Origin: Corallococcus macrosporus DSM 14697
GTDB lineage: Bacteria; Myxococcota; Myxococcia; Myxococcales; Myxococcaceae
Assembly: GCF_002305895.1 (NCBI RefSeq)
Contig: NZ_CP022203.1
Span: forward strand, 6,110,001 to 6,174,000
Direction: 5' to 3'
DNA: 64,000 nucleotides
In this document: in pieces, positions 1 to 64,000 of the stretch
How the letters are laid out: each line of letters opens with the position of its first letter
Numbering within the stretch: the stretch's first letter is position 1
Notes under the pieces: model-generated
Database searches by the model: none
Seen by the model: only the letters and a program-made list of their open reading frames with translations
Told to the model about the DNA's origin: nothing
Program-made: the position numbers and the translations under genes

Positions 1-616
1 ACACCAACGCCAGTTTCAGATGGCCCCTCAACGCGTACGCGGCAACGCTCGCGGCGCCCGTGACGCCAATCATCAGGTTGCTCGTCGCGCTCGCCACCTT
101 GAACGGCACGTGCATGCCGTACGTCATCAGCGGCACCTTGAGCGGCCCCCCGCCCACCCCCAACAGCGAGGACAGGCCACCGGCCACGAAGGAGCCGGAG
201 ATGCCCAGCGGGTAGTTGGTGGGCGTGTAGTCATCGAGCGCGGCGGGCTCCTGCTGGGGCGAACGCACGAGCAGCATCTGCAGCGCCACGTAGAGCGTGA
301 AGAGCCCGAACACCACCGCCACCATCGCCGGCGCCACCAGGGCCGCCACCAGGCCGCCGGCGATGGCGCCCAGCACCGTCGCCAGCTCCAGCGACAGCCC
401 CAGGCGGATGTCGCTCAGGTGCTTGTGCACGTAACCCGCGGCGGCGGAGCACGAGCTGGCCACCACGCACATCAGGCTCGCCGGAATCGCCTCCTCCAGC
501 GGGATGTCGAACCCCAGCACCAGCGCGGGAACCAGCACGATTCCGCCACCAATGCCGAGCATCGCGCCCAGCGTTCCCGCGAGCGCGCCCACCGCGATGA
601 GGAGTAGCAGCGTCAT
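1..616 (-). CDS. TauE/SafE family sulfite/anion exporter (partial, 3' end outside window)
   Basis: Inner-membrane permease of the TauE/SafE family, which exports sulfite, sulfoacetate or related anions. About 205 N-terminal residues are visible; the stop lies beyond the left edge. The start ATG is at 616. The protein opens with a hydrophobic segment carrying the glycine-rich motif GAMLGIGGGIVLVP, and a second copy of this motif (SLLGVGGGPLKVPLM) occurs about 150 residues later. This internal duplication is the family signature. Hydrophobic stretches alternate with short loops throughout. The substrate cannot be read from the sequence. Confidence 0.85.
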   Translation of the reverse strand, partial: MTLLLLIAVGALAGTLGAMLGIGGGIVLVPALVLGFDIPLEEAIPASLMCVVASSCSAAAGYVHKHLSDIRLGLSLELATVLGAIAGGLVAALVAPAMVAVVFGLFTLYVALQMLLVRSPQQEPAALDDYTPTNYPLGISGSFVAGGLSSLLGVGGGPLKVPLMTYGMHVPFKVASATSNLMIGVTGAASVAAYALRGHLKLALV

Positions 617-706
617 TCCTTTTCGAGGATAGGAGCGGATTGACGCTTCGGACAGCGGCATTCCCGGAGAGGGGCCAGGCTCGCCAGGACGCCTGCTCTG
701 CGGGTG

Positions 707-1600
707 TCAGGCCGCCCGCGCGCCCAGCGTTCCTTCGGGGAAGGACTCCAGGAAGCGGGCGCGCGTCCGGGGCGTGAAGGTGCCCCTCGCCATGTAGCCG
801 TGCAACCGGCGCAGCACGCCGCGCGCCGTCTCCAGCGCGCCCTCCACCTCCGCCGCGAAGTCGAAGGTGTCGTTGCGGTACAGCTCCTGGAACGACAGCC
901 GCGCGTAGGCGGGCAGCGCGCGCGCGCGGCCCACGGGGCTTGAAAGGAAGAGGCCGGAGACGTACAGGCCGCGCACCCAGCCATCCACCTCCGGTTTGCC
1001 AGGCGCCTGGCCCACCCGCTCCTGGGAGGACAAACGGACCAGCTCGTAGAGCCCGCCGCCAATGCCCCGCCAAGGGAAGCCCGGGCTCTTCACCACCTGA
1101 CACTTCTCCCGCAGCCGCGGCGTGCCGAGCAGCTCCATGCCGTGCAGCTCGCGCAGGTAGAAGAGCGTCTGCGCCCATTCGATGTCGCGGTGCGCCTCCA
1201 ACGCGCGCTCGCCGCGGCGGCGGTGGCGCACCACCAGCCTGTCCACCACCGGATACAGCCGCCGGTCCAGGCACAGGTGCGTGAAGTAGCCCGCGAGCAC
1301 CGCGAGGCCCGGCTCGGTGCCCACCAGCGCCCCGGAGGCCACCAGCTCCGCCATCTTCAGGCCGAAGCCCACGGGGGCGCGCTCGTGGTAGAGCCGGGCG
1401 AAGTGCGGCATCTCCCGCTCCGGCAGGAAGGCGGCGAGCCCCCCGCGGAGGCCTTCGCACAGCGGCAGGTCCGGCAGCGCCGCGCCGAAGCGCGCATAGG
1501 GCAGGTCTTCCGACAACGCACGCACCCAATCCGCCGGCAGCTCACCCGGGTTGGCGGCCATCCGTTCAATGGCGGTCAGATGCATCAGCAGCGTGGGCAT
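707..1600 (-). CDS. zinc-dependent phospholipase C-like / conserved hypothetical protein
   Basis: A 297-residue soluble protein. It begins MPTLLMHL and has a pattern of His/Asp residues (an early H, then FGAALPDLPLC, PHFARLYHE, AGYFTHLCLDRRLYPVVD, EAHRDIEW) that resembles the metal-binding layout of the zinc-dependent phospholipase C / HD-like helical family. The substrate is unknown. ATG 1600 is preferred over the TTG at 1609 because GAGGGGA lies just in front of it. It is divergent from pepA and follows the TauE gene's strand. The family assignment comes from motif layout only. Confidence 0.6.
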   Translation of the reverse strand: MPTLLMHLTAIERMAANPGELPADWVRALSEDLPYARFGAALPDLPLCEGLRGGLAAFLPEREMPHFARLYHERAPVGFGLKMAELVASGALVGTEPGLAVLAGYFTHLCLDRRLYPVVDRLVVRHRRRGERALEAHRDIEWAQTLFYLRELHGMELLGTPRLREKCQVVKSPGFPWRGIGGGLYELVRLSSQERVGQAPGKPEVDGWVRGLYVSGLFLSSPVGRARALPAYARLSFQELYRNDTFDFAAEVEGALETARGVLRRLHGYMARGTFTPRTRARFLESFPEGTLGARAA

Positions 1601-1665
1601 TCCCCTCAACTGCTACCCAGTGCAACGAAGCAATGCAATGCTCGAATGAAATCCAACGCTTTGCG

Positions 1666-1686
1666 TGTAACAGGGCGGGCGTTACA
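1666..1686. promoter_or_regulatory. small inverted repeat upstream of pepA
   Basis: TGTAAC and GTTACA form a perfect 6-bp inverted repeat with a 9-bp spacer, about 60 bp upstream of the pepA start. It may be an operator or part of the promoter region, but it is short and could be chance. Confidence 0.25.
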
Positions 1687-1742
1687 GTCCGCGCCCTTTC
1701 CGCAGCCCCTGCCCCTTCCAACGTCCAGGAGTTTCACGGCCC

Positions 1743-3341
1743 ATGAACTTCAGCTTCGTCTCCGGCGATGCCACGCGCACGAGCGGCGACCTGCTCGTCA
1801 TCCCCCTCTTCGAGGGTGAGCTGGGGGACAGCGCCCCGTCCTCCCTCTCCGCGGCGGATGGCGCCCTGGAAGGCCGCCTGCGCGGCGCCGCCACCCAGGA
1901 GGGCTTCAAGGGACGCGCGGACCAGAGCCTGGTGATGCACACGCTGGGGCGCACCGCGTCCGAGCGCGTCCTGCTGCTGGGCCTGGGCAGCCGCGCCCGC
2001 TTCCACCCGGAGGTGCTGCGCCTGGCCGCGGGCCGCGCGGCGAAGACGGCGCAGCGGCTGAAGGCGACCTCGGTGGCGTTCGCCCTGCCGGCCACGGAGT
2101 CCGCGGCGGACGCGGTGCGCGCCGTGGTGGAGGGCGTGGCGCTGGGCGTCTACCGCTTCGACAAGTACAAGTCCTCCGCGCGCGAGGAGAAGAAGAGCGC
2201 CGCGAAGCCAGGCAAGGTGTCCCTGGTGCTGCCCGAGGGCACGGAGCGCTCGCGCGAGCTGGAGGCCGCGCTGACGCTGGCGCAGCGCGTCGCGGAGGCC
2301 ACCAACTGGGCCCGGGACCTGGTCAACGAGCCGCCCAACGCGGTGACGCCCACGGTGCTGGCCGACGCCGCCCGTCAGGCCGCGAAGGAAGGCGGGCTGA
2401 AGGTCACCATCGGCAACCGCCGCGACATCGAGAAGCTCGACATGGGCATGTTCCTGGGCGTCGCCCGGGGCAGCACCGAGGAGCCCCGCCTCATCCACCT
2501 GGAGTACACGCCGAAGAATGCGAAGGACGCCCGGCGCGCGCCGCTGGCGCTGGTGGGCAAGGCCATCACCTTCGACTCCGGCGGCCTGTCGCTCAAGCCC
2601 ACCGACGGCATGGTGGACATGAAGACGGACATGGCGGGCTCGGCCGCGGTGCTGGGCGCCATGAAGGTCATCGCGGCCCTCAAGCCGCCCTTCCCCGTGC
2701 ACGCCTTCATCGGCGCGTGTGAGAACATGCCCGCCGGCAACGCCTACAAGCCGGGTGACATCCTCACCTCGCGCCTGGGCAAGACGGTGGAGATCACCAA
2801 CACGGACGCGGAAGGCCGCCTGGTGCTGGGCGACATCCTGACGTGGGCCACCGAGCACAAGCCCGCCGCCATCATCGACCTGGCCACGCTCACCGGCGCC
2901 TGCGTCGTCGCGCTGGGCAACTACATCGTCGGCGCCTTCGGCGAGCACGACGAGACGGTGGCGCAGGTGCTCCAGGCCGCGCGCGCCGCGGGCGAGGAGA
3001 TGTGGCGCATGCCCGTCAGCGACCTGCAGAAGGACGCGCTGCGCTCCGAGGTCGCCGACATGAAGAACTCCGGCGAGCGCTGGGGTGGCTCCATCAACGC
3101 CGCCCTCTTCCTCCGCGAGTTCGTGGGCGAGACGCCGTGGGTCCACCTGGACATCGCGGGCCCGTCCAACAGCCCCAAGGAGCGCGGCTACCTGAGCAAG
3201 GGCGGCACCGGCGTGGGCGTGCGCACCCTGGTGGAGTGGGTGCGGCTGCGCTCGCAGGCCCCGGAGACGGCGCCCGCCGCTGAAGAGGCGCCCGCGGCCA
3301 AGGCGCCCAAGGCGAAGCCGGCCCGCAAGCGCGCGAAGTAG
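1743..3341 (+). CDS. pepA: leucyl aminopeptidase (M17 family, PepA)
   Basis: Cytosolic dimetal aminopeptidase that removes N-terminal residues from peptides. The protein is 532 residues. The N-terminal macro-like domain is followed by the catalytic domain. The metal and catalytic residues are all present: K273 and D278 in GKAITFDSGG, K285, D296 in KTDMAG, and D355, E357 and R359 in the signature NTDAEGRL. The start ATG 1743 follows AGGAG. The last 40 residues are an Ala/Lys-rich tail (EEAPAAKAPKAKPARKRAK) not needed by the family and probably disordered. E. coli PepA is about 503 residues, so the length fits. Confidence 0.96.
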   Translation: MNFSFVSGDATRTSGDLLVIPLFEGELGDSAPSSLSAADGALEGRLRGAATQEGFKGRADQSLVMHTLGRTASERVLLLGLGSRARFHPEVLRLAAGRAAKTAQRLKATSVAFALPATESAADAVRAVVEGVALGVYRFDKYKSSAREEKKSAAKPGKVSLVLPEGTERSRELEAALTLAQRVAEATNWARDLVNEPPNAVTPTVLADAARQAAKEGGLKVTIGNRRDIEKLDMGMFLGVARGSTEEPRLIHLEYTPKNAKDARRAPLALVGKAITFDSGGLSLKPTDGMVDMKTDMAGSAAVLGAMKVIAALKPPFPVHAFIGACENMPAGNAYKPGDILTSRLGKTVEITNTDAEGRLVLGDILTWATEHKPAAIIDLATLTGACVVALGNYIVGAFGEHDETVAQVLQAARAAGEEMWRMPVSDLQKDALRSEVADMKNSGERWGGSINAALFLREFVGETPWVHLDIAGPSNSPKERGYLSKGGTGVGVRTLVEWVRLRSQAPETAPAAEEAPAAKAPKAKPARKRAK

Positions 3342-3389
3342 GGACGGTGGACCGACGAGGGCGTCCGTGAGAGCGGCGCCCTCGCGTCA

Positions 3390-3560
3390 ACGAGGAGGCC
3401 GCCGCCACGCCCTCACCATGGCGCGGCCCACCGGGACGGGCGCCCCTGAACGAAGCGCCCTTTCATCTACACCCAGGCAGCCGCCACGCCGTCGCCATGG
3501 CTCGGCCCACCGCTGAGAGTACGCCTCAACGCTGAGGCAGCCGCCACGCCGTCGCCGGCC
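3390..3560 (-). repeat. three degenerate direct copies of the lipoprotein gene's 3' end
   Basis: The motif that encodes the lipoprotein C-terminus (GCGACGGCGTGGCGGCTGCC on the minus strand, 3536-3556) recurs almost unchanged exactly 60 bp downstream (around 3476-3496). It appears again, more diverged, near 3397-3418. The flanking GGTGGGCCGNGCCATGG is shared by the two downstream copies. Only the first copy is in the gene's reading frame; the others follow its stop. Confidence 0.7.
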
Positions 3561-4134
3561 CCGCCAGCGGGCGCACGCCCTGGATGAGCGCATCCACGCT
3601 CCGGGGCACGTCCTCGGCCGCCTGCGCCGGCCAGGTGGCCAGCATCATCAACACCCGCCCGGGGATGCCCTCACGCACGGCCACCTTGCCGTGCACGCCG
3701 TCCCCCACCTGGAAGTCAAAGCCCACCGCGGTGTCCGACAGCGGGATGGGCGCCGGGTCCGAGGTGGTGAAGCCCGGGTGCTGGCGAAGCCCTTCCGTGA
3801 GCCGCTCCGCGAACTGCGTGGGAGACGCCACCGCGGGAGCCACCTGCAACACCACCTGCGCCCCGGAGACGGCGTGGCGGAGGATGACGGGAATCGCGAG
3901 CCCCTCTGGCGTGCGCTCGTTCGTCTCGTCCAACTGCCAGTCCGCCGTGGGCCGGATGATTTCGAAGCCCAGGTCCTCGTCCACGTAGCGGCGGGTGGTG
4001 GAGCGGCTCTCCGCGCTGGAGTCCTCCACCGCTGGACTGGAGCCCGAGCCGCCGGTGCCCTCGTCCTGCACCGCCTGGCGCGAGCCACTGCAGGCCGTCG
4101 TCAACGCCAGGAGTCCCCACACCCAGTTCCGCAT
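3526..4134 (-). CDS. lipoprotein of unknown function
   Basis: A 202-residue predicted lipoprotein. The N-terminus MRNWVWGLLALTTACS is a short signal peptide ending in a lipobox (LTTAC), followed by a Ser/Gly/Glu-rich linker. The mature domain (YVDEDLGFEIIRPTADW... onward) resembles PsbP/DUF1795-like domains of secreted lipoproteins, but this is weak. An alternative start lies three codons upstream at 4143. The 3' end, including the stop codon, has two degraded duplicates immediately downstream (see findings). It is preceded on the same strand by a DUF4388 gene and is convergent with pepA. Confidence 0.75.
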   Translation of the reverse strand: MRNWVWGLLALTTACSGSRQAVQDEGTGGSGSSPAVEDSSAESRSTTRRYVDEDLGFEIIRPTADWQLDETNERTPEGLAIPVILRHAVSGAQVVLQVAPAVASPTQFAERLTEGLRQHPGFTTSDPAPIPLSDTAVGFDFQVGDGVHGKVAVREGIPGRVLMMLATWPAQAAEDVPRSVDALIQGVRPLAGPATAWRLPQR

Positions 4135-4196
4135 CGCGACCATGCCCGCTCCCCGCCCCCAACGCAGTGACGGCGAACGTGGGCACGGGCGGAGCG

Positions 4197-5432
4197 CTAG
4201 GCCAGTCCTCCCTGGAGGGTGCGGTAGGTGTTGGACAGCCGCTCGGCGACCTCGGGAGGGAGGACGTTGCGCGCTGAAAACAACGCGTAGGACACGAAGG
4301 CGTCCAGGGCCTCCAACGTGAGGGCCCGGCCCACGGCCTCGCCGCCCGTGGAGAGGTTGGCGCGCAGCCGCGCCACGTCCACGCGCCCGTCCGCGCCCAG
4401 CGTCACGCCGGCGTACGCGTCCTCCAGCCCCTGCGGCGGCGCGTCCAGGAAGCCGCGCAGCAGGTCCGTGTCCCTGCCGGCGTCGCGCAGTGAGCGGTGC
4501 ACCAGGGACAACAGCAGGTTGTAGCGCTCCTCGGCGGACAGCAGCTCCCAGGCCATGCCCTCCACCGCGGGCGTCTGCGCCGGAGGCGGCTCCGCGGGTT
4601 GCACCGTGACATTGCCGCCCCGGACGGCCTCCTCCAGCCACGTGTAGAAGGCGTGCGGGCCCCCTTCATAGGCCGCGCGCAGGCTGCCCAGCGACAGCCC
4701 GTCCGCCAGCCTGGCGAACAGGCGCTCCTCGCCGGGCAGCGGCCCCTCGGGCCCCAGCGTCACGCGCATGCCGTCCGGGAAGCGGCGGCGGAGGCGGGCC
4801 ACCACCTCCGAGCGCTTGATGCCGGTGAGGACGAGGTCCCGGGTGCGCTCCGGCAGCTTCACCACGTCCGCCATGGGCGCGGGGCCCTCGACGAACATGA
4901 AGCTGGCCTCCTCCAGCTCGAAGAGGCTGAGCACCACCTCGCGCACCACGTACGTCATGGCGCTGTAGAGGTTCGCCTCGGAGACGAGCCCCTCGGACGT
5001 CAGCACCTGACCGATGCGCCGCGACGGCGTCACGCGCGACAGCGCCTGGGTGAGCTGCACCTGCGTCAGGAGGCCCAGGCGGAGCAGCGCCGAGCCCAGC
5101 CGCTCCCAGCGCTCGGTGGAGGTGGCGAACACCACCTGCCCGTCACGGAAGGACACCGTGCGGCGGCCGGTGGCGTGCTGCACGGCCAGGAGCCCGCTGC
5201 GGATGCCCGACAGGACGTTGGCGAAGACCTCCTCCATCGACAGGGTGCGCAGGCTGCCGGCCAGGAAGCCGGCGGCGCCTTGCGACTCCGGGAGGAGCAC
5301 CATCCCCTCCGGCCCGTTGAACCAGGCCTGGAGGGGACGGGAGGGGGACAAGCCCTGGGTGAGCGGCAGCTCCAGCTCGAGCGTCGCCGCCTCACCCGCG
5401 AGGCGGGGCGTGGCCTTGGGTCGTGTCGCCAC
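4197..5432 (-). CDS. DUF4388-type (PatA-like N-terminal) regulatory protein
   Basis: A 411-residue cytosolic protein. Residues about 60-210 carry the DUF4388 pattern (GSLRTLSMEEVFANVL, then GRRTVSFRDGQVVFA, then GQVLTSEGLVSE), seen in many myxobacterial two-component and gliding-related proteins. The C-terminal half is alpha-helical and unassigned. The start is GTG 5432. It lies 26 bp downstream of the DsbA-like lipoprotein gene on the same strand, so co-transcription is likely. The role is unknown; DUF4388 proteins are usually signalling adaptors. Confidence 0.7.
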   Translation of the reverse strand: MATRPKATPRLAGEAATLELELPLTQGLSPSRPLQAWFNGPEGMVLLPESQGAAGFLAGSLRTLSMEEVFANVLSGIRSGLLAVQHATGRRTVSFRDGQVVFATSTERWERLGSALLRLGLLTQVQLTQALSRVTPSRRIGQVLTSEGLVSEANLYSAMTYVVREVVLSLFELEEASFMFVEGPAPMADVVKLPERTRDLVLTGIKRSEVVARLRRRFPDGMRVTLGPEGPLPGEERLFARLADGLSLGSLRAAYEGGPHAFYTWLEEAVRGGNVTVQPAEPPPAQTPAVEGMAWELLSAEERYNLLLSLVHRSLRDAGRDTDLLRGFLDAPPQGLEDAYAGVTLGADGRVDVARLRANLSTGGEAVGRALTLEALDAFVSYALFSARNVLPPEVAERLSNTYRTLQGGLA

Positions 5433-5458
5433 TGCCCACCTCGTCCGACTGCCGGGGA

Positions 5459-6544
5459 CTACTTCTTCGGCGCGTTCAGCTCCGCGTCGATGATGCTCTT
5501 GAACTCCTCGAAGGGCTGCGCGCCGGACAGCAGGATGCCGTTGATGAAGAAGGCCGGGGTGCCGGACACGCCCGCCTGCTTGCCCTCGGCCAGGTCCTTC
5601 TGGACGACGGCGGCCTTCTCACCCGAGTCCAGGCAGGTGTTGAACTTCGCCGTGTCGAGCTGCAGGTCGGCGGCGTGCTTCTTCAGCGCGTCCACGCCCA
5701 GCGCCTGCTGGTTGGCGAAGAGCAGGTCGTGCATCTCCCAGAACTTGCCCTGGTCCCCCGCGCACAGCGCGGCCTCGGAGGCCTTCGGCGCCTCCTTGTG
5801 GAAGTCCAGCGGGAAGTGGCGGAACACGATGCGGACCTTGTCGCCGTACTCCTGCTGCACCTGCGCCAGCGCCGGGTTGGCGCGGCTGCAGAACGGGCAC
5901 TGGAAGTCGCTGAACTCGACGATGGTGACGGGCGCGCCCTCCGGGCCACCCTTGGCGGCGCCCGTGGCGGCCACCTGCTTGCGCACGGCGGGCGGGCGCG
6001 GCGGCTCGGGCAGCGTCAGCTTGACGTTGGCGGCCTTGCGCAGCTCCTCGAAGAGGGCCTGCGCGCGCTCCTGCTTCGGCTGCTGCGTCAGGAACTCCAC
6101 GATCTGCGGCTTCATCTGCTCGAAGGTGGAGCCCTCGGGGAGCTGGCCGGCGGCGCCGTCGTAGACCTCCTTGATGCGCTCCTCGGTCGGCGGCGGAACC
6201 TTGTCGTCAATCTCCGCCTTGAGGTACGCCTCCTGGGAGAGGCCCCGCTTCTTGGCCTCGGCGTCGACGAGCTTCTCCGTCACCATGCCGTCCAGGCCGC
6301 GCTTCAGGAGCTGCGACTTCTGCTTCTCCAGGTTGGCCAGCGGCTCCTGGAGGCGCTCGTTGAGCTCCTTGTACGTAATCTTCTGACCGTCGCCGAACGT
6401 CGCGACGACGGTGTCGGGCGCGGGCTCACCCCCGGCCTGCTGCGCCGTAGGGGCGGTGGCCGGCGCCTTCTCCTTGTTGCAGCCGGCGGTGAAGGTGGCC
6501 GCCAGGAGCGCGGCGAGGATGACGCGGGTGGGACGGTTGAGCAT
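5459..6544 (-). CDS. SurA-like/DsbA-family thioredoxin-fold lipoprotein
   Basis: A 361-residue exported lipoprotein. The signal peptide ends LAATFTAGC (lipobox TAGC). Residues about 45-170 resemble the helical N-terminal part of peptidyl-prolyl isomerase/SurA chaperones. Residues about 195-361 are a DsbA-type thioredoxin fold with the redox motif FQCPFC and the cis-proline loop VSGTPAFFING. It is predicted to act in periplasmic disulfide chemistry or protein folding, tethered to a membrane. It lies between lpxC and the DUF4388 gene on one strand. Confidence 0.85.
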   Translation of the reverse strand: MLNRPTRVILAALLAATFTAGCNKEKAPATAPTAQQAGGEPAPDTVVATFGDGQKITYKELNERLQEPLANLEKQKSQLLKRGLDGMVTEKLVDAEAKKRGLSQEAYLKAEIDDKVPPPTEERIKEVYDGAAGQLPEGSTFEQMKPQIVEFLTQQPKQERAQALFEELRKAANVKLTLPEPPRPPAVRKQVAATGAAKGGPEGAPVTIVEFSDFQCPFCSRANPALAQVQQEYGDKVRIVFRHFPLDFHKEAPKASEAALCAGDQGKFWEMHDLLFANQQALGVDALKKHAADLQLDTAKFNTCLDSGEKAAVVQKDLAEGKQAGVSGTPAFFINGILLSGAQPFEEFKSIIDAELNAPKK

Positions 6545-6591
6545 AGCCCGCCCACTTAGCCGAGCCTTCCCGGGCCTGCAAGTTAATGCCG

Positions 6592-7536
6592 TCAGGCGAC
6601 CAGCGGCTCGAAGTCCAGTGCGCCCGCGAGTCCAGAGAAGCCCAATCCCATGCCCTCCAGCTCACGGCGGCGGGCCGGGACGATGTCGTAGCAGCTCGGG
6701 TCGGACATCACCTTGCGCACCAGCTTGTGGTTGAGCGCGTGGCCCGTCTTGTACGCCGTCATGTGGCCGATGACGGGCCGGCCGAACAGCGACACGTCGC
6801 CGATGGCGTCCAGGATCTTGTGGCGCACGAACTCGTCCGGGAAGCGCAGCCCGTCCGGGTTGAGGATGGAGACCTCGTCCACGACGATGGCGTTCTCCAG
6901 CGAGCCGCCCCGCGCCAGGCCCAGCTGCTTCAGCTTCTCCACGTCCCGCAGGAAGCCGAAGGTGCGCGCCCGGGAAATCTCCCGCGCGAAGTCGCGGTCA
7001 CCGAAGTCCAGGTCGAAGGACTGACCCTGGATGACGGGGTGCTCGAAGTCGATGGTGCAGCTGATGCGGAAGTGGCGCGCCGGCGTGAGCGAGGCCTGCT
7101 TGTCGCCATCCACCACCGACACCGCCTTGCGGATGACGAGCAGCTCCTTGGGCGCCTCCTGCTCCCGCACGCCCGCGCTCTGGATGAGGGCCGCGAAGGG
7201 CGCCGCGCTGCCGTCCATGATGGGGACCTCCGGACCGTCCAGCTCCACCCGGAGGTTGTCGATGCCCATGCCGGCCAGCGCCGCCATCAGGTGCTCCACC
7301 GTCCCCACCCGGACCCCGTCACGCCCCAGCGTGGTGGCCAGCGACGTGTCCACCACGTACTCCGCCAGCGCCGGGATGCTCACCGGCCGGGCGAGGTCCG
7401 TGCGCACGAAGACGATGCCGTGACCCGGGGGCGCCGGGCGCAGGGTGAGCGTCACCCGGGCACCCGAGTGGAGGCCCACGCCCTGCAGGGAGGCGATCTT
7501 CGAGAGGGTGCGCTGGTTGTAGGAGGACGGTCGCAT
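6592..7536 (-). CDS. lpxC: UDP-3-O-acyl-N-acetylglucosamine deacetylase
   Basis: Zinc deacetylase that commits UDP-acyl-GlcNAc to lipid A synthesis. The protein is 314 residues (E. coli 305). Zinc and catalytic residues match the family: H82 in VEHLMAAL, H239 and D243 in VRHKILDAIGD, and H266 in GHALNH. The open frame extends further upstream, but the conserved N-terminus (MRPSSYNQRTL, QGVGLHSG) fixes ATG 7536. The 5' leader has two overlapping hairpins. It is probably transcribed with the DsbA-like gene 47 bp downstream. Confidence 0.96.
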   Translation of the reverse strand: MRPSSYNQRTLSKIASLQGVGLHSGARVTLTLRPAPPGHGIVFVRTDLARPVSIPALAEYVVDTSLATTLGRDGVRVGTVEHLMAALAGMGIDNLRVELDGPEVPIMDGSAAPFAALIQSAGVREQEAPKELLVIRKAVSVVDGDKQASLTPARHFRISCTIDFEHPVIQGQSFDLDFGDRDFAREISRARTFGFLRDVEKLKQLGLARGGSLENAIVVDEVSILNPDGLRFPDEFVRHKILDAIGDVSLFGRPVIGHMTAYKTGHALNHKLVRKVMSDPSCYDIVPARRRELEGMGLGFSGLAGALDFEPLVA

Positions 7537-8004
7537 TGTGGGTGTCGCCTCGTGGCTTCTCGGTGCTGCGGAGCTTCCGCTCCGGCCCCGCCGGAGGGGC
7601 TGGAAACGTTCATCAGTAGTCTGATGTGACGCGCGAATCGAGCAATCAGCATGCCACTTCCGCGTGACATGCCATGCAGCGCCCTGGGGCTCCAAACCTG
7701 CTTCAACCCCTTGGAGTTGCTTGGCTTTTTCGTGCGTCTCGCGAGGCACCGGTTCCGGCCTGGCGCCCCTCCCCCCGTGGCGGATTGCTGATTCCCTCCT
7801 GAACCGCGACACCGATGTCCGGGATTTGTCATCCCCGTCCCTGGCATCCCCCTCGCCCGCCCCTCCCCGTCAACCCGTGTCTTCCATGCAACACGGGCGC
7901 GTCCATAGCGCAAGGAACTCAACGAAGCAAACACCCCCCGTGACAATGCCCCTCACCCGGGGGCCGTCATGCGGGGCTGCCAGTAGCGCCACGACGGGGC
8001 TGTA
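7537..8004 (-). other. lpxC upstream region with overlapping hairpins
   Basis: A 468-bp stretch with no convincing gene. Near lpxC, two stem-loops share bases and cannot form together: GGAGC-GGAA-GCTCC (7570-7583) and CTCCGGC-GGG-GCCGGAG (7580-7596), read on the minus strand. A third, CATCAG-ACTA-CTGATG, lies at 7611-7626. No clear sigma70 hexamers were found. Confidence 0.4.
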
Positions 8005-9480
8005 TCAGCGTGCGGGGGTGGTGAGGAACCTGTCCCGGAGGGCTTCCGCGTCCTGGCGATCAAAGCCCCGCCCCTGGAGGTGGGTGCGCCGGCTGACGGC
8101 GTGGAAGGTGGACTCCAGCGTCTGGATGAAGCGCCGCAGGTCCTCGGCGAGCCGGGCCCGGATGCCAGGGCCCTCCGGGGGCCAGGGCAGCTCCACCAGC
8201 AGCGAGGTGAAGCGGTCGAAGGCGTCGTAGTCGCCGTAGCGCAGGAGCTGGTAGCTGCCGTCGTGGAAGTAGCCCAGGAAGAGCTTGAGGGCGTCCAGCG
8301 CGCGCTCGGCGGCGGGCACGTCCTCGGCGCGCAGGTGGGACTCCGCGGACCGGCACAACTGGGCGTACACCCACAGGTCCTTGCGCAGCCGCAGCGCGCC
8401 CTCCTGGGGGCTCATCAGCTCGTCGAAGACGCCCTCGGACAGGCCTCCGTTGGGCGCCAGCGCCTCCACCAGCGCCACCACCTGCGTGCGCAGCACCGCC
8501 GTGAAGGCGGCGGCCGCGCGCAGCGGCGCCTCCGCGTCCCGGTCCAGGTTGACCAGCACCTCGCGGGCCACGCGCTCCGTCTCCCGGGCGATGTCGCGGG
8601 CGGCGCGCAGCGTGGCGGCCTGCAGCGACTTGGAGCCGGCCTTCGGGGACAGCTCGGCGTGCATCCACGACGCGAGCGCGTTGGCCTCGCTGCGCACCAG
8701 CGCCAGCAGCACGCGCACGCGGCGGGAGAAGGGCGGCTGCTCCTCCGCGTCCACGTAGGCCAGGTAGTGCAGGAGCCGGAAGAGGCCGAGGAAGGCGGTG
8801 GTGAAGGCGGTGCGCTGCTCCTCCTGGAGGGTGACCAGCGTGTCCAGCAGGCGCACCGAGCGGAGCCTGTCGTACTCGACGCGGAACTCCAGCGGGCGGA
8901 AGGGGCGGAAGTAGCGGTTGAGGACGATTTCGCGCAGCGACAGCTTGCCCACGTCCTGGAACAGGCCGAGGTTCGCCGCCGGCAGCTTGAGCAGGTGGTC
9001 CAGCAGGTTCTTCAGCGCGTCGAAGGCCTCGCGCAGCACGAAGAGGCTCTCCGGTGGCGTCTCCTGGTCCAGCTGCTCCTCGATCAGCGCGCGCCGGACG
9101 CGGTCATCCGCGAGCTGGGTCTCCACGTACTTGCGGAAGACCATCTTCTGGTCGCTGTCCGGGTCCTGCAGGTGGCGCGCGACGCGGATGGCGCGGTCCA
9201 TGGCGTCGCGCACGTCCGCCAGCTCCTCGCGGAAGTCCCGCGTGACGAGCGGCCTGTCGCGCGCGTCCACCACCGTGTTGAGGTTGAGGTAGCGCTCCAC
9301 CGCGCGCAGCAGCATCTCGAACTCGAAGAGCAGCTCCTCCCGCCCCTCCACGGGCACGCCCCGCAGCCAGCGCTCGCGCTCGGCGAGGAAGCCGGCGCGC
9401 GACGTCTGGGAGGCGCGCATCAGGTCGGCGTAGAAGTCGCGGGGGACGCGGGGCGGCGAGGAAGGCGTGTCCTGGCTCAT
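8005..9480 (-). CDS. conserved hypothetical helical protein downstream of ruvB
   Basis: A 491-residue protein with no recognised domain, signal peptide or membrane segment. It is rich in Leu, Arg and Glu, with long predicted helices throughout. Its start lies 6 bp after the ruvB stop on the same strand, so the two genes are almost certainly one transcript. This does not by itself imply a role in recombination. Function unknown. Confidence 0.75.
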   Translation of the reverse strand: MSQDTPSSPPRVPRDFYADLMRASQTSRAGFLAERERWLRGVPVEGREELLFEFEMLLRAVERYLNLNTVVDARDRPLVTRDFREELADVRDAMDRAIRVARHLQDPDSDQKMVFRKYVETQLADDRVRRALIEEQLDQETPPESLFVLREAFDALKNLLDHLLKLPAANLGLFQDVGKLSLREIVLNRYFRPFRPLEFRVEYDRLRSVRLLDTLVTLQEEQRTAFTTAFLGLFRLLHYLAYVDAEEQPPFSRRVRVLLALVRSEANALASWMHAELSPKAGSKSLQAATLRAARDIARETERVAREVLVNLDRDAEAPLRAAAAFTAVLRTQVVALVEALAPNGGLSEGVFDELMSPQEGALRLRKDLWVYAQLCRSAESHLRAEDVPAAERALDALKLFLGYFHDGSYQLLRYGDYDAFDRFTSLLVELPWPPEGPGIRARLAEDLRRFIQTLESTFHAVSRRTHLQGRGFDRQDAEALRDRFLTTPAR

Positions 9481-9486
9481 GGCATC

Positions 9487-10512
9487 TCAGAAGAGGCTGC
9501 CCTGGGGCGTGGGCGGTGGCTGCTTCTTGAAGTACTGGTACGTGCGGTGGGTGGCCATCCGGCCCCGCGGCGTGCGCTGGAGGAAGCCCTCCTGCATCAG
9601 GAAGGGCTCGTACACGTCTTCAATGGTATCGCGCTGCTCGCCCACGCTGGCGGCGATGGTCTCCACGCCCACCGGGCCGCCGCCGAACTTGTCGAGGATG
9701 GTCAGCAGGATCTTGCGGTCCATGGAGTCCAGGCCGCTGGCGTCCACCCCGAGCCTGTCCAGCGACTTCTGCGCCAGCTCCAGGGTGATTCTGCCATTGC
9801 CCTCCACCTCCGCGAAGTCACGCAGCCGGCGCAGCAGCCGGTTGGTGATGCGCGGCGTGCCCCGGGAGCGGCTGGCCACCTCGCGCGCGGCGTCCTTGTC
9901 CAGGGGGATGCCCAGGATGCGCGCGGAGCGGTGGAGGATGCTCTCCAGGGCCTTGGCGTCGTAGTACTCCAGCCGCTCCTGAATCTGGAAGCGGTCGCGC
10001 AGCGGCGAGGTGAGCAGGCCGGTGCGCGTGGTGGCGCCAATCAGGGTGAAGGGCGGCAAATCAATCTTCATCGCCCGGGCGGCGGGCCCGGTGTCGATGG
10101 TGATGTCCAGCCGGAAGTCCTCCATGGCCGGGTAGAGGTACTCCTCCACGGCGGCGTTGAGGCGGTGGATTTCATCGATGAAGAGCACGTCGCGCGCGTC
10201 GAGGTTGGTGAGCAGGCCCGCCAGGTCCCCCTTGCGCTCCAGCGCGGGGCCGCTGGTGACGTGGATGCCCACGCCCAGCTCGTTCGCGATGATGTGCGCC
10301 AGCGACGTCTTGCCCAGGCCCGGCGGACCGGAGAACAGGCAGTGGTCCAGGGCTTCGCCCCGGCTGCGCGCGGCCTGCACGTAGACCTTGAGCTTTTCGA
10401 CGACGGGCCCCTGGCCCACGTACTCGTCGAACGAGCGCGGACGCAGGGAAGCCTCGAGCCGGACGTCCTCGGGCAGGACGTCTTCCGAGAGTGTGTCGGA
10501 CTTCCTCGCCAT
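9487..10512 (-). CDS. ruvB: Holliday junction branch migration helicase RuvB
   Basis: The AAA+ motor of the RuvABC complex, which drives branch migration of Holliday junctions. The protein is 341 residues, the usual length. Walker A GPPGLGKT is at 62-69, Walker B is [10 protein letters not shown], sensor 1 is GATTRTG and the arginine-finger region is LRDRF. The C-terminal winged helix ([28 protein letters not shown]) is complete. It is separate from ruvA and ruvC, which lie 3 kb to the right. Confidence 0.97.
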
Positions 10513-10720
10513 AACGTCCGGACCCTATACAGGAAGGCCGCGCGTGTCGCCGCACATCTGGCGGCGTTCCCCTCAGCGGCCCGCCGGGCCCGCCAGCCAG
10601 GCGGGCGCAGGCAGGGGAAGACAGGCTCCCCTCCCGGCGTTCCCGGCACGAGCCCCCGCCGCTACTCCGAGGCGATTGAAGTGCGCCCGGGGTGTGCGAG
10701 AGTCGAGTCCAGGAGCCCCC

Positions 10721-11800
10721 ATGAACACGAGCCCGGTGTTTCGTCCCCTCCCCTCCCTGGCTGGCGCGCGCGCCGAACCCATCCCCGGGCTGCGGCTCCA
10801 GAAGCTCCGCCGGGCCGCGCAGGATGCGCGGGAGGCCTTCGTGAAGGAGGGCCCGGTGGCCGCGGTGGCCACGTGTGAGCTCGTCACCTTCCCCTACCCC
10901 GCCCCGTTCGCCTTCAGCGGCGCGGCGCTGTCCCCGGCGCCCTACGTCATGCTGACCCACCGGATGCAGGTGGTGCAGTTCGTGGACCGGGAGGGCACGC
11001 GGCGCACCCTGCTCTTCAACCCGTCCGACTACGAGCGCGGCGTCCTCGCCCCCTTCTACCGCGCGCTGCGCGAGCGCTACGGCGCCTTCGTCTCCGACAA
11101 GGTGATGTCCACGCGGCACGGCTCGGTGCAGAGCCACCTGGCGGCGCTGGGGCTCACCCCGGCGGACGTGGACTACCTGGCCTTCGACCACCTCCACATC
11201 CAGGACCTGCGCGGCTGGCTGGGCGGAGACGGCATGCCCGCGTACTTCCCCCGGGCCCGGCTGCTGGTGCAGCGCTCCGAATGGGAGGTGGCCGCGGAGC
11301 CGCACCCCATGCAGGCGGTGTGGCTCGTCCCGGGCGGCGTCGACATCCCCCGCGAGCGCGTGGTGCTGCTGGACGGCGACGTGTGGCTGGGCCAGGGCGC
11401 GGCGCTGCTCAGCACGCCGGGCCACACGCGCGGCAACATGTCGCTGGCGGTGGCCACCTCGCGCGAGGTGTTCGTCACCAGTGAGAATGGCGTGGCCACG
11501 GAGAGCTACACCCCGCTGCAGTCCGCCATCCCCGGCGTGCGCCGCTTCGCCGAGCACATGGGCTGGGAGGTCGTCCTCAACGGCAACACGCGCGAGGACT
11601 CCCTGGACCAGTACTCCTCCATGGTGGTGGAGAAGCTGTTCGCGGGCACCTCGTCCGTGGACGGCGCGTTCGTCAACTTCCACCCGTCCTCGCAGCTCAC
11701 CGCGCACGTCATGGCGCCGGGCCTGTCGCCCACCATCGTCCTGCCCGCGCCCAACTTCGGCGACGTGCGGCCCAGCCCCGCGTCGCGGCGGGCGGCGTAG
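10721..11800 (+). CDS. metallo-beta-lactamase-fold hydrolase-like protein
   Basis: A 359-residue protein. It keeps the MBL order of elements: a degenerate first metal motif (FDHLHIQDLRG in place of HxHxDH) and an intact STPGHTRGNMSL motif about 80 residues later. The altered first motif means metal binding may differ from classical members. ATG 10721 is preceded by CCAGGAGC. It is divergent from ruvB and nearly abuts the convergent gene at 11816. The substrate is unknown. Confidence 0.75.
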   Translation: MNTSPVFRPLPSLAGARAEPIPGLRLQKLRRAAQDAREAFVKEGPVAAVATCELVTFPYPAPFAFSGAALSPAPYVMLTHRMQVVQFVDREGTRRTLLFNPSDYERGVLAPFYRALRERYGAFVSDKVMSTRHGSVQSHLAALGLTPADVDYLAFDHLHIQDLRGWLGGDGMPAYFPRARLLVQRSEWEVAAEPHPMQAVWLVPGGVDIPRERVVLLDGDVWLGQGAALLSTPGHTRGNMSLAVATSREVFVTSENGVATESYTPLQSAIPGVRRFAEHMGWEVVLNGNTREDSLDQYSSMVVEKLFAGTSSVDGAFVNFHPSSQLTAHVMAPGLSPTIVLPAPNFGDVRPSPASRRAA

Positions 11801-11815
11801 CGCGCGCGCCCGCGC

Positions 11816-13342
11816 TCAGCAGTCCTTGGCGAAGCAGAGCCACCAGGGGCGGAAGGGCACCGCGTACACCTCCAAATCCCGGGCGCCGTCCGACGCGGAG
11901 AAGAAGATGTTGAAGCCGGCGCGGACGAAGCCGGCGGGGTTCGAGGACGCCGTCCCCGGCGCGATGTCCAGCAGCCGGCTCGTCACCCAGGGGCGGCCGG
12001 CGCTGTACCAGACCTCGCGCCCGTGCCCCGCCGTCTCCGCGGAGAAGAACAGCCAGCCCGACTCGGCCGTGAGCGCCAGCGGGCTGCTCCCCACCGGGCC
12101 GGGCTCGAGGTCGCGCACCAGCAGCGTGCCCTGCGCCGTGCCGTTGCTGCGCCACAGCTCGCGGCCATGCACCCCGTCATCCGCGGTGAAGTACAGCTCG
12201 CCGTCCAACGCGACCAGGTCCTTGGGCATCGAGCCCTCCGGCCCGGGCCGGAGGTCCATGACCAGCCCCGTCCCCTCCGGCGAGCCGTCGCTGCGCCACA
12301 GCTCGCCGCCGTGGATGGCGTCGCCCGGGTTGCCGTACCAGTCGCTCGCGCCCGCGAGGAAGTACAGCGCGTCATCCAGCGCGGTGAGGTGCGCCGGGTA
12401 GTCCCCTGGGAAGGTCCAGACGCGCTCGGCGGTCAACCGCCCCTGGTGCGCCACCCAGAGCTCGGCCCGCTCCGTGCCCGGGTCCAACAGGAAGAAGAGG
12501 TGCCGGCCCGCCGCCGTCAGCCCGAAAATCACCCCGGCCCCCTGCCGGGAGAACACCTGGCGGGGCCGGCCCCGGGCGTCCACCCACCAGAGCACCGTCT
12601 CCGCGACGCTGGAGGACACCAGCGCCACGCCCCCGCCCCACGCCGTCAACGGCCCCAGGGACAGCGCGCCGGCGCCGGGCAGGAACGCCTGCACCCGCTC
12701 CGTGCCCTTCTCCGTGCCGTCGGAGCGCCACAGCTCGCGGCCCGCCACCCCGTCATCCGCCGTGAAGTAGAGGGCCCCGTCCACCTCGGTGAGGAACTCC
12801 GGCGCCGCGCCCACCGGCCCGCGCCGCACGTCCCGCACCAGCGCCGTGCCCTCCGCCGTCCCGTCGGTGCGCCACAGCTCCGCGCCGTGCACGCCGTCAT
12901 CCGCGACGAAGAAGACCTTGTCGCCCACCCGCGTCAGGTTCCGCGGCTGCGAGCCCGCCGCCCCCGAGCGCACGTCCTTCACCCGCGCCGTCTGCCGCCC
13001 CGCGTCGCTCGTCGCCCACAGCTCGCGGCCACTCACGCCGTCATCCGCGCTGAAGACCACGGCCGCGCCCGCCCTCGCCAGTTCCTGGGGGCCCGAGCCC
13101 GAAGGCCCCGGCCGGATGTCCCGCAGCCGCTCGGCCCTGTCGCTGCACACCGCCCAGGGCCGCGAAAACAGGCCGGGCGCGACGCCCTCGGGCGCCGCTG
13201 TCGAGACGTCGACAGAGGCCTGCGACGCCAGGGCCCTCCGCGCCCGCTCCGCCCCCGATTCGCCTTCCTCCAGCGGCACGGCCCCCGCGGCGCCCCCGCA
13301 GAGCAGCAACACCCCCACTGGAATGGCACGCCATGACGTCAT
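11816..13342 (-). CDS. secreted ELWRSDGT-repeat (beta-propeller-like) protein
   Basis: A 508-residue exported protein. The signal peptide begins MTSWRAIPVGVLLLCGG; a start nine codons upstream (13369) is possible. The mature part is a tandem array of repeats of about 50 residues, each with a pattern like FFVADDGVHGAELWRTDGT followed by G(T)xLVRDxRPGPxGSxPxxL. At least six units are clear. Such repeats occur in myxobacterial surface proteins and probably fold as a beta-propeller. No catalytic motif was found. Confidence 0.85.
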   Translation of the reverse strand: MTSWRAIPVGVLLLCGGAAGAVPLEEGESGAERARRALASQASVDVSTAAPEGVAPGLFSRPWAVCSDRAERLRDIRPGPSGSGPQELARAGAAVVFSADDGVSGRELWATSDAGRQTARVKDVRSGAAGSQPRNLTRVGDKVFFVADDGVHGAELWRTDGTAEGTALVRDVRRGPVGAAPEFLTEVDGALYFTADDGVAGRELWRSDGTEKGTERVQAFLPGAGALSLGPLTAWGGGVALVSSSVAETVLWWVDARGRPRQVFSRQGAGVIFGLTAAGRHLFFLLDPGTERAELWVAHQGRLTAERVWTFPGDYPAHLTALDDALYFLAGASDWYGNPGDAIHGGELWRSDGSPEGTGLVMDLRPGPEGSMPKDLVALDGELYFTADDGVHGRELWRSNGTAQGTLLVRDLEPGPVGSSPLALTAESGWLFFSAETAGHGREVWYSAGRPWVTSRLLDIAPGTASSNPAGFVRAGFNIFFSASDGARDLEVYAVPFRPWWLCFAKDC

Positions 13343-13614
13343 GTATGCAGCCCTCGTCCCCGGCGTCACGCCGGCCCTCGCCGCTGGAACTGGAAAGTGT
13401 CACCCATGCCGGAAGCTCCTACTCGGACCCGGGGAGGAAAGGCGCGTCTGCTGTCCGTCATCACGCGACGGCGGACGACTTTTGCCGACAGCGCAACACT
13501 GGGGCCCCCTCGCCCCAGCGCCTTTCAAGCTCTCAACGAGAGAGACGCCAGTACGGCCCCGCCGGTATCTCGGATTTCGCCGTCACAGCGCCGTCACACC
13601 GGCGCGTCGTGTGC

Positions 13615-14223
13615 TCAACCGCCGGAGCGGAGCGCCTTGAGGGCCTCGCGGAAGAGGGCCTGGAAGGTGGCGTCCGGCCCCAGCCGCTCCCCGGCCAGGT
13701 CCGCGGCCTTCTCCGCCTGGGGCTGCTTGTAGCCGAGGTTGAGCAGCGCGGAGACCAGGTCCGAGAGGGCCCCGCTGGGGGCGGCCGGCGCGGTGCCACG
13801 CGACACCGCCTCCAGGTGGATGTTCTTCACCTTGTCCTTGAGCTCCAGCACCAGCCGCTCGGCGGTCTTCTTCCCCACGCCGTGAATCTTCGCCAGCCGC
13901 GCCACCTCGCCGCGCGACAGCGCCGCCACCAGCTCCGGCACCTCCATGCCGGACATCACCATCAGCGACAGCCGGGGCCCCACGCGGGACACGCTGTTGA
14001 GCAGCAGGAACACCTCTTCCTCGCCCTTCGTCAGGAAGCCGAAGAGGTCGAAGGCGTCCTCGCGCACCACGGTGCGCACGCGCACGTCCACCGGCTGCCC
14101 CTCCGCCGGCAGCTTCCCCAGCGTCAGCGTGGAGAAGTTCACCCGGTAGCCCACGCCGCCCACGTCGATGGTGGCGTCCTCCAGGTCCTTCTCCAGCACC
14201 GTCCCACGCAACCGCGAAATCAT
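13615..14223 (-). CDS. ruvA: Holliday junction DNA-binding protein RuvA
   Basis: The DNA-binding subunit that clamps Holliday junctions and recruits RuvB. The protein is 202 residues and starts MISRLRGTV, the typical N-terminus. Domain I is an OB-fold. Domain II has two helix-hairpin-helix motifs (LNSVSRVGPRLSLMVM and LAKIHGVGKKTAERLVLEL). The C-terminal domain III (ALSDLVSALLNLGYKQPQAEKA) follows a flexible linker. The start ATG overlaps the ruvC stop by 4 bp. Confidence 0.96.
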   Translation of the reverse strand: MISRLRGTVLEKDLEDATIDVGGVGYRVNFSTLTLGKLPAEGQPVDVRVRTVVREDAFDLFGFLTKGEEEVFLLLNSVSRVGPRLSLMVMSGMEVPELVAALSRGEVARLAKIHGVGKKTAERLVLELKDKVKNIHLEAVSRGTAPAAPSGALSDLVSALLNLGYKQPQAEKAADLAGERLGPDATFQALFREALKALRSGG

Positions 14224-14795
14224 CTCGCCTCCGGGCGCCGGTACGCGGGCGCCAGCCGGTCCGCCAGCAGCGCCGCCGCGCCCTTGCGCTTCTTGCCCGC
14301 CGCGGGCGCCGCCGGTACCGCGGCCCGCCCCTGGTTCAGGTGACACAGCGCCACCGCCAGCGCGTCGCTCGCGTCCGCGCGCTCCAGCACCGACGCATCC
14401 AGGTCCAGGAAGGTGCGCACCATCCGCGCCACCGCGTCCTTCCCGTCCGCGCCGCCAGCGCCCACCGCCTTCTTCACCTTCGCCGGCGCATATTCGAAGA
14501 CGGGCAGCCCCGCCTGCGCCGCCGCCAGCAGCGCCACGCCGCGCGCATGTCCCAGCACCAGCGCGCTGCGCGCGTTGCGGAAGGTGAACACGCCCTCCAC
14601 CGCCACCGCGGCCGGGCGGTACTTCACCAGCGCCGCCGTCAGCGCGCCGTGCAGGTCCCGCAGGCGGTCCGACAGCGGCAGCGCCGGGTCGCCCTTGATG
14701 ACGCCGTGGCCCACGTGCACCAGCCGGCCCCGCTTCTCCTCCACCACCCCGAAGCCCATGAACCGGCTCCCCGGGTCAACGCCAAGCACGCGCAC
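14220..14795 (-). CDS. ruvC: Holliday junction resolvase RuvC
   Basis: RNase H-fold nuclease that cuts Holliday junctions. The protein is 191 residues. Catalytic acids are visible: D7 in MRVLGVDPGS, E67 in VAVEGVF, and D141/D144 in ADASDALAVALCH. A basic Ala/Lys/Arg-rich C-terminal tail of about 30 residues is longer than in E. coli. It sits between yebC and ruvA in the familiar yebC-ruvC-ruvA order, 24 bp after yebC. Confidence 0.96.
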   Translation of the reverse strand: MRVLGVDPGSRFMGFGVVEEKRGRLVHVGHGVIKGDPALPLSDRLRDLHGALTAALVKYRPAAVAVEGVFTFRNARSALVLGHARGVALLAAAQAGLPVFEYAPAKVKKAVGAGGADGKDAVARMVRTFLDLDASVLERADASDALAVALCHLNQGRAAVPAAPAAGKKRKGAAALLADRLAPAYRRPEAR

Positions 14796-14819
14796 GTTCC
14801 GCTCCGTTCCGGACCACCG

Positions 14820-15569
14820 CTACTGCAACAGCGAGTCCAGCATCGAGTCTTCGATTTCGTAGTTCCCGTGCACGTTCTGCACGTCGTCGTTCTCCTCGAG
14901 CGCGTCCAGCAGCTTCAGGAGCTTCTTCGCGGCGTCCACGTCCAGCGCGACGGTGTTCTGGGGGAAGAACCCCCAGCGCTGCTGCGAAAGCGGCAGGCCC
15001 GCCTCCTGGAGCCGCCCCGCCACCGTGTGCAGGTCCGCCGCCGCGGTGCGCACCTCGGCGCCCTCGTCCCCCAGCATGATGACGTCCTCGGCGCCCGCGT
15101 CGATGGCCTGCTCCATGAGCTGATCCTCCGAGGGGCCCTGCTTCACGCCGATGACGCCCTTCTTCTGGAACATCCAGGCCACCGCGCCCTCGGCGCCCAG
15201 GTTGCCCCCGTACGCGTTGAAGGTGGAGCGCATGTCCGCCGCGGTCCGGTTGCGGTTGTCGGTGAGGCACTCCACCAGGATGGCGACGCCGCCGGGGCCG
15301 TAGCCCTCGTACGTCACCTCCTCGTAGCGCTCCCCCTCCAGCTCGCCCGTGCCCTTCTTGATGGCGCGCTCGATGGTGTCCTTGGGGATGTTGGCCTCGC
15401 GGGCCGCGGCCAGCGCCACGCGCAGCCGGGCGTTGCCGGACGGCTCACCGCCACCGAGCCGCGCCGCCACGGTGATTTCCTTGATGACCTTGGAGTACAG
15501 CTTCCCCTTGGTCGCGCCCATCGCGGCCTTCTGGCGCTTGATCTTCGACCACCGATTATGACCGGACAT
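14820..15569 (-). CDS. yebC: YebC/PmpR family protein
   Basis: A member of the TACO1/YebC family, described as a transcriptional regulator or, more recently, as a translation factor that helps ribosomes through proline stretches. The protein is 249 residues with the invariant N-terminus MSGHNRWSKIKRQKA and the motif YEGYGPGGVAILVE. It is the first gene of the ruvCA operon. The start is ATG 15569. Confidence 0.96.
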   Translation of the reverse strand: MSGHNRWSKIKRQKAAMGATKGKLYSKVIKEITVAARLGGGEPSGNARLRVALAAAREANIPKDTIERAIKKGTGELEGERYEEVTYEGYGPGGVAILVECLTDNRNRTAADMRSTFNAYGGNLGAEGAVAWMFQKKGVIGVKQGPSEDQLMEQAIDAGAEDVIMLGDEGAEVRTAAADLHTVAGRLQEAGLPLSQQRWGFFPQNTVALDVDAAKKLLKLLDALEENDDVQNVHGNYEIEDSMLDSLLQ

Positions 15570-15656
15570 GGTGGGTGTGCCTTGAGCGGGCGCCCAGCGG
15601 TTGGAGCGCTCCGCGCCGGGCCTTGTCCCCTACCGGGGGCCGCCGAGTCAAACCCT

Positions 15657-16892
15657 TCAAACGCCCGCGTCGTCGGACCGGACAGCCCCCGTCAGGCCCT
15701 CCACGGCGCTCGACGCGCCGGGGCCCTTCTTGGGGAAGTCGAGGATGACGGGAGGCTGCGCGCCTCCGACCAGGGTGAAGGGCGCGTTGGCCCCCGCCCC
15801 GCCCGCGTCCACGGGGACGGCGTCCACGGACAGCGTGGGCTCGAAGAAGCCGGGCACCGTGGCGCCGCAGCGCGCCCGCTCCCGCTCTTCCACCAGGCAC
15901 GCGGGCACCAGGACGCCCAGCGCGAACAGGCGCGTGGACGCCTCGTAGGCCACGGCCTCCGGGAACTGGCACTCCAGCAACATGGCGCGCAGCGTCCGGC
16001 GGCCGTCGAACAGGCGCACCACCTCGCCCACGTCCTCGGGCAGCGACGCCAGCACCTCCGCCAGCCGGGAGAAGTCCACCGTCAGCCGGGACGCGAGCGG
16101 CAGGCCCCGGGCACGCAGCGCGTCGAAGCGCGCCAGCCCGTGGAGCACCGTCTCACACAGGTACGGGCGGTCCATGGTGAACGAGCCCTTGTGCAGCTCG
16201 GGCCCCAGCACCACCGAGTACCCACCGCTGCCGAAGCAGAGCATCCGCCGGAAGGCCAGGCTGCCGCGCTCGCCATTGAAGACGGCGTCCACCACCAGGC
16301 CGTGACGGAACGCGAACCACCCCTGCCCCTCCGCCATCACCACGCGGCCGGAGCGGACACCGGCCAGCAGCGCGCGCGCCACGTCCGGCAGCGACAGCCG
16401 CTCGGTACGCGTTTCGAAGGCCGCGTCACCGCTGCGACGACCCGCCTTGAGCAGCGCCAGCGCCACCACGTCCCGCGCGTCCACCGGGTGGGCCAGGTAG
16501 TCATCCGCGCCCACGCCGCCCGCCAGGTCCCGGTGGAAGTCCTCTTCACGCCGCGCCAGCAGCAGCACCGGCAGGTGCGCCGTGCGCGCGTCCGCGCGAA
16601 CCTGGCCGCAGAGGCTGAAGCCGTCTCCGTCCTGCAGCTCCACCTCGGTGATGATGAGCTGCGGCGCCGCGCCGTCACCCGCCAGCGACTCCAGCGCCGC
16701 CTGCGCGCCCGCCACCAGCAGCACCTCGAAGCCCGCCTCCGCCAGCGCCGCGGCCAGCGCCACGTGCGCGCCAGGCGCCGAGTCCACCAGCAACACCCGA
16801 GGCCGCCCCCGTGACGCACGACGACGCGAGCCCGCCTTCACCGGGGCTTCCGGTCCGGCATACATGGAAGGTTGTGGGAGCGCGGTATCCAT
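15657..16892 (-). CDS. degenerate response-regulator (pseudo-receiver) + DUF4388-like protein
   Basis: A 411-residue protein. Residues about 30-150 have receiver-domain architecture but have lost the phosphorylation chemistry: the acidic pair is VDSAP, the phospho-acceptor site reads ITEVEL (Glu in place of Asp), the Thr is replaced in LLLARRE, and the Lys is replaced in LAHPVD. Residues about 165-340 look like a DUF4388 adaptor (ARALLAGVRSGRVVMAEGQGWFAFRHGLVVDAVFNGERG). It may work as a phosphorylation-independent output or adaptor. No partner kinase is adjacent. Confidence 0.75.
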   Translation of the reverse strand: MDTALPQPSMYAGPEAPVKAGSRRRASRGRPRVLLVDSAPGAHVALAAALAEAGFEVLLVAGAQAALESLAGDGAAPQLIITEVELQDGDGFSLCGQVRADARTAHLPVLLLARREEDFHRDLAGGVGADDYLAHPVDARDVVALALLKAGRRSGDAAFETRTERLSLPDVARALLAGVRSGRVVMAEGQGWFAFRHGLVVDAVFNGERGSLAFRRMLCFGSGGYSVVLGPELHKGSFTMDRPYLCETVLHGLARFDALRARGLPLASRLTVDFSRLAEVLASLPEDVGEVVRLFDGRRTLRAMLLECQFPEAVAYEASTRLFALGVLVPACLVEERERARCGATVPGFFEPTLSVDAVPVDAGGAGANAPFTLVGGAQPPVILDFPKKGPGASSAVEGLTGAVRSDDAGV

Positions 16893-16998
16893 GAATTACT
16901 AAATCTTCGCGCCAAGCCGGACAAATACGCAAGGCACCTACAAGCCCCTGGAATCGTTGGGGTTTCCGAGCGCCACCATGCGGGGTAGGGTGCGCGCC

Positions 16999-17721
16999 AT
17001 GATGCGTACCGGCTGCTTCGGCCCTCTCGTGTCCGCGCTGTTGCTCGTGTCCCTGGAGGCCGCCGCCCAGGCGCCGGCCTCCGTGCCCCCGGATGGAACG
17101 CCGCGCGTCACGGCGCCTGACGCGGCGCTCCTGCGAGGCACCCGTGAGGACCCGCTGGGCGCGGTGCTGGCGCCGGTGACGCTCCCGGACGGGGCCACGA
17201 CGCTCTACGGCTTCGTGGGCGCGCCGGAGCTGGGCGTGGGCTTCCGCCAGGGCATCTCCGGCTTCGAGCTGGAGGCCCGCGCGCGGCTCCAGTGGTTCCA
17301 GTTGTCCGCCGCGCTGGAAGTCGCGGTGCGCCGCAAGGTGCTGGAGCAAGGCCTCCTGTCCCTGGCGCCCACGCTGGGCCTGGGCGTGGTGCTCAACTCG
17401 GGGGCCACGTACATGGATGACCGGAACTACTCCGGCGTCCTGCTGCGCGTGTCGCCGGGGCTGGTGGCCGGCTGGCGCGTCGCGGACACGGTGTCCGTGC
17501 TGGGCCTCCTGGACGTGCCGGTGGACATTGGCCTGTCCAACGGGCAGTCGCGGCGCATCCAGGCGCTCGGCGGCGGCGGCGTGGAGGTGTACCTGGGCAG
17601 CAACCTGTCGGCCCTGGCGGCGGGCCAGCTCGGCGTGGAGTCCTTCCAGGAGCGCTCGGGCGAAAGCCACACGCGCCTGGGCTACGCCGTGCGGCTGGGT
17701 CTGGGCGTCCGGCTCTTCTGA
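16999..17721 (+). CDS. exported outer-membrane-type hypothetical protein
   Basis: A 240-residue protein. The signal peptide is MMRTGCFGPLVSALLLVSLEAAAQA, with ATG 16999 chosen because GGGTAGGGTG precedes it. The mature part has alternating hydrophobic/polar strands (LGVGFRQGISGFELEARARL, RLGYAVRLGLGVRLF) and ends in Phe, as many outer-membrane barrels do. It resembles no named family that I recognise. It converges with the NtrC-type regulator, with stop codons 1 bp apart. Confidence 0.65.
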   Translation: MMRTGCFGPLVSALLLVSLEAAAQAPASVPPDGTPRVTAPDAALLRGTREDPLGAVLAPVTLPDGATTLYGFVGAPELGVGFRQGISGFELEARARLQWFQLSAALEVAVRRKVLEQGLLSLAPTLGLGVVLNSGATYMDDRNYSGVLLRVSPGLVAGWRVADTVSVLGLLDVPVDIGLSNGQSRRIQALGGGGVEVYLGSNLSALAAGQLGVESFQERSGESHTRLGYAVRLGLGVRLF

Positions 17722-17722
17722 C

Positions 17723-19099
17723 TCACGTCAGCCCGAAGCGCTCCAGCTTCTTGAGCAGGCCCTGACGCGACAGGCCCAGCGCCTCCGCCGTATGGGTGCG
17801 GTTGCCGTTCAGCCGCTTCAGGGCCTCTTCGATTTCACGCCGCTCCAGCGCTTCCACCTTCTGCGCCAGCGTGGGGGTGCCCGGCGCGGGCGACGTCCGG
17901 GGCCGCTCGCTGCCGGTGAAGGACAGGTCCTCGGGCTGGATTTCGCGCCGCTCGCCCGCCAGCACGGTGGCGCGCTGCATCTCATGGCGCAGCTCGCGCA
18001 GGTTCCCCGGCCACGGGTGGGCCAGCAGCGCCTCCGCCGCGGCCTCCGACAACAGCCGGGCGCGTCCGTCCGGGCACAGGTGCGCGCACTGGTTGAGGAA
18101 GTGCTTGGCCAGCAGCGGCAGGTCGGCGGGGCGCTCGCGCAGGGGCGGCAGGCGGACTTCCACGCCCTTCACGCGCCAGTAGAGGTCCTCGCGGAAGGCG
18201 CCCTCCTGGAGCATCCGGCCCAGATCCCGGTGCGTGGCGGAGATGAGCCGCACGTCCACCTGGACGGGCCGGTCCGCGCCCACCGGCAGGATGTCCCCCG
18301 TCTCCAGCGCGCGCAGCACCTTCACCTGGAGGGACGGCGACATGTCGCCCAGCTCGTCCAGGAAGAGCGTGCCGCCGTCCGCCTCGGCGAAGAGGCCGCG
18401 GTGGTCCTTCGCCGCGCCGGTGAAGCTCCCCTTCACGTGGCCGAACAGGGCGCTCTCCAGCAGCGACTCCGGCAGCGCGCCGCAGTTGATGGGGACGAAG
18501 GGCCCGGCGTGGCGGCGGCTCTTGAGGTGGACGGTGCGCGCGAGCAGCTCCTTGCCCGTGCCATTCTCCCCCGTGACGAGCACCGGCAGCTCACTGGCCG
18601 CCACGCGCTCCGCCAGGGACGTGGCCGCCAGGAAGGACGCGCTCTGCCCCACCAGGGAGACACCACCCGCCGCGCGCGTCAGCGAGCTGCGCAGCGTCTC
18701 CACCTGCCGCTCCAGCGTCACCCGCGCGAGCGCCCGCTGCGCCACCACCAGCAGCACGTCCGGGTCCACCGGCTTGGTGAGGAAGTCGTACGCGCCCAGG
18801 CGCACCGCCTCCAGCGTGTGCCGCGTGTCCCCTGCTCCGGACACGACGATGACCTTCGTCCCGGGCTTCGCGCTCAGCAGCGCGGCGAGCCCCTCCAGCC
18901 CCGCGGAGACGCTGCCGTCGGGAGGCAGCATCAAGTCGAGCAGCACCAGGGGGAAGTCGCGCGCGTCGAAGGCGGCGCGGGCGGAGGGCCGGTCGGCGGC
19001 CTCCACCACCTCGTAGCCCGCCTCGCGCAGCAGCCCGCCGTAGACTTTGCGGAACGCGGCGTCGTCATCCACGAGCAGCAGCGGGTGCGGTGCGGACAT
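17723..19099 (-). CDS. sigma54-dependent response regulator, NtrC family
   Basis: A 458-residue activator. The N-terminal receiver is intact (LLLVDDDAAF, phospho-acceptor LLDLMLP, IVVSGAGD, FLTKPVD). The AAA+ domain has Walker A GENGTGKE, the sigma54-contact loop HVKGSFTGA (Ser replaces the usual Ala), Walker B GGTLFLDELGD and the LREL region. A C-terminal Fis-type helix-turn-helix (RTHTAEALGLSRQGLLKKLERFGL) binds DNA. Start ATG 19099 gives the standard N-terminus. Its kinase partner is not in the window. It lies 14 bp after a small Cys-rich gene. Confidence 0.92.
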   Translation of the reverse strand: MSAPHPLLLVDDDAAFRKVYGGLLREAGYEVVEAADRPSARAAFDARDFPLVLLDLMLPPDGSVSAGLEGLAALLSAKPGTKVIVVSGAGDTRHTLEAVRLGAYDFLTKPVDPDVLLVVAQRALARVTLERQVETLRSSLTRAAGGVSLVGQSASFLAATSLAERVAASELPVLVTGENGTGKELLARTVHLKSRRHAGPFVPINCGALPESLLESALFGHVKGSFTGAAKDHRGLFAEADGGTLFLDELGDMSPSLQVKVLRALETGDILPVGADRPVQVDVRLISATHRDLGRMLQEGAFREDLYWRVKGVEVRLPPLRERPADLPLLAKHFLNQCAHLCPDGRARLLSEAAAEALLAHPWPGNLRELRHEMQRATVLAGERREIQPEDLSFTGSERPRTSPAPGTPTLAQKVEALERREIEEALKRLNGNRTHTAEALGLSRQGLLKKLERFGLT

Positions 19100-19113
19100 G
19101 CGTGGGCCCCCCG

Positions 19114-19356
19114 TCAGTCCGGCAGCGGGGCCTGCCGCGGCGTCCCCATCAGCTCCAGGGTGCGCAGGGCCACCTGGATGAGCGTCTGGGCACACGGCTC
19201 ACACCCGCCACCACAGCACCGCGGCCAGCGGCCCTCCGGGTTGCGCAGCAGCGGGCGCACACAGGACTGGTAGTAGCTGGGGAAGCCGAGCTCCTCGCTG
19301 GCGCGGACCAGCGCGGCTTCGAACGGAGGTGGCGCGGGGGTGGTGACGTCGGACAC
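19114..19356 (-). CDS. small cysteine-rich conserved protein
   Basis: An 80-residue protein starting at GTG 19356 (VSDVTTPAPP); a longer version from 19410 is possible. It contains a cluster of cysteines (SYYQSCVRPLL, then WPRCCGGGCEPCAQ) that may bind a metal. It sits between the giant CARDB lipoprotein gene and the NtrC-type regulator on the same strand with short gaps, so it may be co-transcribed with them. No function is recognised. Confidence 0.55.
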   Translation of the reverse strand: MSDVTTPAPPPFEAALVRASEELGFPSYYQSCVRPLLRNPEGRWPRCCGGGCEPCAQTLIQVALRTLELMGTPRQAPLPD

Positions 19357-19414
19357 GGGGCTGTCATAACAGCCACCGAGTCCGCTGCCCACAAGCCCCG
19401 CGCCCGGCACGGCC

Positions 19415-22400
19415 TCAGGGTGTCACGAGAATCCGGGCACCCACACGGCCGTCGTTGGCGGGATTCGCGTCCGGCGAATTGCCCATGCTCACGTCCGCCC
19501 CGACGAACCACACGTCGCCGCTGCTCACGCTGTTGGCTCGCGAGGACACCGACAGCGTCCGGCATTGGTTCCGGGAGAGCGTCACGCTCGTCTGGCCGAC
19601 ACGGACGTCTCCCGCCACGTCGAGGCGCTCGTCCCTGGACAGGTAGGCCTGGACGGTGGCGGCCCCCGACGACGTGCCGTGATTGCACACCGTCACCGAC
19701 GTCGAATACGAGCCCCCCGTGCGGACGGTCGCGGGGCCGCTCACTGCGGTGACGGTGAAGTCGCCGCGGCCACCGACAACGAGCGGCACGGCGAATGAGA
19801 GCGCTCGCCGCAGCGCCTCCGCCATCGGTTCCTTCGGATGCCCCAGCCGCGCCACCAGCCGGTAGGCCCCTTCCAGCGGGACGGCCGCCGAGCCCGACAG
19901 CGTCACCGGCGCACACGCCCCCGTCGCCAGATTGGAGGGCGAGGCCCGGACCGGAAGCGTGGTGACGGGGAAGCCGTCCTCCGTCTCCAACGCGAGGTGA
20001 ATGGGCATGCCCCACGACGTCGTGGGCCCCCGGTTGCACACGGTCGCCGTGGCGGTGAAGAACTCGTTCGGCCAGACAGCGGTGGGCGCCTGGAGCGCGG
20101 TGACGGCATGCCCCGTCACCCTGGTGACGAAGAACGCATCCCCGTGGCTCAGGTTGTTGGACTCCACGGTCTCCCGGACGGCGTTCACCCCATCCACCAT
20201 GGCCCCCAGGCGCCAGTCGCCCTCGACCGGCGGCGTCATCAACTCCACGTGCAACGCATCGCACTCGCCCGGCGCCAGGGGGTACACGGACACGGAGGCC
20301 CCCTCCGAGGTGTCCGGTACGAACTCCCCGTCCTCCTCCCACATGGGGAAGACCGACAGGGAGGCACGCAAGGAGTATTCGTCGCCCCGGTTGCAGACCG
20401 TCACGACGGCGGGCAGCGGAGCGGAGGGCCAGGACACCGAGACGTCGGTCGTCACCGTCGTCACCACCAGGTCGGGACCTGAACCAATCCCCACCAGGGG
20501 ACCGACAAGCCCGTTGTCGTCGACGTTCAGCTCGCCCCCTTGCGGCGCGACAAGCTCCACGCGCGCCTTCACATGGACCTCGCCCCCAAGCGCTTGGGAA
20601 GGAACCGTCCCAGTCACGGGGATGACGGCGCACCCCTTCGCCAGCCCGGCGAAGGACCTCATTCCGACCTGCGTGCCCGCGTCCGGGTCCAGGCCATCCT
20701 CCGACAGCAGGACCTGAACGCGCAGCTCGCTGGCGGTCACGCTGCCGGTATTGCAGACGGTGACCTCCGTGACGAACGTCTCGCTCGGGAAGAGCGCGTT
20801 CCGCTCCGGCGCGATGTGCGCCACCGAGAGCTCCGCATGATTTCCCACGCGCACCTCCGCGGCCTTGACGTTGTTGTCCAGGTAGGCCTCCGTCACCACG
20901 GCGTCAGGGTTCACCGAGGCTTCGAGCCGCCAGGCACGAGGCGCGACCGCGACCAGGCCCAAGGGCTCTTCCCACGCCACGCACTGCGCCGCTGCCAGGG
21001 CGGGAACGCTCCGGGACGCGACGCGCAATCCACCATCCGTCGTCGGACCAGCGGCTCGCAGTTGGAAGCGCACGCCGGTGGCCTGCGCGGGCGCGGTGCC
21101 CTGGTTGCAGACGGTGATTCGCACCGGCAGGGGCCCATTGCTCGTCTCCACTGGCGGCGCCGTCAACGCGGCGATGACGTAGTCCGGAACCTCGCCCACC
21201 ACCAACGCGGACACCGGACTGCTGTTGTTGGCCTCGTCGTCTTCGGGCTGCGCCTCCAGCGGGTCGGCGATGGCCGCCACGTACCAGCGCCCCGGCTGCG
21301 GCACAGCCCCCTGCAGCGACAGCGACACACATTGTCCCGCCGGGAGGGACAGCCCTGCCCGCGAGTCCAGCACCGTGTCCGTTGGGTCGACGAGGGCGTC
21401 GGGGGACAGGTAGAGGGACACGGCGGCCTCCCCGCCCAGCCCGCCCCGATTGCAGACACGGACGGAGGCATTGAACGCCGCGTCCGGGAGCACGATGGAG
21501 GGCACCACCGCCGACTCCATGACGAAATCCGTCCCCGTGCTCTCCGCATACACCTGCAACGCGGGGCCCACGTTGTTCGTCTCGTCGATTTCGTAGGCCG
21601 CGCCTCCGGTGCTGGAAATCGCCGCCAGGAAGAAGGTGCCTGACGCCTGGAGGACCGCGGGGATGGCGTGCTCCGCGCATTGGCCGGGCGCCAGGGTGCC
21701 CAGGGAAGCCTCTCCGAGCAGCAGGTCCTCGGACGTCACCCGGGCGTCTCGCGAAGCGTGCAGCGCGACCCGCGCGGGCGCGGGGCCGAATCCTTCGTTG
21801 CACACCCGCACCGTTCCCGTGAAGGGCTGCCCCGGCTTCACCGTGGATGGCGCGCGCACGGCCTCCGTCACGAGGTCCGCGAGGTCAACCCTGACCGAGA
21901 CAGGAAGGCTGGCGCGCTCGTTGTTGTGTTCGTTGAACTCCTGCACCACGCCGCTGGGGTCCACACTGGCGACCACGTACGTCGCCGGCCAGGCTGACTC
22001 GAAGCCACTCAGCGGCACGGAAACGGCCACGCGTTCGCACGCGCCAGCGGCCAGGGCCACGGAGGCCACGGTCGCGAACCGGAGGTCCTGCCACACTTCC
22101 GGCAGCCAGTTGACGCTGAACCCAAGCGCCGCGTTGCTGACGGACGTCGTGCCCTGGTTGCACACCGTCACGGTCACCGGCAATGGCTGGCCCTGAGGGG
22201 CCACTTCCGGTGCCGCCACTTCGGTGATGACCAGGTCCGGCCTGAAGCCGATGCCCACCAGACGCCCGACGCTGGTGTTGTTGACCGTGCTGGCCTCCTC
22301 TCCCCACAGCCGCGCATCCACCACGGCGCCGAGGTACCAGAGGCCCGCTTGGGAAGCGCGGGCCTGGACAGGGACCTCGACCAGGGAACACGCGCCCGGC

Positions 22401-25400
22401 GCAAGTCCCGTCACGAGCTCCGGTCCCCCTCCCAAGACATCCTGAATGGAGATGACCGCGTCCGGGGACAGGTGCAGCGAGAGCAACACGTTGCCCGTGG
22501 CCGTGCCCTGATTGCAGACCGTCACCTGGGCCGGGAATGTGTCGCCAATCAGCACGCTCGTGGGCGCCACCACCGAGGTGACGACGAAGTCGGGCAGCGA
22601 GGCGAAGCGCACGGGAACGCCGGCATGCGTGTTGTTCGTCTCCGACAACTCGGCCACCTGGGCGCTCCGGTCAACCAGCGCCCCCACGAACCACGACCCC
22701 GACCGCTGCGCATCACGGGGAACGGTGACCGGCAACGTGGCGCACTGCCCCTGCCCCAGGGCTCCGGTCGGCACGGGGCCGAGGTAGAGGTCCTCGACGG
22801 AGGGGCTTGAATCCCGGGACACGAACACCGTCATGTCCGACTGCCCCTCCGCGGTGCCCGGGTTGCACACCGTGACGTCCACCTGGAACGCATCAGCGGG
22901 GCGCACGGCCGTGGGCGCATGGACCGACGCGACGACGAAGTCCGGCAGGTGTCCGACGCGCACGGGAGCCACGGGCCCGGCGTTGTTGTCCGGAACCATG
23001 TCCGTCGAGCTGGAGATGGGCCCGACCTCGGATGACAGGAACCAGAGGCCCGCTTCCTGTCCCGCGGTCAGGGTGTTCTCCAGGGTCGCGCACCGCCCAG
23101 GGCTCAGCGGCGGCACCTGGTACTGCCACGCGGGCGCTCCACGTAAGGCCCCCGCTCCCACACGCGCGAAATATCCCGTGGCCCGTGCGTGGTCGCTGTC
23201 CCCGGTGCCCTGATTGCACACCAAGGCCGTCACCTGGAACGACGCGCCAGGGGCGACACCGGGCGGCGCGTCCACGCTTCGAATGACGAGGTCCGGGCCG
23301 GAGAGGATGCTCAACGGAACCACCGGGCTCACATTGTTCGTCTCCGAAAGCTCGGCCCGCGTCCGCCCTGCGTCAGCGATGGCTCCAATGTGGCGGACGA
23401 CCCCCATCTGCACGAGTGGACTGGTGGCGAGCGAGACCTCCACCGAGGTGCAGTTCCCGACCCCCAGCGAGCCATAGCTCCAGGTCTGAAGTTGGGTGTC
23501 CTCGGGCGTGACGCGGTCGTCTGCCGACAGGTAGAAGGACACGTCCACGTCGCTCGCGACAGCGCCCACGTTGCACACCTCCACGACGGTGGGAAGCGCT
23601 GCCCCAGGCGCCACGCTCGGCGGCGCGGACAAGCGGGTGACCACGAAGTCGGGCAGTCCGCCAATGCCCACGGGCACGCCCACGCTCGCGTTGTTGTCCC
23701 TGCGCAGCTCGGACACCGCTCCGTACGAGTCCACCACCGCGCCCACGAACCAGGCGCCGTTCGAGGGCACCCAGAGGCTCGCCGGCACATCGGCCGTGGT
23801 GCACGTTCCGGCCGACAGCGGCCCCACCGGCACCGCGCTCAGCGGCATGTCCGCGGCGGTGATGGTCGCATCCTCGGACACGACGAGCGCCAACTCCACC
23901 TCGCCGGCCACCGTCCCCACGTTGCACACCTGGACGGCCGCGGTGACGACCTCCGCGGAACGGGCCAGCGCCCGCGGAAGCTGCACGCTGCCCACCGTGA
24001 AGTCCGGCAACGCGCCCACGCCCAGGTGCGCCGTTCGAACGTTGTCGTCTTCGCGAAGCTCCGCCGTGGCGCCGTCCGGGTTCGCCACCGCGCTCACGGT
24101 GTACCTGCCTTCAAAGGACACACCGGCCGAGGCCCGCATGTTCAGCGAGGTGCACTGCCCAGGCGACAGGGGCTCCGTCATCGCCTCGGCCAGGGTGTGC
24201 GCGGCCGGCGCGTAGAAGGGAGACCAGTCGCGGACCAGTCGCACGGCCGTGGCGCCCGCGGCGGTCCCCGCGTTGCACACCGTCGCCTTCGCGGTGAACG
24301 GCTGGTCCGGAAGCACCGAGGCAGGCACGTCGAGCGCGGTGACGGAGAAGTCAGGGACCTGGCCGACGCTCAAGGGGCGGGCATCGACGTTGTCGTCCCA
24401 GTGGAGCTCCGGCTCTCCCCCAATGGGGAACGCCACCGCGCCCCAATGCCAGCGGCCCTCCGGGAGCGTCCACGCAGGCTGGTAGAAGTTCACCGGGATG
24501 TGGACCACCTGGCATTGCCCAGGCGCGAGCACGTCGAAGTAGAGCCCTCCCTGTGGGGTGTCAACCACCGGGTCGATGACGGCGTCCGCCGACAGGTAGA
24601 CACGCGCCTCGCCGGGCGCGGGCAGCGTCCCTGCGTTGCAGACACGCACCTGCGTGATGAAACGAACGTTGGCGGGCTGGATGGACGGCATCTCCACGAT
24701 GTCGACCGTCAAGTCCGGGCCCGCGCCCACGGACAGGTGACCTCCCGCCAGCGCGTTGTTGTCCTCCCGGGGCTCCTGCGCGACATCCAGCGAGTCCACC
24801 AGGGCGCCCAGCACCCCCTGGGTGGGCGTGGAGGGCGCGGTGAGCGACACCTCCCGCGTGGCGCACTGCCCTCGCTCCAGGGTGCCCACCGGCATGCCGC
24901 CGAGCGGCAGCTCCGCCAGGGAGATGCGCGAGGTCCGGGACAACACGAGCACCACATCCGTCGAGCCCCGGGCGGCGCCCTGATTGCACACCGTCACCTT
25001 CGCCGTGAAGACAGCCCCCGGCGCCACCGCATTGGGAGCGGACACGGCCGTCACCGCGAAGTCGGCCACGCGCCCGAGCGAAACCTGTCCGCCCGCCAGG
25101 GTGTTGTTGTCCTCGCGCAGCTCGTTGTTCCAGTACGAGTCGGCATAGGGGTCCACGACGGCGCCGACGGTGAAGACGCCAGGCCACAGCGAGCCGGCGT
25201 GCGACGGCACCTTGAGGGCCACGCACTGCCCCGCCTGCACGAGCCCGGTCTCCGCCCATCCGGCGAAGAGGTCCCGGGTCGAGATTTCTTCATCCTGGGA
25301 CAGGACGACCATGACGTCCGTGCTCGCATCCCGGAGCCCCTGGTTGCACACCGTCACGTCCGTGGAGAAGCCCTGTCCCGGGGAGACCCCCGCGGGGGCC

Positions 25401-27325
25401 ACCACGGACGTCACCTTGAAGTCGGGCCGGTCCCCCACGCCCAGGGGCACCAACGGGGACGAGATGTCGTTGTCCTCGAACACATCGGACGTCCAGACCC
25501 GCGCATCCAGGAACAAGCCATACGGGCGTTCGAACAGGAGCTGCACCGGCACGTCACGCCGGACGCACGCGCCCGGCGCGATGGAGGGCAGGAACGGGAA
25601 CGCGAGCGTTCCCGCCCACGGCCCGGTGCGCACCACCCGGTAGCGGATCTCCAGGTTACCGTCGGGAGACGACACGTTGCCCTGGTTGCACACCGTGACC
25701 CGGACCAGGAACTGGGAAAGGTCGTGGACGCTGGCAGGCGCCTCCAGGGACGTGACGGCGAGGTCATGGCCAAGCCCCATGAACACGCGCCTGCCAATGA
25801 ACGTGTTGTTCGTCTCGTCCAGCTCCGCCCAGCGTTCTCCAACATCCGCGGAGGCCATCAGGTACCGCGCCCCGGAGAGGGGCTCGAGCGTGAAGATTGA
25901 CACCGACTCCGTCGCGCACTGCCCGGGCGCCAGGAAGCCGAACCCCAGGCTGCCCGCGATCGGCTCGGGTAGAATCAGCTCTTCGTCCGACGACCAGTAC
26001 AGGCCCACATCCACGGGCGCGCCCGCGGTCCCCTCGTTGCACACCGTCACGCGCGCCGTGCGGGGCTCCCACGGCGCGAGCGCACCAGGGGCTTCCATTG
26101 CAACGACACGGAAGTCCGGCGCCTCCCCCACCAGGAGCCGGGTCGAGGGTCCGACGTTGTTGTCCCAGAAGGCTTCTTCCACGCGCGCCCGATGCGCGTT
26201 CGCGACAGCGCTCACATACCAGGCTCCGCTGGCGACCCCGGGAACCGACGCCTCCACCCGCGCACGGGCACACTGCCCCGCTTCCAGAGGTGACACCAGC
26301 GCGTAGCCGATGCTGCGCTCCTCGGCCACGACGATGGGCTGGGCCGACAACAAGAGCGTCACCTCGAACCACGTCGGCGTGGGGCGAGTCCCCTGGTTGC
26401 ACACCATGACCTCCGCCTGGAACGGCAGGGTGCCCGTCACGCTCGAAGGCACCTCCACCTGCGTGACGATGAGGTCCGGCTGATCCGCGTACGCCAGTTG
26501 CCCTCCCACCCAGAGGTTGTTGCCTGGAACGAGGTCGGCCGGCGCTCCGGGGTAGGCATCCACCAGCGCGCCCACGTGATAGCGCAGGGCCGGGCCCGGG
26601 GGCCTGACGTGAAGCTCCAGGTCCTGGCAGGCGTTCGGATCGAGGAAGAAGCCGTCCGTCCAGGTCTCGACCCTGTCATCCGCTGTGACGACGGCATCCG
26701 CGGAAAGCAGGAGGTCGATGGCTCCATTGGCGGCCAGGGTGCCGCGGTTGCACACCGTTGCCGTCGCCACGATGGGCCGCTGCAAGTCGTCGACGACGGC
26801 CGGCGCGCGCAGGGCGGTGATGACGAAGTCGGGTCCACGCCCGACACCCAGGGTTCCGCCCTGGAACTGGTTGTTCGCCTCGTCGGACTCCTCCACCTGC
26901 CCGTCCGCGTCCACGACGGCGGCGACGAAGTGCGCGCCCGCGAGCGCCGCGTCCACCCTCACCCAGCCTTGGACGAGCTCGCAGGCAGAAGCCTCCAGCC
27001 CATCCACGGCGCGGAGAAACAACGTGGGGTCCGTGGACGTGAAGTCACGGTCCTGGGAGAGCCGGACCTCCGCGACGAAGGGGCCTGCCGAAAATGGCAT
27101 GCGGTTGCACACCTCGACGGCGACATGGAAGTCGTCCCCGACGCGGGCCGCGGGCTGCAGCGACAACCGGCGCACCATCAGGTCGGGCAGCGTCCCCGGC
27201 ACACGCTGCGTCAGCGCCTCTTGCGGTCCCGGGAGCATCCGCTCAACAGACGCCTCCTGTGGACCACACGCGCTCAGCGACACCTGCAGCGCAAGTCCCA
27301 ACACCCACGCAAACCTTGACGGCAT
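19415..27325 (-). CDS. giant CARDB-repeat lipoprotein (22 repeats, paired cysteines)
   Basis: A 2636-residue surface lipoprotein. The signal peptide MPSRFAWVLGLALQVSLSAC ends in a lipobox (LSAC). The rest is 22 tandem CARDB (cell-adhesion-related, Ig-like) domains of about 118 residues. Each starts near PDFVVTxxxAP, has TVCNQGT about 25 residues in, and later LAPGQC and GxxVDxxxxxxExxExNN. Both cysteines, in VCN and near GQC, are present in all 22 repeats, so each domain probably has one disulfide. The NN motif suggests a turn or a calcium-related site. There is no C-terminal anchor, so the lipid is the only visible tether. It is likely an adhesin or matrix/surface fibre. Confidence 0.88.
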   Translation of the reverse strand: MPSRFAWVLGLALQVSLSACGPQEASVERMLPGPQEALTQRVPGTLPDLMVRRLSLQPAARVGDDFHVAVEVCNRMPFSAGPFVAEVRLSQDRDFTSTDPTLFLRAVDGLEASACELVQGWVRVDAALAGAHFVAAVVDADGQVEESDEANNQFQGGTLGVGRGPDFVITALRAPAVVDDLQRPIVATATVCNRGTLAANGAIDLLLSADAVVTADDRVETWTDGFFLDPNACQDLELHVRPPGPALRYHVGALVDAYPGAPADLVPGNNLWVGGQLAYADQPDLIVTQVEVPSSVTGTLPFQAEVMVCNQGTRPTPTWFEVTLLLSAQPIVVAEERSIGYALVSPLEAGQCARARVEASVPGVASGAWYVSAVANAHRARVEEAFWDNNVGPSTRLLVGEAPDFRVVAMEAPGALAPWEPRTARVTVCNEGTAGAPVDVGLYWSSDEELILPEPIAGSLGFGFLAPGQCATESVSIFTLEPLSGARYLMASADVGERWAELDETNNTFIGRRVFMGLGHDLAVTSLEAPASVHDLSQFLVRVTVCNQGNVSSPDGNLEIRYRVVRTGPWAGTLAFPFLPSIAPGACVRRDVPVQLLFERPYGLFLDARVWTSDVFEDNDISSPLVPLGVGDRPDFKVTSVVAPAGVSPGQGFSTDVTVCNQGLRDASTDVMVVLSQDEEISTRDLFAGWAETGLVQAGQCVALKVPSHAGSLWPGVFTVGAVVDPYADSYWNNELREDNNTLAGGQVSLGRVADFAVTAVSAPNAVAPGAVFTAKVTVCNQGAARGSTDVVLVLSRTSRISLAELPLGGMPVGTLERGQCATREVSLTAPSTPTQGVLGALVDSLDVAQEPREDNNALAGGHLSVGAGPDLTVDIVEMPSIQPANVRFITQVRVCNAGTLPAPGEARVYLSADAVIDPVVDTPQGGLYFDVLAPGQCQVVHIPVNFYQPAWTLPEGRWHWGAVAFPIGGEPELHWDDNVDARPLSVGQVPDFSVTALDVPASVLPDQPFTAKATVCNAGTAAGATAVRLVRDWSPFYAPAAHTLAEAMTEPLSPGQCTSLNMRASAGVSFEGRYTVSAVANPDGATAELREDDNVRTAHLGVGALPDFTVGSVQLPRALARSAEVVTAAVQVCNVGTVAGEVELALVVSEDATITAADMPLSAVPVGPLSAGTCTTADVPASLWVPSNGAWFVGAVVDSYGAVSELRRDNNASVGVPVGIGGLPDFVVTRLSAPPSVAPGAALPTVVEVCNVGAVASDVDVSFYLSADDRVTPEDTQLQTWSYGSLGVGNCTSVEVSLATSPLVQMGVVRHIGAIADAGRTRAELSETNNVSPVVPLSILSGPDLVIRSVDAPPGVAPGASFQVTALVCNQGTGDSDHARATGYFARVGAGALRGAPAWQYQVPPLSPGRCATLENTLTAGQEAGLWFLSSEVGPISSSTDMVPDNNAGPVAPVRVGHLPDFVVASVHAPTAVRPADAFQVDVTVCNPGTAEGQSDMTVFVSRDSSPSVEDLYLGPVPTGALGQGQCATLPVTVPRDAQRSGSWFVGALVDRSAQVAELSETNNTHAGVPVRFASLPDFVVTSVVAPTSVLIGDTFPAQVTVCNQGTATGNVLLSLHLSPDAVISIQDVLGGGPELVTGLAPGACSLVEVPVQARASQAGLWYLGAVVDARLWGEEASTVNNTSVGRLVGIGFRPDLVITEVAAPEVAPQGQPLPVTVTVCNQGTTSVSNAALGFSVNWLPEVWQDLRFATVASVALAAGACERVAVSVPLSGFESAWPATYVVASVDPSGVVQEFNEHNNERASLPVSVRVDLADLVTEAVRAPSTVKPGQPFTGTVRVCNEGFGPAPARVALHASRDARVTSEDLLLGEASLGTLAPGQCAEHAIPAVLQASGTFFLAAISSTGGAAYEIDETNNVGPALQVYAESTGTDFVMESAVVPSIVLPDAAFNASVRVCNRGGLGGEAAVSLYLSPDALVDPTDTVLDSRAGLSLPAGQCVSLSLQGAVPQPGRWYVAAIADPLEAQPEDDEANNSSPVSALVVGEVPDYVIAALTAPPVETSNGPLPVRITVCNQGTAPAQATGVRFQLRAAGPTTDGGLRVASRSVPALAAAQCVAWEEPLGLVAVAPRAWRLEASVNPDAVVTEAYLDNNVKAAEVRVGNHAELSVAHIAPERNALFPSETFVTEVTVCNTGSVTASELRVQVLLSEDGLDPDAGTQVGMRSFAGLAKGCAVIPVTGTVPSQALGGEVHVKARVELVAPQGGELNVDDNGLVGPLVGIGSGPDLVVTTVTTDVSVSWPSAPLPAVVTVCNRGDEYSLRASLSVFPMWEEDGEFVPDTSEGASVSVYPLAPGECDALHVELMTPPVEGDWRLGAMVDGVNAVRETVESNNLSHGDAFFVTRVTGHAVTALQAPTAVWPNEFFTATATVCNRGPTTSWGMPIHLALETEDGFPVTTLPVRASPSNLATGACAPVTLSGSAAVPLEGAYRLVARLGHPKEPMAEALRRALSFAVPLVVGGRGDFTVTAVSGPATVRTGGSYSTSVTVCNHGTSSGAATVQAYLSRDERLDVAGDVRVGQTSVTLSRNQCRTLSVSSRANSVSSGDVWFVGADVSMGNSPDANPANDGRVGARILVTP

Positions 27326-27461
27326 TACGCCCCCTCCACGTCCGAGGCGGACCTCGATGACTGCGACCAGCGCCCCTGACGGCTCGGACAGCGGTTTAGC
27401 AAACCTCCCCGACGCCTGAGGAGACGGCGCAGGACGAATGCGCGCGCGGGCCAGGACAGAG

Positions 27462-27485
27462 CGCGGGTGTCACGCGACACCCGCG
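27462..27485. terminator. stem-loop between the rtc locus and the CARDB gene
   Basis: A perfect 10-bp inverted repeat, CGCGGGTGTC / GACACCCGCG, with loop ACGC. It lies between the end of the rtcB-rtcA-Fpg-stub unit and the CARDB gene start, so it could end leftward transcription. There is no T-tract, so a regulatory hairpin is equally possible. Confidence 0.35.
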
Positions 27486-27525
27486 TCTGACAATTCCACG
27501 ACTCCCGAGAGGGCTGTCTGGAGTT

Positions 27526-27543
27526 ACGGGGTTCGAACCCCGT
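27526..27543. repeat. 18-bp perfect palindrome
   Basis: ACGGGGTTCGAACCCCGT is its own reverse complement. It lies 18 bp past the stop of the Fpg stub. It looks like a tRNA T-arm at first sight but lacks tRNA context. It may be a protein-binding site or part of a termination region. Confidence 0.5.
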
Positions 27544-27561
27544 CGAAGCGACCGTCGCGGC

Positions 27562-27819
27562 TCAAAGCAATGTGGATTGCGCGGGGACTTCGGGCGCGCT
27601 CGTCAGGGGCTGGCAGGAGGCACACCAGTACGTGTTCCGGGCACCGATGCGTTGGTGGGAGACCGGCGTGGTGCAGCGCGGGCACGGCGCTCCGGCGCGG
27701 CCGAACACGGTGCGCCGGTGCTTCGCCAGGCCCTGGACGCCGAAGAGATCTCGCTGGGTGCCTCGCATGCGGAGCCCTTCGTCGAGCACCGCCTGGATGG
27801 CGCGGTCCAACCGGACCAC
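27562..27819 (-). pseudogene. C-terminal stub of formamidopyrimidine-DNA glycosylase (zinc-finger part)
   Basis: An 85-residue frame matching only the C-terminal third of Fpg/Nei glycosylases. It has the end of the helix-two-turn-helix region (EEVVRLDRAIQAVLDEGLRMRGTQRD), VFGRAGAPCPRC and the zinc-finger end RNTYWCASCQP, so all four zinc cysteines are kept. The catalytic N-terminal proline domain is absent; the sequence upstream is rtcA in another frame. Homology continues a few codons above the GTG 27819 start (SSLTAEE). It is either a truncated remnant or a small stand-alone zinc-finger protein co-transcribed with rtcA. Confidence 0.65.
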
Positions 27820-27842
27820 CTCTTCGGCCGTGAGGGACGACG

Positions 27843-28859
27843 CTACGCGCGGACCGCCACCTCGCGGACGTCGCGAGACACCTCCCGAACCTCCACCTTC
27901 ACGTCGAGGAACTTCGCGATGGTGTGAAGCTGCGTCTCGGCGTGCCCGTCCAGCGGCAGCGTCCGGAACGCGCCCTCCTTCGCCAGCGCCAGGAGGAGCA
28001 GCAACTGGTCACACAGGTGCTCGCCCACCGGCACGTCCGCTTCCAGGTAGCGCTTCACCTCGGCCGCGAGCGCCTCGGCCACGGACTCCGCCCGCTTCCC
28101 GCGTTCACCAAAGCCGGTGAAGACCTCCGTGACGTGCTCGCTCTCCACCTCGGCGACCAGCACGTTGCCGGGGCCCAGCGGACGCTTCAGCTCCTCCGTC
28201 CGGAGCTCATCGGGCCGCCACTTCAGCGCGGCCCCCGCCGTGCCCAGCTCGCGCTGCGCCACGTCGAACGGAATCATCGCGATGACGGCCTTCAAGTCCC
28301 TGCGGAGCACCCGGCCGCGCTCCAGCAGGTGCAGCGGCTTCAGCGGCGCGGGGCGCACGTCCACCCGGAACCGCCCGCCCCCGGCCGGAAAGAAGCCGGC
28401 CCGCTCCAGCGTCGCCTCCACCGAAGGCCCCATGCGGCGGACCAGCGGCAGGTAGGCCCGCTGGAGGAAGTCGAACGGCGGCGCCAGCGGGTTGTGCGTC
28501 CCCCCTTCCAGCATCAGCGTGGAAGGCCCCTCCGCCAGGAGCAGGGCCGGCAGCACCGTCTGGAGCACCAGCGTCGCGCTGCCCGCGGTCCCCACCGCGA
28601 AGTGGTAGTTCCCGGCGGCCAGGGCGCGCGGGTGGAACGTCAGCTCGCGCGAGCCGAGCTCCGCGCCAGACACCTCCGCGGCCCCCACCGCCTCCGCGGC
28701 CTTCACCGACGTGAGGTGCTGACGCAGCAGGCCCGGCTTCTTCCGGCCCGCGCGGATGTTCTGGATGGTGAACGGCTGCCCCGTCACCAACGACAGCGCC
28801 AGCGAGGTGCGCAGCACCTGTCCTCCGCCTTCGCCCAACGAACCATCGATGCGCACCAT
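27843..28859 (-). CDS. rtcA: RNA 3'-terminal phosphate cyclase
   Basis: Converts RNA 3'-phosphate ends to 2',3'-cyclic phosphates using ATP through an enzyme-AMP intermediate. It is 338 residues, the same as E. coli RtcA. The N-terminus MVRIDGSLGEGGGQVLRTSL is the family signature. RAGRKKPGLLRQHL and the C-terminal GHAETQLHTI with the adenylated-histidine region (His 306-312) are present. A start 18 codons upstream is open but is rejected because ATG 28859 gives the conserved N-terminus and follows AGAGGAGG. It is downstream of rtcB, separated by a structured 168-bp spacer. Confidence 0.95.
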   Translation of the reverse strand: MVRIDGSLGEGGGQVLRTSLALSLVTGQPFTIQNIRAGRKKPGLLRQHLTSVKAAEAVGAAEVSGAELGSRELTFHPRALAAGNYHFAVGTAGSATLVLQTVLPALLLAEGPSTLMLEGGTHNPLAPPFDFLQRAYLPLVRRMGPSVEATLERAGFFPAGGGRFRVDVRPAPLKPLHLLERGRVLRRDLKAVIAMIPFDVAQRELGTAGAALKWRPDELRTEELKRPLGPGNVLVAEVESEHVTEVFTGFGERGKRAESVAEALAAEVKRYLEADVPVGEHLCDQLLLLLALAKEGAFRTLPLDGHAETQLHTIAKFLDVKVEVREVSRDVREVAVRA

Positions 28860-28928
28860 GGCGTCCTCCTCTTGCTGCCCGGCACTCACGAGCCACCCGC
28901 CACGCACTGACACGGCCGGGAAAATAGC

Positions 28929-28983
28929 GACGCCCGCGTCCCCATCCTGGCGACCTTTCGGTCTCTTGGGGAGCGCGGGCGTC
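28929..28983 (-). ncRNA. structured RNA element in the rtcB-rtcA spacer
   Basis: Read on the minus strand, GACGCCCGCG plus TCCCC pairs with GGGGA plus CGCGGGCGTC (15 bp, one bulged C). Within the closed region, GACC-GAAA-GGTC forms an inner hairpin with a GNRA tetraloop. The element is followed by TATTTT (28921-28926). It could act as an attenuator or terminator between rtcB and rtcA, or as a stable processed RNA. Confidence 0.5.
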
Positions 28984-29027
28984 TCGGTGTCTTCATCCCG
29001 GCATGGTCACCTCTCGGGCTCGGTTCG

Positions 29028-30263
29028 CTACCCCTTCACGCACACGACCTGCTTCAGGGTGTGGACCACCTCCACCAGGTCCGCCTGCGCCGCCATCACC
29101 GCGTCGATGGGCTTGTACGCAGCCGGCGTCTCGTCGATGACGTCCACGTCCTTGCGGCACTCCACGCCCGCGGTCGCCTTCACGTGGTCCTCCACCGTGA
29201 AGCGCCGCTTCGCCGCCTCACGCGACATCACCCGGCCCGCGCCGTGGCTGCAGGAGTGGAAGCTGTCCGCATTCCCCTTCCCGCGGACGATGTACGAACG
29301 CGCCCCCATGCTCCCGGGGATGATGCCCAGGTCGCCCTCACGCGCCCGCACCGCGCCCTTGCGCGTCACGAAGCAGTTCTTTCCGAAGTGGTGCTCACGC
29401 GAGATGTAGTTGTGATGGCAGTTCACCGCCGCGTCCTTCAGCTCGAACGGAGGCAGCTCGCCGCTCGACTGCAGCGCCTCCACCGCCTCCTGCAGCATGA
29501 GGGCCCGGTTCGTGGCGGCGAACTCCTGCGCCCAGCTCACCGCGAAGACGTAGTCCTCGAAGTGCTCCGTCCCTTCCGCCAGGTACGCCAGGTCCCCGTC
29601 CGGCAGGTTGATGAACCAGCGGCGCATGTCCTCCTTCGCCAGCTCGATGAAGTAGCTCCCGATGCGGTTCCCCACCCCACGCGAACCAGAGTGCAACATC
29701 AGCCACACGCCATCCGACTCATCGAGGCACAGCTCGATGAAGTGGTTCCCCGTCCCCAGCGTTCCCAGGTGCGCCAGCTCCGGCCCACGGCCGATGCGCG
29801 GGTGCTTCGCGGCGATGCGGTCATACCCCTCCACCAGCCGCGCCCACGCCTGCTGGTGCCGCGCCGGCGCCACACGCCACGCCCCCACGTCCTTGCGGCC
29901 ACCGTTGTCCGAGCGGCCGTGCGGCACCGCCCGCTCAATCGCCGAGCGCACCCCACGCAGCGAGTCCGGGAGCTGGTCCGCGCGCAGCGTCGTGCGGACG
30001 GCGATCATCCCGCAGCCGATGTCCACCCCCACCGCCGCCGGCACCACCGCTCCCACCGTGGGGACCACGCTCCCCACCGTCGCGCCGTAACCGCGGTGCA
30101 CGTCCGGCATCACCGCGACCCACTTGTGGATGAAGGGGAGGCCGCGCAGGTTGCGGAGCTGCTTCTTCGCCTCGTCCTCGAACGGAACCCCCACCGTCCA
30201 CGCCTTGATGGGGCGGCCCGCCTCGTCCGACAGCACCTCGTGGTTCCCGTTGTCGCGGCTCAT
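29028..30263 (-). CDS. rtcB: RNA-splicing ligase RtcB
   Basis: GTP- and Mn-dependent ligase that joins RNA 3'-phosphate (or cyclic phosphate) to 5'-OH ends. The protein is 411 residues (E. coli 408). Metal ligands are visible: D81 and C84 in GVDIGCGM, the GTLGTGNHFIEL motif, HSGSRGVGN, NCHHNYISREHH and the guanylated histidine in SCSHGAGRVMSR. The C-terminus AYKPIDAVMAAQADLVEVVHTLKQVVCVKG is typical. ATG 30263 follows GGTGGAG. It is transcribed from a sigma54 promoter and divergent from its regulator rtcR. Confidence 0.97.
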   Translation of the reverse strand: MSRDNGNHEVLSDEAGRPIKAWTVGVPFEDEAKKQLRNLRGLPFIHKWVAVMPDVHRGYGATVGSVVPTVGAVVPAAVGVDIGCGMIAVRTTLRADQLPDSLRGVRSAIERAVPHGRSDNGGRKDVGAWRVAPARHQQAWARLVEGYDRIAAKHPRIGRGPELAHLGTLGTGNHFIELCLDESDGVWLMLHSGSRGVGNRIGSYFIELAKEDMRRWFINLPDGDLAYLAEGTEHFEDYVFAVSWAQEFAATNRALMLQEAVEALQSSGELPPFELKDAAVNCHHNYISREHHFGKNCFVTRKGAVRAREGDLGIIPGSMGARSYIVRGKGNADSFHSCSHGAGRVMSREAAKRRFTVEDHVKATAGVECRKDVDVIDETPAAYKPIDAVMAAQADLVEVVHTLKQVVCVKG

Positions 30264-30320
30264 CGTCTCCACCTTTCCGTCGTCCGCCGGGCGCTGGGTC
30301 CCGGTCACGCTGGAGGGCTA

Positions 30321-30338
30321 GAGCAGCCGGCGTGCCAA
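30321..30338 (-). promoter_or_regulatory. sigma54 (-24/-12) promoter of rtcBA
   Basis: On the minus strand the sequence TTGGCACGCCGGCTGCTC has the GG and GC dinucleotides separated by exactly 10 bp, matching TGGCACG-N4-TTGC. Its 3' edge lies about 58 bp before the rtcB start. E. coli rtcBA is known to need sigma54 and RtcR, which agrees with the adjacent rtcR. Confidence 0.85.
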
Positions 30339-30376
30339 CCCCGCTCCCGAGGGAGGCCCTCCAGGCGAGGTGGCAT

Positions 30377-30408
30377 GTCCTATCTCTTGGGATAAAGTCC
30401 CTATCTCT
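30377..30408. promoter_or_regulatory. candidate RtcR binding region (direct repeats and dyad)
   Basis: An A/T-rich island in GC-rich DNA with two direct repeats, GTCC-TATCTCT (30377-30387) and GTCCC-TATCTCT (30397-30408), offset about 20 bp, or two helical turns. The dyad GGGA-TAAAG-TCCC lies between them. It sits upstream of the rtcBA promoter and touches the rtcR start codon, so it may serve as enhancer and autoregulatory site. Confidence 0.55.
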
Positions 30409-32037
30409 ATGGCGAAACCACGCGCGCGCAAGACGGTGGTCCTGGGGATGCTCGGGACGACGCTGGACAACGGTCAGGGGCCGCAGCGCTGGACGCGGTG
30501 GCGGCCCACGGTGGCGCTGTGCCAGCAGGAGGACCTGCTGGTGCACCGGCTGGAGCTGCTGCACCCGCCGAACGCGGCGGCGCTCGTGGCCACGCTGGAG
30601 CAGGACATCCAGCAGGTGTCACCGGAGACGGAGGTGCGGGCCACGCCCCTGGACCTCCGGAACCCGTGGGACCTGGAGGAGACCTACGGCGCGCTGCTCG
30701 ACTACGTGCGCGGCTACGCCTTCAACCCCGAGGCGGAGGACTACCTGGTCCACATCACCACGGGCACGCACATCGCGCAGATCTGCATGTTCCTGCTGGT
30801 GGAGAGCCGGCTCATCCCCGGCAGGCTGGTGCAGGTGTCACCCGACCCCAGGGACCGCGCGGGCGCGGGCACGCACACGCTCATCGACCTGGACCTGTCG
30901 CGGTACGACACGCTGGCGGCGCGCTTCCGGCAGGAGCAGCGTGAAGGCCTGGCCTTCCTCAAGTCCGGCATCGACACCCGCAACGCCGCGTTCAACCGCC
31001 TCATCGAGCGCATCGAACAGGTGGCCGTCCAGTCCCGGGCGCCCCTGCTCATCACCGGGCCCACGGGGGCGGGCAAGTCGCAGCTCGCGCGCCGCATCTA
31101 CGCCCTGAAGAAGGCCCGGCGCGGCGTGGCGGGCCCCTTCGTGGACCTCAACTGCGCCACGCTCCGGGGCGACGGCGCCATGTCCGCCCTCTTCGGTCAC
31201 GTGAAGGGCGCCTTCACGGGCGCGCTGAGCGACAGGCCCGGCCTGCTGCGGCAGGCGAATGGCGGGGTGCTGTTCCTGGATGAAATTGGTGAGCTGGGCG
31301 CGGACGAGCAGGCCATGCTGCTGCGCGCGCTGGAGGACAAGCGCTTCCTGCCCGTGGGCGCGGACCGCGAGGTGGAGAGCGACTTCCAGCTCATCGCCGG
31401 CACCAACCGCGACCTCCAGGTGGAGGTCGAACGCGGGCGCTTCCGCGAGGACCTGCTCGCGCGCATCAACCTGTGGACCTTCCGGCTCCCCGCGCTGCGC
31501 GAGCGCCCGGAGGACATCGCCCCCAACCTGCGCTTCGAACTGGACCAGTCCTCCGAGGCCGTGGGCACGCGCGTCACCATGAACAAGGAGGCCCAGGCGC
31601 GCTTCCTCGGCTTCGCCACGTCTCCCGAGGCGCGGTGGTCCGGCAACTTCCGAGACCTCAACGCCGCGGTGCTGCGCATGGCCACGCTGGCGGCCGGCGG
31701 ACGGATTACCCGGGACGTGGTGGACGAGGAGCTCGAACGGCTGCGCGACCAGTGGCGCCCCTCCGGCGCGAAGGCCGCCACGGCGACTGCGGACCTGGTC
31801 GCGGAGCTGCTGGGAGAGCGTCTCGCCAGCGAGCTGGACCGCTTCGACCGGGTCCAGCTCGCGGACGTGCTGAGCGTCTGCCGGGCGTCACGCTCGCTGT
31901 CGGACGCCGGGCGTGTGCTGTTCGCCCAGTCACGCGCCCAGAAGAAGAGCGTCAACGACGCGGACCGGCTGAAGAAGTACCTGGCCCGCTTCGGCCTCAC
32001 CTGGGCGGACCTCAGCGGGCAAGGCGCCGCGCCTTGA
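30409..32037 (+). CDS. rtcR: RtcR, sigma54 activator with CARF-type sensor domain
   Basis: A 542-residue enhancer-binding protein that activates rtcBA. The N-terminal ~180 residues (KTVVLGMLGTTLDNGQGPQRW, then YLVHITTGTHIAQICMFLLVES) match the RtcR CARF-related sensor domain, which in the family recognises RNA-end or cyclic nucleotide ligands. The AAA+ domain has Walker A TGPTGAGKSQ, GHVKGAFTGA (intact GAFTGA loop) and Walker B GGVLFLDEIGE. The C-terminal helix-turn-helix is at SRSLSDAGRVLFAQSR. ATG 30409 (MAKPRARKTVV) is chosen over an earlier ATG because conservation begins there. Confidence 0.95.
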   Translation: MAKPRARKTVVLGMLGTTLDNGQGPQRWTRWRPTVALCQQEDLLVHRLELLHPPNAAALVATLEQDIQQVSPETEVRATPLDLRNPWDLEETYGALLDYVRGYAFNPEAEDYLVHITTGTHIAQICMFLLVESRLIPGRLVQVSPDPRDRAGAGTHTLIDLDLSRYDTLAARFRQEQREGLAFLKSGIDTRNAAFNRLIERIEQVAVQSRAPLLITGPTGAGKSQLARRIYALKKARRGVAGPFVDLNCATLRGDGAMSALFGHVKGAFTGALSDRPGLLRQANGGVLFLDEIGELGADEQAMLLRALEDKRFLPVGADREVESDFQLIAGTNRDLQVEVERGRFREDLLARINLWTFRLPALRERPEDIAPNLRFELDQSSEAVGTRVTMNKEAQARFLGFATSPEARWSGNFRDLNAAVLRMATLAAGGRITRDVVDEELERLRDQWRPSGAKAATATADLVAELLGERLASELDRFDRVQLADVLSVCRASRSLSDAGRVLFAQSRAQKKSVNDADRLKKYLARFGLTWADLSGQGAAP

Positions 32038-32044
32038 GCCCGCG

Positions 32045-33454
32045 CTAGAGCATGGGCATGCCGCGCGTCGTCACGCCCTTGCCTCCGCTCGTGCTTCCGC
32101 CGCCCTCCCCGCCGCGGCCGAGGAGGTAGAACGACTCCTGCCGGGACACGAAGAACTTCCAGCCCTCCTCGGTGAGGTAGGCCGGGTCCTCCTGCATCAC
32201 GAAGACCTTCTGCCCGTCCCACTCCGGCACGGGCGTGGCGGTGTTCAGCTCGATGGCGATGTACGAGCCCTTGCGCAGCGTCTTGGAGTCCTCCTGCCGG
32301 CTCGCCGAACGGAAGTCGATGCTGGCGCCCAGCGCGTGGCCCTGGTTGCCCAGGGGGTGGCTGTACACCATGGCCTCGATGCCCTTCTCCTTCATCTCCG
32401 CCATCGTCTGCGTGTACACCTGCGCGGACGTGCGGCCCGGCCGCGAGGCGCGCAGCATCAGCGCGTCCTGGAGCTCCAGGGTGTTGGCCAGCGCCCGCTT
32501 GAGGCCCTCGGGCGCGTCCGTCTCTCCCTCGCGCAGCACGTAGGCCATCTTCTGCCAGTCGGAGTTCAGCCCCATGTAGGTGATGCCGAAGTCCACGTGC
32601 AGCAGGTCGCCCCGGAGGATGACGACGTCCTCCTTCGCCGGGGCCAGGAAGCCGCGCGAGGCGGCGCCGTCCGTGCCCTTGCGCTGCACGCGCAGGTCCG
32701 GCTGGAACCAGGTGTCCACGCCCAGCTCCCAGAGCCTGTCATAGAGGAAGCGGCGCACGTCGCCGACGGTCGTCTTGCCCGGCACCACCACCGCCGGGGA
32801 GAAGGCCTCCTTCACCACCGCCTCCGTCAGCATCACCAGCCGCTGGTAGTGCTGGAACTCCTCCGGGAGGCGCGTGTCCAGGTACTCCTCGATGAGCGGC
32901 GCGGCGCTGACGAAGCGGGGCTCCGCCTCCGCGCCCAGGGCCTCCACCAGGAAGGCGTAGCTGTCCCGCGTCAGGCTGCGCGTCACCCCGCGCTTGCCGC
33001 CAATGCCCAGCGCAATCGTCCGGGGCTGGTAGCGCGTGTTCAGGTCCGCCAGCACCTCCCGCGGCTTGCGGCCTTCGGCGGGCAGCTCGAAGAAGCGCGC
33101 GAGCGTGGCCTCCGAGTAGCCGGTGAGCGCGACGCGCTTGAGGCCCTCGGCCCCCGCGTCGACGAAGACGAAGATGTCCCGGTTGCCCGCGTAGGGGCGC
33201 GGCGGCGCGACGAACTGGGTGAGCGGGTCGTCGTGGAACTCCTCGTTGACCACGACCCACATGCCCACGCCATGGCGGCGCATCATGTCCAGGAGCATGG
33301 CGTGGCGCTTCTCCAGCCAGGACTCGCGCTCGGCGATCTGCTCCGACCAGGACATGAGGCGCGGCGGCGTGTCGTCAGCGGCGCCCTTTCGCCCCGTGGT
33401 GGCACAGGCGGCCAGCAGCAACAGCGGCAAGGCCGCCCACTTCACGGACTTCAT
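32045..33454 (-). CDS. M24-family (Xaa-Pro aminopeptidase-like) lipoprotein
   Basis: A 469-residue exported protein. The signal peptide MKSVKWAALPLLLLAACAT ends in a lipobox (LAAC). The first half is a creatinase-like N-terminal domain. The second half has the pita-bread fold of M24 peptidases, with LLHVDFGITYMGLNSDW, HPLGNQGHALGASID and SYIAIELNT supplying metal-ligand-like D, H and E residues. Some M24 members lack peptidase activity, so the substrate is open. It is convergent with rtcR, with a 7-bp gap between stops. Confidence 0.85.
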   Translation of the reverse strand: MKSVKWAALPLLLLAACATTGRKGAADDTPPRLMSWSEQIAERESWLEKRHAMLLDMMRRHGVGMWVVVNEEFHDDPLTQFVAPPRPYAGNRDIFVFVDAGAEGLKRVALTGYSEATLARFFELPAEGRKPREVLADLNTRYQPRTIALGIGGKRGVTRSLTRDSYAFLVEALGAEAEPRFVSAAPLIEEYLDTRLPEEFQHYQRLVMLTEAVVKEAFSPAVVVPGKTTVGDVRRFLYDRLWELGVDTWFQPDLRVQRKGTDGAASRGFLAPAKEDVVILRGDLLHVDFGITYMGLNSDWQKMAYVLREGETDAPEGLKRALANTLELQDALMLRASRPGRTSAQVYTQTMAEMKEKGIEAMVYSHPLGNQGHALGASIDFRSASRQEDSKTLRKGSYIAIELNTATPVPEWDGQKVFVMQEDPAYLTEEGWKFFVSRQESFYLLGRGGEGGGSTSGGKGVTTRGMPML

Positions 33455-34069
33455 GCGAGGACTCCCATCGAAGAAGGAGGCCCCACCCTATATCTCATGA
33501 CCGCCAGGGGGCCTCCGCCTCCAGAGCCCTTGGACTCTCTGGAGGCGGAGGGCCTGGGGCGCGCCCCCTCCCCTCACCCTGGAATTCCGCGCTCCAGCGC
33601 CTCTCCGGATGGACGCGTCCTCGACGTCCGCGTCACGTGGTCGTCGGCCCCCCGGTCCCGACGCGGCCACCCTTCAAGACGACGGCTGTCCCCCGACGCC
33701 GTCTGCTGGAGCGGGGTTTCCTCCCCCCGCGCCGAACTCAGAAGCTGGCGATCTGGAACTCGAAGTCGCTCTGGTCGAACGACTCCACGTCCAGCCCCCC
33801 CAGGTCCTCCGCGTCCCCCCCGCTGCCACTACTCCCCTTCGCGCGTCCCCCGAGCCGCCCCACGTCCCCTGACGAGTGCCCTCGTCCGACCGGGCGCCCC
33901 AGCCCCCGCCCATCGCCCCACGCCCCTCTTCAGGCGCCCAGATACCGCTCGCATCCCCACGGCCTCGCGCGTCACCACGAAACATCCGTCCCCCCGTTTC
34001 AGGGGCTCGCGACCAACGCCCCCTCAATCTCAGATACGGACCCAGCCCTTTTTCTTGTGCATTCTGTTC
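33455..34069. other. non-coding interval with one strong inverted repeat
   Basis: About 600 bp with no supported gene; open frames here are Arg/Gly/Pro-rich shadows. A 15-bp perfect inverted repeat, CCTCCGCCTCCAGAG / CTCTGGAGGCGGAGG with a 10-nt loop, lies at 33512-33551, upstream of the M24 lipoprotein gene, and could be an operator or leader hairpin. Confidence 0.4.
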
Positions 34070-34106
34070 AAAAAAATCCGGGGCGCCCCCGAGCGGGAGC
34101 GCCCCG
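34070..34106 (-). terminator. intrinsic terminator of the sigma/CHAT/peptide operon
   Basis: On the minus strand a GC-rich hairpin (GGGGCGCTCCCG / CGGGGGCGCCCC, 12 bp with one mismatch and a very short loop) is followed by GGATTTTTTT. This is a canonical Rho-independent terminator. It lies 55 bp past the stop of the 56-residue peptide gene, supporting that gene as the last of the operon. Confidence 0.85.
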
Positions 34107-34161
34107 TGAAACCTGTATCGCCCGCGCGATTCAGGACAAACCAGGAATCTGTCACCTGGGT

Positions 34162-34332
34162 TCAGCCGGCATCGCTTGGTTCATCCGGCTGGGACGCCGT
34201 CATCACGGACATCTTCGCCGAGAACGGCGGGTGTGCCGTGAGCCCCGGCGTGGGCTCCGGCGGCGGATCATGCGGATTGATGCTGACCACGGCCCCGTCG
34301 CGCGCTGGCTTCTTCGCGAGCTTCTTCCCCAT
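34162..34332 (-). CDS. 56-residue hypothetical peptide downstream of CHAT anti-sigma gene
   Basis: A small gene starting ATG 34332, preceded by AGAGGGGG at good spacing. The product MGKKLAKKPARDG... has a basic N-terminus, a Pro-rich middle (INPHDPPPEPTPGLTAHPP) and an acidic C-terminus, and no cysteine. It lies between the CHAT-protease gene and the operon terminator on one strand. Function unknown. It could be a substrate, activator or structural partner of the CHAT protease, but this is inference from position. Confidence 0.6.
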   Translation of the reverse strand: MGKKLAKKPARDGAVVSINPHDPPPEPTPGLTAHPPFSAKMSVMTASQPDEPSDAG

Positions 34333-34428
34333 CGCATCCCCCTCTGCGCGGCACCGGCGGCGTCCGGCGGCATGCCGGCATCCCCGCCTCCGCATCGGTA
34401 CTACGCGGCGAGTCGGATTTCTTGACGC

Positions 34429-37400
34429 TCATTCGAAGAGGAGGATGCCGTGGACCCAGTCCGCGGCCGGGTGGGCCTCCAGCCACGTGCGCCGCTCGTC
34501 GCGGAGCGCCTGGGCCGCGGGCGCGCCGCTCCGGATGCGCTCGCGCACCGCTTCGAAGAAGCGCCCCGCCGAGTCGGGAATCTCCACCGTGGAGGCCAGC
34601 ACCGTGGACGCCCCGGCTTCGATGAAGGCCACCGGCAGGCTGAAGGACTCATGAAGGAAGGGCGTGGCCCGCGCCGCGCTGCACGTGGCCAGCAGGACCA
34701 GAGGGGCGCGCTCCAGCTTCAGCGCGCGGACCTGGGCGGCGGACAGCGCGTACCGGCCGTCCGGTTCAGGCGCCAGCACCACCAGCGAGGCGTCCGACAT
34801 CTCCGGACTGAAGGCGCCGTGCGCGTGAATCTCCACCTCGCTGGCCTGCACCATGGCGGCGAGCACGCGCGCGGGCGTGGCCTGCATGCCGGACAGCTCG
34901 ATGCGCTGGGAATCCCCCCCGAGCGGCGGCGCCAGGGGAAGCAGCCGCGGGAGCCCCAGCGCGGCGGGGGCCTCCACCGCGTTGACGACCAGGTGCGTGC
35001 CGCTCCCGGCCGCCGCCCCCCGCGCGGCTCCGGCGGGGCGCCCCACGCGGTAGCTCCACGCGAGGTCCGGGGGGAGCAGGCCGCGCAGGCCATGAACGGG
35101 AGGGAGCGCGAGCACGTCCACGCGCTCGCAGTCCCCCAGCGCGGCCTGGAGCGACGGCGGCACCAGCCCGGAGGCCTCCCGTCCCAGGGGCTGGGCGCGG
35201 CTGGCGTCGAAGTGCCCCAGCAGCTCGCCTCCGGCCCCGCGCAGCGCCACCACCGAACGCTCATAGTCCACCGCGACGCCCAGCACGCACCGCGCGGGGA
35301 CGTCCACCTGGAGCGCGGCGCCCATGAGCGCCAGGGCCTGCCCGGCGTCGCCCATGCGGCCGGCCTCGTGCGCCAGGACGTTGTAGGCCCCCATCCGCGT
35401 CTTGCGCGCGTCCACGTCGTCGGCAAGCGCCTCCGCCTGCTGGATGGCGCCCCGCAGCAGCTCCAACCCGGTGGCCCGGTCGTGCTCGAGCACGAACTGC
35501 CCCTCGGCGAAGCTCAACTGCGCGAGCTTCCCCGGCGAGGGCTGACTCCGGCGCAGCTCGGACAGGGTGCGGCGCAGCAGGTCCGCGTCCTGGCTGTCGG
35601 CGCCGAAGCGCGCCAGGTACGACAGCAATAGCGCGCCGGGCAGCCCCAGGGGCCGGCCACACGCCTGCGCCAGCTCCAGTTCGCGCCGCGCCTCCTGGGC
35701 GTCGAACTCCAGCCACGACAGGTAGGCGAGGTTGCGGTGGACATACGTGCGCTGCTCACAGAGGTCCGGCGTGCGGGCCAGGGACTCACGCAGGTAGGCG
35801 CGCGCGCTGGTGACCTCCAGCCGGTACCGCGCGATGTGCGCCAGCTCCTGGAGGAACTGCTGCTCCAGCTCCCACTCCTCCAGCTCCCGGGACGCCAGCC
35901 AGCCGCTCCACGCCTGCTCGAAGGCCTCCGCCGGGCGGTTGAGCGCGAGGTAGAGGTCCGACAGCCGCTTCTTCAGCGTGGCGCAGCGGTAGGACAGCCC
36001 CTTGCCCTGACAGGCGCCCACGGCCGCGCGAAGCCGGGCCTCCGCCTTCCACCACGCCCCCGCGCGCTCCTCCGCGCCCGCCAGCTCGCGCTCGGCCAGC
36101 AGCGACACCCAGGGGTCCTCGGCCTCGCGCGCCAGCCGCGTGAAGTCCTCCAGGTGCCGTGAGGCGGCCATCTGGTTGATGAGGCCGCCCAGGTACAGGT
36201 CGTCCTCGCCCGAGCGCCGCAGCGCCTCCAGGAAGGGCGCCGGCGAGGCCAGCTCGCCCCGCACGAGCTTCGCGTAGTCCGCCGCCAGGGGCGCGCGACG
36301 GCCGAAGTCCCGCGCCGACACCCGGAGCACGTAGTCACGAAGCACCGCCCCGCCCTGGACGCCATCCAGCACGTCCGCCAGCGGCAGCAGGCGCAGGGCG
36401 CCCTCGCGCGACGGCGCGGCCCGCACCGCGTCGTAGAACGCCAGCCGGACGATGCCCGGGAACCGCTTCGCCTCCTCCAGCGGCAGCCGGGCCCGCGGGT
36501 CCACCATCAAGTCCCGCACGGCCGCGCGAGCCCCCTTCCAGGCCCGGCCCCGCGCCTGCGTCTGATGCCGGAGCGCCGTGGCGCGGATGCGCGCCTCCTC
36601 GCTCCAGCCCGGCTCTCCGCGCGTCACCACCGCGTCGAACGCCTCCGCGGCCAGCAGGGTCAGCCCCATCTCCCGCAGCACCAGGGCCCGGTTCCACTGC
36701 GCCTGGGCGTGCTCCGGCGCCTGCCGCAGCACCCCGTCCAGCAGGGCCAGGGCCTCCTCCGGGCGCCCCTGCTCCAACGCGATGATGGCCAGGTCGTTGT
36801 CCCGGTCCGCGGAGGGCGGCAGCCGGTGGAGGAAGTCGGAGGCCTGACGCAAATCTCCGCGGACCAGGTACGCGGCGGCGATGCCGTGCAGGTCTCCCCG
36901 GTCCTCCAGGTCCGCCAGCGCGCGAAGCGGCAGCACCGGCGCGGTGGAAGGCGCACCCGGCCCCGCACGCAGGGGCGCATAGGGACGGTGCCCGTCCGCG
37001 CGCCCATACGCCACCCGCGCCTCGATGAGCCGGGAGGACGCCTTCGCGAGCCAGACCTCCTGCTGGACCTCCCGCCCGGCGCTCTTGAAGACGAGCACCA
37101 GGACGATGGCCGCCGCCAGCGCCCCCACCGCGCCCGGTGCCCAGCGAGCCCACCGCCAAGGGGCCCGTCCCGAGGCGGGCACCCCGGCCGCGTCACGCGC
37201 CGCAGCGGCCCCGGGCGGCATCCAGGTCTCCAGCGCGTCCTCCTCCTCCTGCGCCAGCGCCCGCGGGTCGCCCAGCGTCTGGAAGCCCAGCAGCTCCAAC
37301 TGCATGGCCTCGTGCAGTCCGGAGGCGCATGGGTCACAGCGGGCGAGGTGATGCCGGAAGTTCTCTTCGTCGATGGGGGCCAGCTCGCCGTCGAGGAAGA

Positions 37401-37431
37401 GGGACAGCCTGTTGCAGAGCGAGCCCATCAT
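34429..37431 (-). CDS. anti-sigma (zf-HC2)-TM-helical repeat-CHAT protease fusion
   Basis: A 1000-residue protein joining a regulator to a caspase-like protease. The N-terminal anti-sigma zinc domain has C6 and the H28-x3-C32-x2-C35 motif (HHLARCDPC), with no signal peptide. A single membrane segment lies at about 99-116 (APGAVGALAAAIVLVLVF). Residues about 130-690 are helical TPR-like repeats. The C-terminal CHAT domain (~700-1000) has a catalytic dyad: His871 in VEIHAHGAFSP and Cys917 in VLLATCSAARA. The ATG overlaps the sigma-factor stop (ATGA), so translation is coupled. It probably binds and restrains the sigma factor at the membrane, with proteolysis as a release or signalling step. Confidence 0.85.
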   Translation of the reverse strand: MMGSLCNRLSLFLDGELAPIDEENFRHHLARCDPCASGLHEAMQLELLGFQTLGDPRALAQEEEDALETWMPPGAAAARDAAGVPASGRAPWRWARWAPGAVGALAAAIVLVLVFKSAGREVQQEVWLAKASSRLIEARVAYGRADGHRPYAPLRAGPGAPSTAPVLPLRALADLEDRGDLHGIAAAYLVRGDLRQASDFLHRLPPSADRDNDLAIIALEQGRPEEALALLDGVLRQAPEHAQAQWNRALVLREMGLTLLAAEAFDAVVTRGEPGWSEEARIRATALRHQTQARGRAWKGARAAVRDLMVDPRARLPLEEAKRFPGIVRLAFYDAVRAAPSREGALRLLPLADVLDGVQGGAVLRDYVLRVSARDFGRRAPLAADYAKLVRGELASPAPFLEALRRSGEDDLYLGGLINQMAASRHLEDFTRLAREAEDPWVSLLAERELAGAEERAGAWWKAEARLRAAVGACQGKGLSYRCATLKKRLSDLYLALNRPAEAFEQAWSGWLASRELEEWELEQQFLQELAHIARYRLEVTSARAYLRESLARTPDLCEQRTYVHRNLAYLSWLEFDAQEARRELELAQACGRPLGLPGALLLSYLARFGADSQDADLLRRTLSELRRSQPSPGKLAQLSFAEGQFVLEHDRATGLELLRGAIQQAEALADDVDARKTRMGAYNVLAHEAGRMGDAGQALALMGAALQVDVPARCVLGVAVDYERSVVALRGAGGELLGHFDASRAQPLGREASGLVPPSLQAALGDCERVDVLALPPVHGLRGLLPPDLAWSYRVGRPAGAARGAAAGSGTHLVVNAVEAPAALGLPRLLPLAPPLGGDSQRIELSGMQATPARVLAAMVQASEVEIHAHGAFSPEMSDASLVVLAPEPDGRYALSAAQVRALKLERAPLVLLATCSAARATPFLHESFSLPVAFIEAGASTVLASTVEIPDSAGRFFEAVRERIRSGAPAAQALRDERRTWLEAHPAADWVHGILLFE

Positions 37432-38030
37432 GCGCTGCCTCCCCCGTCGCCTCCGGTGAGCGGCAACAGCAGCACCTTCAATTCCTTGCGCGCCTGGTAG
37501 AGCCAGCTCCCCACCGTGCCTTCGGGGACGCCCATGCGCTGGGCGATGGCGCGGTAACGCAGCCCCGAGGCGTGCAGCACGTACGCCTCGCGCACCCGGG
37601 GGTTCGGGAGCTGGGCAATGGCCGCCTGGAAGTCCTGCTCGGAGATGTGCTCCCAGGCCTCACGGGCGTCCGGCTCGGGGGCCGCGGCCGCCTCGCGCAC
37701 CAGCCGCAGCTCCGGCCGGTCCTGCTCCAGCAGCTCCGAGCGCCGCTTACGGCACTGGTCCAGGAAGTGATTGGTGAGCGCCCGACACAGCCAGGCCCTG
37801 TAGACGGGCTCCGGCTGCGCGGCGAGCGCGCCGTGATGCAGCAGCCCACGCGTGAGCGCCTCCTGCACCAGGTCTTCCGGATCGATGCCTCCCTGACCGC
37901 ACAGCCGCTTCGCCAGGGCCAACAACATGGGCCTGACACGATGCGCGAACGCCTCGAACCCGTCGGGATGCACATCCGTACTGTAGGCCACAGGAATGCG
38001 AATGACTGTGGCAATGCGATGGCCGCTCAT
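37428..38030 (-). CDS. ECF-like RNA polymerase sigma factor
   Basis: A 200-residue sigma70-family factor. Region 2 (MLLALAKRLCGQGGIDPEDLVQEALTRGLL, then RAWLCRALTNHFLDQCRKRR) and region 4 (LPNPRVREAYVLHASGLRYRAIAQRMGVPEGTVGSWLYQARKEL) are clear, while regions 1.1 and 3 are missing, as in ECF factors. The start ATG 38030 follows AAGGAGG; a longer frame from 38075 exists. It is the first gene of the sigma-anti-sigma/CHAT-peptide operon. Its target promoters cannot be predicted here. Confidence 0.9.
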   Translation of the reverse strand: MSGHRIATVIRIPVAYSTDVHPDGFEAFAHRVRPMLLALAKRLCGQGGIDPEDLVQEALTRGLLHHGALAAQPEPVYRAWLCRALTNHFLDQCRKRRSELLEQDRPELRLVREAAAAPEPDAREAWEHISEQDFQAAIAQLPNPRVREAYVLHASGLRYRAIAQRMGVPEGTVGSWLYQARKELKVLLLPLTGGDGGGSA

Positions 38031-38169
38031 CGACCCGGCCTCCTTCCACGCCTCTCGAAACGGAGTCCGGGGCAATCCTTGGAAGGCCGTCGTGAAGCAG
38101 ACTTAATCGCACCGAGTTGCGCTTGCTCACGGACATCCCTGCAGCCCCGCGGGCCGGGGATGCGCGACG

Positions 38170-39777
38170 TCAGGCCAGCGCGGCGGAAATCGAGGCGGGT
38201 TGTGACAACGGCATTTCCAGCGTCAACGCCGCGCCGCCCAACGACGCCGAGTGCCCCGCACGCAAGCCGCCGCCATGCCGCTCGGCGATGCCTCGCGCGA
38301 TGGCCAGCCCCAACCCCGTCCCGGGCCGAGGCCCCTCGCGCTTGCGGCCCGTCACGAAGGGTTGGAAGAGGCGCGGCATCAGCGCTGGGGAGATGCCCGG
38401 CCCGCTGTCCTCCACCCGGACAAGCAGCCGGTCGCCCGTCTGCTCGAAGGACACCTGGAGGCGGGGCTCAGTGACGCCCTGGAGGGCGAGGAGCGCGTTC
38501 TCCAGCAGGACGACCAGCACCTGGGAGAGCTGGGACTGGTCGGCCTCCACCGTCAGGGCTGCGTCCCCGCTGGCTTCGAAGGCCACGTCAGGGGCGAGCG
38601 CGCCCAGGCCCTGCCGCGCGGTGGAGTATGCCAGGGCGACGGTGGCGGAGACCTCCACGCGCCGCAAGTCCAACGGGCGCGGGCGGCCATAGCGCAGCAG
38701 CTCGTCCACGAAGTGGCTGACGCGGTCAATCTGCTCGCGCATCGCGGCCACGGTGTCCGGGTCCCCGCCCCTCCGCTCCAGCAGCTTGAGGTGCGCGGCG
38801 AGCACCCCCAGCGGGTTGCGGACCTCGTGCGCCACCGCGGAGGTGAACTGCCCCAGCTCCGCCAGCCGCGAGGCCTGGTCCGCGCGCGCCTCCTCGCGAG
38901 CGAGCGCGGCGGCCAGCTCGGCGCCCGTCGCGCGCCCCTTGAGGAAGCGGCGCCCCATCCAGGCCTGGAGCTCCTGGCGCACGGGCTCGAACGCGAGCGC
39001 GGCCAGGGCCAGGAGGAAGAAGGCGCCCACGCGGTACTCGGTGAGGAAGGGCTGGCCGCTGCCCGACAGCAACGTCAGCACCCCGAAGAGGAAGCCCGCG
39101 GACAGCACCGCCGCCACCGCCGAGTAGACGAGGCTGCGTTCGAGCAACCGGCGGTCCGCGGCGGGCTGGTGCGCGTTGATGACGTGCACCAGCACCAACA
39201 GCGCCGCCAGCACCAGGTACATGCCGAAGGGCAACGCGTAGCCGCCCGACAGCAACAGGGCGTTGCCGATACTGCCCAGGTACGCGAGCAGCCCGGCGAT
39301 GCCCAGGCCGAGGAGGATGGGCCGCCGCTCGGGCGCTTCGTCGCGGTACGCGCGCGACAGATGCACCAGCGGCACGCCCGCCGCCGCGACGGCCAGCACC
39401 ATGGCGGGCCAGAACAGGGGGCCGCGTCCCATCGCCAGCGGCCCGTGCAGGACGCCGGGGAGGAGCGCGCCAATCCCCGTCACCACCACCGCCACGCCGT
39501 ACGCGAGCACCACCAGCCGGTAGGAGCGCTGCCGTGTCACATCGAAAGCGGAGTGCAGGTACGCCGCCGCGATGAAGGCCCCACTGGCCACGAAGCGTTC
39601 CCCCAGCCATGCGACGGACGGGATGCAGAGGAACAACAGCGCCCCGGTCCATCCCGCGGTCGCCAGACAGTAGAGCGCAAGGCCTCGCGCGTTGTGCCCC
39701 CGGAACGCGGCCGTGAAGAACAGCAGCAGCGACACGGAGAGGACCGGCACGAGGCTGTAGGCGAACAAGGGCCCCAT
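38170..39777 (-). CDS. membrane sensor histidine kinase
   Basis: A 535-residue kinase. The N-terminal half has about seven hydrophobic segments (MGPLFAYSLVPVLSVSLLLF onward) with no large periplasmic domain, a 7TM-like sensor. The HisKA box is LAELGQFTSAVAHEVRNPLG with the phosphorylated His. The catalytic domain has an N-box ending LENALLAL, the G1 box EDSGPGISP and the G2 box GTGLGLAIARG. The start ATG is 39777, 9 bp from the divergent WYL gene. No response regulator is adjacent. Confidence 0.9.
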   Translation of the reverse strand: MGPLFAYSLVPVLSVSLLLFFTAAFRGHNARGLALYCLATAGWTGALLFLCIPSVAWLGERFVASGAFIAAAYLHSAFDVTRQRSYRLVVLAYGVAVVVTGIGALLPGVLHGPLAMGRGPLFWPAMVLAVAAAGVPLVHLSRAYRDEAPERRPILLGLGIAGLLAYLGSIGNALLLSGGYALPFGMYLVLAALLVLVHVINAHQPAADRRLLERSLVYSAVAAVLSAGFLFGVLTLLSGSGQPFLTEYRVGAFFLLALAALAFEPVRQELQAWMGRRFLKGRATGAELAAALAREEARADQASRLAELGQFTSAVAHEVRNPLGVLAAHLKLLERRGGDPDTVAAMREQIDRVSHFVDELLRYGRPRPLDLRRVEVSATVALAYSTARQGLGALAPDVAFEASGDAALTVEADQSQLSQVLVVLLENALLALQGVTEPRLQVSFEQTGDRLLVRVEDSGPGISPALMPRLFQPFVTGRKREGPRPGTGLGLAIARGIAERHGGGLRAGHSASLGGAALTLEMPLSQPASISAALA

Positions 39778-39786
39778 GCGCGCACT

Positions 39787-40143
39787 GTGACAGATTCCGC
39801 CCCGGTGAACGCTCGCGTGGTGGCGGACGTCGGCGAACCACCCGAGGAGCTGCTCGCCGTCTTCGAGCGGGCCTTCCGCGAGCAGGTCTGCCTGGCCTTC
39901 GCGTACCGCGACCGGCACGGCGAGGCGACCCGCCGCGTCGTGGAGCCGCACGGGCTGCTGGTGGAGTCCGCCGTCTGGTACGTGCTGGCCCGGGACGTGG
40001 AGGAGGCCGCGGCGCGCAGGTTTCGCATGGACCGCATCCGCCGGGCGCGGCTCGTCTCCGAGCGGCCCTTCACGCCGGACATGGCGGGCCTGCGCGCCCA
40101 GGCCGAGGCCCAACGCGCGGACGGTGCGCCGGCCTCGGGCTGA
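39787..40143 (+). CDS. orphan WYL-domain protein
   Basis: A 118-residue protein that is essentially one WYL domain (CLAFAYRDRHGEATRR, VVEPHGLLVESAVWYVLARD, RRFRMDRIRRARL), the ligand-sensing domain of many HTH-WYL transcription factors. No helix-turn-helix precedes it. The start may be GTG 39787 or 39805. It is transcribed divergently from the histidine kinase, almost head-to-head. It could be a stand-alone sensor or a truncated regulator. Confidence 0.65.
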   Translation: MTDSAPVNARVVADVGEPPEELLAVFERAFREQVCLAFAYRDRHGEATRRVVEPHGLLVESAVWYVLARDVEEAAARRFRMDRIRRARLVSERPFTPDMAGLRAQAEAQRADGAPASG

Positions 40144-40201
40144 GGTAGGCTGCGCGCCCGCCGGAGCCGGAGTGCGCGCCGGAGTCACCAGGAGTCACAC
40201 G

Positions 40202-41068
40202 GTGCGGTACTTCGCCATGGTCGCGGCCGGGGCCACCCTCTGGGGGTGCTGGGCGCTCTTCTTCCGTCCCGCGGGACTGGCCGGGCCGCAGAACGCCTTC
40301 CTCGTGCTCCTGGCCATGTCGCTCCCAGCGCCCTTCCTGTTCCGGCGCGACGCGCTGCGCGACCGGCGGGCCACCGTGGCGCTGCTCATCGTGGCGCTGG
40401 CGGACGCGGCGAACACGGCCCTCTTCTTCGCGGCCATGGAGCGGGGCCCGGTGTCCGTCGCCGTGCTGACGCACTACCTGGCGCCCCTGCTGCTGGCCCT
40501 GTTGGCCCCCTGGGTCCTGGGTGAGGAGCGCTCCACCCGGGCCCTGATTGGCGGCCCCCTGACGCTGGTGGGCCTGGCCCTGCTCATCGGCCGGCCGGAT
40601 GGCGACTTCTCCGGGATGACGGCGCTGCTGGGCGCGGGCAGCGCCTGCTTCTACGCCATCATCGTCCTGGCCGCGAAGGTGGCGGCGCGGGCGTACTCGC
40701 CCATGGCCGTCACGTCGCTGCACGCGCCCATCTCCGCCGGGGTGCTGCTGCTGTGCTTCGGCGTGCAGGTCCTCCCACCCACGGTGGATGAAGGCACGCT
40801 CCTCGTGCTCGTGGGCGGCGTGGTTTGCGGCCTCATTGGAAACATCCTCTTCCACACGGGTCTGCGGCACGTCCCCACCGCGGCCACGGCGGCGCTCACG
40901 TACCTGGAGCCGCTCACCGCCTCGGTGGTGGGCTGGGCCTTCTTCGCGCAGACGCTGACGCCCATCGCCCTGGGCGGCGGACTGCTGGTGCTGGTGGCGG
41001 GCGCGTGGGTGGCGGCCGAGCGACGCGCGTCCCTCCAGGCAGTGCCGCTGCGCGCCGCAGCGCGCTGA
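40202..41068 (+). CDS. EamA/DMT-family transporter
   Basis: A 288-residue inner-membrane protein with about ten transmembrane segments arranged as two EamA repeats (first YFAMVAAGATLWGCWALFFRP to LIGRP; second GMTALLGAGSACFYAIIVL to LVLVAGAWVAAERR). The family exports small metabolites such as amino acids or drugs. GTG 40202 is preceded by CCAGGAGT; an ATG at 40217 is an alternative. Confidence 0.9.
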   Translation: MRYFAMVAAGATLWGCWALFFRPAGLAGPQNAFLVLLAMSLPAPFLFRRDALRDRRATVALLIVALADAANTALFFAAMERGPVSVAVLTHYLAPLLLALLAPWVLGEERSTRALIGGPLTLVGLALLIGRPDGDFSGMTALLGAGSACFYAIIVLAAKVAARAYSPMAVTSLHAPISAGVLLLCFGVQVLPPTVDEGTLLVLVGGVVCGLIGNILFHTGLRHVPTAATAALTYLEPLTASVVGWAFFAQTLTPIALGGGLLVLVAGAWVAAERRASLQAVPLRAAAR

Positions 41069-41164
41069 ACGCGGGCGCCAAATCACCGCTTGCATGCGTG
41101 GGGACTCCTTTGGTCCTCTTGGGAACCCCGCACACACTCTTCCCTCCGTTCCTGGCGACGCCGT

Positions 41165-41719
41165 ATGCCTATGGAAACCGCAGCCGACAGCCGTGAGTAC
41201 CGCGTCGTCTTCTTCTGCCCCGCGTCGAGCGCCCGGCTCGAGCGGCTGGAAGCGCCCGTGCGTCGGCTGCTCTCGCGAATCCACGCGCCGCCCGCGGAGC
41301 TGGCACCGCTCCAGGAGGCGGGCGCGATCACCGAGGCCGGCTGGCAGGTGTTCCTGGTCCGCTCGCTGACGGAGCGCTCCGCGGCGCAGGCCATGGCCGC
41401 CTACGTCAGCGAGGCCACCTGCGCGCTGGCCGCGGAGCTGGACGCGGAGGTGCTGGGGCTCTACGTGGACGTGTCCGGGGACTCGGCGCGCATCTGCCGC
41501 TGTGGCCCCGAGGACGGGCCGGAGACCTTCGCCGGCCGCCGTCAGGCCGCGCTCAACCGCACCTCGGAGTGGCTGGAGGTGACGCCCGTCAGCCTCTCCG
41601 CGCTGTTCCACCTCGACCTGCCGGACGCGGAGTACGAACCGGACGCGGACGACGCCTTCGTCGAGGAGAAGCTGCGCGAGGCCCGGACGCTCATGGAGCG
41701 CTACCGTCAGGGCAAATGA
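41165..41719 (+). CDS. conserved hypothetical protein upstream of DTW gene
   Basis: A 184-residue soluble protein (MPMETAADSREYRVVFF...). It has no recognised domain, signal peptide or membrane segment. It is acidic towards the C-terminus (DLPDAEYEPDADDAFVEEK). Its stop overlaps the ATG of the DTW-domain gene by 4 bp, so the two are translationally coupled. Function unknown. Confidence 0.7.
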   Translation: MPMETAADSREYRVVFFCPASSARLERLEAPVRRLLSRIHAPPAELAPLQEAGAITEAGWQVFLVRSLTERSAAQAMAAYVSEATCALAAELDAEVLGLYVDVSGDSARICRCGPEDGPETFAGRRQAALNRTSEWLEVTPVSLSALFHLDLPDAEYEPDADDAFVEEKLREARTLMERYRQGK

Positions 41720-42321
41720 GGTCTCGAACACCCGAGGACCTCGCGGGACGCTGCCCGCGCTGCTTCCTCCCCGTTGCCCTGTGCCTGTGCGCCGACGTGC
41801 CGTGTGTCCCCACGCGCACGGAGCTGCTCATCGTCCGGCACCACAAGGAGACGCTGAAGTCGACGAACACCGCGCGCATGGCGGCGCTCGCGATTCCCCG
41901 GTGCAGCATCGTCTCCTATGGCTCGCCGGGTGTGCCCTTCGACGCATCCGTGCTGGAGGGCGATGACACGTGGTTGCTGTTCCCGGACGCGCACCAGACG
42001 CCCGAGCCCGGCGCCGCCTTCCCCAAGCGGCTCATCATCCTGGATGGGAGCTGGGGCCAGGCGCGGCGCATGGTGCAGCGGGTGCCCGCGCTGCGCCGGT
42101 TGCCCGGCTTGAAGCTGCCCCCACCGCCTCCGGATTCACGGCGCCTGCGCCGCCCGCCCCACCCGGAGGGCATGTCCACGATTGAAGCCATCGCCGGTGC
42201 GCTCGCGCACCTGGAAGGTGAACACGTCGCCGAACCGCTCTACGCGCTTCATGAGCAGATGATTGAGCGCGTGCTCGCGAGCCGGGGGAGGAACACCCAG
42301 CCTCCAGCCTGGGAAGCTTGA
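41716..42321 (+). CDS. DTW-domain tRNA-uridine aminocarboxypropyltransferase
   Basis: A 201-residue enzyme of the DTW/TapT/TuaA family, which adds the 3-amino-3-carboxypropyl group (acp3U) to tRNA uridines from SAM. The N-terminal zinc-binding cysteines CPRCFLPVALCLC, the VRHHKETLKSTNT motif and the DGSWGQARRM signature (variant of DxTW) are present. The start overlaps the upstream gene. The exact tRNA position is not predictable. Confidence 0.85.
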   Translation: MRSRTPEDLAGRCPRCFLPVALCLCADVPCVPTRTELLIVRHHKETLKSTNTARMAALAIPRCSIVSYGSPGVPFDASVLEGDDTWLLFPDAHQTPEPGAAFPKRLIILDGSWGQARRMVQRVPALRRLPGLKLPPPPPDSRRLRRPPHPEGMSTIEAIAGALAHLEGEHVAEPLYALHEQMIERVLASRGRNTQPPAWEA

Positions 42322-42331
42322 CGCCGAGGGT

Positions 42332-42392
42332 CCGAAGCCACTCATGTCCGTACATGAGCGAGGCACGAAACGGGGAATCTCCACGGCTTCGG
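42332..42392. other. nested hairpin downstream of DTW gene
   Basis: CCGAAGCC (42332-42339) pairs with GGCTTCGG (42385-42392) and encloses CTCATGT-CCGT-ACATGAG (42341-42358). It lies in the 213-bp gap between the DTW and DCC genes and may be a terminator or leader element. Confidence 0.35.
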
Positions 42393-42534
42393 CGTTGCCT
42401 GACGGCGGCTGTTAAGCTCGTCGCACCATGTCAGGCGTCTTCATCCGCCCCCTGAGGGCCCACGTTGGCGGGCTCCACACGGAAGTGCCCACGGCCCGCC
42501 GTTACGTTGGGATGCGCTCGTTCGGGAGCCGCCC

Positions 42535-42990
42535 ATGAGCCATCTCACTCCAGGAACCGAAGCCTCCAGCGCCCAGCCCTCGGACACCGTGGTGCTCTTC
42601 GACGGCGTGTGCAACCTGTGCAACGGCACGGTCCTCTTCATCATCGACCGGGACCCGGAGGCGCGCATCCGCTTCACCGCCCTGCAGTCCCAGCGAGCCG
42701 CCGCGCTGCTGGCGCCCCATGGCGTGGTGCCCAAGGAGGAGCCTGACAGCTTCGTCCTCCTGCAGGGCGGCAAGCTGTACGAGCGGTCCACGGCCGCGCT
42801 CCGCGTCGCGCGGATGCTGAAAAGCCCCTGGCGCTTCCTCTACGCCTTCATCGTGGTGCCCCGGCCGCTGCGCGACCTCGTCTACCGAATCATCGCGCGC
42901 AACCGCTACCGCTGGTTCGGGCAGGAAGCGCAGTGCCGCATCCCCACGCCCGAGTTGCGGGCCCGCTTCCTCCCGGAGACCGCGCCATGA
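42535..42990 (+). CDS. DCC-family thiol-disulfide oxidoreductase-like protein (DUF393)
   Basis: A 151-residue protein with the family's N-terminal motif VVLFDGVCNLCNGTVLFII (DxxCxxC) and conserved RDP...RIRFTALQS, and the C-terminal YRWFGQEAQCRIPTPELRARFL. The family is called thiol-disulfide oxidoreductase DCC, but its function is not established. It is followed by a 52-residue gene starting in its stop codon. Confidence 0.85.
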   Translation: MSHLTPGTEASSAQPSDTVVLFDGVCNLCNGTVLFIIDRDPEARIRFTALQSQRAAALLAPHGVVPKEEPDSFVLLQGGKLYERSTAALRVARMLKSPWRFLYAFIVVPRPLRDLVYRIIARNRYRWFGQEAQCRIPTPELRARFLPETAP

Positions 42991-43145
42991 AGAGCCGGGG
43001 ACCCGCGGTGCTGGTGCACGCGCGGGTCATCGGCAGCATCGGCGACGTGAGCCCCGCCTCGCTGCTGGCCGCGGTGAAGCAGGCCGCGCCGAACGGCGCC
43101 CGGGTGCAGTCATCTGGCACCAGGGACGTATCGGAAGAGGACTGA
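42987..43145 (+). CDS. small hypothetical protein coupled to DCC gene
   Basis: A 52-residue frame (MKSRGPAVLVHARVIGSIGDVSP...) whose ATG overlaps the DCC gene's TGA. It has no recognised domain. The coupling and coding pattern support a real gene, but no function can be given. It converges with the DsbD-like gene. Confidence 0.5.
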   Translation: MKSRGPAVLVHARVIGSIGDVSPASLLAAVKQAAPNGARVQSSGTRDVSEED

Positions 43146-43158
43146 CGCGCGCCAACGC

Positions 43159-44601
43159 TCAGCAGGCGTTGACGTCGGTGCAGCGCGCCTTCTTCATCTC
43201 CGTGACGAAGGGGCTGGGCGCCAGGAAGCCGGTGACGCGAGGCTGCGTGAGCACCTTGCCCTCGGGCGAGATGAAGGCCACGGTGGGCAGACCCTCCAGG
43301 TCGAAGCGCTCCAGCAGCGCGTCCAGCGCGTCCTCGCTGTTCGTCGCGTCAATCTTGATGTTCAGGAAGCGCCCGGCGTCGGACTCGGAGATGACCTCCG
43401 CGGCGGGATAGGTGTCGCGGTCCAGCTCCTTACAGGCCGCGCACCAGTCCGCGAAGAAGTCGATGAGCACCGGCCGGCCTTCCGCCTTCGCCTGCGCGAG
43501 CACCGCGTCGAAGGCCTGGGCGGAGAAGGTGGCCTGCTTCGCCGGCATGACGTGGTGCCACTGCCAGGACGGCGCGCGCGGCGGCTCGGCGAGCCCCATG
43601 CTCACCCACAGCGTGCCCACCGGCCCCGCGTCCAACGCACCGCCGCGCAGCACCAGCGCCGCGACGACGAGCGACACACCCAGCGCCTTGAAGGAGAACT
43701 CCCGCGCGCCTTCCTTGAACGAGCGATGCACCGCGCCCAGCGCCACGCCCACCGCCACCAGCAGCGCGGCGATGACGGCCCCCGGAACCCGGCCCACCTG
43801 GAGCCCCAGCCCCTTCACCACGTCCCGCGCCCACGGGAAGGCGTCCTTGAGGTAGCTGAAGGCCAGGGCCACCAGCATGATGCCCAGCACGCTCTTCACC
43901 CACTCCATCCACACGCCGCCACGCGGCAGGCGCACGGTGAAGACGCCGATGAGGAAGAACGGCACGCCGATGCCCAGCGCGTAGACGAACAGCAGCGACG
44001 CGCCCAGCGTGGTGTTGGCGGACTTCGCCACGAAAGCCAGCAGGCCCGTCAGCACCGGCCCGGTGCACGGCGCCGCGAGGAAGCCGGACACGCTGCCCAT
44101 CAGGAACGCGCCCGCCACGCCCGCGCCGCCCACGTCGTTGAGCTTCGTCTGGAGCGACGACGGCAGCGCCAACTCGAACGCGCCGAACATCGACGTGGCC
44201 AGCAGCAACAGGAACACCGCCAGCCCCGTCACGACCGCCGGGTGCCCCAGCATGGAGCCGAAGGCCTGGCCCGTCTTCGCCGCCAGCACGCCCAGCGCGC
44301 TGAACACCACGCCCATGCCGACGATGTACGACGACGTCAGGAGCAGCGAACGGCCCCGCCCCTCCGTCTTGCGCGCGCCGAAGACGGACACGGTGATGGG
44401 GATGAGCGGATAGACACACGGCGTCAGCGCGGTGAGGAGCCCGCCGGCGAACACCACCGCCGCGCCAACCGCGAGGCTGCCGGATTCGAGGAACCGGGCC
44501 GCATCCAGGTTGGCGTTGGGGCCGGTGGGCAGCAGCCATGGCACCACGGCCACCGCCACTCCAGCCAGCACCGCCATCACTCCCAGCTTCTTCGCATCCA
44601 T
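43159..44601 (-). CDS. dsbD: DsbD-like thiol:disulfide interchange protein
   Basis: A 480-residue inner-membrane reductant relay. After an N-terminal anchor, eight or so membrane helices carry the two redox cysteines of the central domain (LTALTPCVYPLIP and SGFLAAPCTGPVLTG). The periplasmic C-terminal thioredoxin domain has FFADWCAACKE. The N-terminal alpha domain of E. coli DsbD is absent, so it is closer to ScsB/CcdA-type short forms. It probably delivers electrons from thioredoxin to periplasmic targets. Start ATG 44601. Confidence 0.9.
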   Translation of the reverse strand: MDAKKLGVMAVLAGVAVAVVPWLLPTGPNANLDAARFLESGSLAVGAAVVFAGGLLTALTPCVYPLIPITVSVFGARKTEGRGRSLLLTSSYIVGMGVVFSALGVLAAKTGQAFGSMLGHPAVVTGLAVFLLLLATSMFGAFELALPSSLQTKLNDVGGAGVAGAFLMGSVSGFLAAPCTGPVLTGLLAFVAKSANTTLGASLLFVYALGIGVPFFLIGVFTVRLPRGGVWMEWVKSVLGIMLVALAFSYLKDAFPWARDVVKGLGLQVGRVPGAVIAALLVAVGVALGAVHRSFKEGAREFSFKALGVSLVVAALVLRGGALDAGPVGTLWVSMGLAEPPRAPSWQWHHVMPAKQATFSAQAFDAVLAQAKAEGRPVLIDFFADWCAACKELDRDTYPAAEVISESDAGRFLNIKIDATNSEDALDALLERFDLEGLPTVAFISPEGKVLTQPRVTGFLAPSPFVTEMKKARCTDVNAC

Positions 44602-44657
44602 GCGCGCGTGACTCCGTGGTCCCAGGCCCCTTGTATACGCAGGCCCGGGCGCCCGGG

Positions 44658-46532
44658 CTACTGCGCTGGAGGAGCAAGCGGGGAAGCAGGCGTCTTCAGT
44701 CCGGCGGAGCGCGCCAGGCCCATGACGCCCTCCACCGCCGCGGCGATGTAACCAAACGGATTGGCCCCATCCACCGCGGTGACGTGCACCTCGCCCATCT
44801 TCTGCTGGAAGGCCGCGGCCACCTGGGGGAGCTGCTGCGCCAGGGTCATCTGGATGACCTCCGGGCTCACGCTGTTCTCGATGTCGCGCAGCGCGCGCGC
44901 CTTGCCCAGCTCCAGCTCCTGCTGCGCCCGGTCCTTGCGCACGCTCAGCTCGGCGATGGCCACCTCCGTCTCCACGATGGACCGCCGGGCCTGCACCACC
45001 TGGAGCTCCGCGTGCAGCCGCTCCGCCTCCTGCTGGTGCGCGGCCATCTGCACCTCGTGCCACGCGGTGGCCTGCTCGTGCTCTCGGCGCAGGCGCTCCA
45101 GCTCCACCTGGGCCTTGGCGCCGGCCTCCTCCTGCTCGCGGCGCAGCTTCGCCAGCTCCACCTCCTGCTCGCGCTGCTGTCGCGCCAGCTCCATCTGCGC
45201 CCTGGCGTTCTCCGCCTCCTGCGCGCGCTGGAGCCGCACCAGCTCGATTTTCGCCTGCGCGGCCTCGGACTCCTGCGCCAGCTTCAGCTTCTCCAGCTCC
45301 AGCTTCGCGCGCCCGGCCTCCGTGTCCTGCTCCCGCTTGAGCGTCTCCAGGGCCACGCGCTGACGCGCGATCTCCGCGTCCTGCTCGCGCTGGAGCTTCT
45401 CCATCTCCACCTGCGCGCGGCTGACGGCCAGGGCGCGCTCGGAGACGATCTTCGCGTCGGCCAGCCGGGACTCCGCGGCCAGCGCGTCCAGCTTCGCCTG
45501 CTCGTCGGCCACCTGCTTCTTCTGGCGCACCTCCTGCTCGGCGGCCATCTTCGCCAGCGCCACCTCGCGCTCCACGGTGGCCTGCTCCTGCTTCAGCGTG
45601 CGCTCCTGGGCGAGCTTCGCCTCGGCCACGCGCGCCTCCACCGCCAGCGCCTCCAGCCGGGCCTGCTCCTCCGCCGTCTGCTTCTTCTGCCGCACCTCCT
45701 CCTCGGCCGCCAGCCGCTGGAGGCTCAACTGCCGCTCGGCCTCCGTCTCCTCGCGGTGGACGAAGCGCTCCTTGGCCAGCTCCGCCTCGCGCGCCTGCCG
45801 CTCCTGCTCGTGGCGGAAGCGCGCCTGCATGTTGGCGAAGACGGTGGAGGACAGGACGCGCACGTCCTGGATTTCAATTGTGTCCAGGATGACGCCCCAG
45901 CCCGCGTCCGTCTGGTCCTCCAGGCGGCCCCGGCCGGAGAGCACCGGGGCGATCTCCCGCACCAACTCCGCGGCGATGCCCTCCTTGCGCTTGGAGAGGC
46001 ACTCCTCCACGGACAGGTTCGCCACCAGCCGCCGCGCGGCGCCGACGAACATCTCCCGCAGCAGCTCCGCCAGCTTCTCCTGGGCCCGCTCCGGGAAGGA
46101 GAAGTTGAGCATGCGGAAGGCCACGAGCGGGTCCGAGATGCGATACACCGCCAGGCCCGTCACCTGCACGCCCACCTTCTCGTGCGTCACCTGGTCCGCG
46201 GTGAACTGGAGCCGCTGGATGCTGGTGGGGACGATGGCCACCGAGTCCCCCGGCAGCTTGAAGCAGCTCGCGCCCTGGCCGCTGACGTCGCGCACCCGGC
46301 CGCGCCGCATGTGCACCAGGAACTCGCTGGGCCTCGCGGTGACGAGCCCCCAGCGCTTCATCTTCTCCGGGTCCTCCGCGGGTTTGCCGGCGCGCCAGCC
46401 GTCCGCGTAGCGCGGCTGCTCCGGCTTGCCCCCACCGCCGCCGCCGCCGTCCATGCGGACCAGGTGGGTCCTCCCGCTGCCCTCCCCCGGGTCCTGCGCT
46501 TCCCTCGTGCGGGCCGTCTGCTTCGCGCTCAT
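44658..46532 (-). CDS. SPFH/band-7 domain protein with long coiled coil
   Basis: A 624-residue protein with no membrane segment or signal peptide. Residues about 60-270 are a band-7/SPFH-like domain (GQGASCFKLPGDSVAIVPTSIQ, then VQVTGLAVYRISDP, then WGVILDTIEIQDVRVLSSTV). Residues about 280-550 are a continuous charged coiled coil (repeats of KxxxExxxR type), and the C-terminus resembles flotillin ends (SPEVIQMTLAQQLPQV). It probably forms oligomers at the membrane or with other scaffolds. ATG 46532 is preceded by AGGGAGG. Confidence 0.8.
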   Translation of the reverse strand: MSAKQTARTREAQDPGEGSGRTHLVRMDGGGGGGGKPEQPRYADGWRAGKPAEDPEKMKRWGLVTARPSEFLVHMRRGRVRDVSGQGASCFKLPGDSVAIVPTSIQRLQFTADQVTHEKVGVQVTGLAVYRISDPLVAFRMLNFSFPERAQEKLAELLREMFVGAARRLVANLSVEECLSKRKEGIAAELVREIAPVLSGRGRLEDQTDAGWGVILDTIEIQDVRVLSSTVFANMQARFRHEQERQAREAELAKERFVHREETEAERQLSLQRLAAEEEVRQKKQTAEEQARLEALAVEARVAEAKLAQERTLKQEQATVEREVALAKMAAEQEVRQKKQVADEQAKLDALAAESRLADAKIVSERALAVSRAQVEMEKLQREQDAEIARQRVALETLKREQDTEAGRAKLELEKLKLAQESEAAQAKIELVRLQRAQEAENARAQMELARQQREQEVELAKLRREQEEAGAKAQVELERLRREHEQATAWHEVQMAAHQQEAERLHAELQVVQARRSIVETEVAIAELSVRKDRAQQELELGKARALRDIENSVSPEVIQMTLAQQLPQVAAAFQQKMGEVHVTAVDGANPFGYIAAAVEGVMGLARSAGLKTPASPLAPPAQ

Positions 46533-46745
46533 GTGCCTGCCTCCCTGTGGTGCCCCCTCCCAGTGCAGGCAGCCGGCCAGGGCGGCGCTCGACGGGAAAT
46601 CAAGCGGTTGGCCGAGGGGGCCGCGCCATTCCGGAGCACCCCGCTCCAGGACGGCGCGCCCGGACTGATCCACGACGGCGCGACGTTGACTTAAGACGTC
46701 CTATTGGGAGCACGCACCCACACCCGCAGCGCTCCTGATGTTCGC

Positions 46746-46773
46746 TTGACCCGAAGGCGCCCCTTTTTATATT
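46746..46773 (+). promoter_or_regulatory. sigma70-type promoter upstream of the isc operon
   Basis: TTGACC (46746-46751) and TATATT (46768-46773) are separated by 16 bp. This is the best vegetative promoter in the 344-bp gap before iscS. GACC-AGTCC-GGTC, a partial dyad just downstream, could be an operator. Confidence 0.6.
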
Positions 46774-46876
46774 TGACCAGTCCGGTCCACATTCAGGTGT
46801 GGCGGTGTAGGCCCCCCCGCGGCAAAGGCGCTCCGAGGCGCCGGTCGACGTCCCCTCCAGGAAGGTGTTGGAAGCA

Positions 46877-48241
46877 ATGGTGAAGCTGCCGATCTACATG
46901 GACAACCACGCCACCACCCCGCTGGACCCGCGGGTGCTGGAGGCGATGCTGCCCTACCTGCGCGAGGACTTCGGTAACGCGGCGAGCCGCAACCATGTGT
47001 TCGGCTGGAAGGCCGAGGCGGCGGTGAACAAGGCCCGCCAGCAGGTGGCGGAGCTCATCGGCGCGGCCGAGCAGGAGATCGTCTTCACCTCGGGCGCCAC
47101 CGAGTCCGACAACCTGGCCATCAAGGGCGTCATCGAGTTCTACAAGTCCAAGGGTGACCACATCATCACCCTGAAGACGGAGCACAAGGCCATCCTGGAC
47201 ACCTGCAAGCGCCTGGAGCGCGTGCGGCAGGAGCGCCTGGACGAGCTGAAGCTGCTGCGGCTGGGGCAGCTCGCGGGCCAGGACGTCACCGAGGACAACC
47301 AGTCGGAGCTGCTGGCGAAGCACGACGTGGAGTCCGACGAGACGTACCGCAAGTGGGCCGAGCTGCCCACCGGCGGCGCGCGCGTCACCTATCTGGACGT
47401 GGAGCCCGACGGCCGGGTGAGCCTGGAGAAGCTGGCCGCGGCGATGACGCCGAAGACGGTGCTGGTCTCCATCATGTTCGCCAACAACGAGATTGGCGTG
47501 GTGCAGCCCGTCGCGGAGATTGGCGCGCTGTGCCGCTCCAAGGGCGTGCTCTTCCACTGCGACGCGGTGCAGGGCATTGGCAAGGTGCCCTTCGACGTGG
47601 AGGCCATGAAGGTGGACCTGGCGTCCATCACCTCCCACAAGATGTACGGCCCCAAGGGCATTGGCGCGCTGTACGTGCGCCGCCGCCCGCGCGTGCGCAT
47701 CGCGCCCATCATCGACGGCGGCGGTCATGAGCGCGGCATGCGCTCCGGCACGCTGAACGTGGCGGCCATCGTCGGCTTCGGCATGGCCGCCGAGCTGGCG
47801 CGCAAGGAGCTGCCCGAGGAGTCGGCCCGCATCCTTCGCCTGCGCGAGAAGCTGCGCAAGGGGCTCACGGACGCGCTGGACATGACCACCCTCAACGGCT
47901 CGCTGGAGCACCGGCTGCCGGGCAACCTGAACATCTCCTTCGCCCACGCGGAGGGTGAGTCCCTGATGATGGGCATCAAGGACGTGGCCGTGTCCTCCGG
48001 GTCCGCGTGCACCTCCGCCTCCCTGGAGCCGTCCTACGTGCTGCGCGCCCTGGGCGTGGACGAGGAGCTGGCGCACAGCTCCATCCGCTTCGGCCTGGGC
48101 CGCTTCACCACGGAGGAGGAAGTCGACTACGTGGTGAACCTCGTAGTGGACAAGGTCCGCAAGCTGCGCGACATGAGCCCTCTCTACGAGATGGCCAAGG
48201 AAGGCATCGACCTCAAGAGCATCGAGTGGACGGCGCACTAG
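46877..48241 (+). CDS. iscS: cysteine desulfurase IscS (with ~50-residue insertion)
   Basis: PLP enzyme that takes sulfur from cysteine for Fe-S cluster assembly. The protein is 454 residues against 404 in E. coli. Motifs are intact: [19 protein letters not shown], the PLP lysine in [11 protein letters not shown] and the active-site cysteine in [21 protein letters not shown]. An extra ~50 residues ([15 protein letters not shown]... to AELPTGG) interrupt the usual [15 protein letters not shown] / VTYLDV junction. ATG 46877 is taken as start; an in-frame GTG lies 12 bp upstream. First gene of the isc operon; no iscR precedes it. Confidence 0.95.
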
Positions 48242-48337
48242 CGCCTTCCCAGGTAGACAGGGGGGCCCCCGCCCTCTCGCCCGGAGGGCGTTGCCCGCCG
48301 GAACCATTGTTGAGCAGCATCCGTTGAAGGAGCAGGC

Positions 48338-48739
48338 ATGGCTTACAGCGACAAGGTCATCGAGCACTACGAGAACCCCCGCAACGTCGGGACGCTCGAC
48401 AAGGAAGACCCGAACGTGGGCACCGGCCTGGTGGGAGCGCCCGCCTGCGGTGACGTGATGCGCCTGCAGCTCAAGATCTCCGAGGACGGGCTCATCGAGG
48501 ACGCCCGCTTCAAGACGTTCGGCTGCGGGTCGGCCATCGCGTCGTCGTCGCTCGTCACCGAGTGGGTGAAGGGCAAGACGGTGGACCAGGCGATGACCAT
48601 CTCCAACAAGGACGTGGCCCGCGAGCTGTCGCTGCCGCCGGTGAAGATTCACTGCTCCGTGCTGGCGGAAGACGCCATCAAGGCGGCCATCGAGGACTTC
48701 AAGAAGAAGCGCGCCGCGCGCCAGGCCAAGGCGTCCTGA
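48338..48739 (+). CDS. iscU: Fe-S cluster scaffold IscU
   Basis: The scaffold on which IscS builds [2Fe-2S]/[4Fe-4S] clusters. The protein is 133 residues with C37 and D39 in APACGDV, C63 in FGCGSAIA, and H105-C106 in VKIHCSVLAE. The LPPVK motif recognised by HscA is present. It is the second gene of the operon, about 96 bp after iscS. Confidence 0.97.
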   Translation: MAYSDKVIEHYENPRNVGTLDKEDPNVGTGLVGAPACGDVMRLQLKISEDGLIEDARFKTFGCGSAIASSSLVTEWVKGKTVDQAMTISNKDVARELSLPPVKIHCSVLAEDAIKAAIEDFKKKRAARQAKAS

Positions 48740-48765
48740 GCGAGGCAGAAAGGGAGAGGCGAACC

Positions 48766-49164
48766 ATGAGCGAGCAGGCGACCCAGGAGACGACGCAGCA
48801 CCCGGCGACTGCCCCCGCGCCCGTGGCCAAGCCCCCCAAGGGCATCACCATCGCGGACAGCGCGGTGGTCCGGCTGAAGGAGCTGCTGGAGCAGCGGCAG
48901 ACGCCCGAGGCCGGCCTGCGGCTGGCCGTGAAGGGCGGCGGGTGCTCGGGGCTCCAGTACTCCATGGAGTGGTCGGAGAAGTCCCGCGAGCGCGACAAGA
49001 TCTTCGAGAAGGACGGCGTGCGCGTCTTCGTGGACCCGAAGAGCTACCTGTACCTCATCGGCACCGAGCTGGTGTTCGAGCAGACGCTCATGGCCTCCGG
49101 CTTCAAGCTGAACAACCCCAACATCAAGGCGGCCTGCGGCTGCGGAGAGAGCTTCTCCGTCTGA
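48766..49164 (+). CDS. iscA: A-type Fe-S carrier IscA/ErpA
   Basis: A 132-residue HesB/IscA-family carrier. A 25-residue N-terminal extension rich in Ala/Pro/Thr precedes the core. The three cluster cysteines are present: GGGCSGLQY and AACGCGESF. In the isc operon between iscU and hscB. ATG 48766 follows GGGAGAGG. Confidence 0.94.
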   Translation: MSEQATQETTQHPATAPAPVAKPPKGITIADSAVVRLKELLEQRQTPEAGLRLAVKGGGCSGLQYSMEWSEKSRERDKIFEKDGVRVFVDPKSYLYLIGTELVFEQTLMASGFKLNNPNIKAACGCGESFSV

Positions 49165-49272
49165 CGCGGCGACACGCGCTCCGCTCCCTCGCCGGGGTGG
49201 AGCCGCCGCCACGGGCCCGGCCAGCCGCCGGGCCCTTTTCGTTTGTCCCCTCCCCGCATTGGAGAGCCCCCC

Positions 49273-49830
49273 TTGAGGACCCACTTCGACGTCTTCGGCC
49301 TGAAGCGCGCCTATGACGTGGACGTGCCGGCGCTGGAGAAGCAGTACCGCGAGCTGTCGTTGCAGCTCCACCCGGACCGCGTGGCACAGGCCAGCGCGCG
49401 CGAGCGCCTGCAGGCCCTGGAGGGCACCACCGCCCTCAACGAGGCCTTCAAGACGTTGAAGGACCCGGTGCGCCGGGCCTTCTACCTGCTCAAGCTGCAC
49501 GGCATCGACCTGGACCGCGAGGACGCCGGCGCGCAGAAGGACATGCCCCTGGCCTTCCTGGAGGAGGTCATGGACCTGCGCGAGGCGCTGGACGCCGCCA
49601 TGGAGAAGAAGGACCTGGGCCGCGCCCGGGCCATGGCGGATGACGTGGAGGCCCGGAAGAAGGCGGCCCTCGCCGAGGCGGCGGAGTCGCTTCGCACCCT
49701 GGAGGCGGCCGGGCCGGGGGATGGCGGGCAGGAACTGGTGAGAAAGGCATCGCACGCGCTGGGGCGGGTGCGCTACTTCACGCGCTTCCTCGAGCAGGTG
49801 GACGCGTTCGAGGAGGAGATTCAGGCGTGA
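49273..49830 (+). CDS. hscB: Fe-S co-chaperone HscB (J-domain protein)
   Basis: Delivers IscU to HscA and stimulates its ATPase. The protein is 185 residues with an N-terminal J-domain ([23 protein letters not shown] containing HPD) and a C-terminal helical domain. The start is TTG 49273, chosen because the conserved RTHFDVFGL follows it and GGAGAG precedes it. It overlaps hscA by 4 bp. Confidence 0.92.
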
Positions 49831-51674
49831 GCAAGAACGGCTACCTTCAGATTCACGACCCGCTGAAGCCCAAGGGGCAGGCGGTGGGCATCGACCTGGG
49901 CACGACGAACTCGCTGGTGGCGGCGGTGGTGCAGGACAAGCCCGTCTGCGTCCCGGTGGACGAGGGCGACGCGCTGCTGCTCCCCTCCGTGGTGCACTAC
50001 GCGAAGGACGGCGGCGTCGTCGTCGGCGCCCGGGCCCGGAAGCTGGCGTCCGAGCACCCCACCGACACCATCGCCTCCGTGAAGCGCTTCATGGGCCGCA
50101 GCCCGGACGACGCGGAGACGCGCAAGCTGGGGCACTACAAGTTCGCGCCCGGCGCGAAGGTGGTGCGCTTCGAGGTGGCCGGCGGCACGCCGGTGACGCC
50201 CATCGAGGTGTCCGGCGAGGTGCTGCGCGCCCTCAAGCGCCGCGCGGAGTCGCACTTCTCCACCAAGGTGGAGCAGGCCGTCATCACCGTGCCCGCCTAC
50301 TTCGACGACGCCCAGCGGCAGGCCACCAAGGACGCGGGCCGCCTGGCCGGCCTGGAAGTCCTGCGCCTGCTCAACGAGCCCACCGCCGCCGCGCTGGCCT
50401 ACGGCCTGGACAAGGGCAGCCAGGGCACCTTCGCCGTCTATGACCTGGGCGGCGGCACCTTCGACATCTCCATCCTCAAGCTGGTGGACGGCGTGTTCGA
50501 GGTGAAGTCCACCGGCGGCGACTCCGCCCTGGGCGGCGATGACTTCGACCGCGCGATCGCGCAGCGCGTGCTGGAGACGCTGGGCGCTGGCGAGGCCCCC
50601 TCCCCCGCCCTGGTGGCGGAGGTGCTGGCGGCCTCGCGCAAGGCCAAGGAGGCGCTCACGGACGCGGCGGCGGTGGAGTTCACCGCGGGCGGCCAGACGC
50701 ACTCGGTGAAGCGCGAGGACTTCGACGCCTGGATTCAGCCCTTCGTCCAGAAGACGGGCACGGTGTGCCGGCGGGCGCTGAAGGACGCGGGCGTGGCGGC
50801 CGGGGAGCTGGACGGCGTCATCCTGGTCGGCGGCGCCACCCGCGTGCCGGCGGTGCGCCGCTACGTGGCGGAGCTGTTCGGCCGCGAGCCCCTGGGCGAC
50901 ATCGACCCGGACCAGGTGGTGGCCATGGGCGCGGCGGTGCTGGCCAACCTGCTCACCACCGCGGACCGGCAGGACGACGTGCTGCTCCTGGACGTGATTC
51001 CCCTGTCCCTGGGCCTGGAGACGATGGGCGGCATCGTGGAGAAGCTGATTCAGCGCAACTCCACCATCCCCACCACCGCGGGCCAGGTCTTCACCACGTT
51101 CAAGGACGGACAGACGGGCCTGGACGTCCACGTGCTCCAGGGCGAGCGCGAGCTGGTGGAGGACAACCGCAGCCTGGCGCGCTTCACCTTGTCCGGCATT
51201 CCCCCCCTGGCCGCCGGCATGGCCCGCGTGGAGGTCCGCTTCCAGGTGGACGCGGACGGCATCCTCTCCGTCAGCGCCCAGGAGCAGAGCACCGGCGTCA
51301 GCCAGTCCATCACCGTGAAGCCCAGCCACGGGCTCACGGATGAGGAGATCGAGCAGATGCTGCTCGACTCCATCGACCACGCCGAGGACGACATCCAGGC
51401 CCGGCAGGTCCGCGAGCAGCGGGTGGACGCCGAGCGCGTCCTGGCCGAGGCGGACCGGCAGTTGGGCGAGCACGGCTCGCTGCTCCAGGACGGGGAGCGC
51501 GCCGTCATTGACGCCGCCATCGCCCGGGTGCGGGAGCTGATGAAGGGGGATGACCACCTGAAGCTGAAGGAGGCCGTGCACGCGCTGGACGAGGCGTCCC
51601 GCCCCTTCATCGAGCGGGTGATGAACCAGGCCATCACCCAGGTGGTGGCTGGCCACTCCGTGGAGGACTACTGA
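49827..51674 (+). CDS. hscA: Fe-S cluster chaperone HscA (Hsp70 family)
   Basis: ATP-dependent Hsp70 that helps release clusters from IscU. The protein is 615 residues (E. coli 616). The phosphate-1 loop [34 protein letters not shown] and [11 protein letters not shown] are intact, followed by the substrate-binding domain and lid. The start is GTG 49827 in GTGA overlap with hscB, preceded by AGGAGGAG. Confidence 0.96.
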
Positions 51675-51675
51675 C

Positions 51676-52053
51676 GTGCCCAAGGTGACTTTCAAGAGCC
51701 CCCTGGCCGAGGTCAGCGCCGACGTGCCCACCGGCACCACCCTGCTGGACGCCGCCGAGTCCTGCGGCGCCCAGGTGGGCCATAGCTGCGGCGGGGTCTG
51801 CGGCTGCTCCACCTGCCATATCTGGGTCCGCAAGGGCCTCGACTCGCTGAGCGAGCAGACGGACGCGGAGGCGGACCGCCTGGACATGGGCTTCGACGTC
51901 CGCCCCTACTCCCGGCTGAGCTGCCAGACGGAGCTGGGCGCCGAGGACATCGTGGTCGAAATCACCGAGGAGTCCCTCACCGCCTTCATGGACGAGAACC
52001 CCGTCCTGCGCCGGTCCCTGGAGGCCGAGGGGAAATGGCCGCTGAAGAAGTGA
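51676..52053 (+). CDS. fdx: [2Fe-2S] ferredoxin of the isc operon
   Basis: A 125-residue adrenodoxin-type ferredoxin that supplies electrons for cluster assembly. Four cluster cysteines are seen: C-x5-C-x2-C in HSCGGVCGCSTC and a distal C in RLSCQTEL. GTG 51676 lies 1 bp after hscA. The C-terminal extension (MDENPVLRRSLEAEGKWPLKK) is longer than in E. coli. Last gene of the operon. Confidence 0.94.
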   Translation: MPKVTFKSPLAEVSADVPTGTTLLDAAESCGAQVGHSCGGVCGCSTCHIWVRKGLDSLSEQTDAEADRLDMGFDVRPYSRLSCQTELGAEDIVVEITEESLTAFMDENPVLRRSLEAEGKWPLKK

Positions 52054-52069
52054 GGTTGTTACGTAGTGC

Positions 52070-52098
52070 TTGACGGGGCCGGGCAGTAGCTCTATACG
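52070..52098 (+). promoter_or_regulatory. sigma70 promoter of tRNA-Leu
   Basis: TTGACG (52070-52075) and TATACG (52093-52098) with a 17-bp spacer, ending 38 bp before the tRNA start, are a near-consensus vegetative promoter. Confidence 0.85.
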
Positions 52099-52136
52099 TC
52101 CGGCCCATCGCAGCGCCGCACCGCGATGCCCCACCT

Positions 52137-52220
52137 GCCCAGGTGGTGGAATTGGTAGACACACTAGATTCAGGGTCTAGCGCCTGCAAGGGCATGGAGG
52201 TTCGAGTCCTCTCCTGGGCA
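52137..52220 (+). tRNA. tRNA-Leu (anticodon CAG)
   Basis: Acceptor stem GCCCAGG pairs with CCTGGGC, discriminator A. The anticodon arm CTAGA-TTCAGGG-TCTAG gives CAG. A long variable arm (GCGCCTGCAAGGGC) confirms class II leucine tRNA. T-arm GGAGG-TTCGAGT-CCTCT. CCA is not encoded. Confidence 0.96.
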
Positions 52221-52230
52221 CAAAGTTGAG

Positions 52231-52270
52231 AAGGGGCCCCGGTTTCAAACCGGGGCCCCTTTTCGCTTTT
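52231..52270 (+). terminator. intrinsic terminator after tRNA-Leu
   Basis: A perfect stem AAGGGGCCCCGGTTT / AAACCGGGGCCCCTT with a 1-nt apparent spacer (so a small loop) is followed by TTTTCGCTTTT. It is strong in the plus direction and probably also ends leftward transcription of the gene that finishes at 52277. Confidence 0.9.
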
Positions 52271-52276
52271 CAGGGG

Positions 52277-53368
52277 TCAGGTCCGCGCGGGCTCCACGGC
52301 ATCGTGCGCCACGTGGTGCGCCGCCTCCCGGGCGAGGCTGCCGCCCTTGCGCAAATCCCGGACGCGAATCTTCCGCAGGTGGACGGAGATGGCCCCCACG
52401 GCGACCTGGCTGATGACGGTGCCCAGGTGCGTGAGCGTGGAGAAGGCCGCCGCGTCCTCCGGCGAGGCGCCGAGGCTGCGGGCCGCCCAGCTCGTCACGA
52501 AGTAGTAGATGCCCATGCCCGCCGGGACACCCGGGAGCGACTGCCCCAGGGAGATGGCCCCCAGCACCACCGCACCGGCGAAGAGGCCCCCGGAGATGCC
52601 GATGCCTTGGAGCGCCAGGCCGTAGGCCAGCGCGGAGGCCAGGACCGGCCCCACCGAGTAGACGAACACCTTCGCCATGCCGGTGAAGGAGCGCGCGGTG
52701 CCCAGGCCCTCGCTGACGTGGTGAAGGAAGCCCACCACCCGGGGGAGCTTGTGGCGCTTGTGCAGGGCGAAGGCGAGCGGACCGGACCAGTGGGCCAGCA
52801 ACACCACCAGCGCGACCAACCCCACGCAGAGTGACACGGCCACCTTCAGCTCGCCTTCGAAGCGGGACAGCGTCTGGCCGAAGGGGCCCAGCAGCGACAG
52901 CGTGACGAGCAACATCAACGCCGCGAACTCCATCAGCTTGCAGACGCCCACCGAGCCCAGGCAGCGCAGGAAGGGGATGCGCTGCGTCCGGGACAGGAGG
53001 AAGGAGCGCATGATTTCGCCCAGCTTCCCCGGCAGCGCGTTGTGGACGAAGGCGCCGATGGCCACCAGGTGGTAGCGCTCCTTGAGGGGCACCGGCCGGC
53101 GGAGGGTGCTCTGCCACTGCACGGCGCGCAGCGGGATGAGCGAGGCCTGGAGCAGCATGAAGGGCACCAGCCACACGAGGTGGCCGGGCAAGTCGCGCAC
53201 GAACTGCCCCAGCGGGAAGCGCGGCTGGAGCAGCGGGCCGGGGCCGCCGCTCAGGTTCCACTTGAAGAAGGCCGTGGAGAGCAGGACGACGGACAGCACC
53301 AGCCCGAAGACGGCGAGCAGCGCCTTGAACAGGGCCCGGCCTCCGGCGCGCCTCGCCCTCCCCTTCAC
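52277..53368 (-). CDS. flippase-like membrane protein (AglD/LPG-synthetase TM family)
   Basis: A 363-residue polytopic membrane protein with about seven to eight hydrophobic segments. The pattern NALPGKLGEIMRSFLLSR and SLPGVPAGMGIYYFVTSW matches the UPF0104/lysylphosphatidylglycerol synthetase transmembrane domain family, proposed to flip lipids or polyprenyl carriers. Its start overlaps the stop of the upstream phosphatase-superfamily gene by 4 bp, so they may act on the same lipid-linked substrate. Confidence 0.8.
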   Translation of the reverse strand: MKGRARRAGGRALFKALLAVFGLVLSVVLLSTAFFKWNLSGGPGPLLQPRFPLGQFVRDLPGHLVWLVPFMLLQASLIPLRAVQWQSTLRRPVPLKERYHLVAIGAFVHNALPGKLGEIMRSFLLSRTQRIPFLRCLGSVGVCKLMEFAALMLLVTLSLLGPFGQTLSRFEGELKVAVSLCVGLVALVVLLAHWSGPLAFALHKRHKLPRVVGFLHHVSEGLGTARSFTGMAKVFVYSVGPVLASALAYGLALQGIGISGGLFAGAVVLGAISLGQSLPGVPAGMGIYYFVTSWAARSLGASPEDAAAFSTLTHLGTVISQVAVGAISVHLRKIRVRDLRKGGSLAREAAHHVAHDAVEPART

Positions 53369-54951
53369 GGCACCAACCGGAGTCGAGGGGTGGTGTCGAG
53401 GTACGCCGCCGCGAGCCGGTCATGGAGCTGCGTGCAGTGCGACAGGTTTGAGAGGTCCACGGGCGCCTTGGCGGGCCAGCACACCAGGCTGTTGGCCTCC
53501 GTGCGCGTCAGCCCGCCGTGCGAGCCGAACTCCCAGGCGAAGCCCACGGTGCCGCCGCGCTTCACGGCTTCGCCGAAGAGGACGAGGTCGCCCGCGGTGG
53601 ACATCGTTGGCAGGACGCGGAGGAAGTCCGCCACGGCGCGCTTGCTGAACTCGGGGGACAGCGGAGCCCTGTCCAGGGTGTCCACCGAGTAGACACCGTC
53701 GCGCACGAGCGCCACCGCGCTGTTGCCCCGGCGCAGGGCGACGAGGCCGAGGTCCGGGCTCCGCGTCACCCGGGCCAGGATGTCGGGGTGGCGCGCGAGC
53801 AGTGACATCGCCTCCATCGGCCGAGGCTCGCCGGACAGGTACACGTGGGCGAAGTTGCCGCACTCGACGGCCACGGGAGCGAAGGGCGCGCGGGGCCGGG
53901 TGTCCGGCTCCGGGTCTGGCCGTCCATCACAGAGCCCGCGGACCACCTCGTCGGAGAGCGGCCCGTCGCCGTGGGGCGCCGTCAGCCACTGCTCCAGGTG
54001 CTGCCCCTTCCGCTGCTCCCAGGGCAGGCAGTCCACATGCCCGTGGTCGGAGAGGAAGACGACGTCGTAGGGCTGCTTCACCGCCCCCGCCACGGCGTAG
54101 AGCTCCGCGAGGTAGCTGTCCACGCGGTGCAGCTCGGCGCGGGCCTGCTCCGAGCGCGGGCCTCGGCGGTGGGCCACCTCGTCGTAGTTGCCATACACCA
54201 GGTAGATGACGGGCACGCCCCGCGCCATGTCCACCAGGGACTTGGTGAAGGCGAAGCTCCAGCCCAGCCGCTGGAGGAAGACGTGGCTGAAGAGGTAGGC
54301 CGGTTCGTGGCGCCAGTCGTGGAGCCCGCGCGCCCAGTGCATGACCTCGCGCGCCGAGGCCCAGGTGTCCATGCCCAGGGTGCGCAAGTAGTCCCAGACG
54401 CCGCGCGTGCGGGCGCTGAGGAGCCCCATCATCTCGTAGGAGAACGCGTGGGACATCTGCTTGAAGCTGGCCAGCGTGCTCATGCTCAGGGCGTTCTCGG
54501 CCCCCGCGCGGAACAGGGAGAAGTACCCGTGGCCTCCACCGTCCAGCAGGCTGGCGCGGCCCGAGCCGCGCAGACGCCGGTCGATGGTCAGCGCGTCGGA
54601 CGGGGTGTTCATCCGCACCTTGCGGCCCAGCTCGCGGTCGAACCACGAGTACGCCGGCAGGTTGGAGTGGCGCATGCCGTAGAGCAGGCCGGCCTGGAAG
54701 TACGGCGTGGAGGTGGGGGCGCCCCAGAAGGCCTCGTCCAGATGGAAGGCTCCGGAGCGGATGAGCCGCGACAGGAAGGGCATCCGTCCCGAGACGAGGG
54801 CTTCGTCCAGCAGGCGCTTCGGGACGCCGTCCAGGTGGACGATGAGCAGCTTCCTCGCCCTGCGTGCGGGCGAAGGAGGCACCTTCTCCTGGACACGGCG
54901 CACGAGGCCGTGGGCCCACAGGTGCATCGCTGGTGGAATCACAGCGCTCAC
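53365..54951 (-). CDS. alkaline-phosphatase-superfamily (phosphodiesterase/sulfatase-like) protein
   Basis: A 528-residue protein. The metal-site motifs of the superfamily are visible: KLLIVHLDGVPKRLL (first Asp), GAPTSTPYFQAGL (nucleophile Thr/Ser region), YLVYGNYDEVAHRRGP and VVFLSDHGHVD. No cleavable signal is obvious, though the N-terminus (GTG 54951) is short and basic. Co-translated with the flippase-like gene. The substrate is unknown; head-group transfer or hydrolysis is likely. Confidence 0.8.
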   Translation of the reverse strand: MSAVIPPAMHLWAHGLVRRVQEKVPPSPARRARKLLIVHLDGVPKRLLDEALVSGRMPFLSRLIRSGAFHLDEAFWGAPTSTPYFQAGLLYGMRHSNLPAYSWFDRELGRKVRMNTPSDALTIDRRLRGSGRASLLDGGGHGYFSLFRAGAENALSMSTLASFKQMSHAFSYEMMGLLSARTRGVWDYLRTLGMDTWASAREVMHWARGLHDWRHEPAYLFSHVFLQRLGWSFAFTKSLVDMARGVPVIYLVYGNYDEVAHRRGPRSEQARAELHRVDSYLAELYAVAGAVKQPYDVVFLSDHGHVDCLPWEQRKGQHLEQWLTAPHGDGPLSDEVVRGLCDGRPDPEPDTRPRAPFAPVAVECGNFAHVYLSGEPRPMEAMSLLARHPDILARVTRSPDLGLVALRRGNSAVALVRDGVYSVDTLDRAPLSPEFSKRAVADFLRVLPTMSTAGDLVLFGEAVKRGGTVGFAWEFGSHGGLTRTEANSLVCWPAKAPVDLSNLSHCTQLHDRLAAAYLDTTPRLRLVP

Positions 54952-55085
54952 GGTGTCGCCTCCCCTCCTCCGGCAGCCAAGATGAGCACTTGAGAGGCCA
55001 GCCGCCCCGGAGTGTGAGCCGCCCTCCAGCAGGGCAGCCGGGCAACCGCGGCGGCTTATGGGCGCGGGAAGAAGCGCCGGAGGTC

Positions 55086-56270
55086 ATGCGTCCTCTGCCA
55101 TCCCCCCGCATGCTCCTTCCCGTCACGGCCGTCCTCCTCGCCAGCCTGAGCGCTTCTCCGGCAGCCCGAGCGCGACCCGCGCCCGTGAAGACCTCCGGCT
55201 TCGACGCGATTGCCATTCCCCTGGTGAGCTTCAGCTCGGACCAGGGCATGGGCTACGGCGCCGTGGGTGGGATGTACCTGTATGGCGCCGGGAAGGAGCC
55301 CTATGCGCACGCCCTCAGCGCCCAGGTGTTCTTCAGCAACCGGGGCGTGCAGAGCCACTCGCTGCGCTACGACGGACCGAGGCTGCTCGGGCCGCTCCGC
55401 GTGGAGGGCCGCCTGGACTACCGGCGGGAGCTTCGCAGCCCCTTCTTCGGCGCGGGCAACCAGTCCGCGCCGGAGTTCCGCGGGGACGTGAACAACGAGC
55501 TGTACAACTTCGACAAGGGCACGCCGGGCTTCTGGCTGCGGCTGCGAGGCCACCCGTTCGGAGAGGAGCACCCGCTCCAGTCCTACGTGGGCTACGGCTG
55601 GCGGCACATGCGCGTGGCGGCCTACGAGAAGTCCCTGCTGTCGCGGGAGAAGCCCCTGGGCATGGACGGCGGCAACATGGGGCAGTTGCTCGCCGGCATG
55701 CTCTGGGACACGCGCGACAATGAGTCGGACCCGCGCGAGGGCGGCGTGGAGGAGCTGTCGCTGCGCATCTCCGGCAACGCCACGGGCAACCGCTACCACT
55801 ACGTGGGCCTCACCCTGAGCGAGCGGCGCTACTTCGCGCTGACGTCACGCCTGACGCTGGCGCACCGGATGACGCTGGACCTGCTCTTCGGCGACGTCCC
55901 CTTCTACGAATGGAGCAACACCGGCGGCGTCAACGTGTCCGAGGGCATTGGTGGCATGAACAGCGTGCGCGGCATCGAGCGCAACCGCTTCGCGGGGAAC
56001 ATCAAGGCGTTCATGAACACGGAGCTGCGCTACCAGGCCGCGCAGTTCCGGGTCTTCGGTCAGCCGTTGAAGCTGGGCGCCGTGGCCTTCATGGACCTGG
56101 GGCGCGTGTGGCACCCGGGCGTCGCGGACGGCAAGTGGTGGCACTGGCATCCGGGTGTCGGCGGAGGCGTGCGCTTCTCCCGGCGCGCGGCGGTGATTCG
56201 CATGGACTACGCGGTCTCCACCGGGTCCGGGCGGCAGCGCTGCTACGTCACGTTCGGCCAGATGTTCTGA
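55086..56270 (+). CDS. BamA/TamA-type outer-membrane beta-barrel (surface antigen D15-like)
   Basis: A 394-residue exported protein with signal peptide (MLLPVTAVLLASLSASPAARA) starting at ATG 55086 or 55110. The rest is beta-strands of the Omp85 type, with the family's GMNSVRGIERNRF (VRGF/Y-like loop) near residue 295 and a C-terminal YVTFGQMF strand. No POTRA domains, so it is a short single-barrel member. Confidence 0.8.
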   Translation: MRPLPSPRMLLPVTAVLLASLSASPAARARPAPVKTSGFDAIAIPLVSFSSDQGMGYGAVGGMYLYGAGKEPYAHALSAQVFFSNRGVQSHSLRYDGPRLLGPLRVEGRLDYRRELRSPFFGAGNQSAPEFRGDVNNELYNFDKGTPGFWLRLRGHPFGEEHPLQSYVGYGWRHMRVAAYEKSLLSREKPLGMDGGNMGQLLAGMLWDTRDNESDPREGGVEELSLRISGNATGNRYHYVGLTLSERRYFALTSRLTLAHRMTLDLLFGDVPFYEWSNTGGVNVSEGIGGMNSVRGIERNRFAGNIKAFMNTELRYQAAQFRVFGQPLKLGAVAFMDLGRVWHPGVADGKWWHWHPGVGGGVRFSRRAAVIRMDYAVSTGSGRQRCYVTFGQMF

Positions 56271-56273
56271 CGT

Positions 56274-57881
56274 TCAGGGCTTGCGCTTCCACACGTCACC
56301 GTCACGGGTGAAGTGCTCGTCCACCCAGCGCTCACTCGCAGCGGACAACTGCCACTCACCTCGGCCGAGGAGCACCAGGGCGTCGCAGCGCGCGAGCATC
56401 GGCAGCACGGTGCGCTGGGTGCGGTCATCCGCGAAGGCAGCGGCGGCGGAGGCGAATCGCGATGGGCCATCCAACGCGTCATGCAACATGAGGCCGTAGG
56501 GGTCGACAAGGGCCGGGCTCCCCACGGGCAACCCTGGCAGACGCCCCGCGGCGATGGCCCAGGCCGGTTCGAACGCGCAGAGCGGAGCATCCGGCGGCAC
56601 GGCGGCGCGAATCGAGCCGCCTATCGCCAGGAGCCCACGCTCACGCTGATTCGCCGACCGCAGCGCCACGGGGAGCGCGGAGAGCGCGGCAAGCCCCACC
56701 GCCAACGTCACGGCCGCCGCGAATCGCCGTGAGTGCCGCTCCGCCCGGAGCAACAACTGCGAAGCCCCAAGCCCGGAGAGCAGGGCCGCGGCAGGCGCGA
56801 GGCCCGCGTTGTACTGGCCCCAGTAGCTCTTGGCCGACAAGAAGGCCGCGACGGTCAGGAGCCAGGCGGCGGAGAAGAGCCGCTCCGCGACCGCGTCTCG
56901 TCGCCGCAGCCGCCCCAGCGCCACGGCGAGCCCCAGGAGGCTCAGCAGCGCTCCCCCCCAGTGACTTTCGCCCAGCATGGTGAGCAGCCTGCGTGCCGTC
57001 GACAATTCGCCATCCGGGGGCCGCATCACCTGGAAGCGAAGGAGTCCCTCCAGCATCGGCTCCGCCGCGAGCACGAGAAACGGCCCCAGCCAGATGAGCC
57101 CCGTGAGGGCGGCAGTCCCAATCACTCGAACGGCACGGCGCCCTTCCCCGCCCAGGCAGAGCGCCCACACCACCGCGAGCACCCAGACACCCGCGGTCAG
57201 CTTGATCGCGCATGCCGTCGCGAGCAGGACACCCGCGCCGGCGTCCTGACGCCAGGAGCGACGCCCGGTAGCAGGGAGCAGCAGCACCCACGCCATCCCC
57301 AGGCACGTGAGATTCAGCAGCGGCTCCAGGAAGAATCCCCGCTCGGTGGCGGCCGCCTCTGGATGGACGGCGTAAACCAGGGCCGCCACGATGCCCGCGC
57401 GCGTCCCCCAGTGGGACTGCGCGATGCGGCCACACAGCACCGCGCTCAACGCGCCGAGGACAGGGACGAACCAGCGCGCCACCGAGAAAGCCGTCGCCGC
57501 ATCGACGACGCGGGTGAGCGCGGCCACCGGGGCCCACAGCAACGCGACTCCTGGCGGATGGACGAAGAAGTAGTCGCGGTAGGGCAGGACGCCATGCGAC
57601 AGGAGCGCGGCGGCGCTGAAGTAGACGCCCTCGTCGTAGTCCACCGGGTAGCCCAGGGCCCCACCACGATGGAAGAAGCCCGCAACGCGCAGGAGCCAGG
57701 CCCCACCGCCCACCAGCAGCAGCGGCGCCCAGGGCAGGTGCAATGCGTTCGAAGGAGGAGTCTGGAAGTCGCCGGTGCGCACCAACCGGGGCGCGTACCA
57801 GACGTGCGCGTGTGTGTCGAGTCGGACGCGTTCCACGGGAGGTCGCCGCCCGCCCAGCCCTGAAGGGCAAGCGACTGTCAT
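56274..57881 (-). CDS. GT-C glycosyltransferase (ArnT/PMT family 39-like)
   Basis: A 535-residue polytopic protein with about eleven membrane segments. After the first helix, the loop contains YPVDYDEGVYFSAAALL, the DE-containing catalytic-type motif of GT-C enzymes, and RDYFFVHPPG. Such proteins transfer sugars from polyprenyl phosphates. ATG 57881 (MTVACPSG) is a choice among several; a frame starts further upstream at 57983. Confidence 0.75.
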   Translation of the reverse strand: MTVACPSGLGGRRPPVERVRLDTHAHVWYAPRLVRTGDFQTPPSNALHLPWAPLLLVGGGAWLLRVAGFFHRGGALGYPVDYDEGVYFSAAALLSHGVLPYRDYFFVHPPGVALLWAPVAALTRVVDAATAFSVARWFVPVLGALSAVLCGRIAQSHWGTRAGIVAALVYAVHPEAAATERGFFLEPLLNLTCLGMAWVLLLPATGRRSWRQDAGAGVLLATACAIKLTAGVWVLAVVWALCLGGEGRRAVRVIGTAALTGLIWLGPFLVLAAEPMLEGLLRFQVMRPPDGELSTARRLLTMLGESHWGGALLSLLGLAVALGRLRRRDAVAERLFSAAWLLTVAAFLSAKSYWGQYNAGLAPAAALLSGLGASQLLLRAERHSRRFAAAVTLAVGLAALSALPVALRSANQRERGLLAIGGSIRAAVPPDAPLCAFEPAWAIAAGRLPGLPVGSPALVDPYGLMLHDALDGPSRFASAAAAFADDRTQRTVLPMLARCDALVLLGRGEWQLSAASERWVDEHFTRDGDVWKRKP

Positions 57882-58075
57882 GAACCGACGGCAGCGCGAC
57901 GTGACGAGAGGGATTGAAAAGTCATCCTGTATATGTGAGCGCGCCCGCGGCCACCTGCCAATCCGCGCATCTGGCAACGGCAATCCCCCGCCGTAAGGAG
58001 CCTCACATGGCCCACAAATCCCAGCCGGACTACTCCAGTCGTGCCCTGGACGGATTGAAGCAGGATTTGCGTGAA

Positions 58076-58084
58076 CGCCTGAAG
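58076..58084. repeat. left 9-bp target-site duplication of the IS
   Basis: CGCCTGAAG, identical to the right copy at 59388-59396; marks the insertion point. Confidence 0.93.
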
Positions 58085-59387
58085 CTGAGCCGTCCCCTCA
58101 TTCGAATCAAATGAAGCCGAATGCCTCGCGGAAGACGGCCTGCTCGCGGATGAGCTCGGCGAATTTCTCCATGAGGGGGCGGAGCCACTCCTCTCGCATG
58201 TTGGCGAGGGCGCCGTAGTAGATGATGCCTTGCCGAAAGAGAGAGTACTCGCGCGTCTTACGGGTGTCGGCGCGGAACTTCCTGTCGAGCCCCGTCGCTT
58301 CGCCCGCAGCGCCGAGCAGCGTCAGCAGCGCCATGGCGAAGGCGGACAGCAGCAACAGTCTGTCGCGGCGCTCGCAGGTGCCGATAGCGATGGCGGACAG
58401 GCCCATGCCGAAGCGCAAGTCCTTGATGTCCCGGTGCGTCTCCTCGCAGGTGAATCGACGTCCGTAGGCCTTCACCAACTCGGTGGCAGTGGCTTCCTTG
58501 CTGCTGGCCGCCAGAAACCAGGCCTCTTTCATTCCCTTCTGGTGCACGCAGACGACGGCACCCACGCCGAAACGGGCCTGGGTGACGCGCGCTCCGCGCA
58601 GCAACTTCGGACGGCCCGTCGGGGGCACCCACTCCTTCGCCTTGTGCACCTCCCCTCCGGCACTTTCGACGTGCACGACGCCACGAAAGCGAATGACGTA
58701 GCCGAAGCTGAGTCTGTCCAGCAATTCATACAGGGCGACGTCTCCGAATCCTCGGTCCGCGAGCACCGTCACCTCCACGTCGGAGGGCAGCACCTGGTGC
58801 AACCGCTCCAGCAACGCGTCCTCATGGGCATTGCGCTGCCCGGCCAACTCGCTCTTGGGCACCGTCTTCCACAGCAACGGCGTGGCGCGGCCGTGGCGGG
58901 TGACAAGCTGGATGGCGACCGTGGTGTGGTCGTCCGACTCGAAGTCCGTCCAGTCAATGGTGACTGTCACCGCTTTGCGCTCGGCCACCACGAAGGGCAC
59001 CCACTGCGCGAACAGTCGCCACACGTCGACGCCAGAGTTGGACAGCAGTCGGTCCACCTGCTTGATGGCGTGCTTGCCTTCCAACCCCCGCGCCTGGGAG
59101 AGCGCCAGTCCGATGGCCCTCACCGAGAGGCTGGCGGCGTGCACGGCGCCCAAGGTGGCATTGGACAGCGACAGCACACGCTTGGCATGGGTGTCCGGGC
59201 CGACGGCTTCCTCAATGAACCGATGCACCTCGGCGTGCGTTATGGATTTCGACATGCTCCGCACGATGCAGGACAACCTCTGGCGCCGAAAAGCGCGCGC
59301 CTCACTGCCGCTTCCCGCGCTGCTCCGGCACCAGCCAACCGCTGGGGACGGCCCTTGACGCTCGGCTCAAATGAGGGGACGACTCAG
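58085..59387 (-). mobile_element. IS4-family insertion sequence, 1303 bp, complete
   Basis: The element ends in imperfect inverted repeats, about 21 bp with two mismatches; the shared core is CGTCCCCTCATT at the left end (58091-58102) and its complement AATGAGGGGACG at the right. A 9-bp direct repeat, CGCCTGAAG, flanks it. It holds one transposase gene on the minus strand. No passenger gene was found. Confidence 0.93.
58107..59255 (-). CDS. IS4-family DDE transposase
   Basis: A 382-residue transposase. The DDE residues are readable: first Asp in VTIDWTDFES, second Asp in VTVLADRGFGDV, and the catalytic Glu within the YREK signature of IS4 (Y-x2-R-x3-E-x6-K, seen as YGRRFTCEETHRDIKD). ATG 59255 (MSKSITHAEVHRF) is preferred to a TTG seven codons upstream. 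Complete and probably functional. Confidence 0.94.
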   Translation of the reverse strand: MSKSITHAEVHRFIEEAVGPDTHAKRVLSLSNATLGAVHAASLSVRAIGLALSQARGLEGKHAIKQVDRLLSNSGVDVWRLFAQWVPFVVAERKAVTVTIDWTDFESDDHTTVAIQLVTRHGRATPLLWKTVPKSELAGQRNAHEDALLERLHQVLPSDVEVTVLADRGFGDVALYELLDRLSFGYVIRFRGVVHVESAGGEVHKAKEWVPPTGRPKLLRGARVTQARFGVGAVVCVHQKGMKEAWFLAASSKEATATELVKAYGRRFTCEETHRDIKDLRFGMGLSAIAIGTCERRDRLLLLSAFAMALLTLLGAAGEATGLDRKFRADTRKTREYSLFRQGIIYYGALANMREEWLRPLMEKFAELIREQAVFREAFGFI

Positions 59388-59396
59388 CGCCTGAAG
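59388..59396. repeat. right 9-bp target-site duplication of the IS
   Basis: CGCCTGAAG, identical to the left copy at 58076-58084; the decarboxylase frame resumes directly after it. Confidence 0.93.
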
Positions 59397-61794
59397 AGCA
59401 ACCAGCTCGCGCACAGAGAGCTGCTGTGGGAATCCACCCGCGGCCGGGAGGCACCGAGCGAAAACGAGCGGGACGTCGAGGCCTGGTTCCTGGGCCCTCG
59501 GGCGGAGAATGCAGACGTCTTCGAGCAACTGGTGCTGGAGGCCCTGAGGGACCACGCCTTCTGGCGCCGGAACTTCCACCCGATGGACCCGCCGGCCATC
59601 ACCCAGAGCATCAAGCGGGACCCGGGCTACCTGCGGGCGCTCGACACGCTGCACACGGAGTTCGACAACCTCCTGGCCGAGCTGAAGAAGTCCGCGCCGT
59701 TCTTCAGCATGCGCTACCAGGGCCACATGACGTGGGACCAGACGCTCCCGGGCATGGCGGGCTACTTCGCGGCGATGCTCTACAACCAGAACAACGTCGC
59801 GCTGGAGGCCTCGCCGCTGACGACGGTGCTGGAGGTCCGGGCCGGCGAGGACCTGTGCCGGATGGTGGGCTACACCCAGAAGAATGGCATCCGCCCCTGG
59901 AGCCACCTGACCAGCGGCGGCACCACCGCCAACATCGAGGCGATGTGGGCCGCGCGGAACCTGAAGTTCTACTGCCTGTCGCTGCGCGAGGCCATCCAGC
60001 AGGAGTCCTCACTCTCCGCCGCGAAGGCCCTGCAGGTGACGCTGCCCTCGGGGAGCCGGGCCCGCCTGCTCGACCTGGACACCTGGCAGGCCTTGAACCT
60101 GGAGGTGGACGAGGTGCTGGGCATCCCCACTCGCATCCAGGAGGAGTTCTCCATCCCCGTGGAGACCCTGACGGCGCGCGTGAGCAACTACATGCTCCAG
60201 GACCTGGGGCTCGTGGAGTTCACCCGGCGCTACCTGGGCGACCTCAAGGCCCCGGTGTTCATCGTCCCTGGCTCCAAGCATTACTCGCTGCCGAAGGCGG
60301 CGGCGATCCTGGGCATCGGCGCGGACCACATGCTGAGCATCCCCCTGGATGAAGAGGGGCGCATGGACGCCGCGGCCCTGGAAGCGCGGCTGGACCAGTG
60401 CGACACGGACAAGCAGCCCGTCATCGCGGTGACGGCGGTGCTGGGGACGACGGAGGAGGGGCTGGTGGACCCGCTCGCGTCCGTGCTGGCGCTTCGCCGG
60501 GAGAAGTACCATCCCCGGGGGATGTCGTTCTGCGTGCACGCCGACGCGGCGTGGGGCGGGTACTTCGCCTCGCTCCTGCGCGCGCCGCCGAGCACCGGCC
60601 CGGGCCGCGAGGGCCCTCCGGCGCCAGCGCTGGCCCTGAGTCGCTACGTCACGGAGCAGTTCGAGGCCATCCCGGAGGCGGACACCATCACCGTGGATCC
60701 GCACAAGACGGGCTACCTGCCCTACCCCGCGGGAGCGCTGTGCTACCGCAATCAGTCCATGCGCAGCCTGGTGGCCTTCGAGGCGCCCTACATCAACACG
60801 GCGGGGAGCCAGGAGGACCTCACCGTGGGCAAGTACGGCATCGAGGGCTCCAAGCCCGGCGCGGCGGCGGCGGGCGTGTACCTCAGCCACGCCGTGGTGC
60901 CGCCCGACCAGCGCGGCTACGGGAAGATCCTCGGGAGGGCGCTCTACAACTGCAAGCTGTTCCATGCCCGGCTGCTGATGATGAACGCCGTGACGAGCGA
61001 CTTCGTCGTGGTCCCCGGCCCGCGCTTCAAGCTCTCCGAGCCCATGAAGCGCAAGTACGGCGGAGAGAAGCAGGCGCTGGAGGTCCTGCGCCACCAGATC
61101 GAGGGCGTGCGTCAAGATCAGCTCTTGATGGCCTCGGGCGAGGAGGAGCTGGAGCTGCTGCGTGAGACGGGCGCGGACCTCAACATCCTCACCTACGCCT
61201 TCAACTTCACGACGGGGAATGGCCTCAACCCGAGCCTGGAGGAGGCGAACACCTTCAACCGGAAGATCTACGAGCGCCTGGGCGTCAAGGCCGACGGCCG
61301 GGACATCTACGGCTACCGGCTGTTGGTGAGCACCACGGACTTCATCGAGGAGGACTACGGCAAGAAGTTCTTCGATGACTACAAGACGCGCCTGCTGGGC
61401 AGCGGCGCGGCGGCGGGCCGAGGTGAGGAGGGCCGCATCACCGTGCTCCGCTCCGTCATCATGGACCCCTGGATTACCGAGGACCTCCAGCGCCGGCCGT
61501 TCCTCGACACCATCATCGAGGAGCTGCGCGCGGCCGTGGTGGACGCGCTCAACGAGATGCGCGGCACCGCATCGAAGCGCCACCGCTAGGTTCGTTTCGG
61601 GGCGGGGCCCGCCGGACGAGGGCCCTGCCTCACGGACGCGGCAGCGCTACGAATGGCTAAACCAAGGCAACTGGATGAAGAGGGCTTGGAGGCGGACCCT
61701 CCGCCGACAACCTGCCCTGCCCCTGACCACCCAGCGGGACGACACCGCCGGGCCCTTGCTTGATGCCCATCTTCCGTCAGCCGGACGCGCGCGC

Positions 61795-62529
61795 TCAGTA
61801 CTGGACGGTCGCGGTGTACGCGAAGTGGTCGGAGCCGTACTTCTCCAGCCGCTCGGCGGGGCCGGTGCCAATGCCCTGGCTGACGTAGATCTGATCGATG
61901 GGCACGCCGGAGACCCCCGCCGTGCGCAGATGATTCATGCCGGGGATGTCCTGCGACAACTGACGGTTGAAGTCACCGACCAGGACCACGGGCAGGCCAC
62001 GGCCGCGCAACTCCCGGACGACCTCGCGGACCACGGAGTTATGCGTATGCCAGCGCGCCTGGCGATCGGGATTCTGACCGTTCCATGCACCGGAGATGTA
62101 GTGCGTGTTGATGAACGCCAGCTTCGCGCCGGTCTGCTTGTTCTTCAGCACGACCCAGTTGACGAAGCGCGCGGGCGTCACGCCAGCTTCGCCTTCGTGC
62201 GTGAGTCGAGAGCCGTCGCCGGTCTTCTCGTACTTGTTCTTGCGCCAGGAGATGGCGATGGAGTTGCGGGCGGCGAGCCGCTCCGCGCCAGGCCGGAAGT
62301 GAGCGTAGTACTCGAGCGCTTCGAGCTTGTTGTGCCCTTCCGCGGTGCTCACTTCCTGCCAGCCGATGACATCCGCGAGCGGCCTGAACGTCGCCTGCCC
62401 ACGCAGCGTGTTGTGCGTCGCGACGGTGGTGGTCGTGGCGGCGAGCGACTCGACCTCCCCCTCTTCGGCGGGCAGAACTCCCACGGACACCAGCAGACTG
62501 AGGACCACTGACGACAAGAGCTTCAGCAT
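61795..62529 (-). CDS. secreted endonuclease/exonuclease/phosphatase-family protein
   Basis: A 244-residue exported protein (signal peptide MLKLLSSVVLSLLVSVGVLPAEE). The EEP-fold motifs are present: TTVATHNTLRG, VIGWQEVS, FINTHYISGAW, VVLVGDFNRQ and the terminal SDHFAYT. DNase I-like nucleases and lipid phosphatases share this fold, so the substrate is uncertain. No membrane anchor besides the signal. Confidence 0.85.
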   Translation of the reverse strand: MLKLLSSVVLSLLVSVGVLPAEEGEVESLAATTTTVATHNTLRGQATFRPLADVIGWQEVSTAEGHNKLEALEYYAHFRPGAERLAARNSIAISWRKNKYEKTGDGSRLTHEGEAGVTPARFVNWVVLKNKQTGAKLAFINTHYISGAWNGQNPDRQARWHTHNSVVREVVRELRGRGLPVVLVGDFNRQLSQDIPGMNHLRTAGVSGVPIDQIYVSQGIGTGPAERLEKYGSDHFAYTATVQY

Positions 62530-62801
62530 GATTCCCTCGAGGATGTGAACGGCGAGTTATTCAGTTGCGTCGATGCGACCGGCCATGCGAACTCGAACCA
62601 GTCGCCGCTGTACACCGTGCCCGACTGAGCACCCGCGGCATCGATGACGTAGACCTTCGGCCTGATTCTCTCCGAGGCGGGAAGTCCCACACCGGGATTG
62701 TCGCAGGGCGCGAAGAAGGAATGCCTCCAGCGAGTATGTCGACGCCACGTCATGAACGATAGACGTGTCCGGAATGACACGGGCATTGATGACTGGGACA
62801 C
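62523..62801 (-). pseudogene. possible gene remnant or small hypothetical protein
   Basis: A 92-residue frame whose C-terminal half (GVGLPASERIRPKVYVIDAAGAQ, then VYSGDWFEFAWPV) reads like a real protein domain end, while the N-terminal part (Arg-rich, MTWRRHTRWRHSFF) does not. It overlaps the start of the EEP gene by 7 bp on the same strand. It may be the tail of a decayed gene. No family is recognised. Confidence 0.35.
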
Positions 62802-62873
62802 GTCACCGCAACCAACGTGTCTGTGTTTTTCCCGCCACGGCAGACAAGCATCCGCCGCCAGGAAGTGACGCGC

Positions 62874-63953
62874 TCAGTCCAGCGCGTCCACCCACGTCCG
62901 CAATCGTGGCTCCAACTGCGCCTCACCGCGAACACCGGGCTCCGCGTCCAGGGGCAGCGTGTGGAAGCCACGCGCCGCCAATCCCTTGCACATCTCCGCG
63001 CGGACCTGCGCATCCGGCGCGAACAGGATGCAGCCGTCCCCGCCGCCCGCGCCGGACAGCTTGCCCGCCGCGCCGTACGTGGCAGCCAGCGCCAACACGC
63101 GCCGCATGCCCTCCGTCTCCAGCGGCCCCAGCTCCAACAGCAGCGCGTGCTGCGCCTTCACGGCCTCGGAGAAGGCCCGGAAGTCACCGCCGCTCAGCCC
63201 GTCCTCAATCGAGTGGCCCAGCGTGTCCGAGCGCTCCACGAAGCTCCGGCGGCCCGCCTCCTCCAGCCGGGCCTCCACCTGGCCAATCAGCACCCGCGTC
63301 GAGGCGCTCTCGCCCGTGAAGGCATACGCCATGGACACCCGGGGCAAAGGCAACCGCCACACGTCCACCGACGGAGACTCCGCCAGCGCCGCGCGCAACC
63401 GGCCGCTGTTGCTCGCCTCAATCAAGGGCGCCACGTCGTAGCGCCGGTAGCGCAGCACGCCTCCGGCGAAGCTCGTCGCCACATCCCCGCCGCTGCCCTT
63501 CCCGCCCTGCCCCAGCGTGTGCGCCAGCAGCGCCAGCTTCAGCGCGTCGTAGCGCTCCTCCAGCACGTAGCGCACGCCCTCCGCCGCCAGCACCGTCGCG
63601 CACGCACTGCCGCCCATGCCCAGCTTCTGTCCATTCGGCCCCACCGCGGACGGCGCCACCGCCAGGTCAAAGCCCTGGCTCGCCCGGCCATGCGCCCGCA
63701 GGGCCTCATCCAGCGCCCGCGCCACGAAGGCGAACCCCGCCGGCACGTCCCGCGCCCAGCGCACGCCCAGCGGCGTGGTGCTCCCCGCCAGCGTCCCCTC
63801 CTCCAGGCACACGTGCACACGGGCATCCGCGCGGCGACGGACGTACGCGGCGGTGCGCGGCGCCACCGCGGCCAGGCGCGCCACCCCGCCCCACAGCACG
63901 GCGTACTCGCCGGAGAGGAACAGCTTGCCCGGCGCGGAGAGGGCGCGCTCCAT
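62874..63953 (-). CDS. GHMP-family kinase, phosphomevalonate kinase-like
   Basis: A 359-residue cytosolic kinase. The GHMP motifs are seen: LSAPGKLFLSGEYAVLWGG (motif 1), the ATP-binding GMGGSACATVLA (motif 2) and AGKLSGAGGGDGCI (motif 3). The layout is closest to phosphomevalonate kinases of the mevalonate route to isoprenoids, which myxobacteria use. The ATG overlaps the stop of an upstream gene, as in a mevalonate-pathway operon. Mevalonate kinase is the alternative. Confidence 0.8.
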   Translation of the reverse strand: MERALSAPGKLFLSGEYAVLWGGVARLAAVAPRTAAYVRRRADARVHVCLEEGTLAGSTTPLGVRWARDVPAGFAFVARALDEALRAHGRASQGFDLAVAPSAVGPNGQKLGMGGSACATVLAAEGVRYVLEERYDALKLALLAHTLGQGGKGSGGDVATSFAGGVLRYRRYDVAPLIEASNSGRLRAALAESPSVDVWRLPLPRVSMAYAFTGESASTRVLIGQVEARLEEAGRRSFVERSDTLGHSIEDGLSGGDFRAFSEAVKAQHALLLELGPLETEGMRRVLALAATYGAAGKLSGAGGGDGCILFAPDAQVRAEMCKGLAARGFHTLPLDAEPGVRGEAQLEPRLRTWVDALD

Positions 63954-64000
63954 CAGAAGAGGTGCTCCGCCTTCAGCTCCGCATCACCGCCGGGCACGCA
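63953..64000 (-). CDS. partial CDS, C-terminal end (possibly diphosphomevalonate decarboxylase)
   Basis: Only the last 15 residues are in the window (CVPGGDAELKAEHLF, then TGA overlapping the next ATG). Position directly upstream of a phosphomevalonate-kinase-like gene suggests a mevalonate-pathway enzyme such as MvaD, but the visible residues do not prove it. Confidence 0.35.
   Translation of the reverse strand, partial: CVPGGDAELKAEHLF

Follow-up and report, generated by a model that had tools for sequence, protein, structure and literature searches.

A DdvA-family anti-sigma factor with a CHAT protease domain in Corallococcus macrosporus, and the division of the same domains between two genes in related loci

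Organisation of the operon

The window, meaning the whole stretch of 64,000 nucleotides taken from C. macrosporus DSM 14697 (contig NZ_CP022203.1, positions 6,110,001 to 6,174,000), carries an operon with the following features, given in window coordinates.

38055..38082, minus strand: putative autoregulated ECF promoter, CCAAGGATT-N11-CGTTTCGA, a block kept in 24 orthologues
37428..38030, minus strand: ECF sigma factor of 200 amino acids with a DdvS-like role (Pfam Sigma70_r2 and Sigma70_r4_2; TIGR02937 above cut-off)
34429..37431, minus strand: anti-sigma factor of 1000 amino acids with a CHAT protease domain, DdvA family (PDB 8rot, Pfam, structural model)
37276..37431, minus strand: zinc-binding anti-sigma (ZAS/zf-HC2) domain, residues 1-52 (Pfam; C6, H28, C32, C35; match to PDB 8rlz)
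37081..37143, minus strand: transmembrane helix, residues 97-117 (hydropathy)
35311..36927, minus strand: TPR/helical repeat region, residues 169-707 (Pfam TPR_16; predicted helices, pLDDT mostly >85)
34432..35298, minus strand: CHAT domain, residues 712-1000 (Pfam; match to the Craspase and separase CHAT fold)
34819..34821, minus strand: codon of the predicted catalytic His871, invariant in 119 aligned CHAT domains
34681..34683, minus strand: codon of the predicted catalytic Cys917, invariant in the same 119 domains
34203..34373, minus strand: conserved gene of 56 amino acids, third in the operon (tblastn and translation in relatives)
34079..34106, minus strand: intrinsic terminator (12-bp stem with 11 GC pairs, then a T run)

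The sigma gene starts with the ATG at 38030 and shares a four-base ATGA overlap (37428-37431) with the anti-sigma gene. An earlier note on this DNA had described this overlap, the 56-residue gene and the terminator, and all were found; C6, H28, C32, C35, H871, C917 and the membrane segment also lie where the note had placed them. Pfam agrees with these assignments, locating zf-HC2 at residues 8-36 (8e-7), TPR at residues 213-272 (4e-9) and CHAT at residues 840-987 (1.5e-15) of the 1000-residue protein, the CHAT match spanning only profile positions 119-270 of 289. The domain matches and the hydropathy profile thus bear out the note's view that a sigma-restraint domain, helical repeats and a CHAT domain are united in one membrane protein. 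The linker between the ZAS domain and the membrane helix (residues 53-95) is predicted to be disordered (pLDDT <50), and both its length and its sequence vary across the family. The 56-residue ORF with its strong ribosome-binding site is conserved in all 12 orthologous loci read, and its product carries the motif INP[HK]DPPPExTxGLT...SA[KR]MSV.

A scan of ten neighbouring genes with Pfam and PADLOC found ordinary genes, among them RtcA/RtcB/RtcR, a histidine kinase, a transporter and Fe-S assembly genes. The RNA repair genes, RtcA and RtcB with the divergent regulator RtcR, lie near the operon at 27843-32037. Matches to the defence proteins DndA/SspA among the neighbours were attributed to an IscS-like cysteine desulfurase. 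The scanned neighbours include neither Cas7-11 nor Csx30, components of the type III-E CASP system, and a CRISPR/Craspase link of the operon was rejected on these scans. A Cas10 palm domain is present in the genome, 2.5 Mb from the operon.

Relation to DdvA

A search of PDB sequences matched the 1000-residue protein along its full length to 8rot/8rw5 (E 1.1e-136), entries named 'CHAT domain-containing protein', and its ZAS domain to 8rlz, 'Antisigma factor DdvA', which is the N-terminus of the 8rot/8rw5 protein. We take the 8rot protein to be that of Myxococcus xanthus, going by the name DdvA and by the DdvA papers. The AlphaFold model of the window protein, computed from a 28-sequence alignment, has a pLDDT of 85, and its residues 125-1000 align to 8rot_A with Z 44.8 (3.7 A over 859 residues); the next structural matches are Craspase TPR-CHAT chains (Z ~20), followed by separases (Z ~17).

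DdvA and its ECF sigma factor DdvS are reportedly the subject of Bernal-Bernal 2018 (NAR, gky475) and 2024 (Sci Adv, adp1053). The 2024 abstract is said to describe a periplasmic TPR-CHAT part, a dimer with the active sites facing each other, and an active site that is incomplete and without three helices that CHAT domains generally share; it reportedly suggests that the protein cuts itself in trans ahead of cleavage by RseP. The window protein shares with DdvA the order ZAS, membrane helix, TPR and CHAT, the His and Cys dyad, an ECF sigma partner and a match over the full sequence and fold. The PDB titles, released in November 2024, read 'Cryo-EM structure of the transmembrane anti-sigma factor DdvA' and 'Symmetry expansion of dimeric transmembrane anti-sigma factor DdvA', the dimeric entry being 8rw5. 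PMC4374960 (J. Bacteriol.) states that inactivation of DdvA renders DdvS active and that the DdvS promoter requires DdvS.

The two proteins differ in that the window protein is only ~37% identical to DdvA and falls on another branch of the tree, and in that a CBASS/type III-B CRISPR island adjoins DdvA and is under its control, whereas none adjoins the window pair within the ten neighbour genes scanned. No DdvA orthologue was seen in the genome of the window, where the four CHAT proteins are the window protein, two paralogues and one unrelated protein. Among the fetched loci, the true relative of DdvA belongs to Archangium (62%) and lies on a branch other than that of the window pair. Since the DdvA orthologues form a different clade, the window pair is a paralogue and not DdvA itself; judged by sequence relationships, the protein is a member of the DdvA family whose single-locus architecture is already known. 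The arrangement had been held to be new, its parts being familiar solely from individual proteins of type III-E CRISPR, but DdvA has the identical order in a single polypeptide and a solved structure, which rules out a new class of anti-sigma protease. By analogy with DdvA, the window protein probably binds and inhibits the adjoining sigma factor, and its homology suggests that it is a dimer.

Distribution of the family and conservation of the catalytic dyad

Each of the 27 Myxococcus genomes examined contains 4-11 family matches, and the family thins quickly outside the genus. A contig scan found relatives named as Myxococcus, Pyxidicoccus, Corallococcus, Archangium, Hyalangium, Citreicoccus, Nannocystis and a Kofleriaceae bin. 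Orthologues of the window protein (62-88%) occur in most of the 27 genomes, always with the sigma gene (70-93%) upstream, and M. xanthus AM003 has an orthologue at 86%. The sigma/anti-sigma pair is kept in all 24 orthologous loci examined, and the pairing is therefore far from chance. A sigma gene lies directly upstream of every distinct protein that combines ZAS with CHAT (70/70) and of no protein lacking ZAS (0/48); these counts, like that of the aligned CHAT domains, concern related sequences and hence are not independent events. The homologue search proposed in the earlier note thus places a sigma gene beside every fused member.

His871, Gly872 and Cys917 are invariant in the 119 aligned CHAT domains (118 distinct sequences and the query), down to ~36% identity, in a region where only 21 of 311 positions are invariant. 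The dyad is also intact in proteins that have lost the ZAS domain. Such invariance, the ZAS-less proteins included, would be expected if selection keeps catalysis. Routine loss of the dyad, named in the note as an outcome that would speak against its proposal, was not found. The exception is one truncated orthologue (8488-11175 in L020/L042), outside the count of 119, in which a stop codon inside CHAT removes Cys917 and the tandem neighbour is intact. Four cysteines, C474, C483, C715 and C768, are invariant in the family as well.

Several loci show other arrangements. TPR-CHAT membrane proteins without ZAS also make up at least two other clades (L043, L049, L050, L056 and relatives), which have an intact dyad and no sigma gene directly upstream. 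In three loci (L032, L033, L034; 4.5-5.7 kb), a broken second copy lies directly 3' of the fused gene; it is a ZAS-TPR remnant, sometimes with a sigma fragment, and resembles a decaying tandem orthologue of the window gene. Elsewhere in the genome of the window, at ~2.554-2.559 Mb of the contig (L007, 4236-9075), another operon encodes a sigma-70 factor, two unnamed products of 256 and 179 aa, and a CHAT protein that is separate from the sigma factor, is probably secreted and has a complete CHAT domain (Pfam 1.2e-60).

Putative promoter of the operon

The block CCAAGGATT-N11-CGTTTCGA upstream of the sigma gene (38082-38055) is conserved in 24 orthologues, most of the flanking DNA being not conserved. 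The conserved block and a related motif in the split clade described below make a putative autoregulatory ECF promoter the simplest reading. The only exact copy in the genome is the promoter of the sigma gene itself; the next-best match has 2 mismatches and lies inside a coding frame, and a looser pattern gives 10 genome matches, close to the 4 in a backward control. The genome search with this motif found no targets beyond the operon itself.

Separation of the protease and the anti-sigma factor in a related clade

In 20 cases a TPR-CHAT protein lacking ZAS lies ~2.0 kb upstream of a ZAS-TPR protein of 275-478 aa lacking CHAT, and each of these ZAS-TPR genes is preceded by a sigma gene. One such locus (L005) belongs to the window's own genome, with TPR-CHAT at 6734-9478, sigma at 10975-11535 and ZAS-TPR at 11532-12944 of the locus, a cupin-like gene lying on the opposite strand between the TPR-CHAT gene and the sigma/ZAS-TPR pair. 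Another is found in M. xanthus (L088), and further ones include L046, L047, L048, L057, L101, L105 and L111. Some ZAS-less proteins (L078-L083) lie at the ends of contigs; they are probably truncated and play no part in this argument. Of 22 loci classed as split, 19 have the motif YCAAG-N15-CGTYT upstream of sigma (0.015 expected), and the motif precedes the TPR-CHAT gene in 10 of 16 (0.02 expected). The expected counts serve as a guide and not as a test, since the motif was picked after some of its loci had been viewed.

A tree built on the TPR region puts the TPR-CHAT genes of the split loci, together with a few partial copies, into a single clade (support 100) and the 20 short ZAS genes from those loci into a second (support 98). 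Both clades branch from within the fused genes, and the farthest hosts, Nannocystis and Kofleriaceae, have the fused form. This fits a duplication followed by complementary domain loss, an order of events that we infer with caution because the tree is a quick one, midpoint-rooted for drawing. Separate TPR-CHAT and ZAS-TPR genes with a common promoter motif fit an action in trans. The clade may thus hold a three-gene circuit that arose after duplication and has both halves under one promoter motif. Its caspase-like membrane protease, intact, free of ZAS and devoted to this task, would cut the CHAT-less anti-sigma factor beside the sigma gene in trans, the matching TPR arrays bringing them together; we put this forward tentatively, at slightly less than an even chance.

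Proposed mechanism and alternatives

Basic residues precede the transmembrane helix in the hydropathy analysis. These residues, the invariant cysteines, which fit periplasmic disulphides, and the DdvA precedent suggest that the N-terminus is cytoplasmic and that the TPR-CHAT part is periplasmic. Known anti-sigma factors of the RseA/RsiW type are built likewise, with a cytoplasmic anti-sigma domain, a single membrane helix and a periplasmic sensor part, but have no protease domain of their own. Separase resembles the window protein in joining helical repeats to a C-terminal caspase-like protease; it differs in being eukaryotic, in cleaving cohesin and in having no anti-sigma domain.

Starting from the observed architecture, the relatedness to DdvA, the invariant dyad, the obligate sigma linkage and the promoter-like element, a scheme may be proposed for a pair of the DdvS/DdvA type. 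The cytoplasmic ZAS domain would tether the ECF sigma factor to the inner membrane, with a separase- or Craspase-like TPR-CHAT part beyond the one membrane-crossing helix. An envelope signal, which the TPRs would probably bind or sense, would activate the His871/Cys917 dyad. Within the anti-sigma dimer, CHAT would then cut the partner subunit in its periplasmic part, an autocleavage in trans. As any CHAT cut would fall on the outer face, a further cut within the membrane would have to follow; a protease of the RseP type would free ZAS-sigma, and the freed sigma would transcribe its own operon and other targets. We consider this scheme as a whole to be reasonably probable. A possible lead to the cut is an E-x-R motif that follows the membrane helix (E137/R139). 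Fused, ZAS-less and CHAT-less proteins all have it, and it is reminiscent of the separase site; it is taken as a lead only, because this region is ordered both in the model and in DdvA.

The main competitor is a CHAT domain that is a pseudo-protease, a folded periplasmic module for sensing or dimerisation, with the signal exposing the anti-sigma factor to ordinary site-1/site-2 proteases (DegS/RseP-like). It would account for the Pfam CHAT profile being matched only in its C-terminal part; other anti-sigma factors are indeed cut by separate proteases, and the literature covered reports no proteolysis by any family member. The invariant cysteines and dyad could on this account be structural rather than functional. 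A His and Cys dyad invariant in 119 sequences where so few positions are, even in proteins with no anti-sigma domain, is harder to explain in this way, and we regard a pseudo-protease as rather unlikely.

The earlier note had proposed that ligand binding activates CHAT to cut the anti-sigma linker or a partner. The cut of a partner is retained in the scheme of cleavage in trans. A direct cut of the cytoplasmic linker, for which the linker's length and predicted disorder would be suitable, is impossible for a CHAT domain on the predicted periplasmic side: the membrane helix with its preceding basic residues stands between them, the DdvA entries of identical order describe a transmembrane protein, and the linker is not conserved. 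This route is accordingly given very little weight. It is more improbable still that the operon is a non-CRISPR branch of the RNA-triggered, defence-linked Craspase (Csx29-Csx30-sigma) system. Craspase/CASP does combine a TPR-CHAT protease (Csx29) of common fold with an ECF sigma factor (CASP-sigma) and an inhibitor, a logic like that of the window system, but its proteins are separate and cytoplasmic, are triggered by RNA and act on the substrate Csx30 (PMC10028731). The window protein is a membrane protein only 11% identical, and the scan of its neighbours turned up neither Cas7-11 nor Csx30 nor any further defence gene. The reading preferred here thus remains cleavage of a partner subunit by a periplasmic CHAT domain.

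Significance

The novelty lies in the paralogue and, more so, in the split module of its relatives; the division of anti-sigma factor and protease between two genes is new as far as could be checked. The DdvA architecture belongs to a large family with several members in each Myxococcus genome and not to a single defence regulator, and the window member keeps its dyad unbroken with no known defence island adjoining. The natural split offers a simple genetic test of the cleavage step of the DdvA model, namely whether CHAT cuts the anti-sigma factor, and whether it does so in trans.
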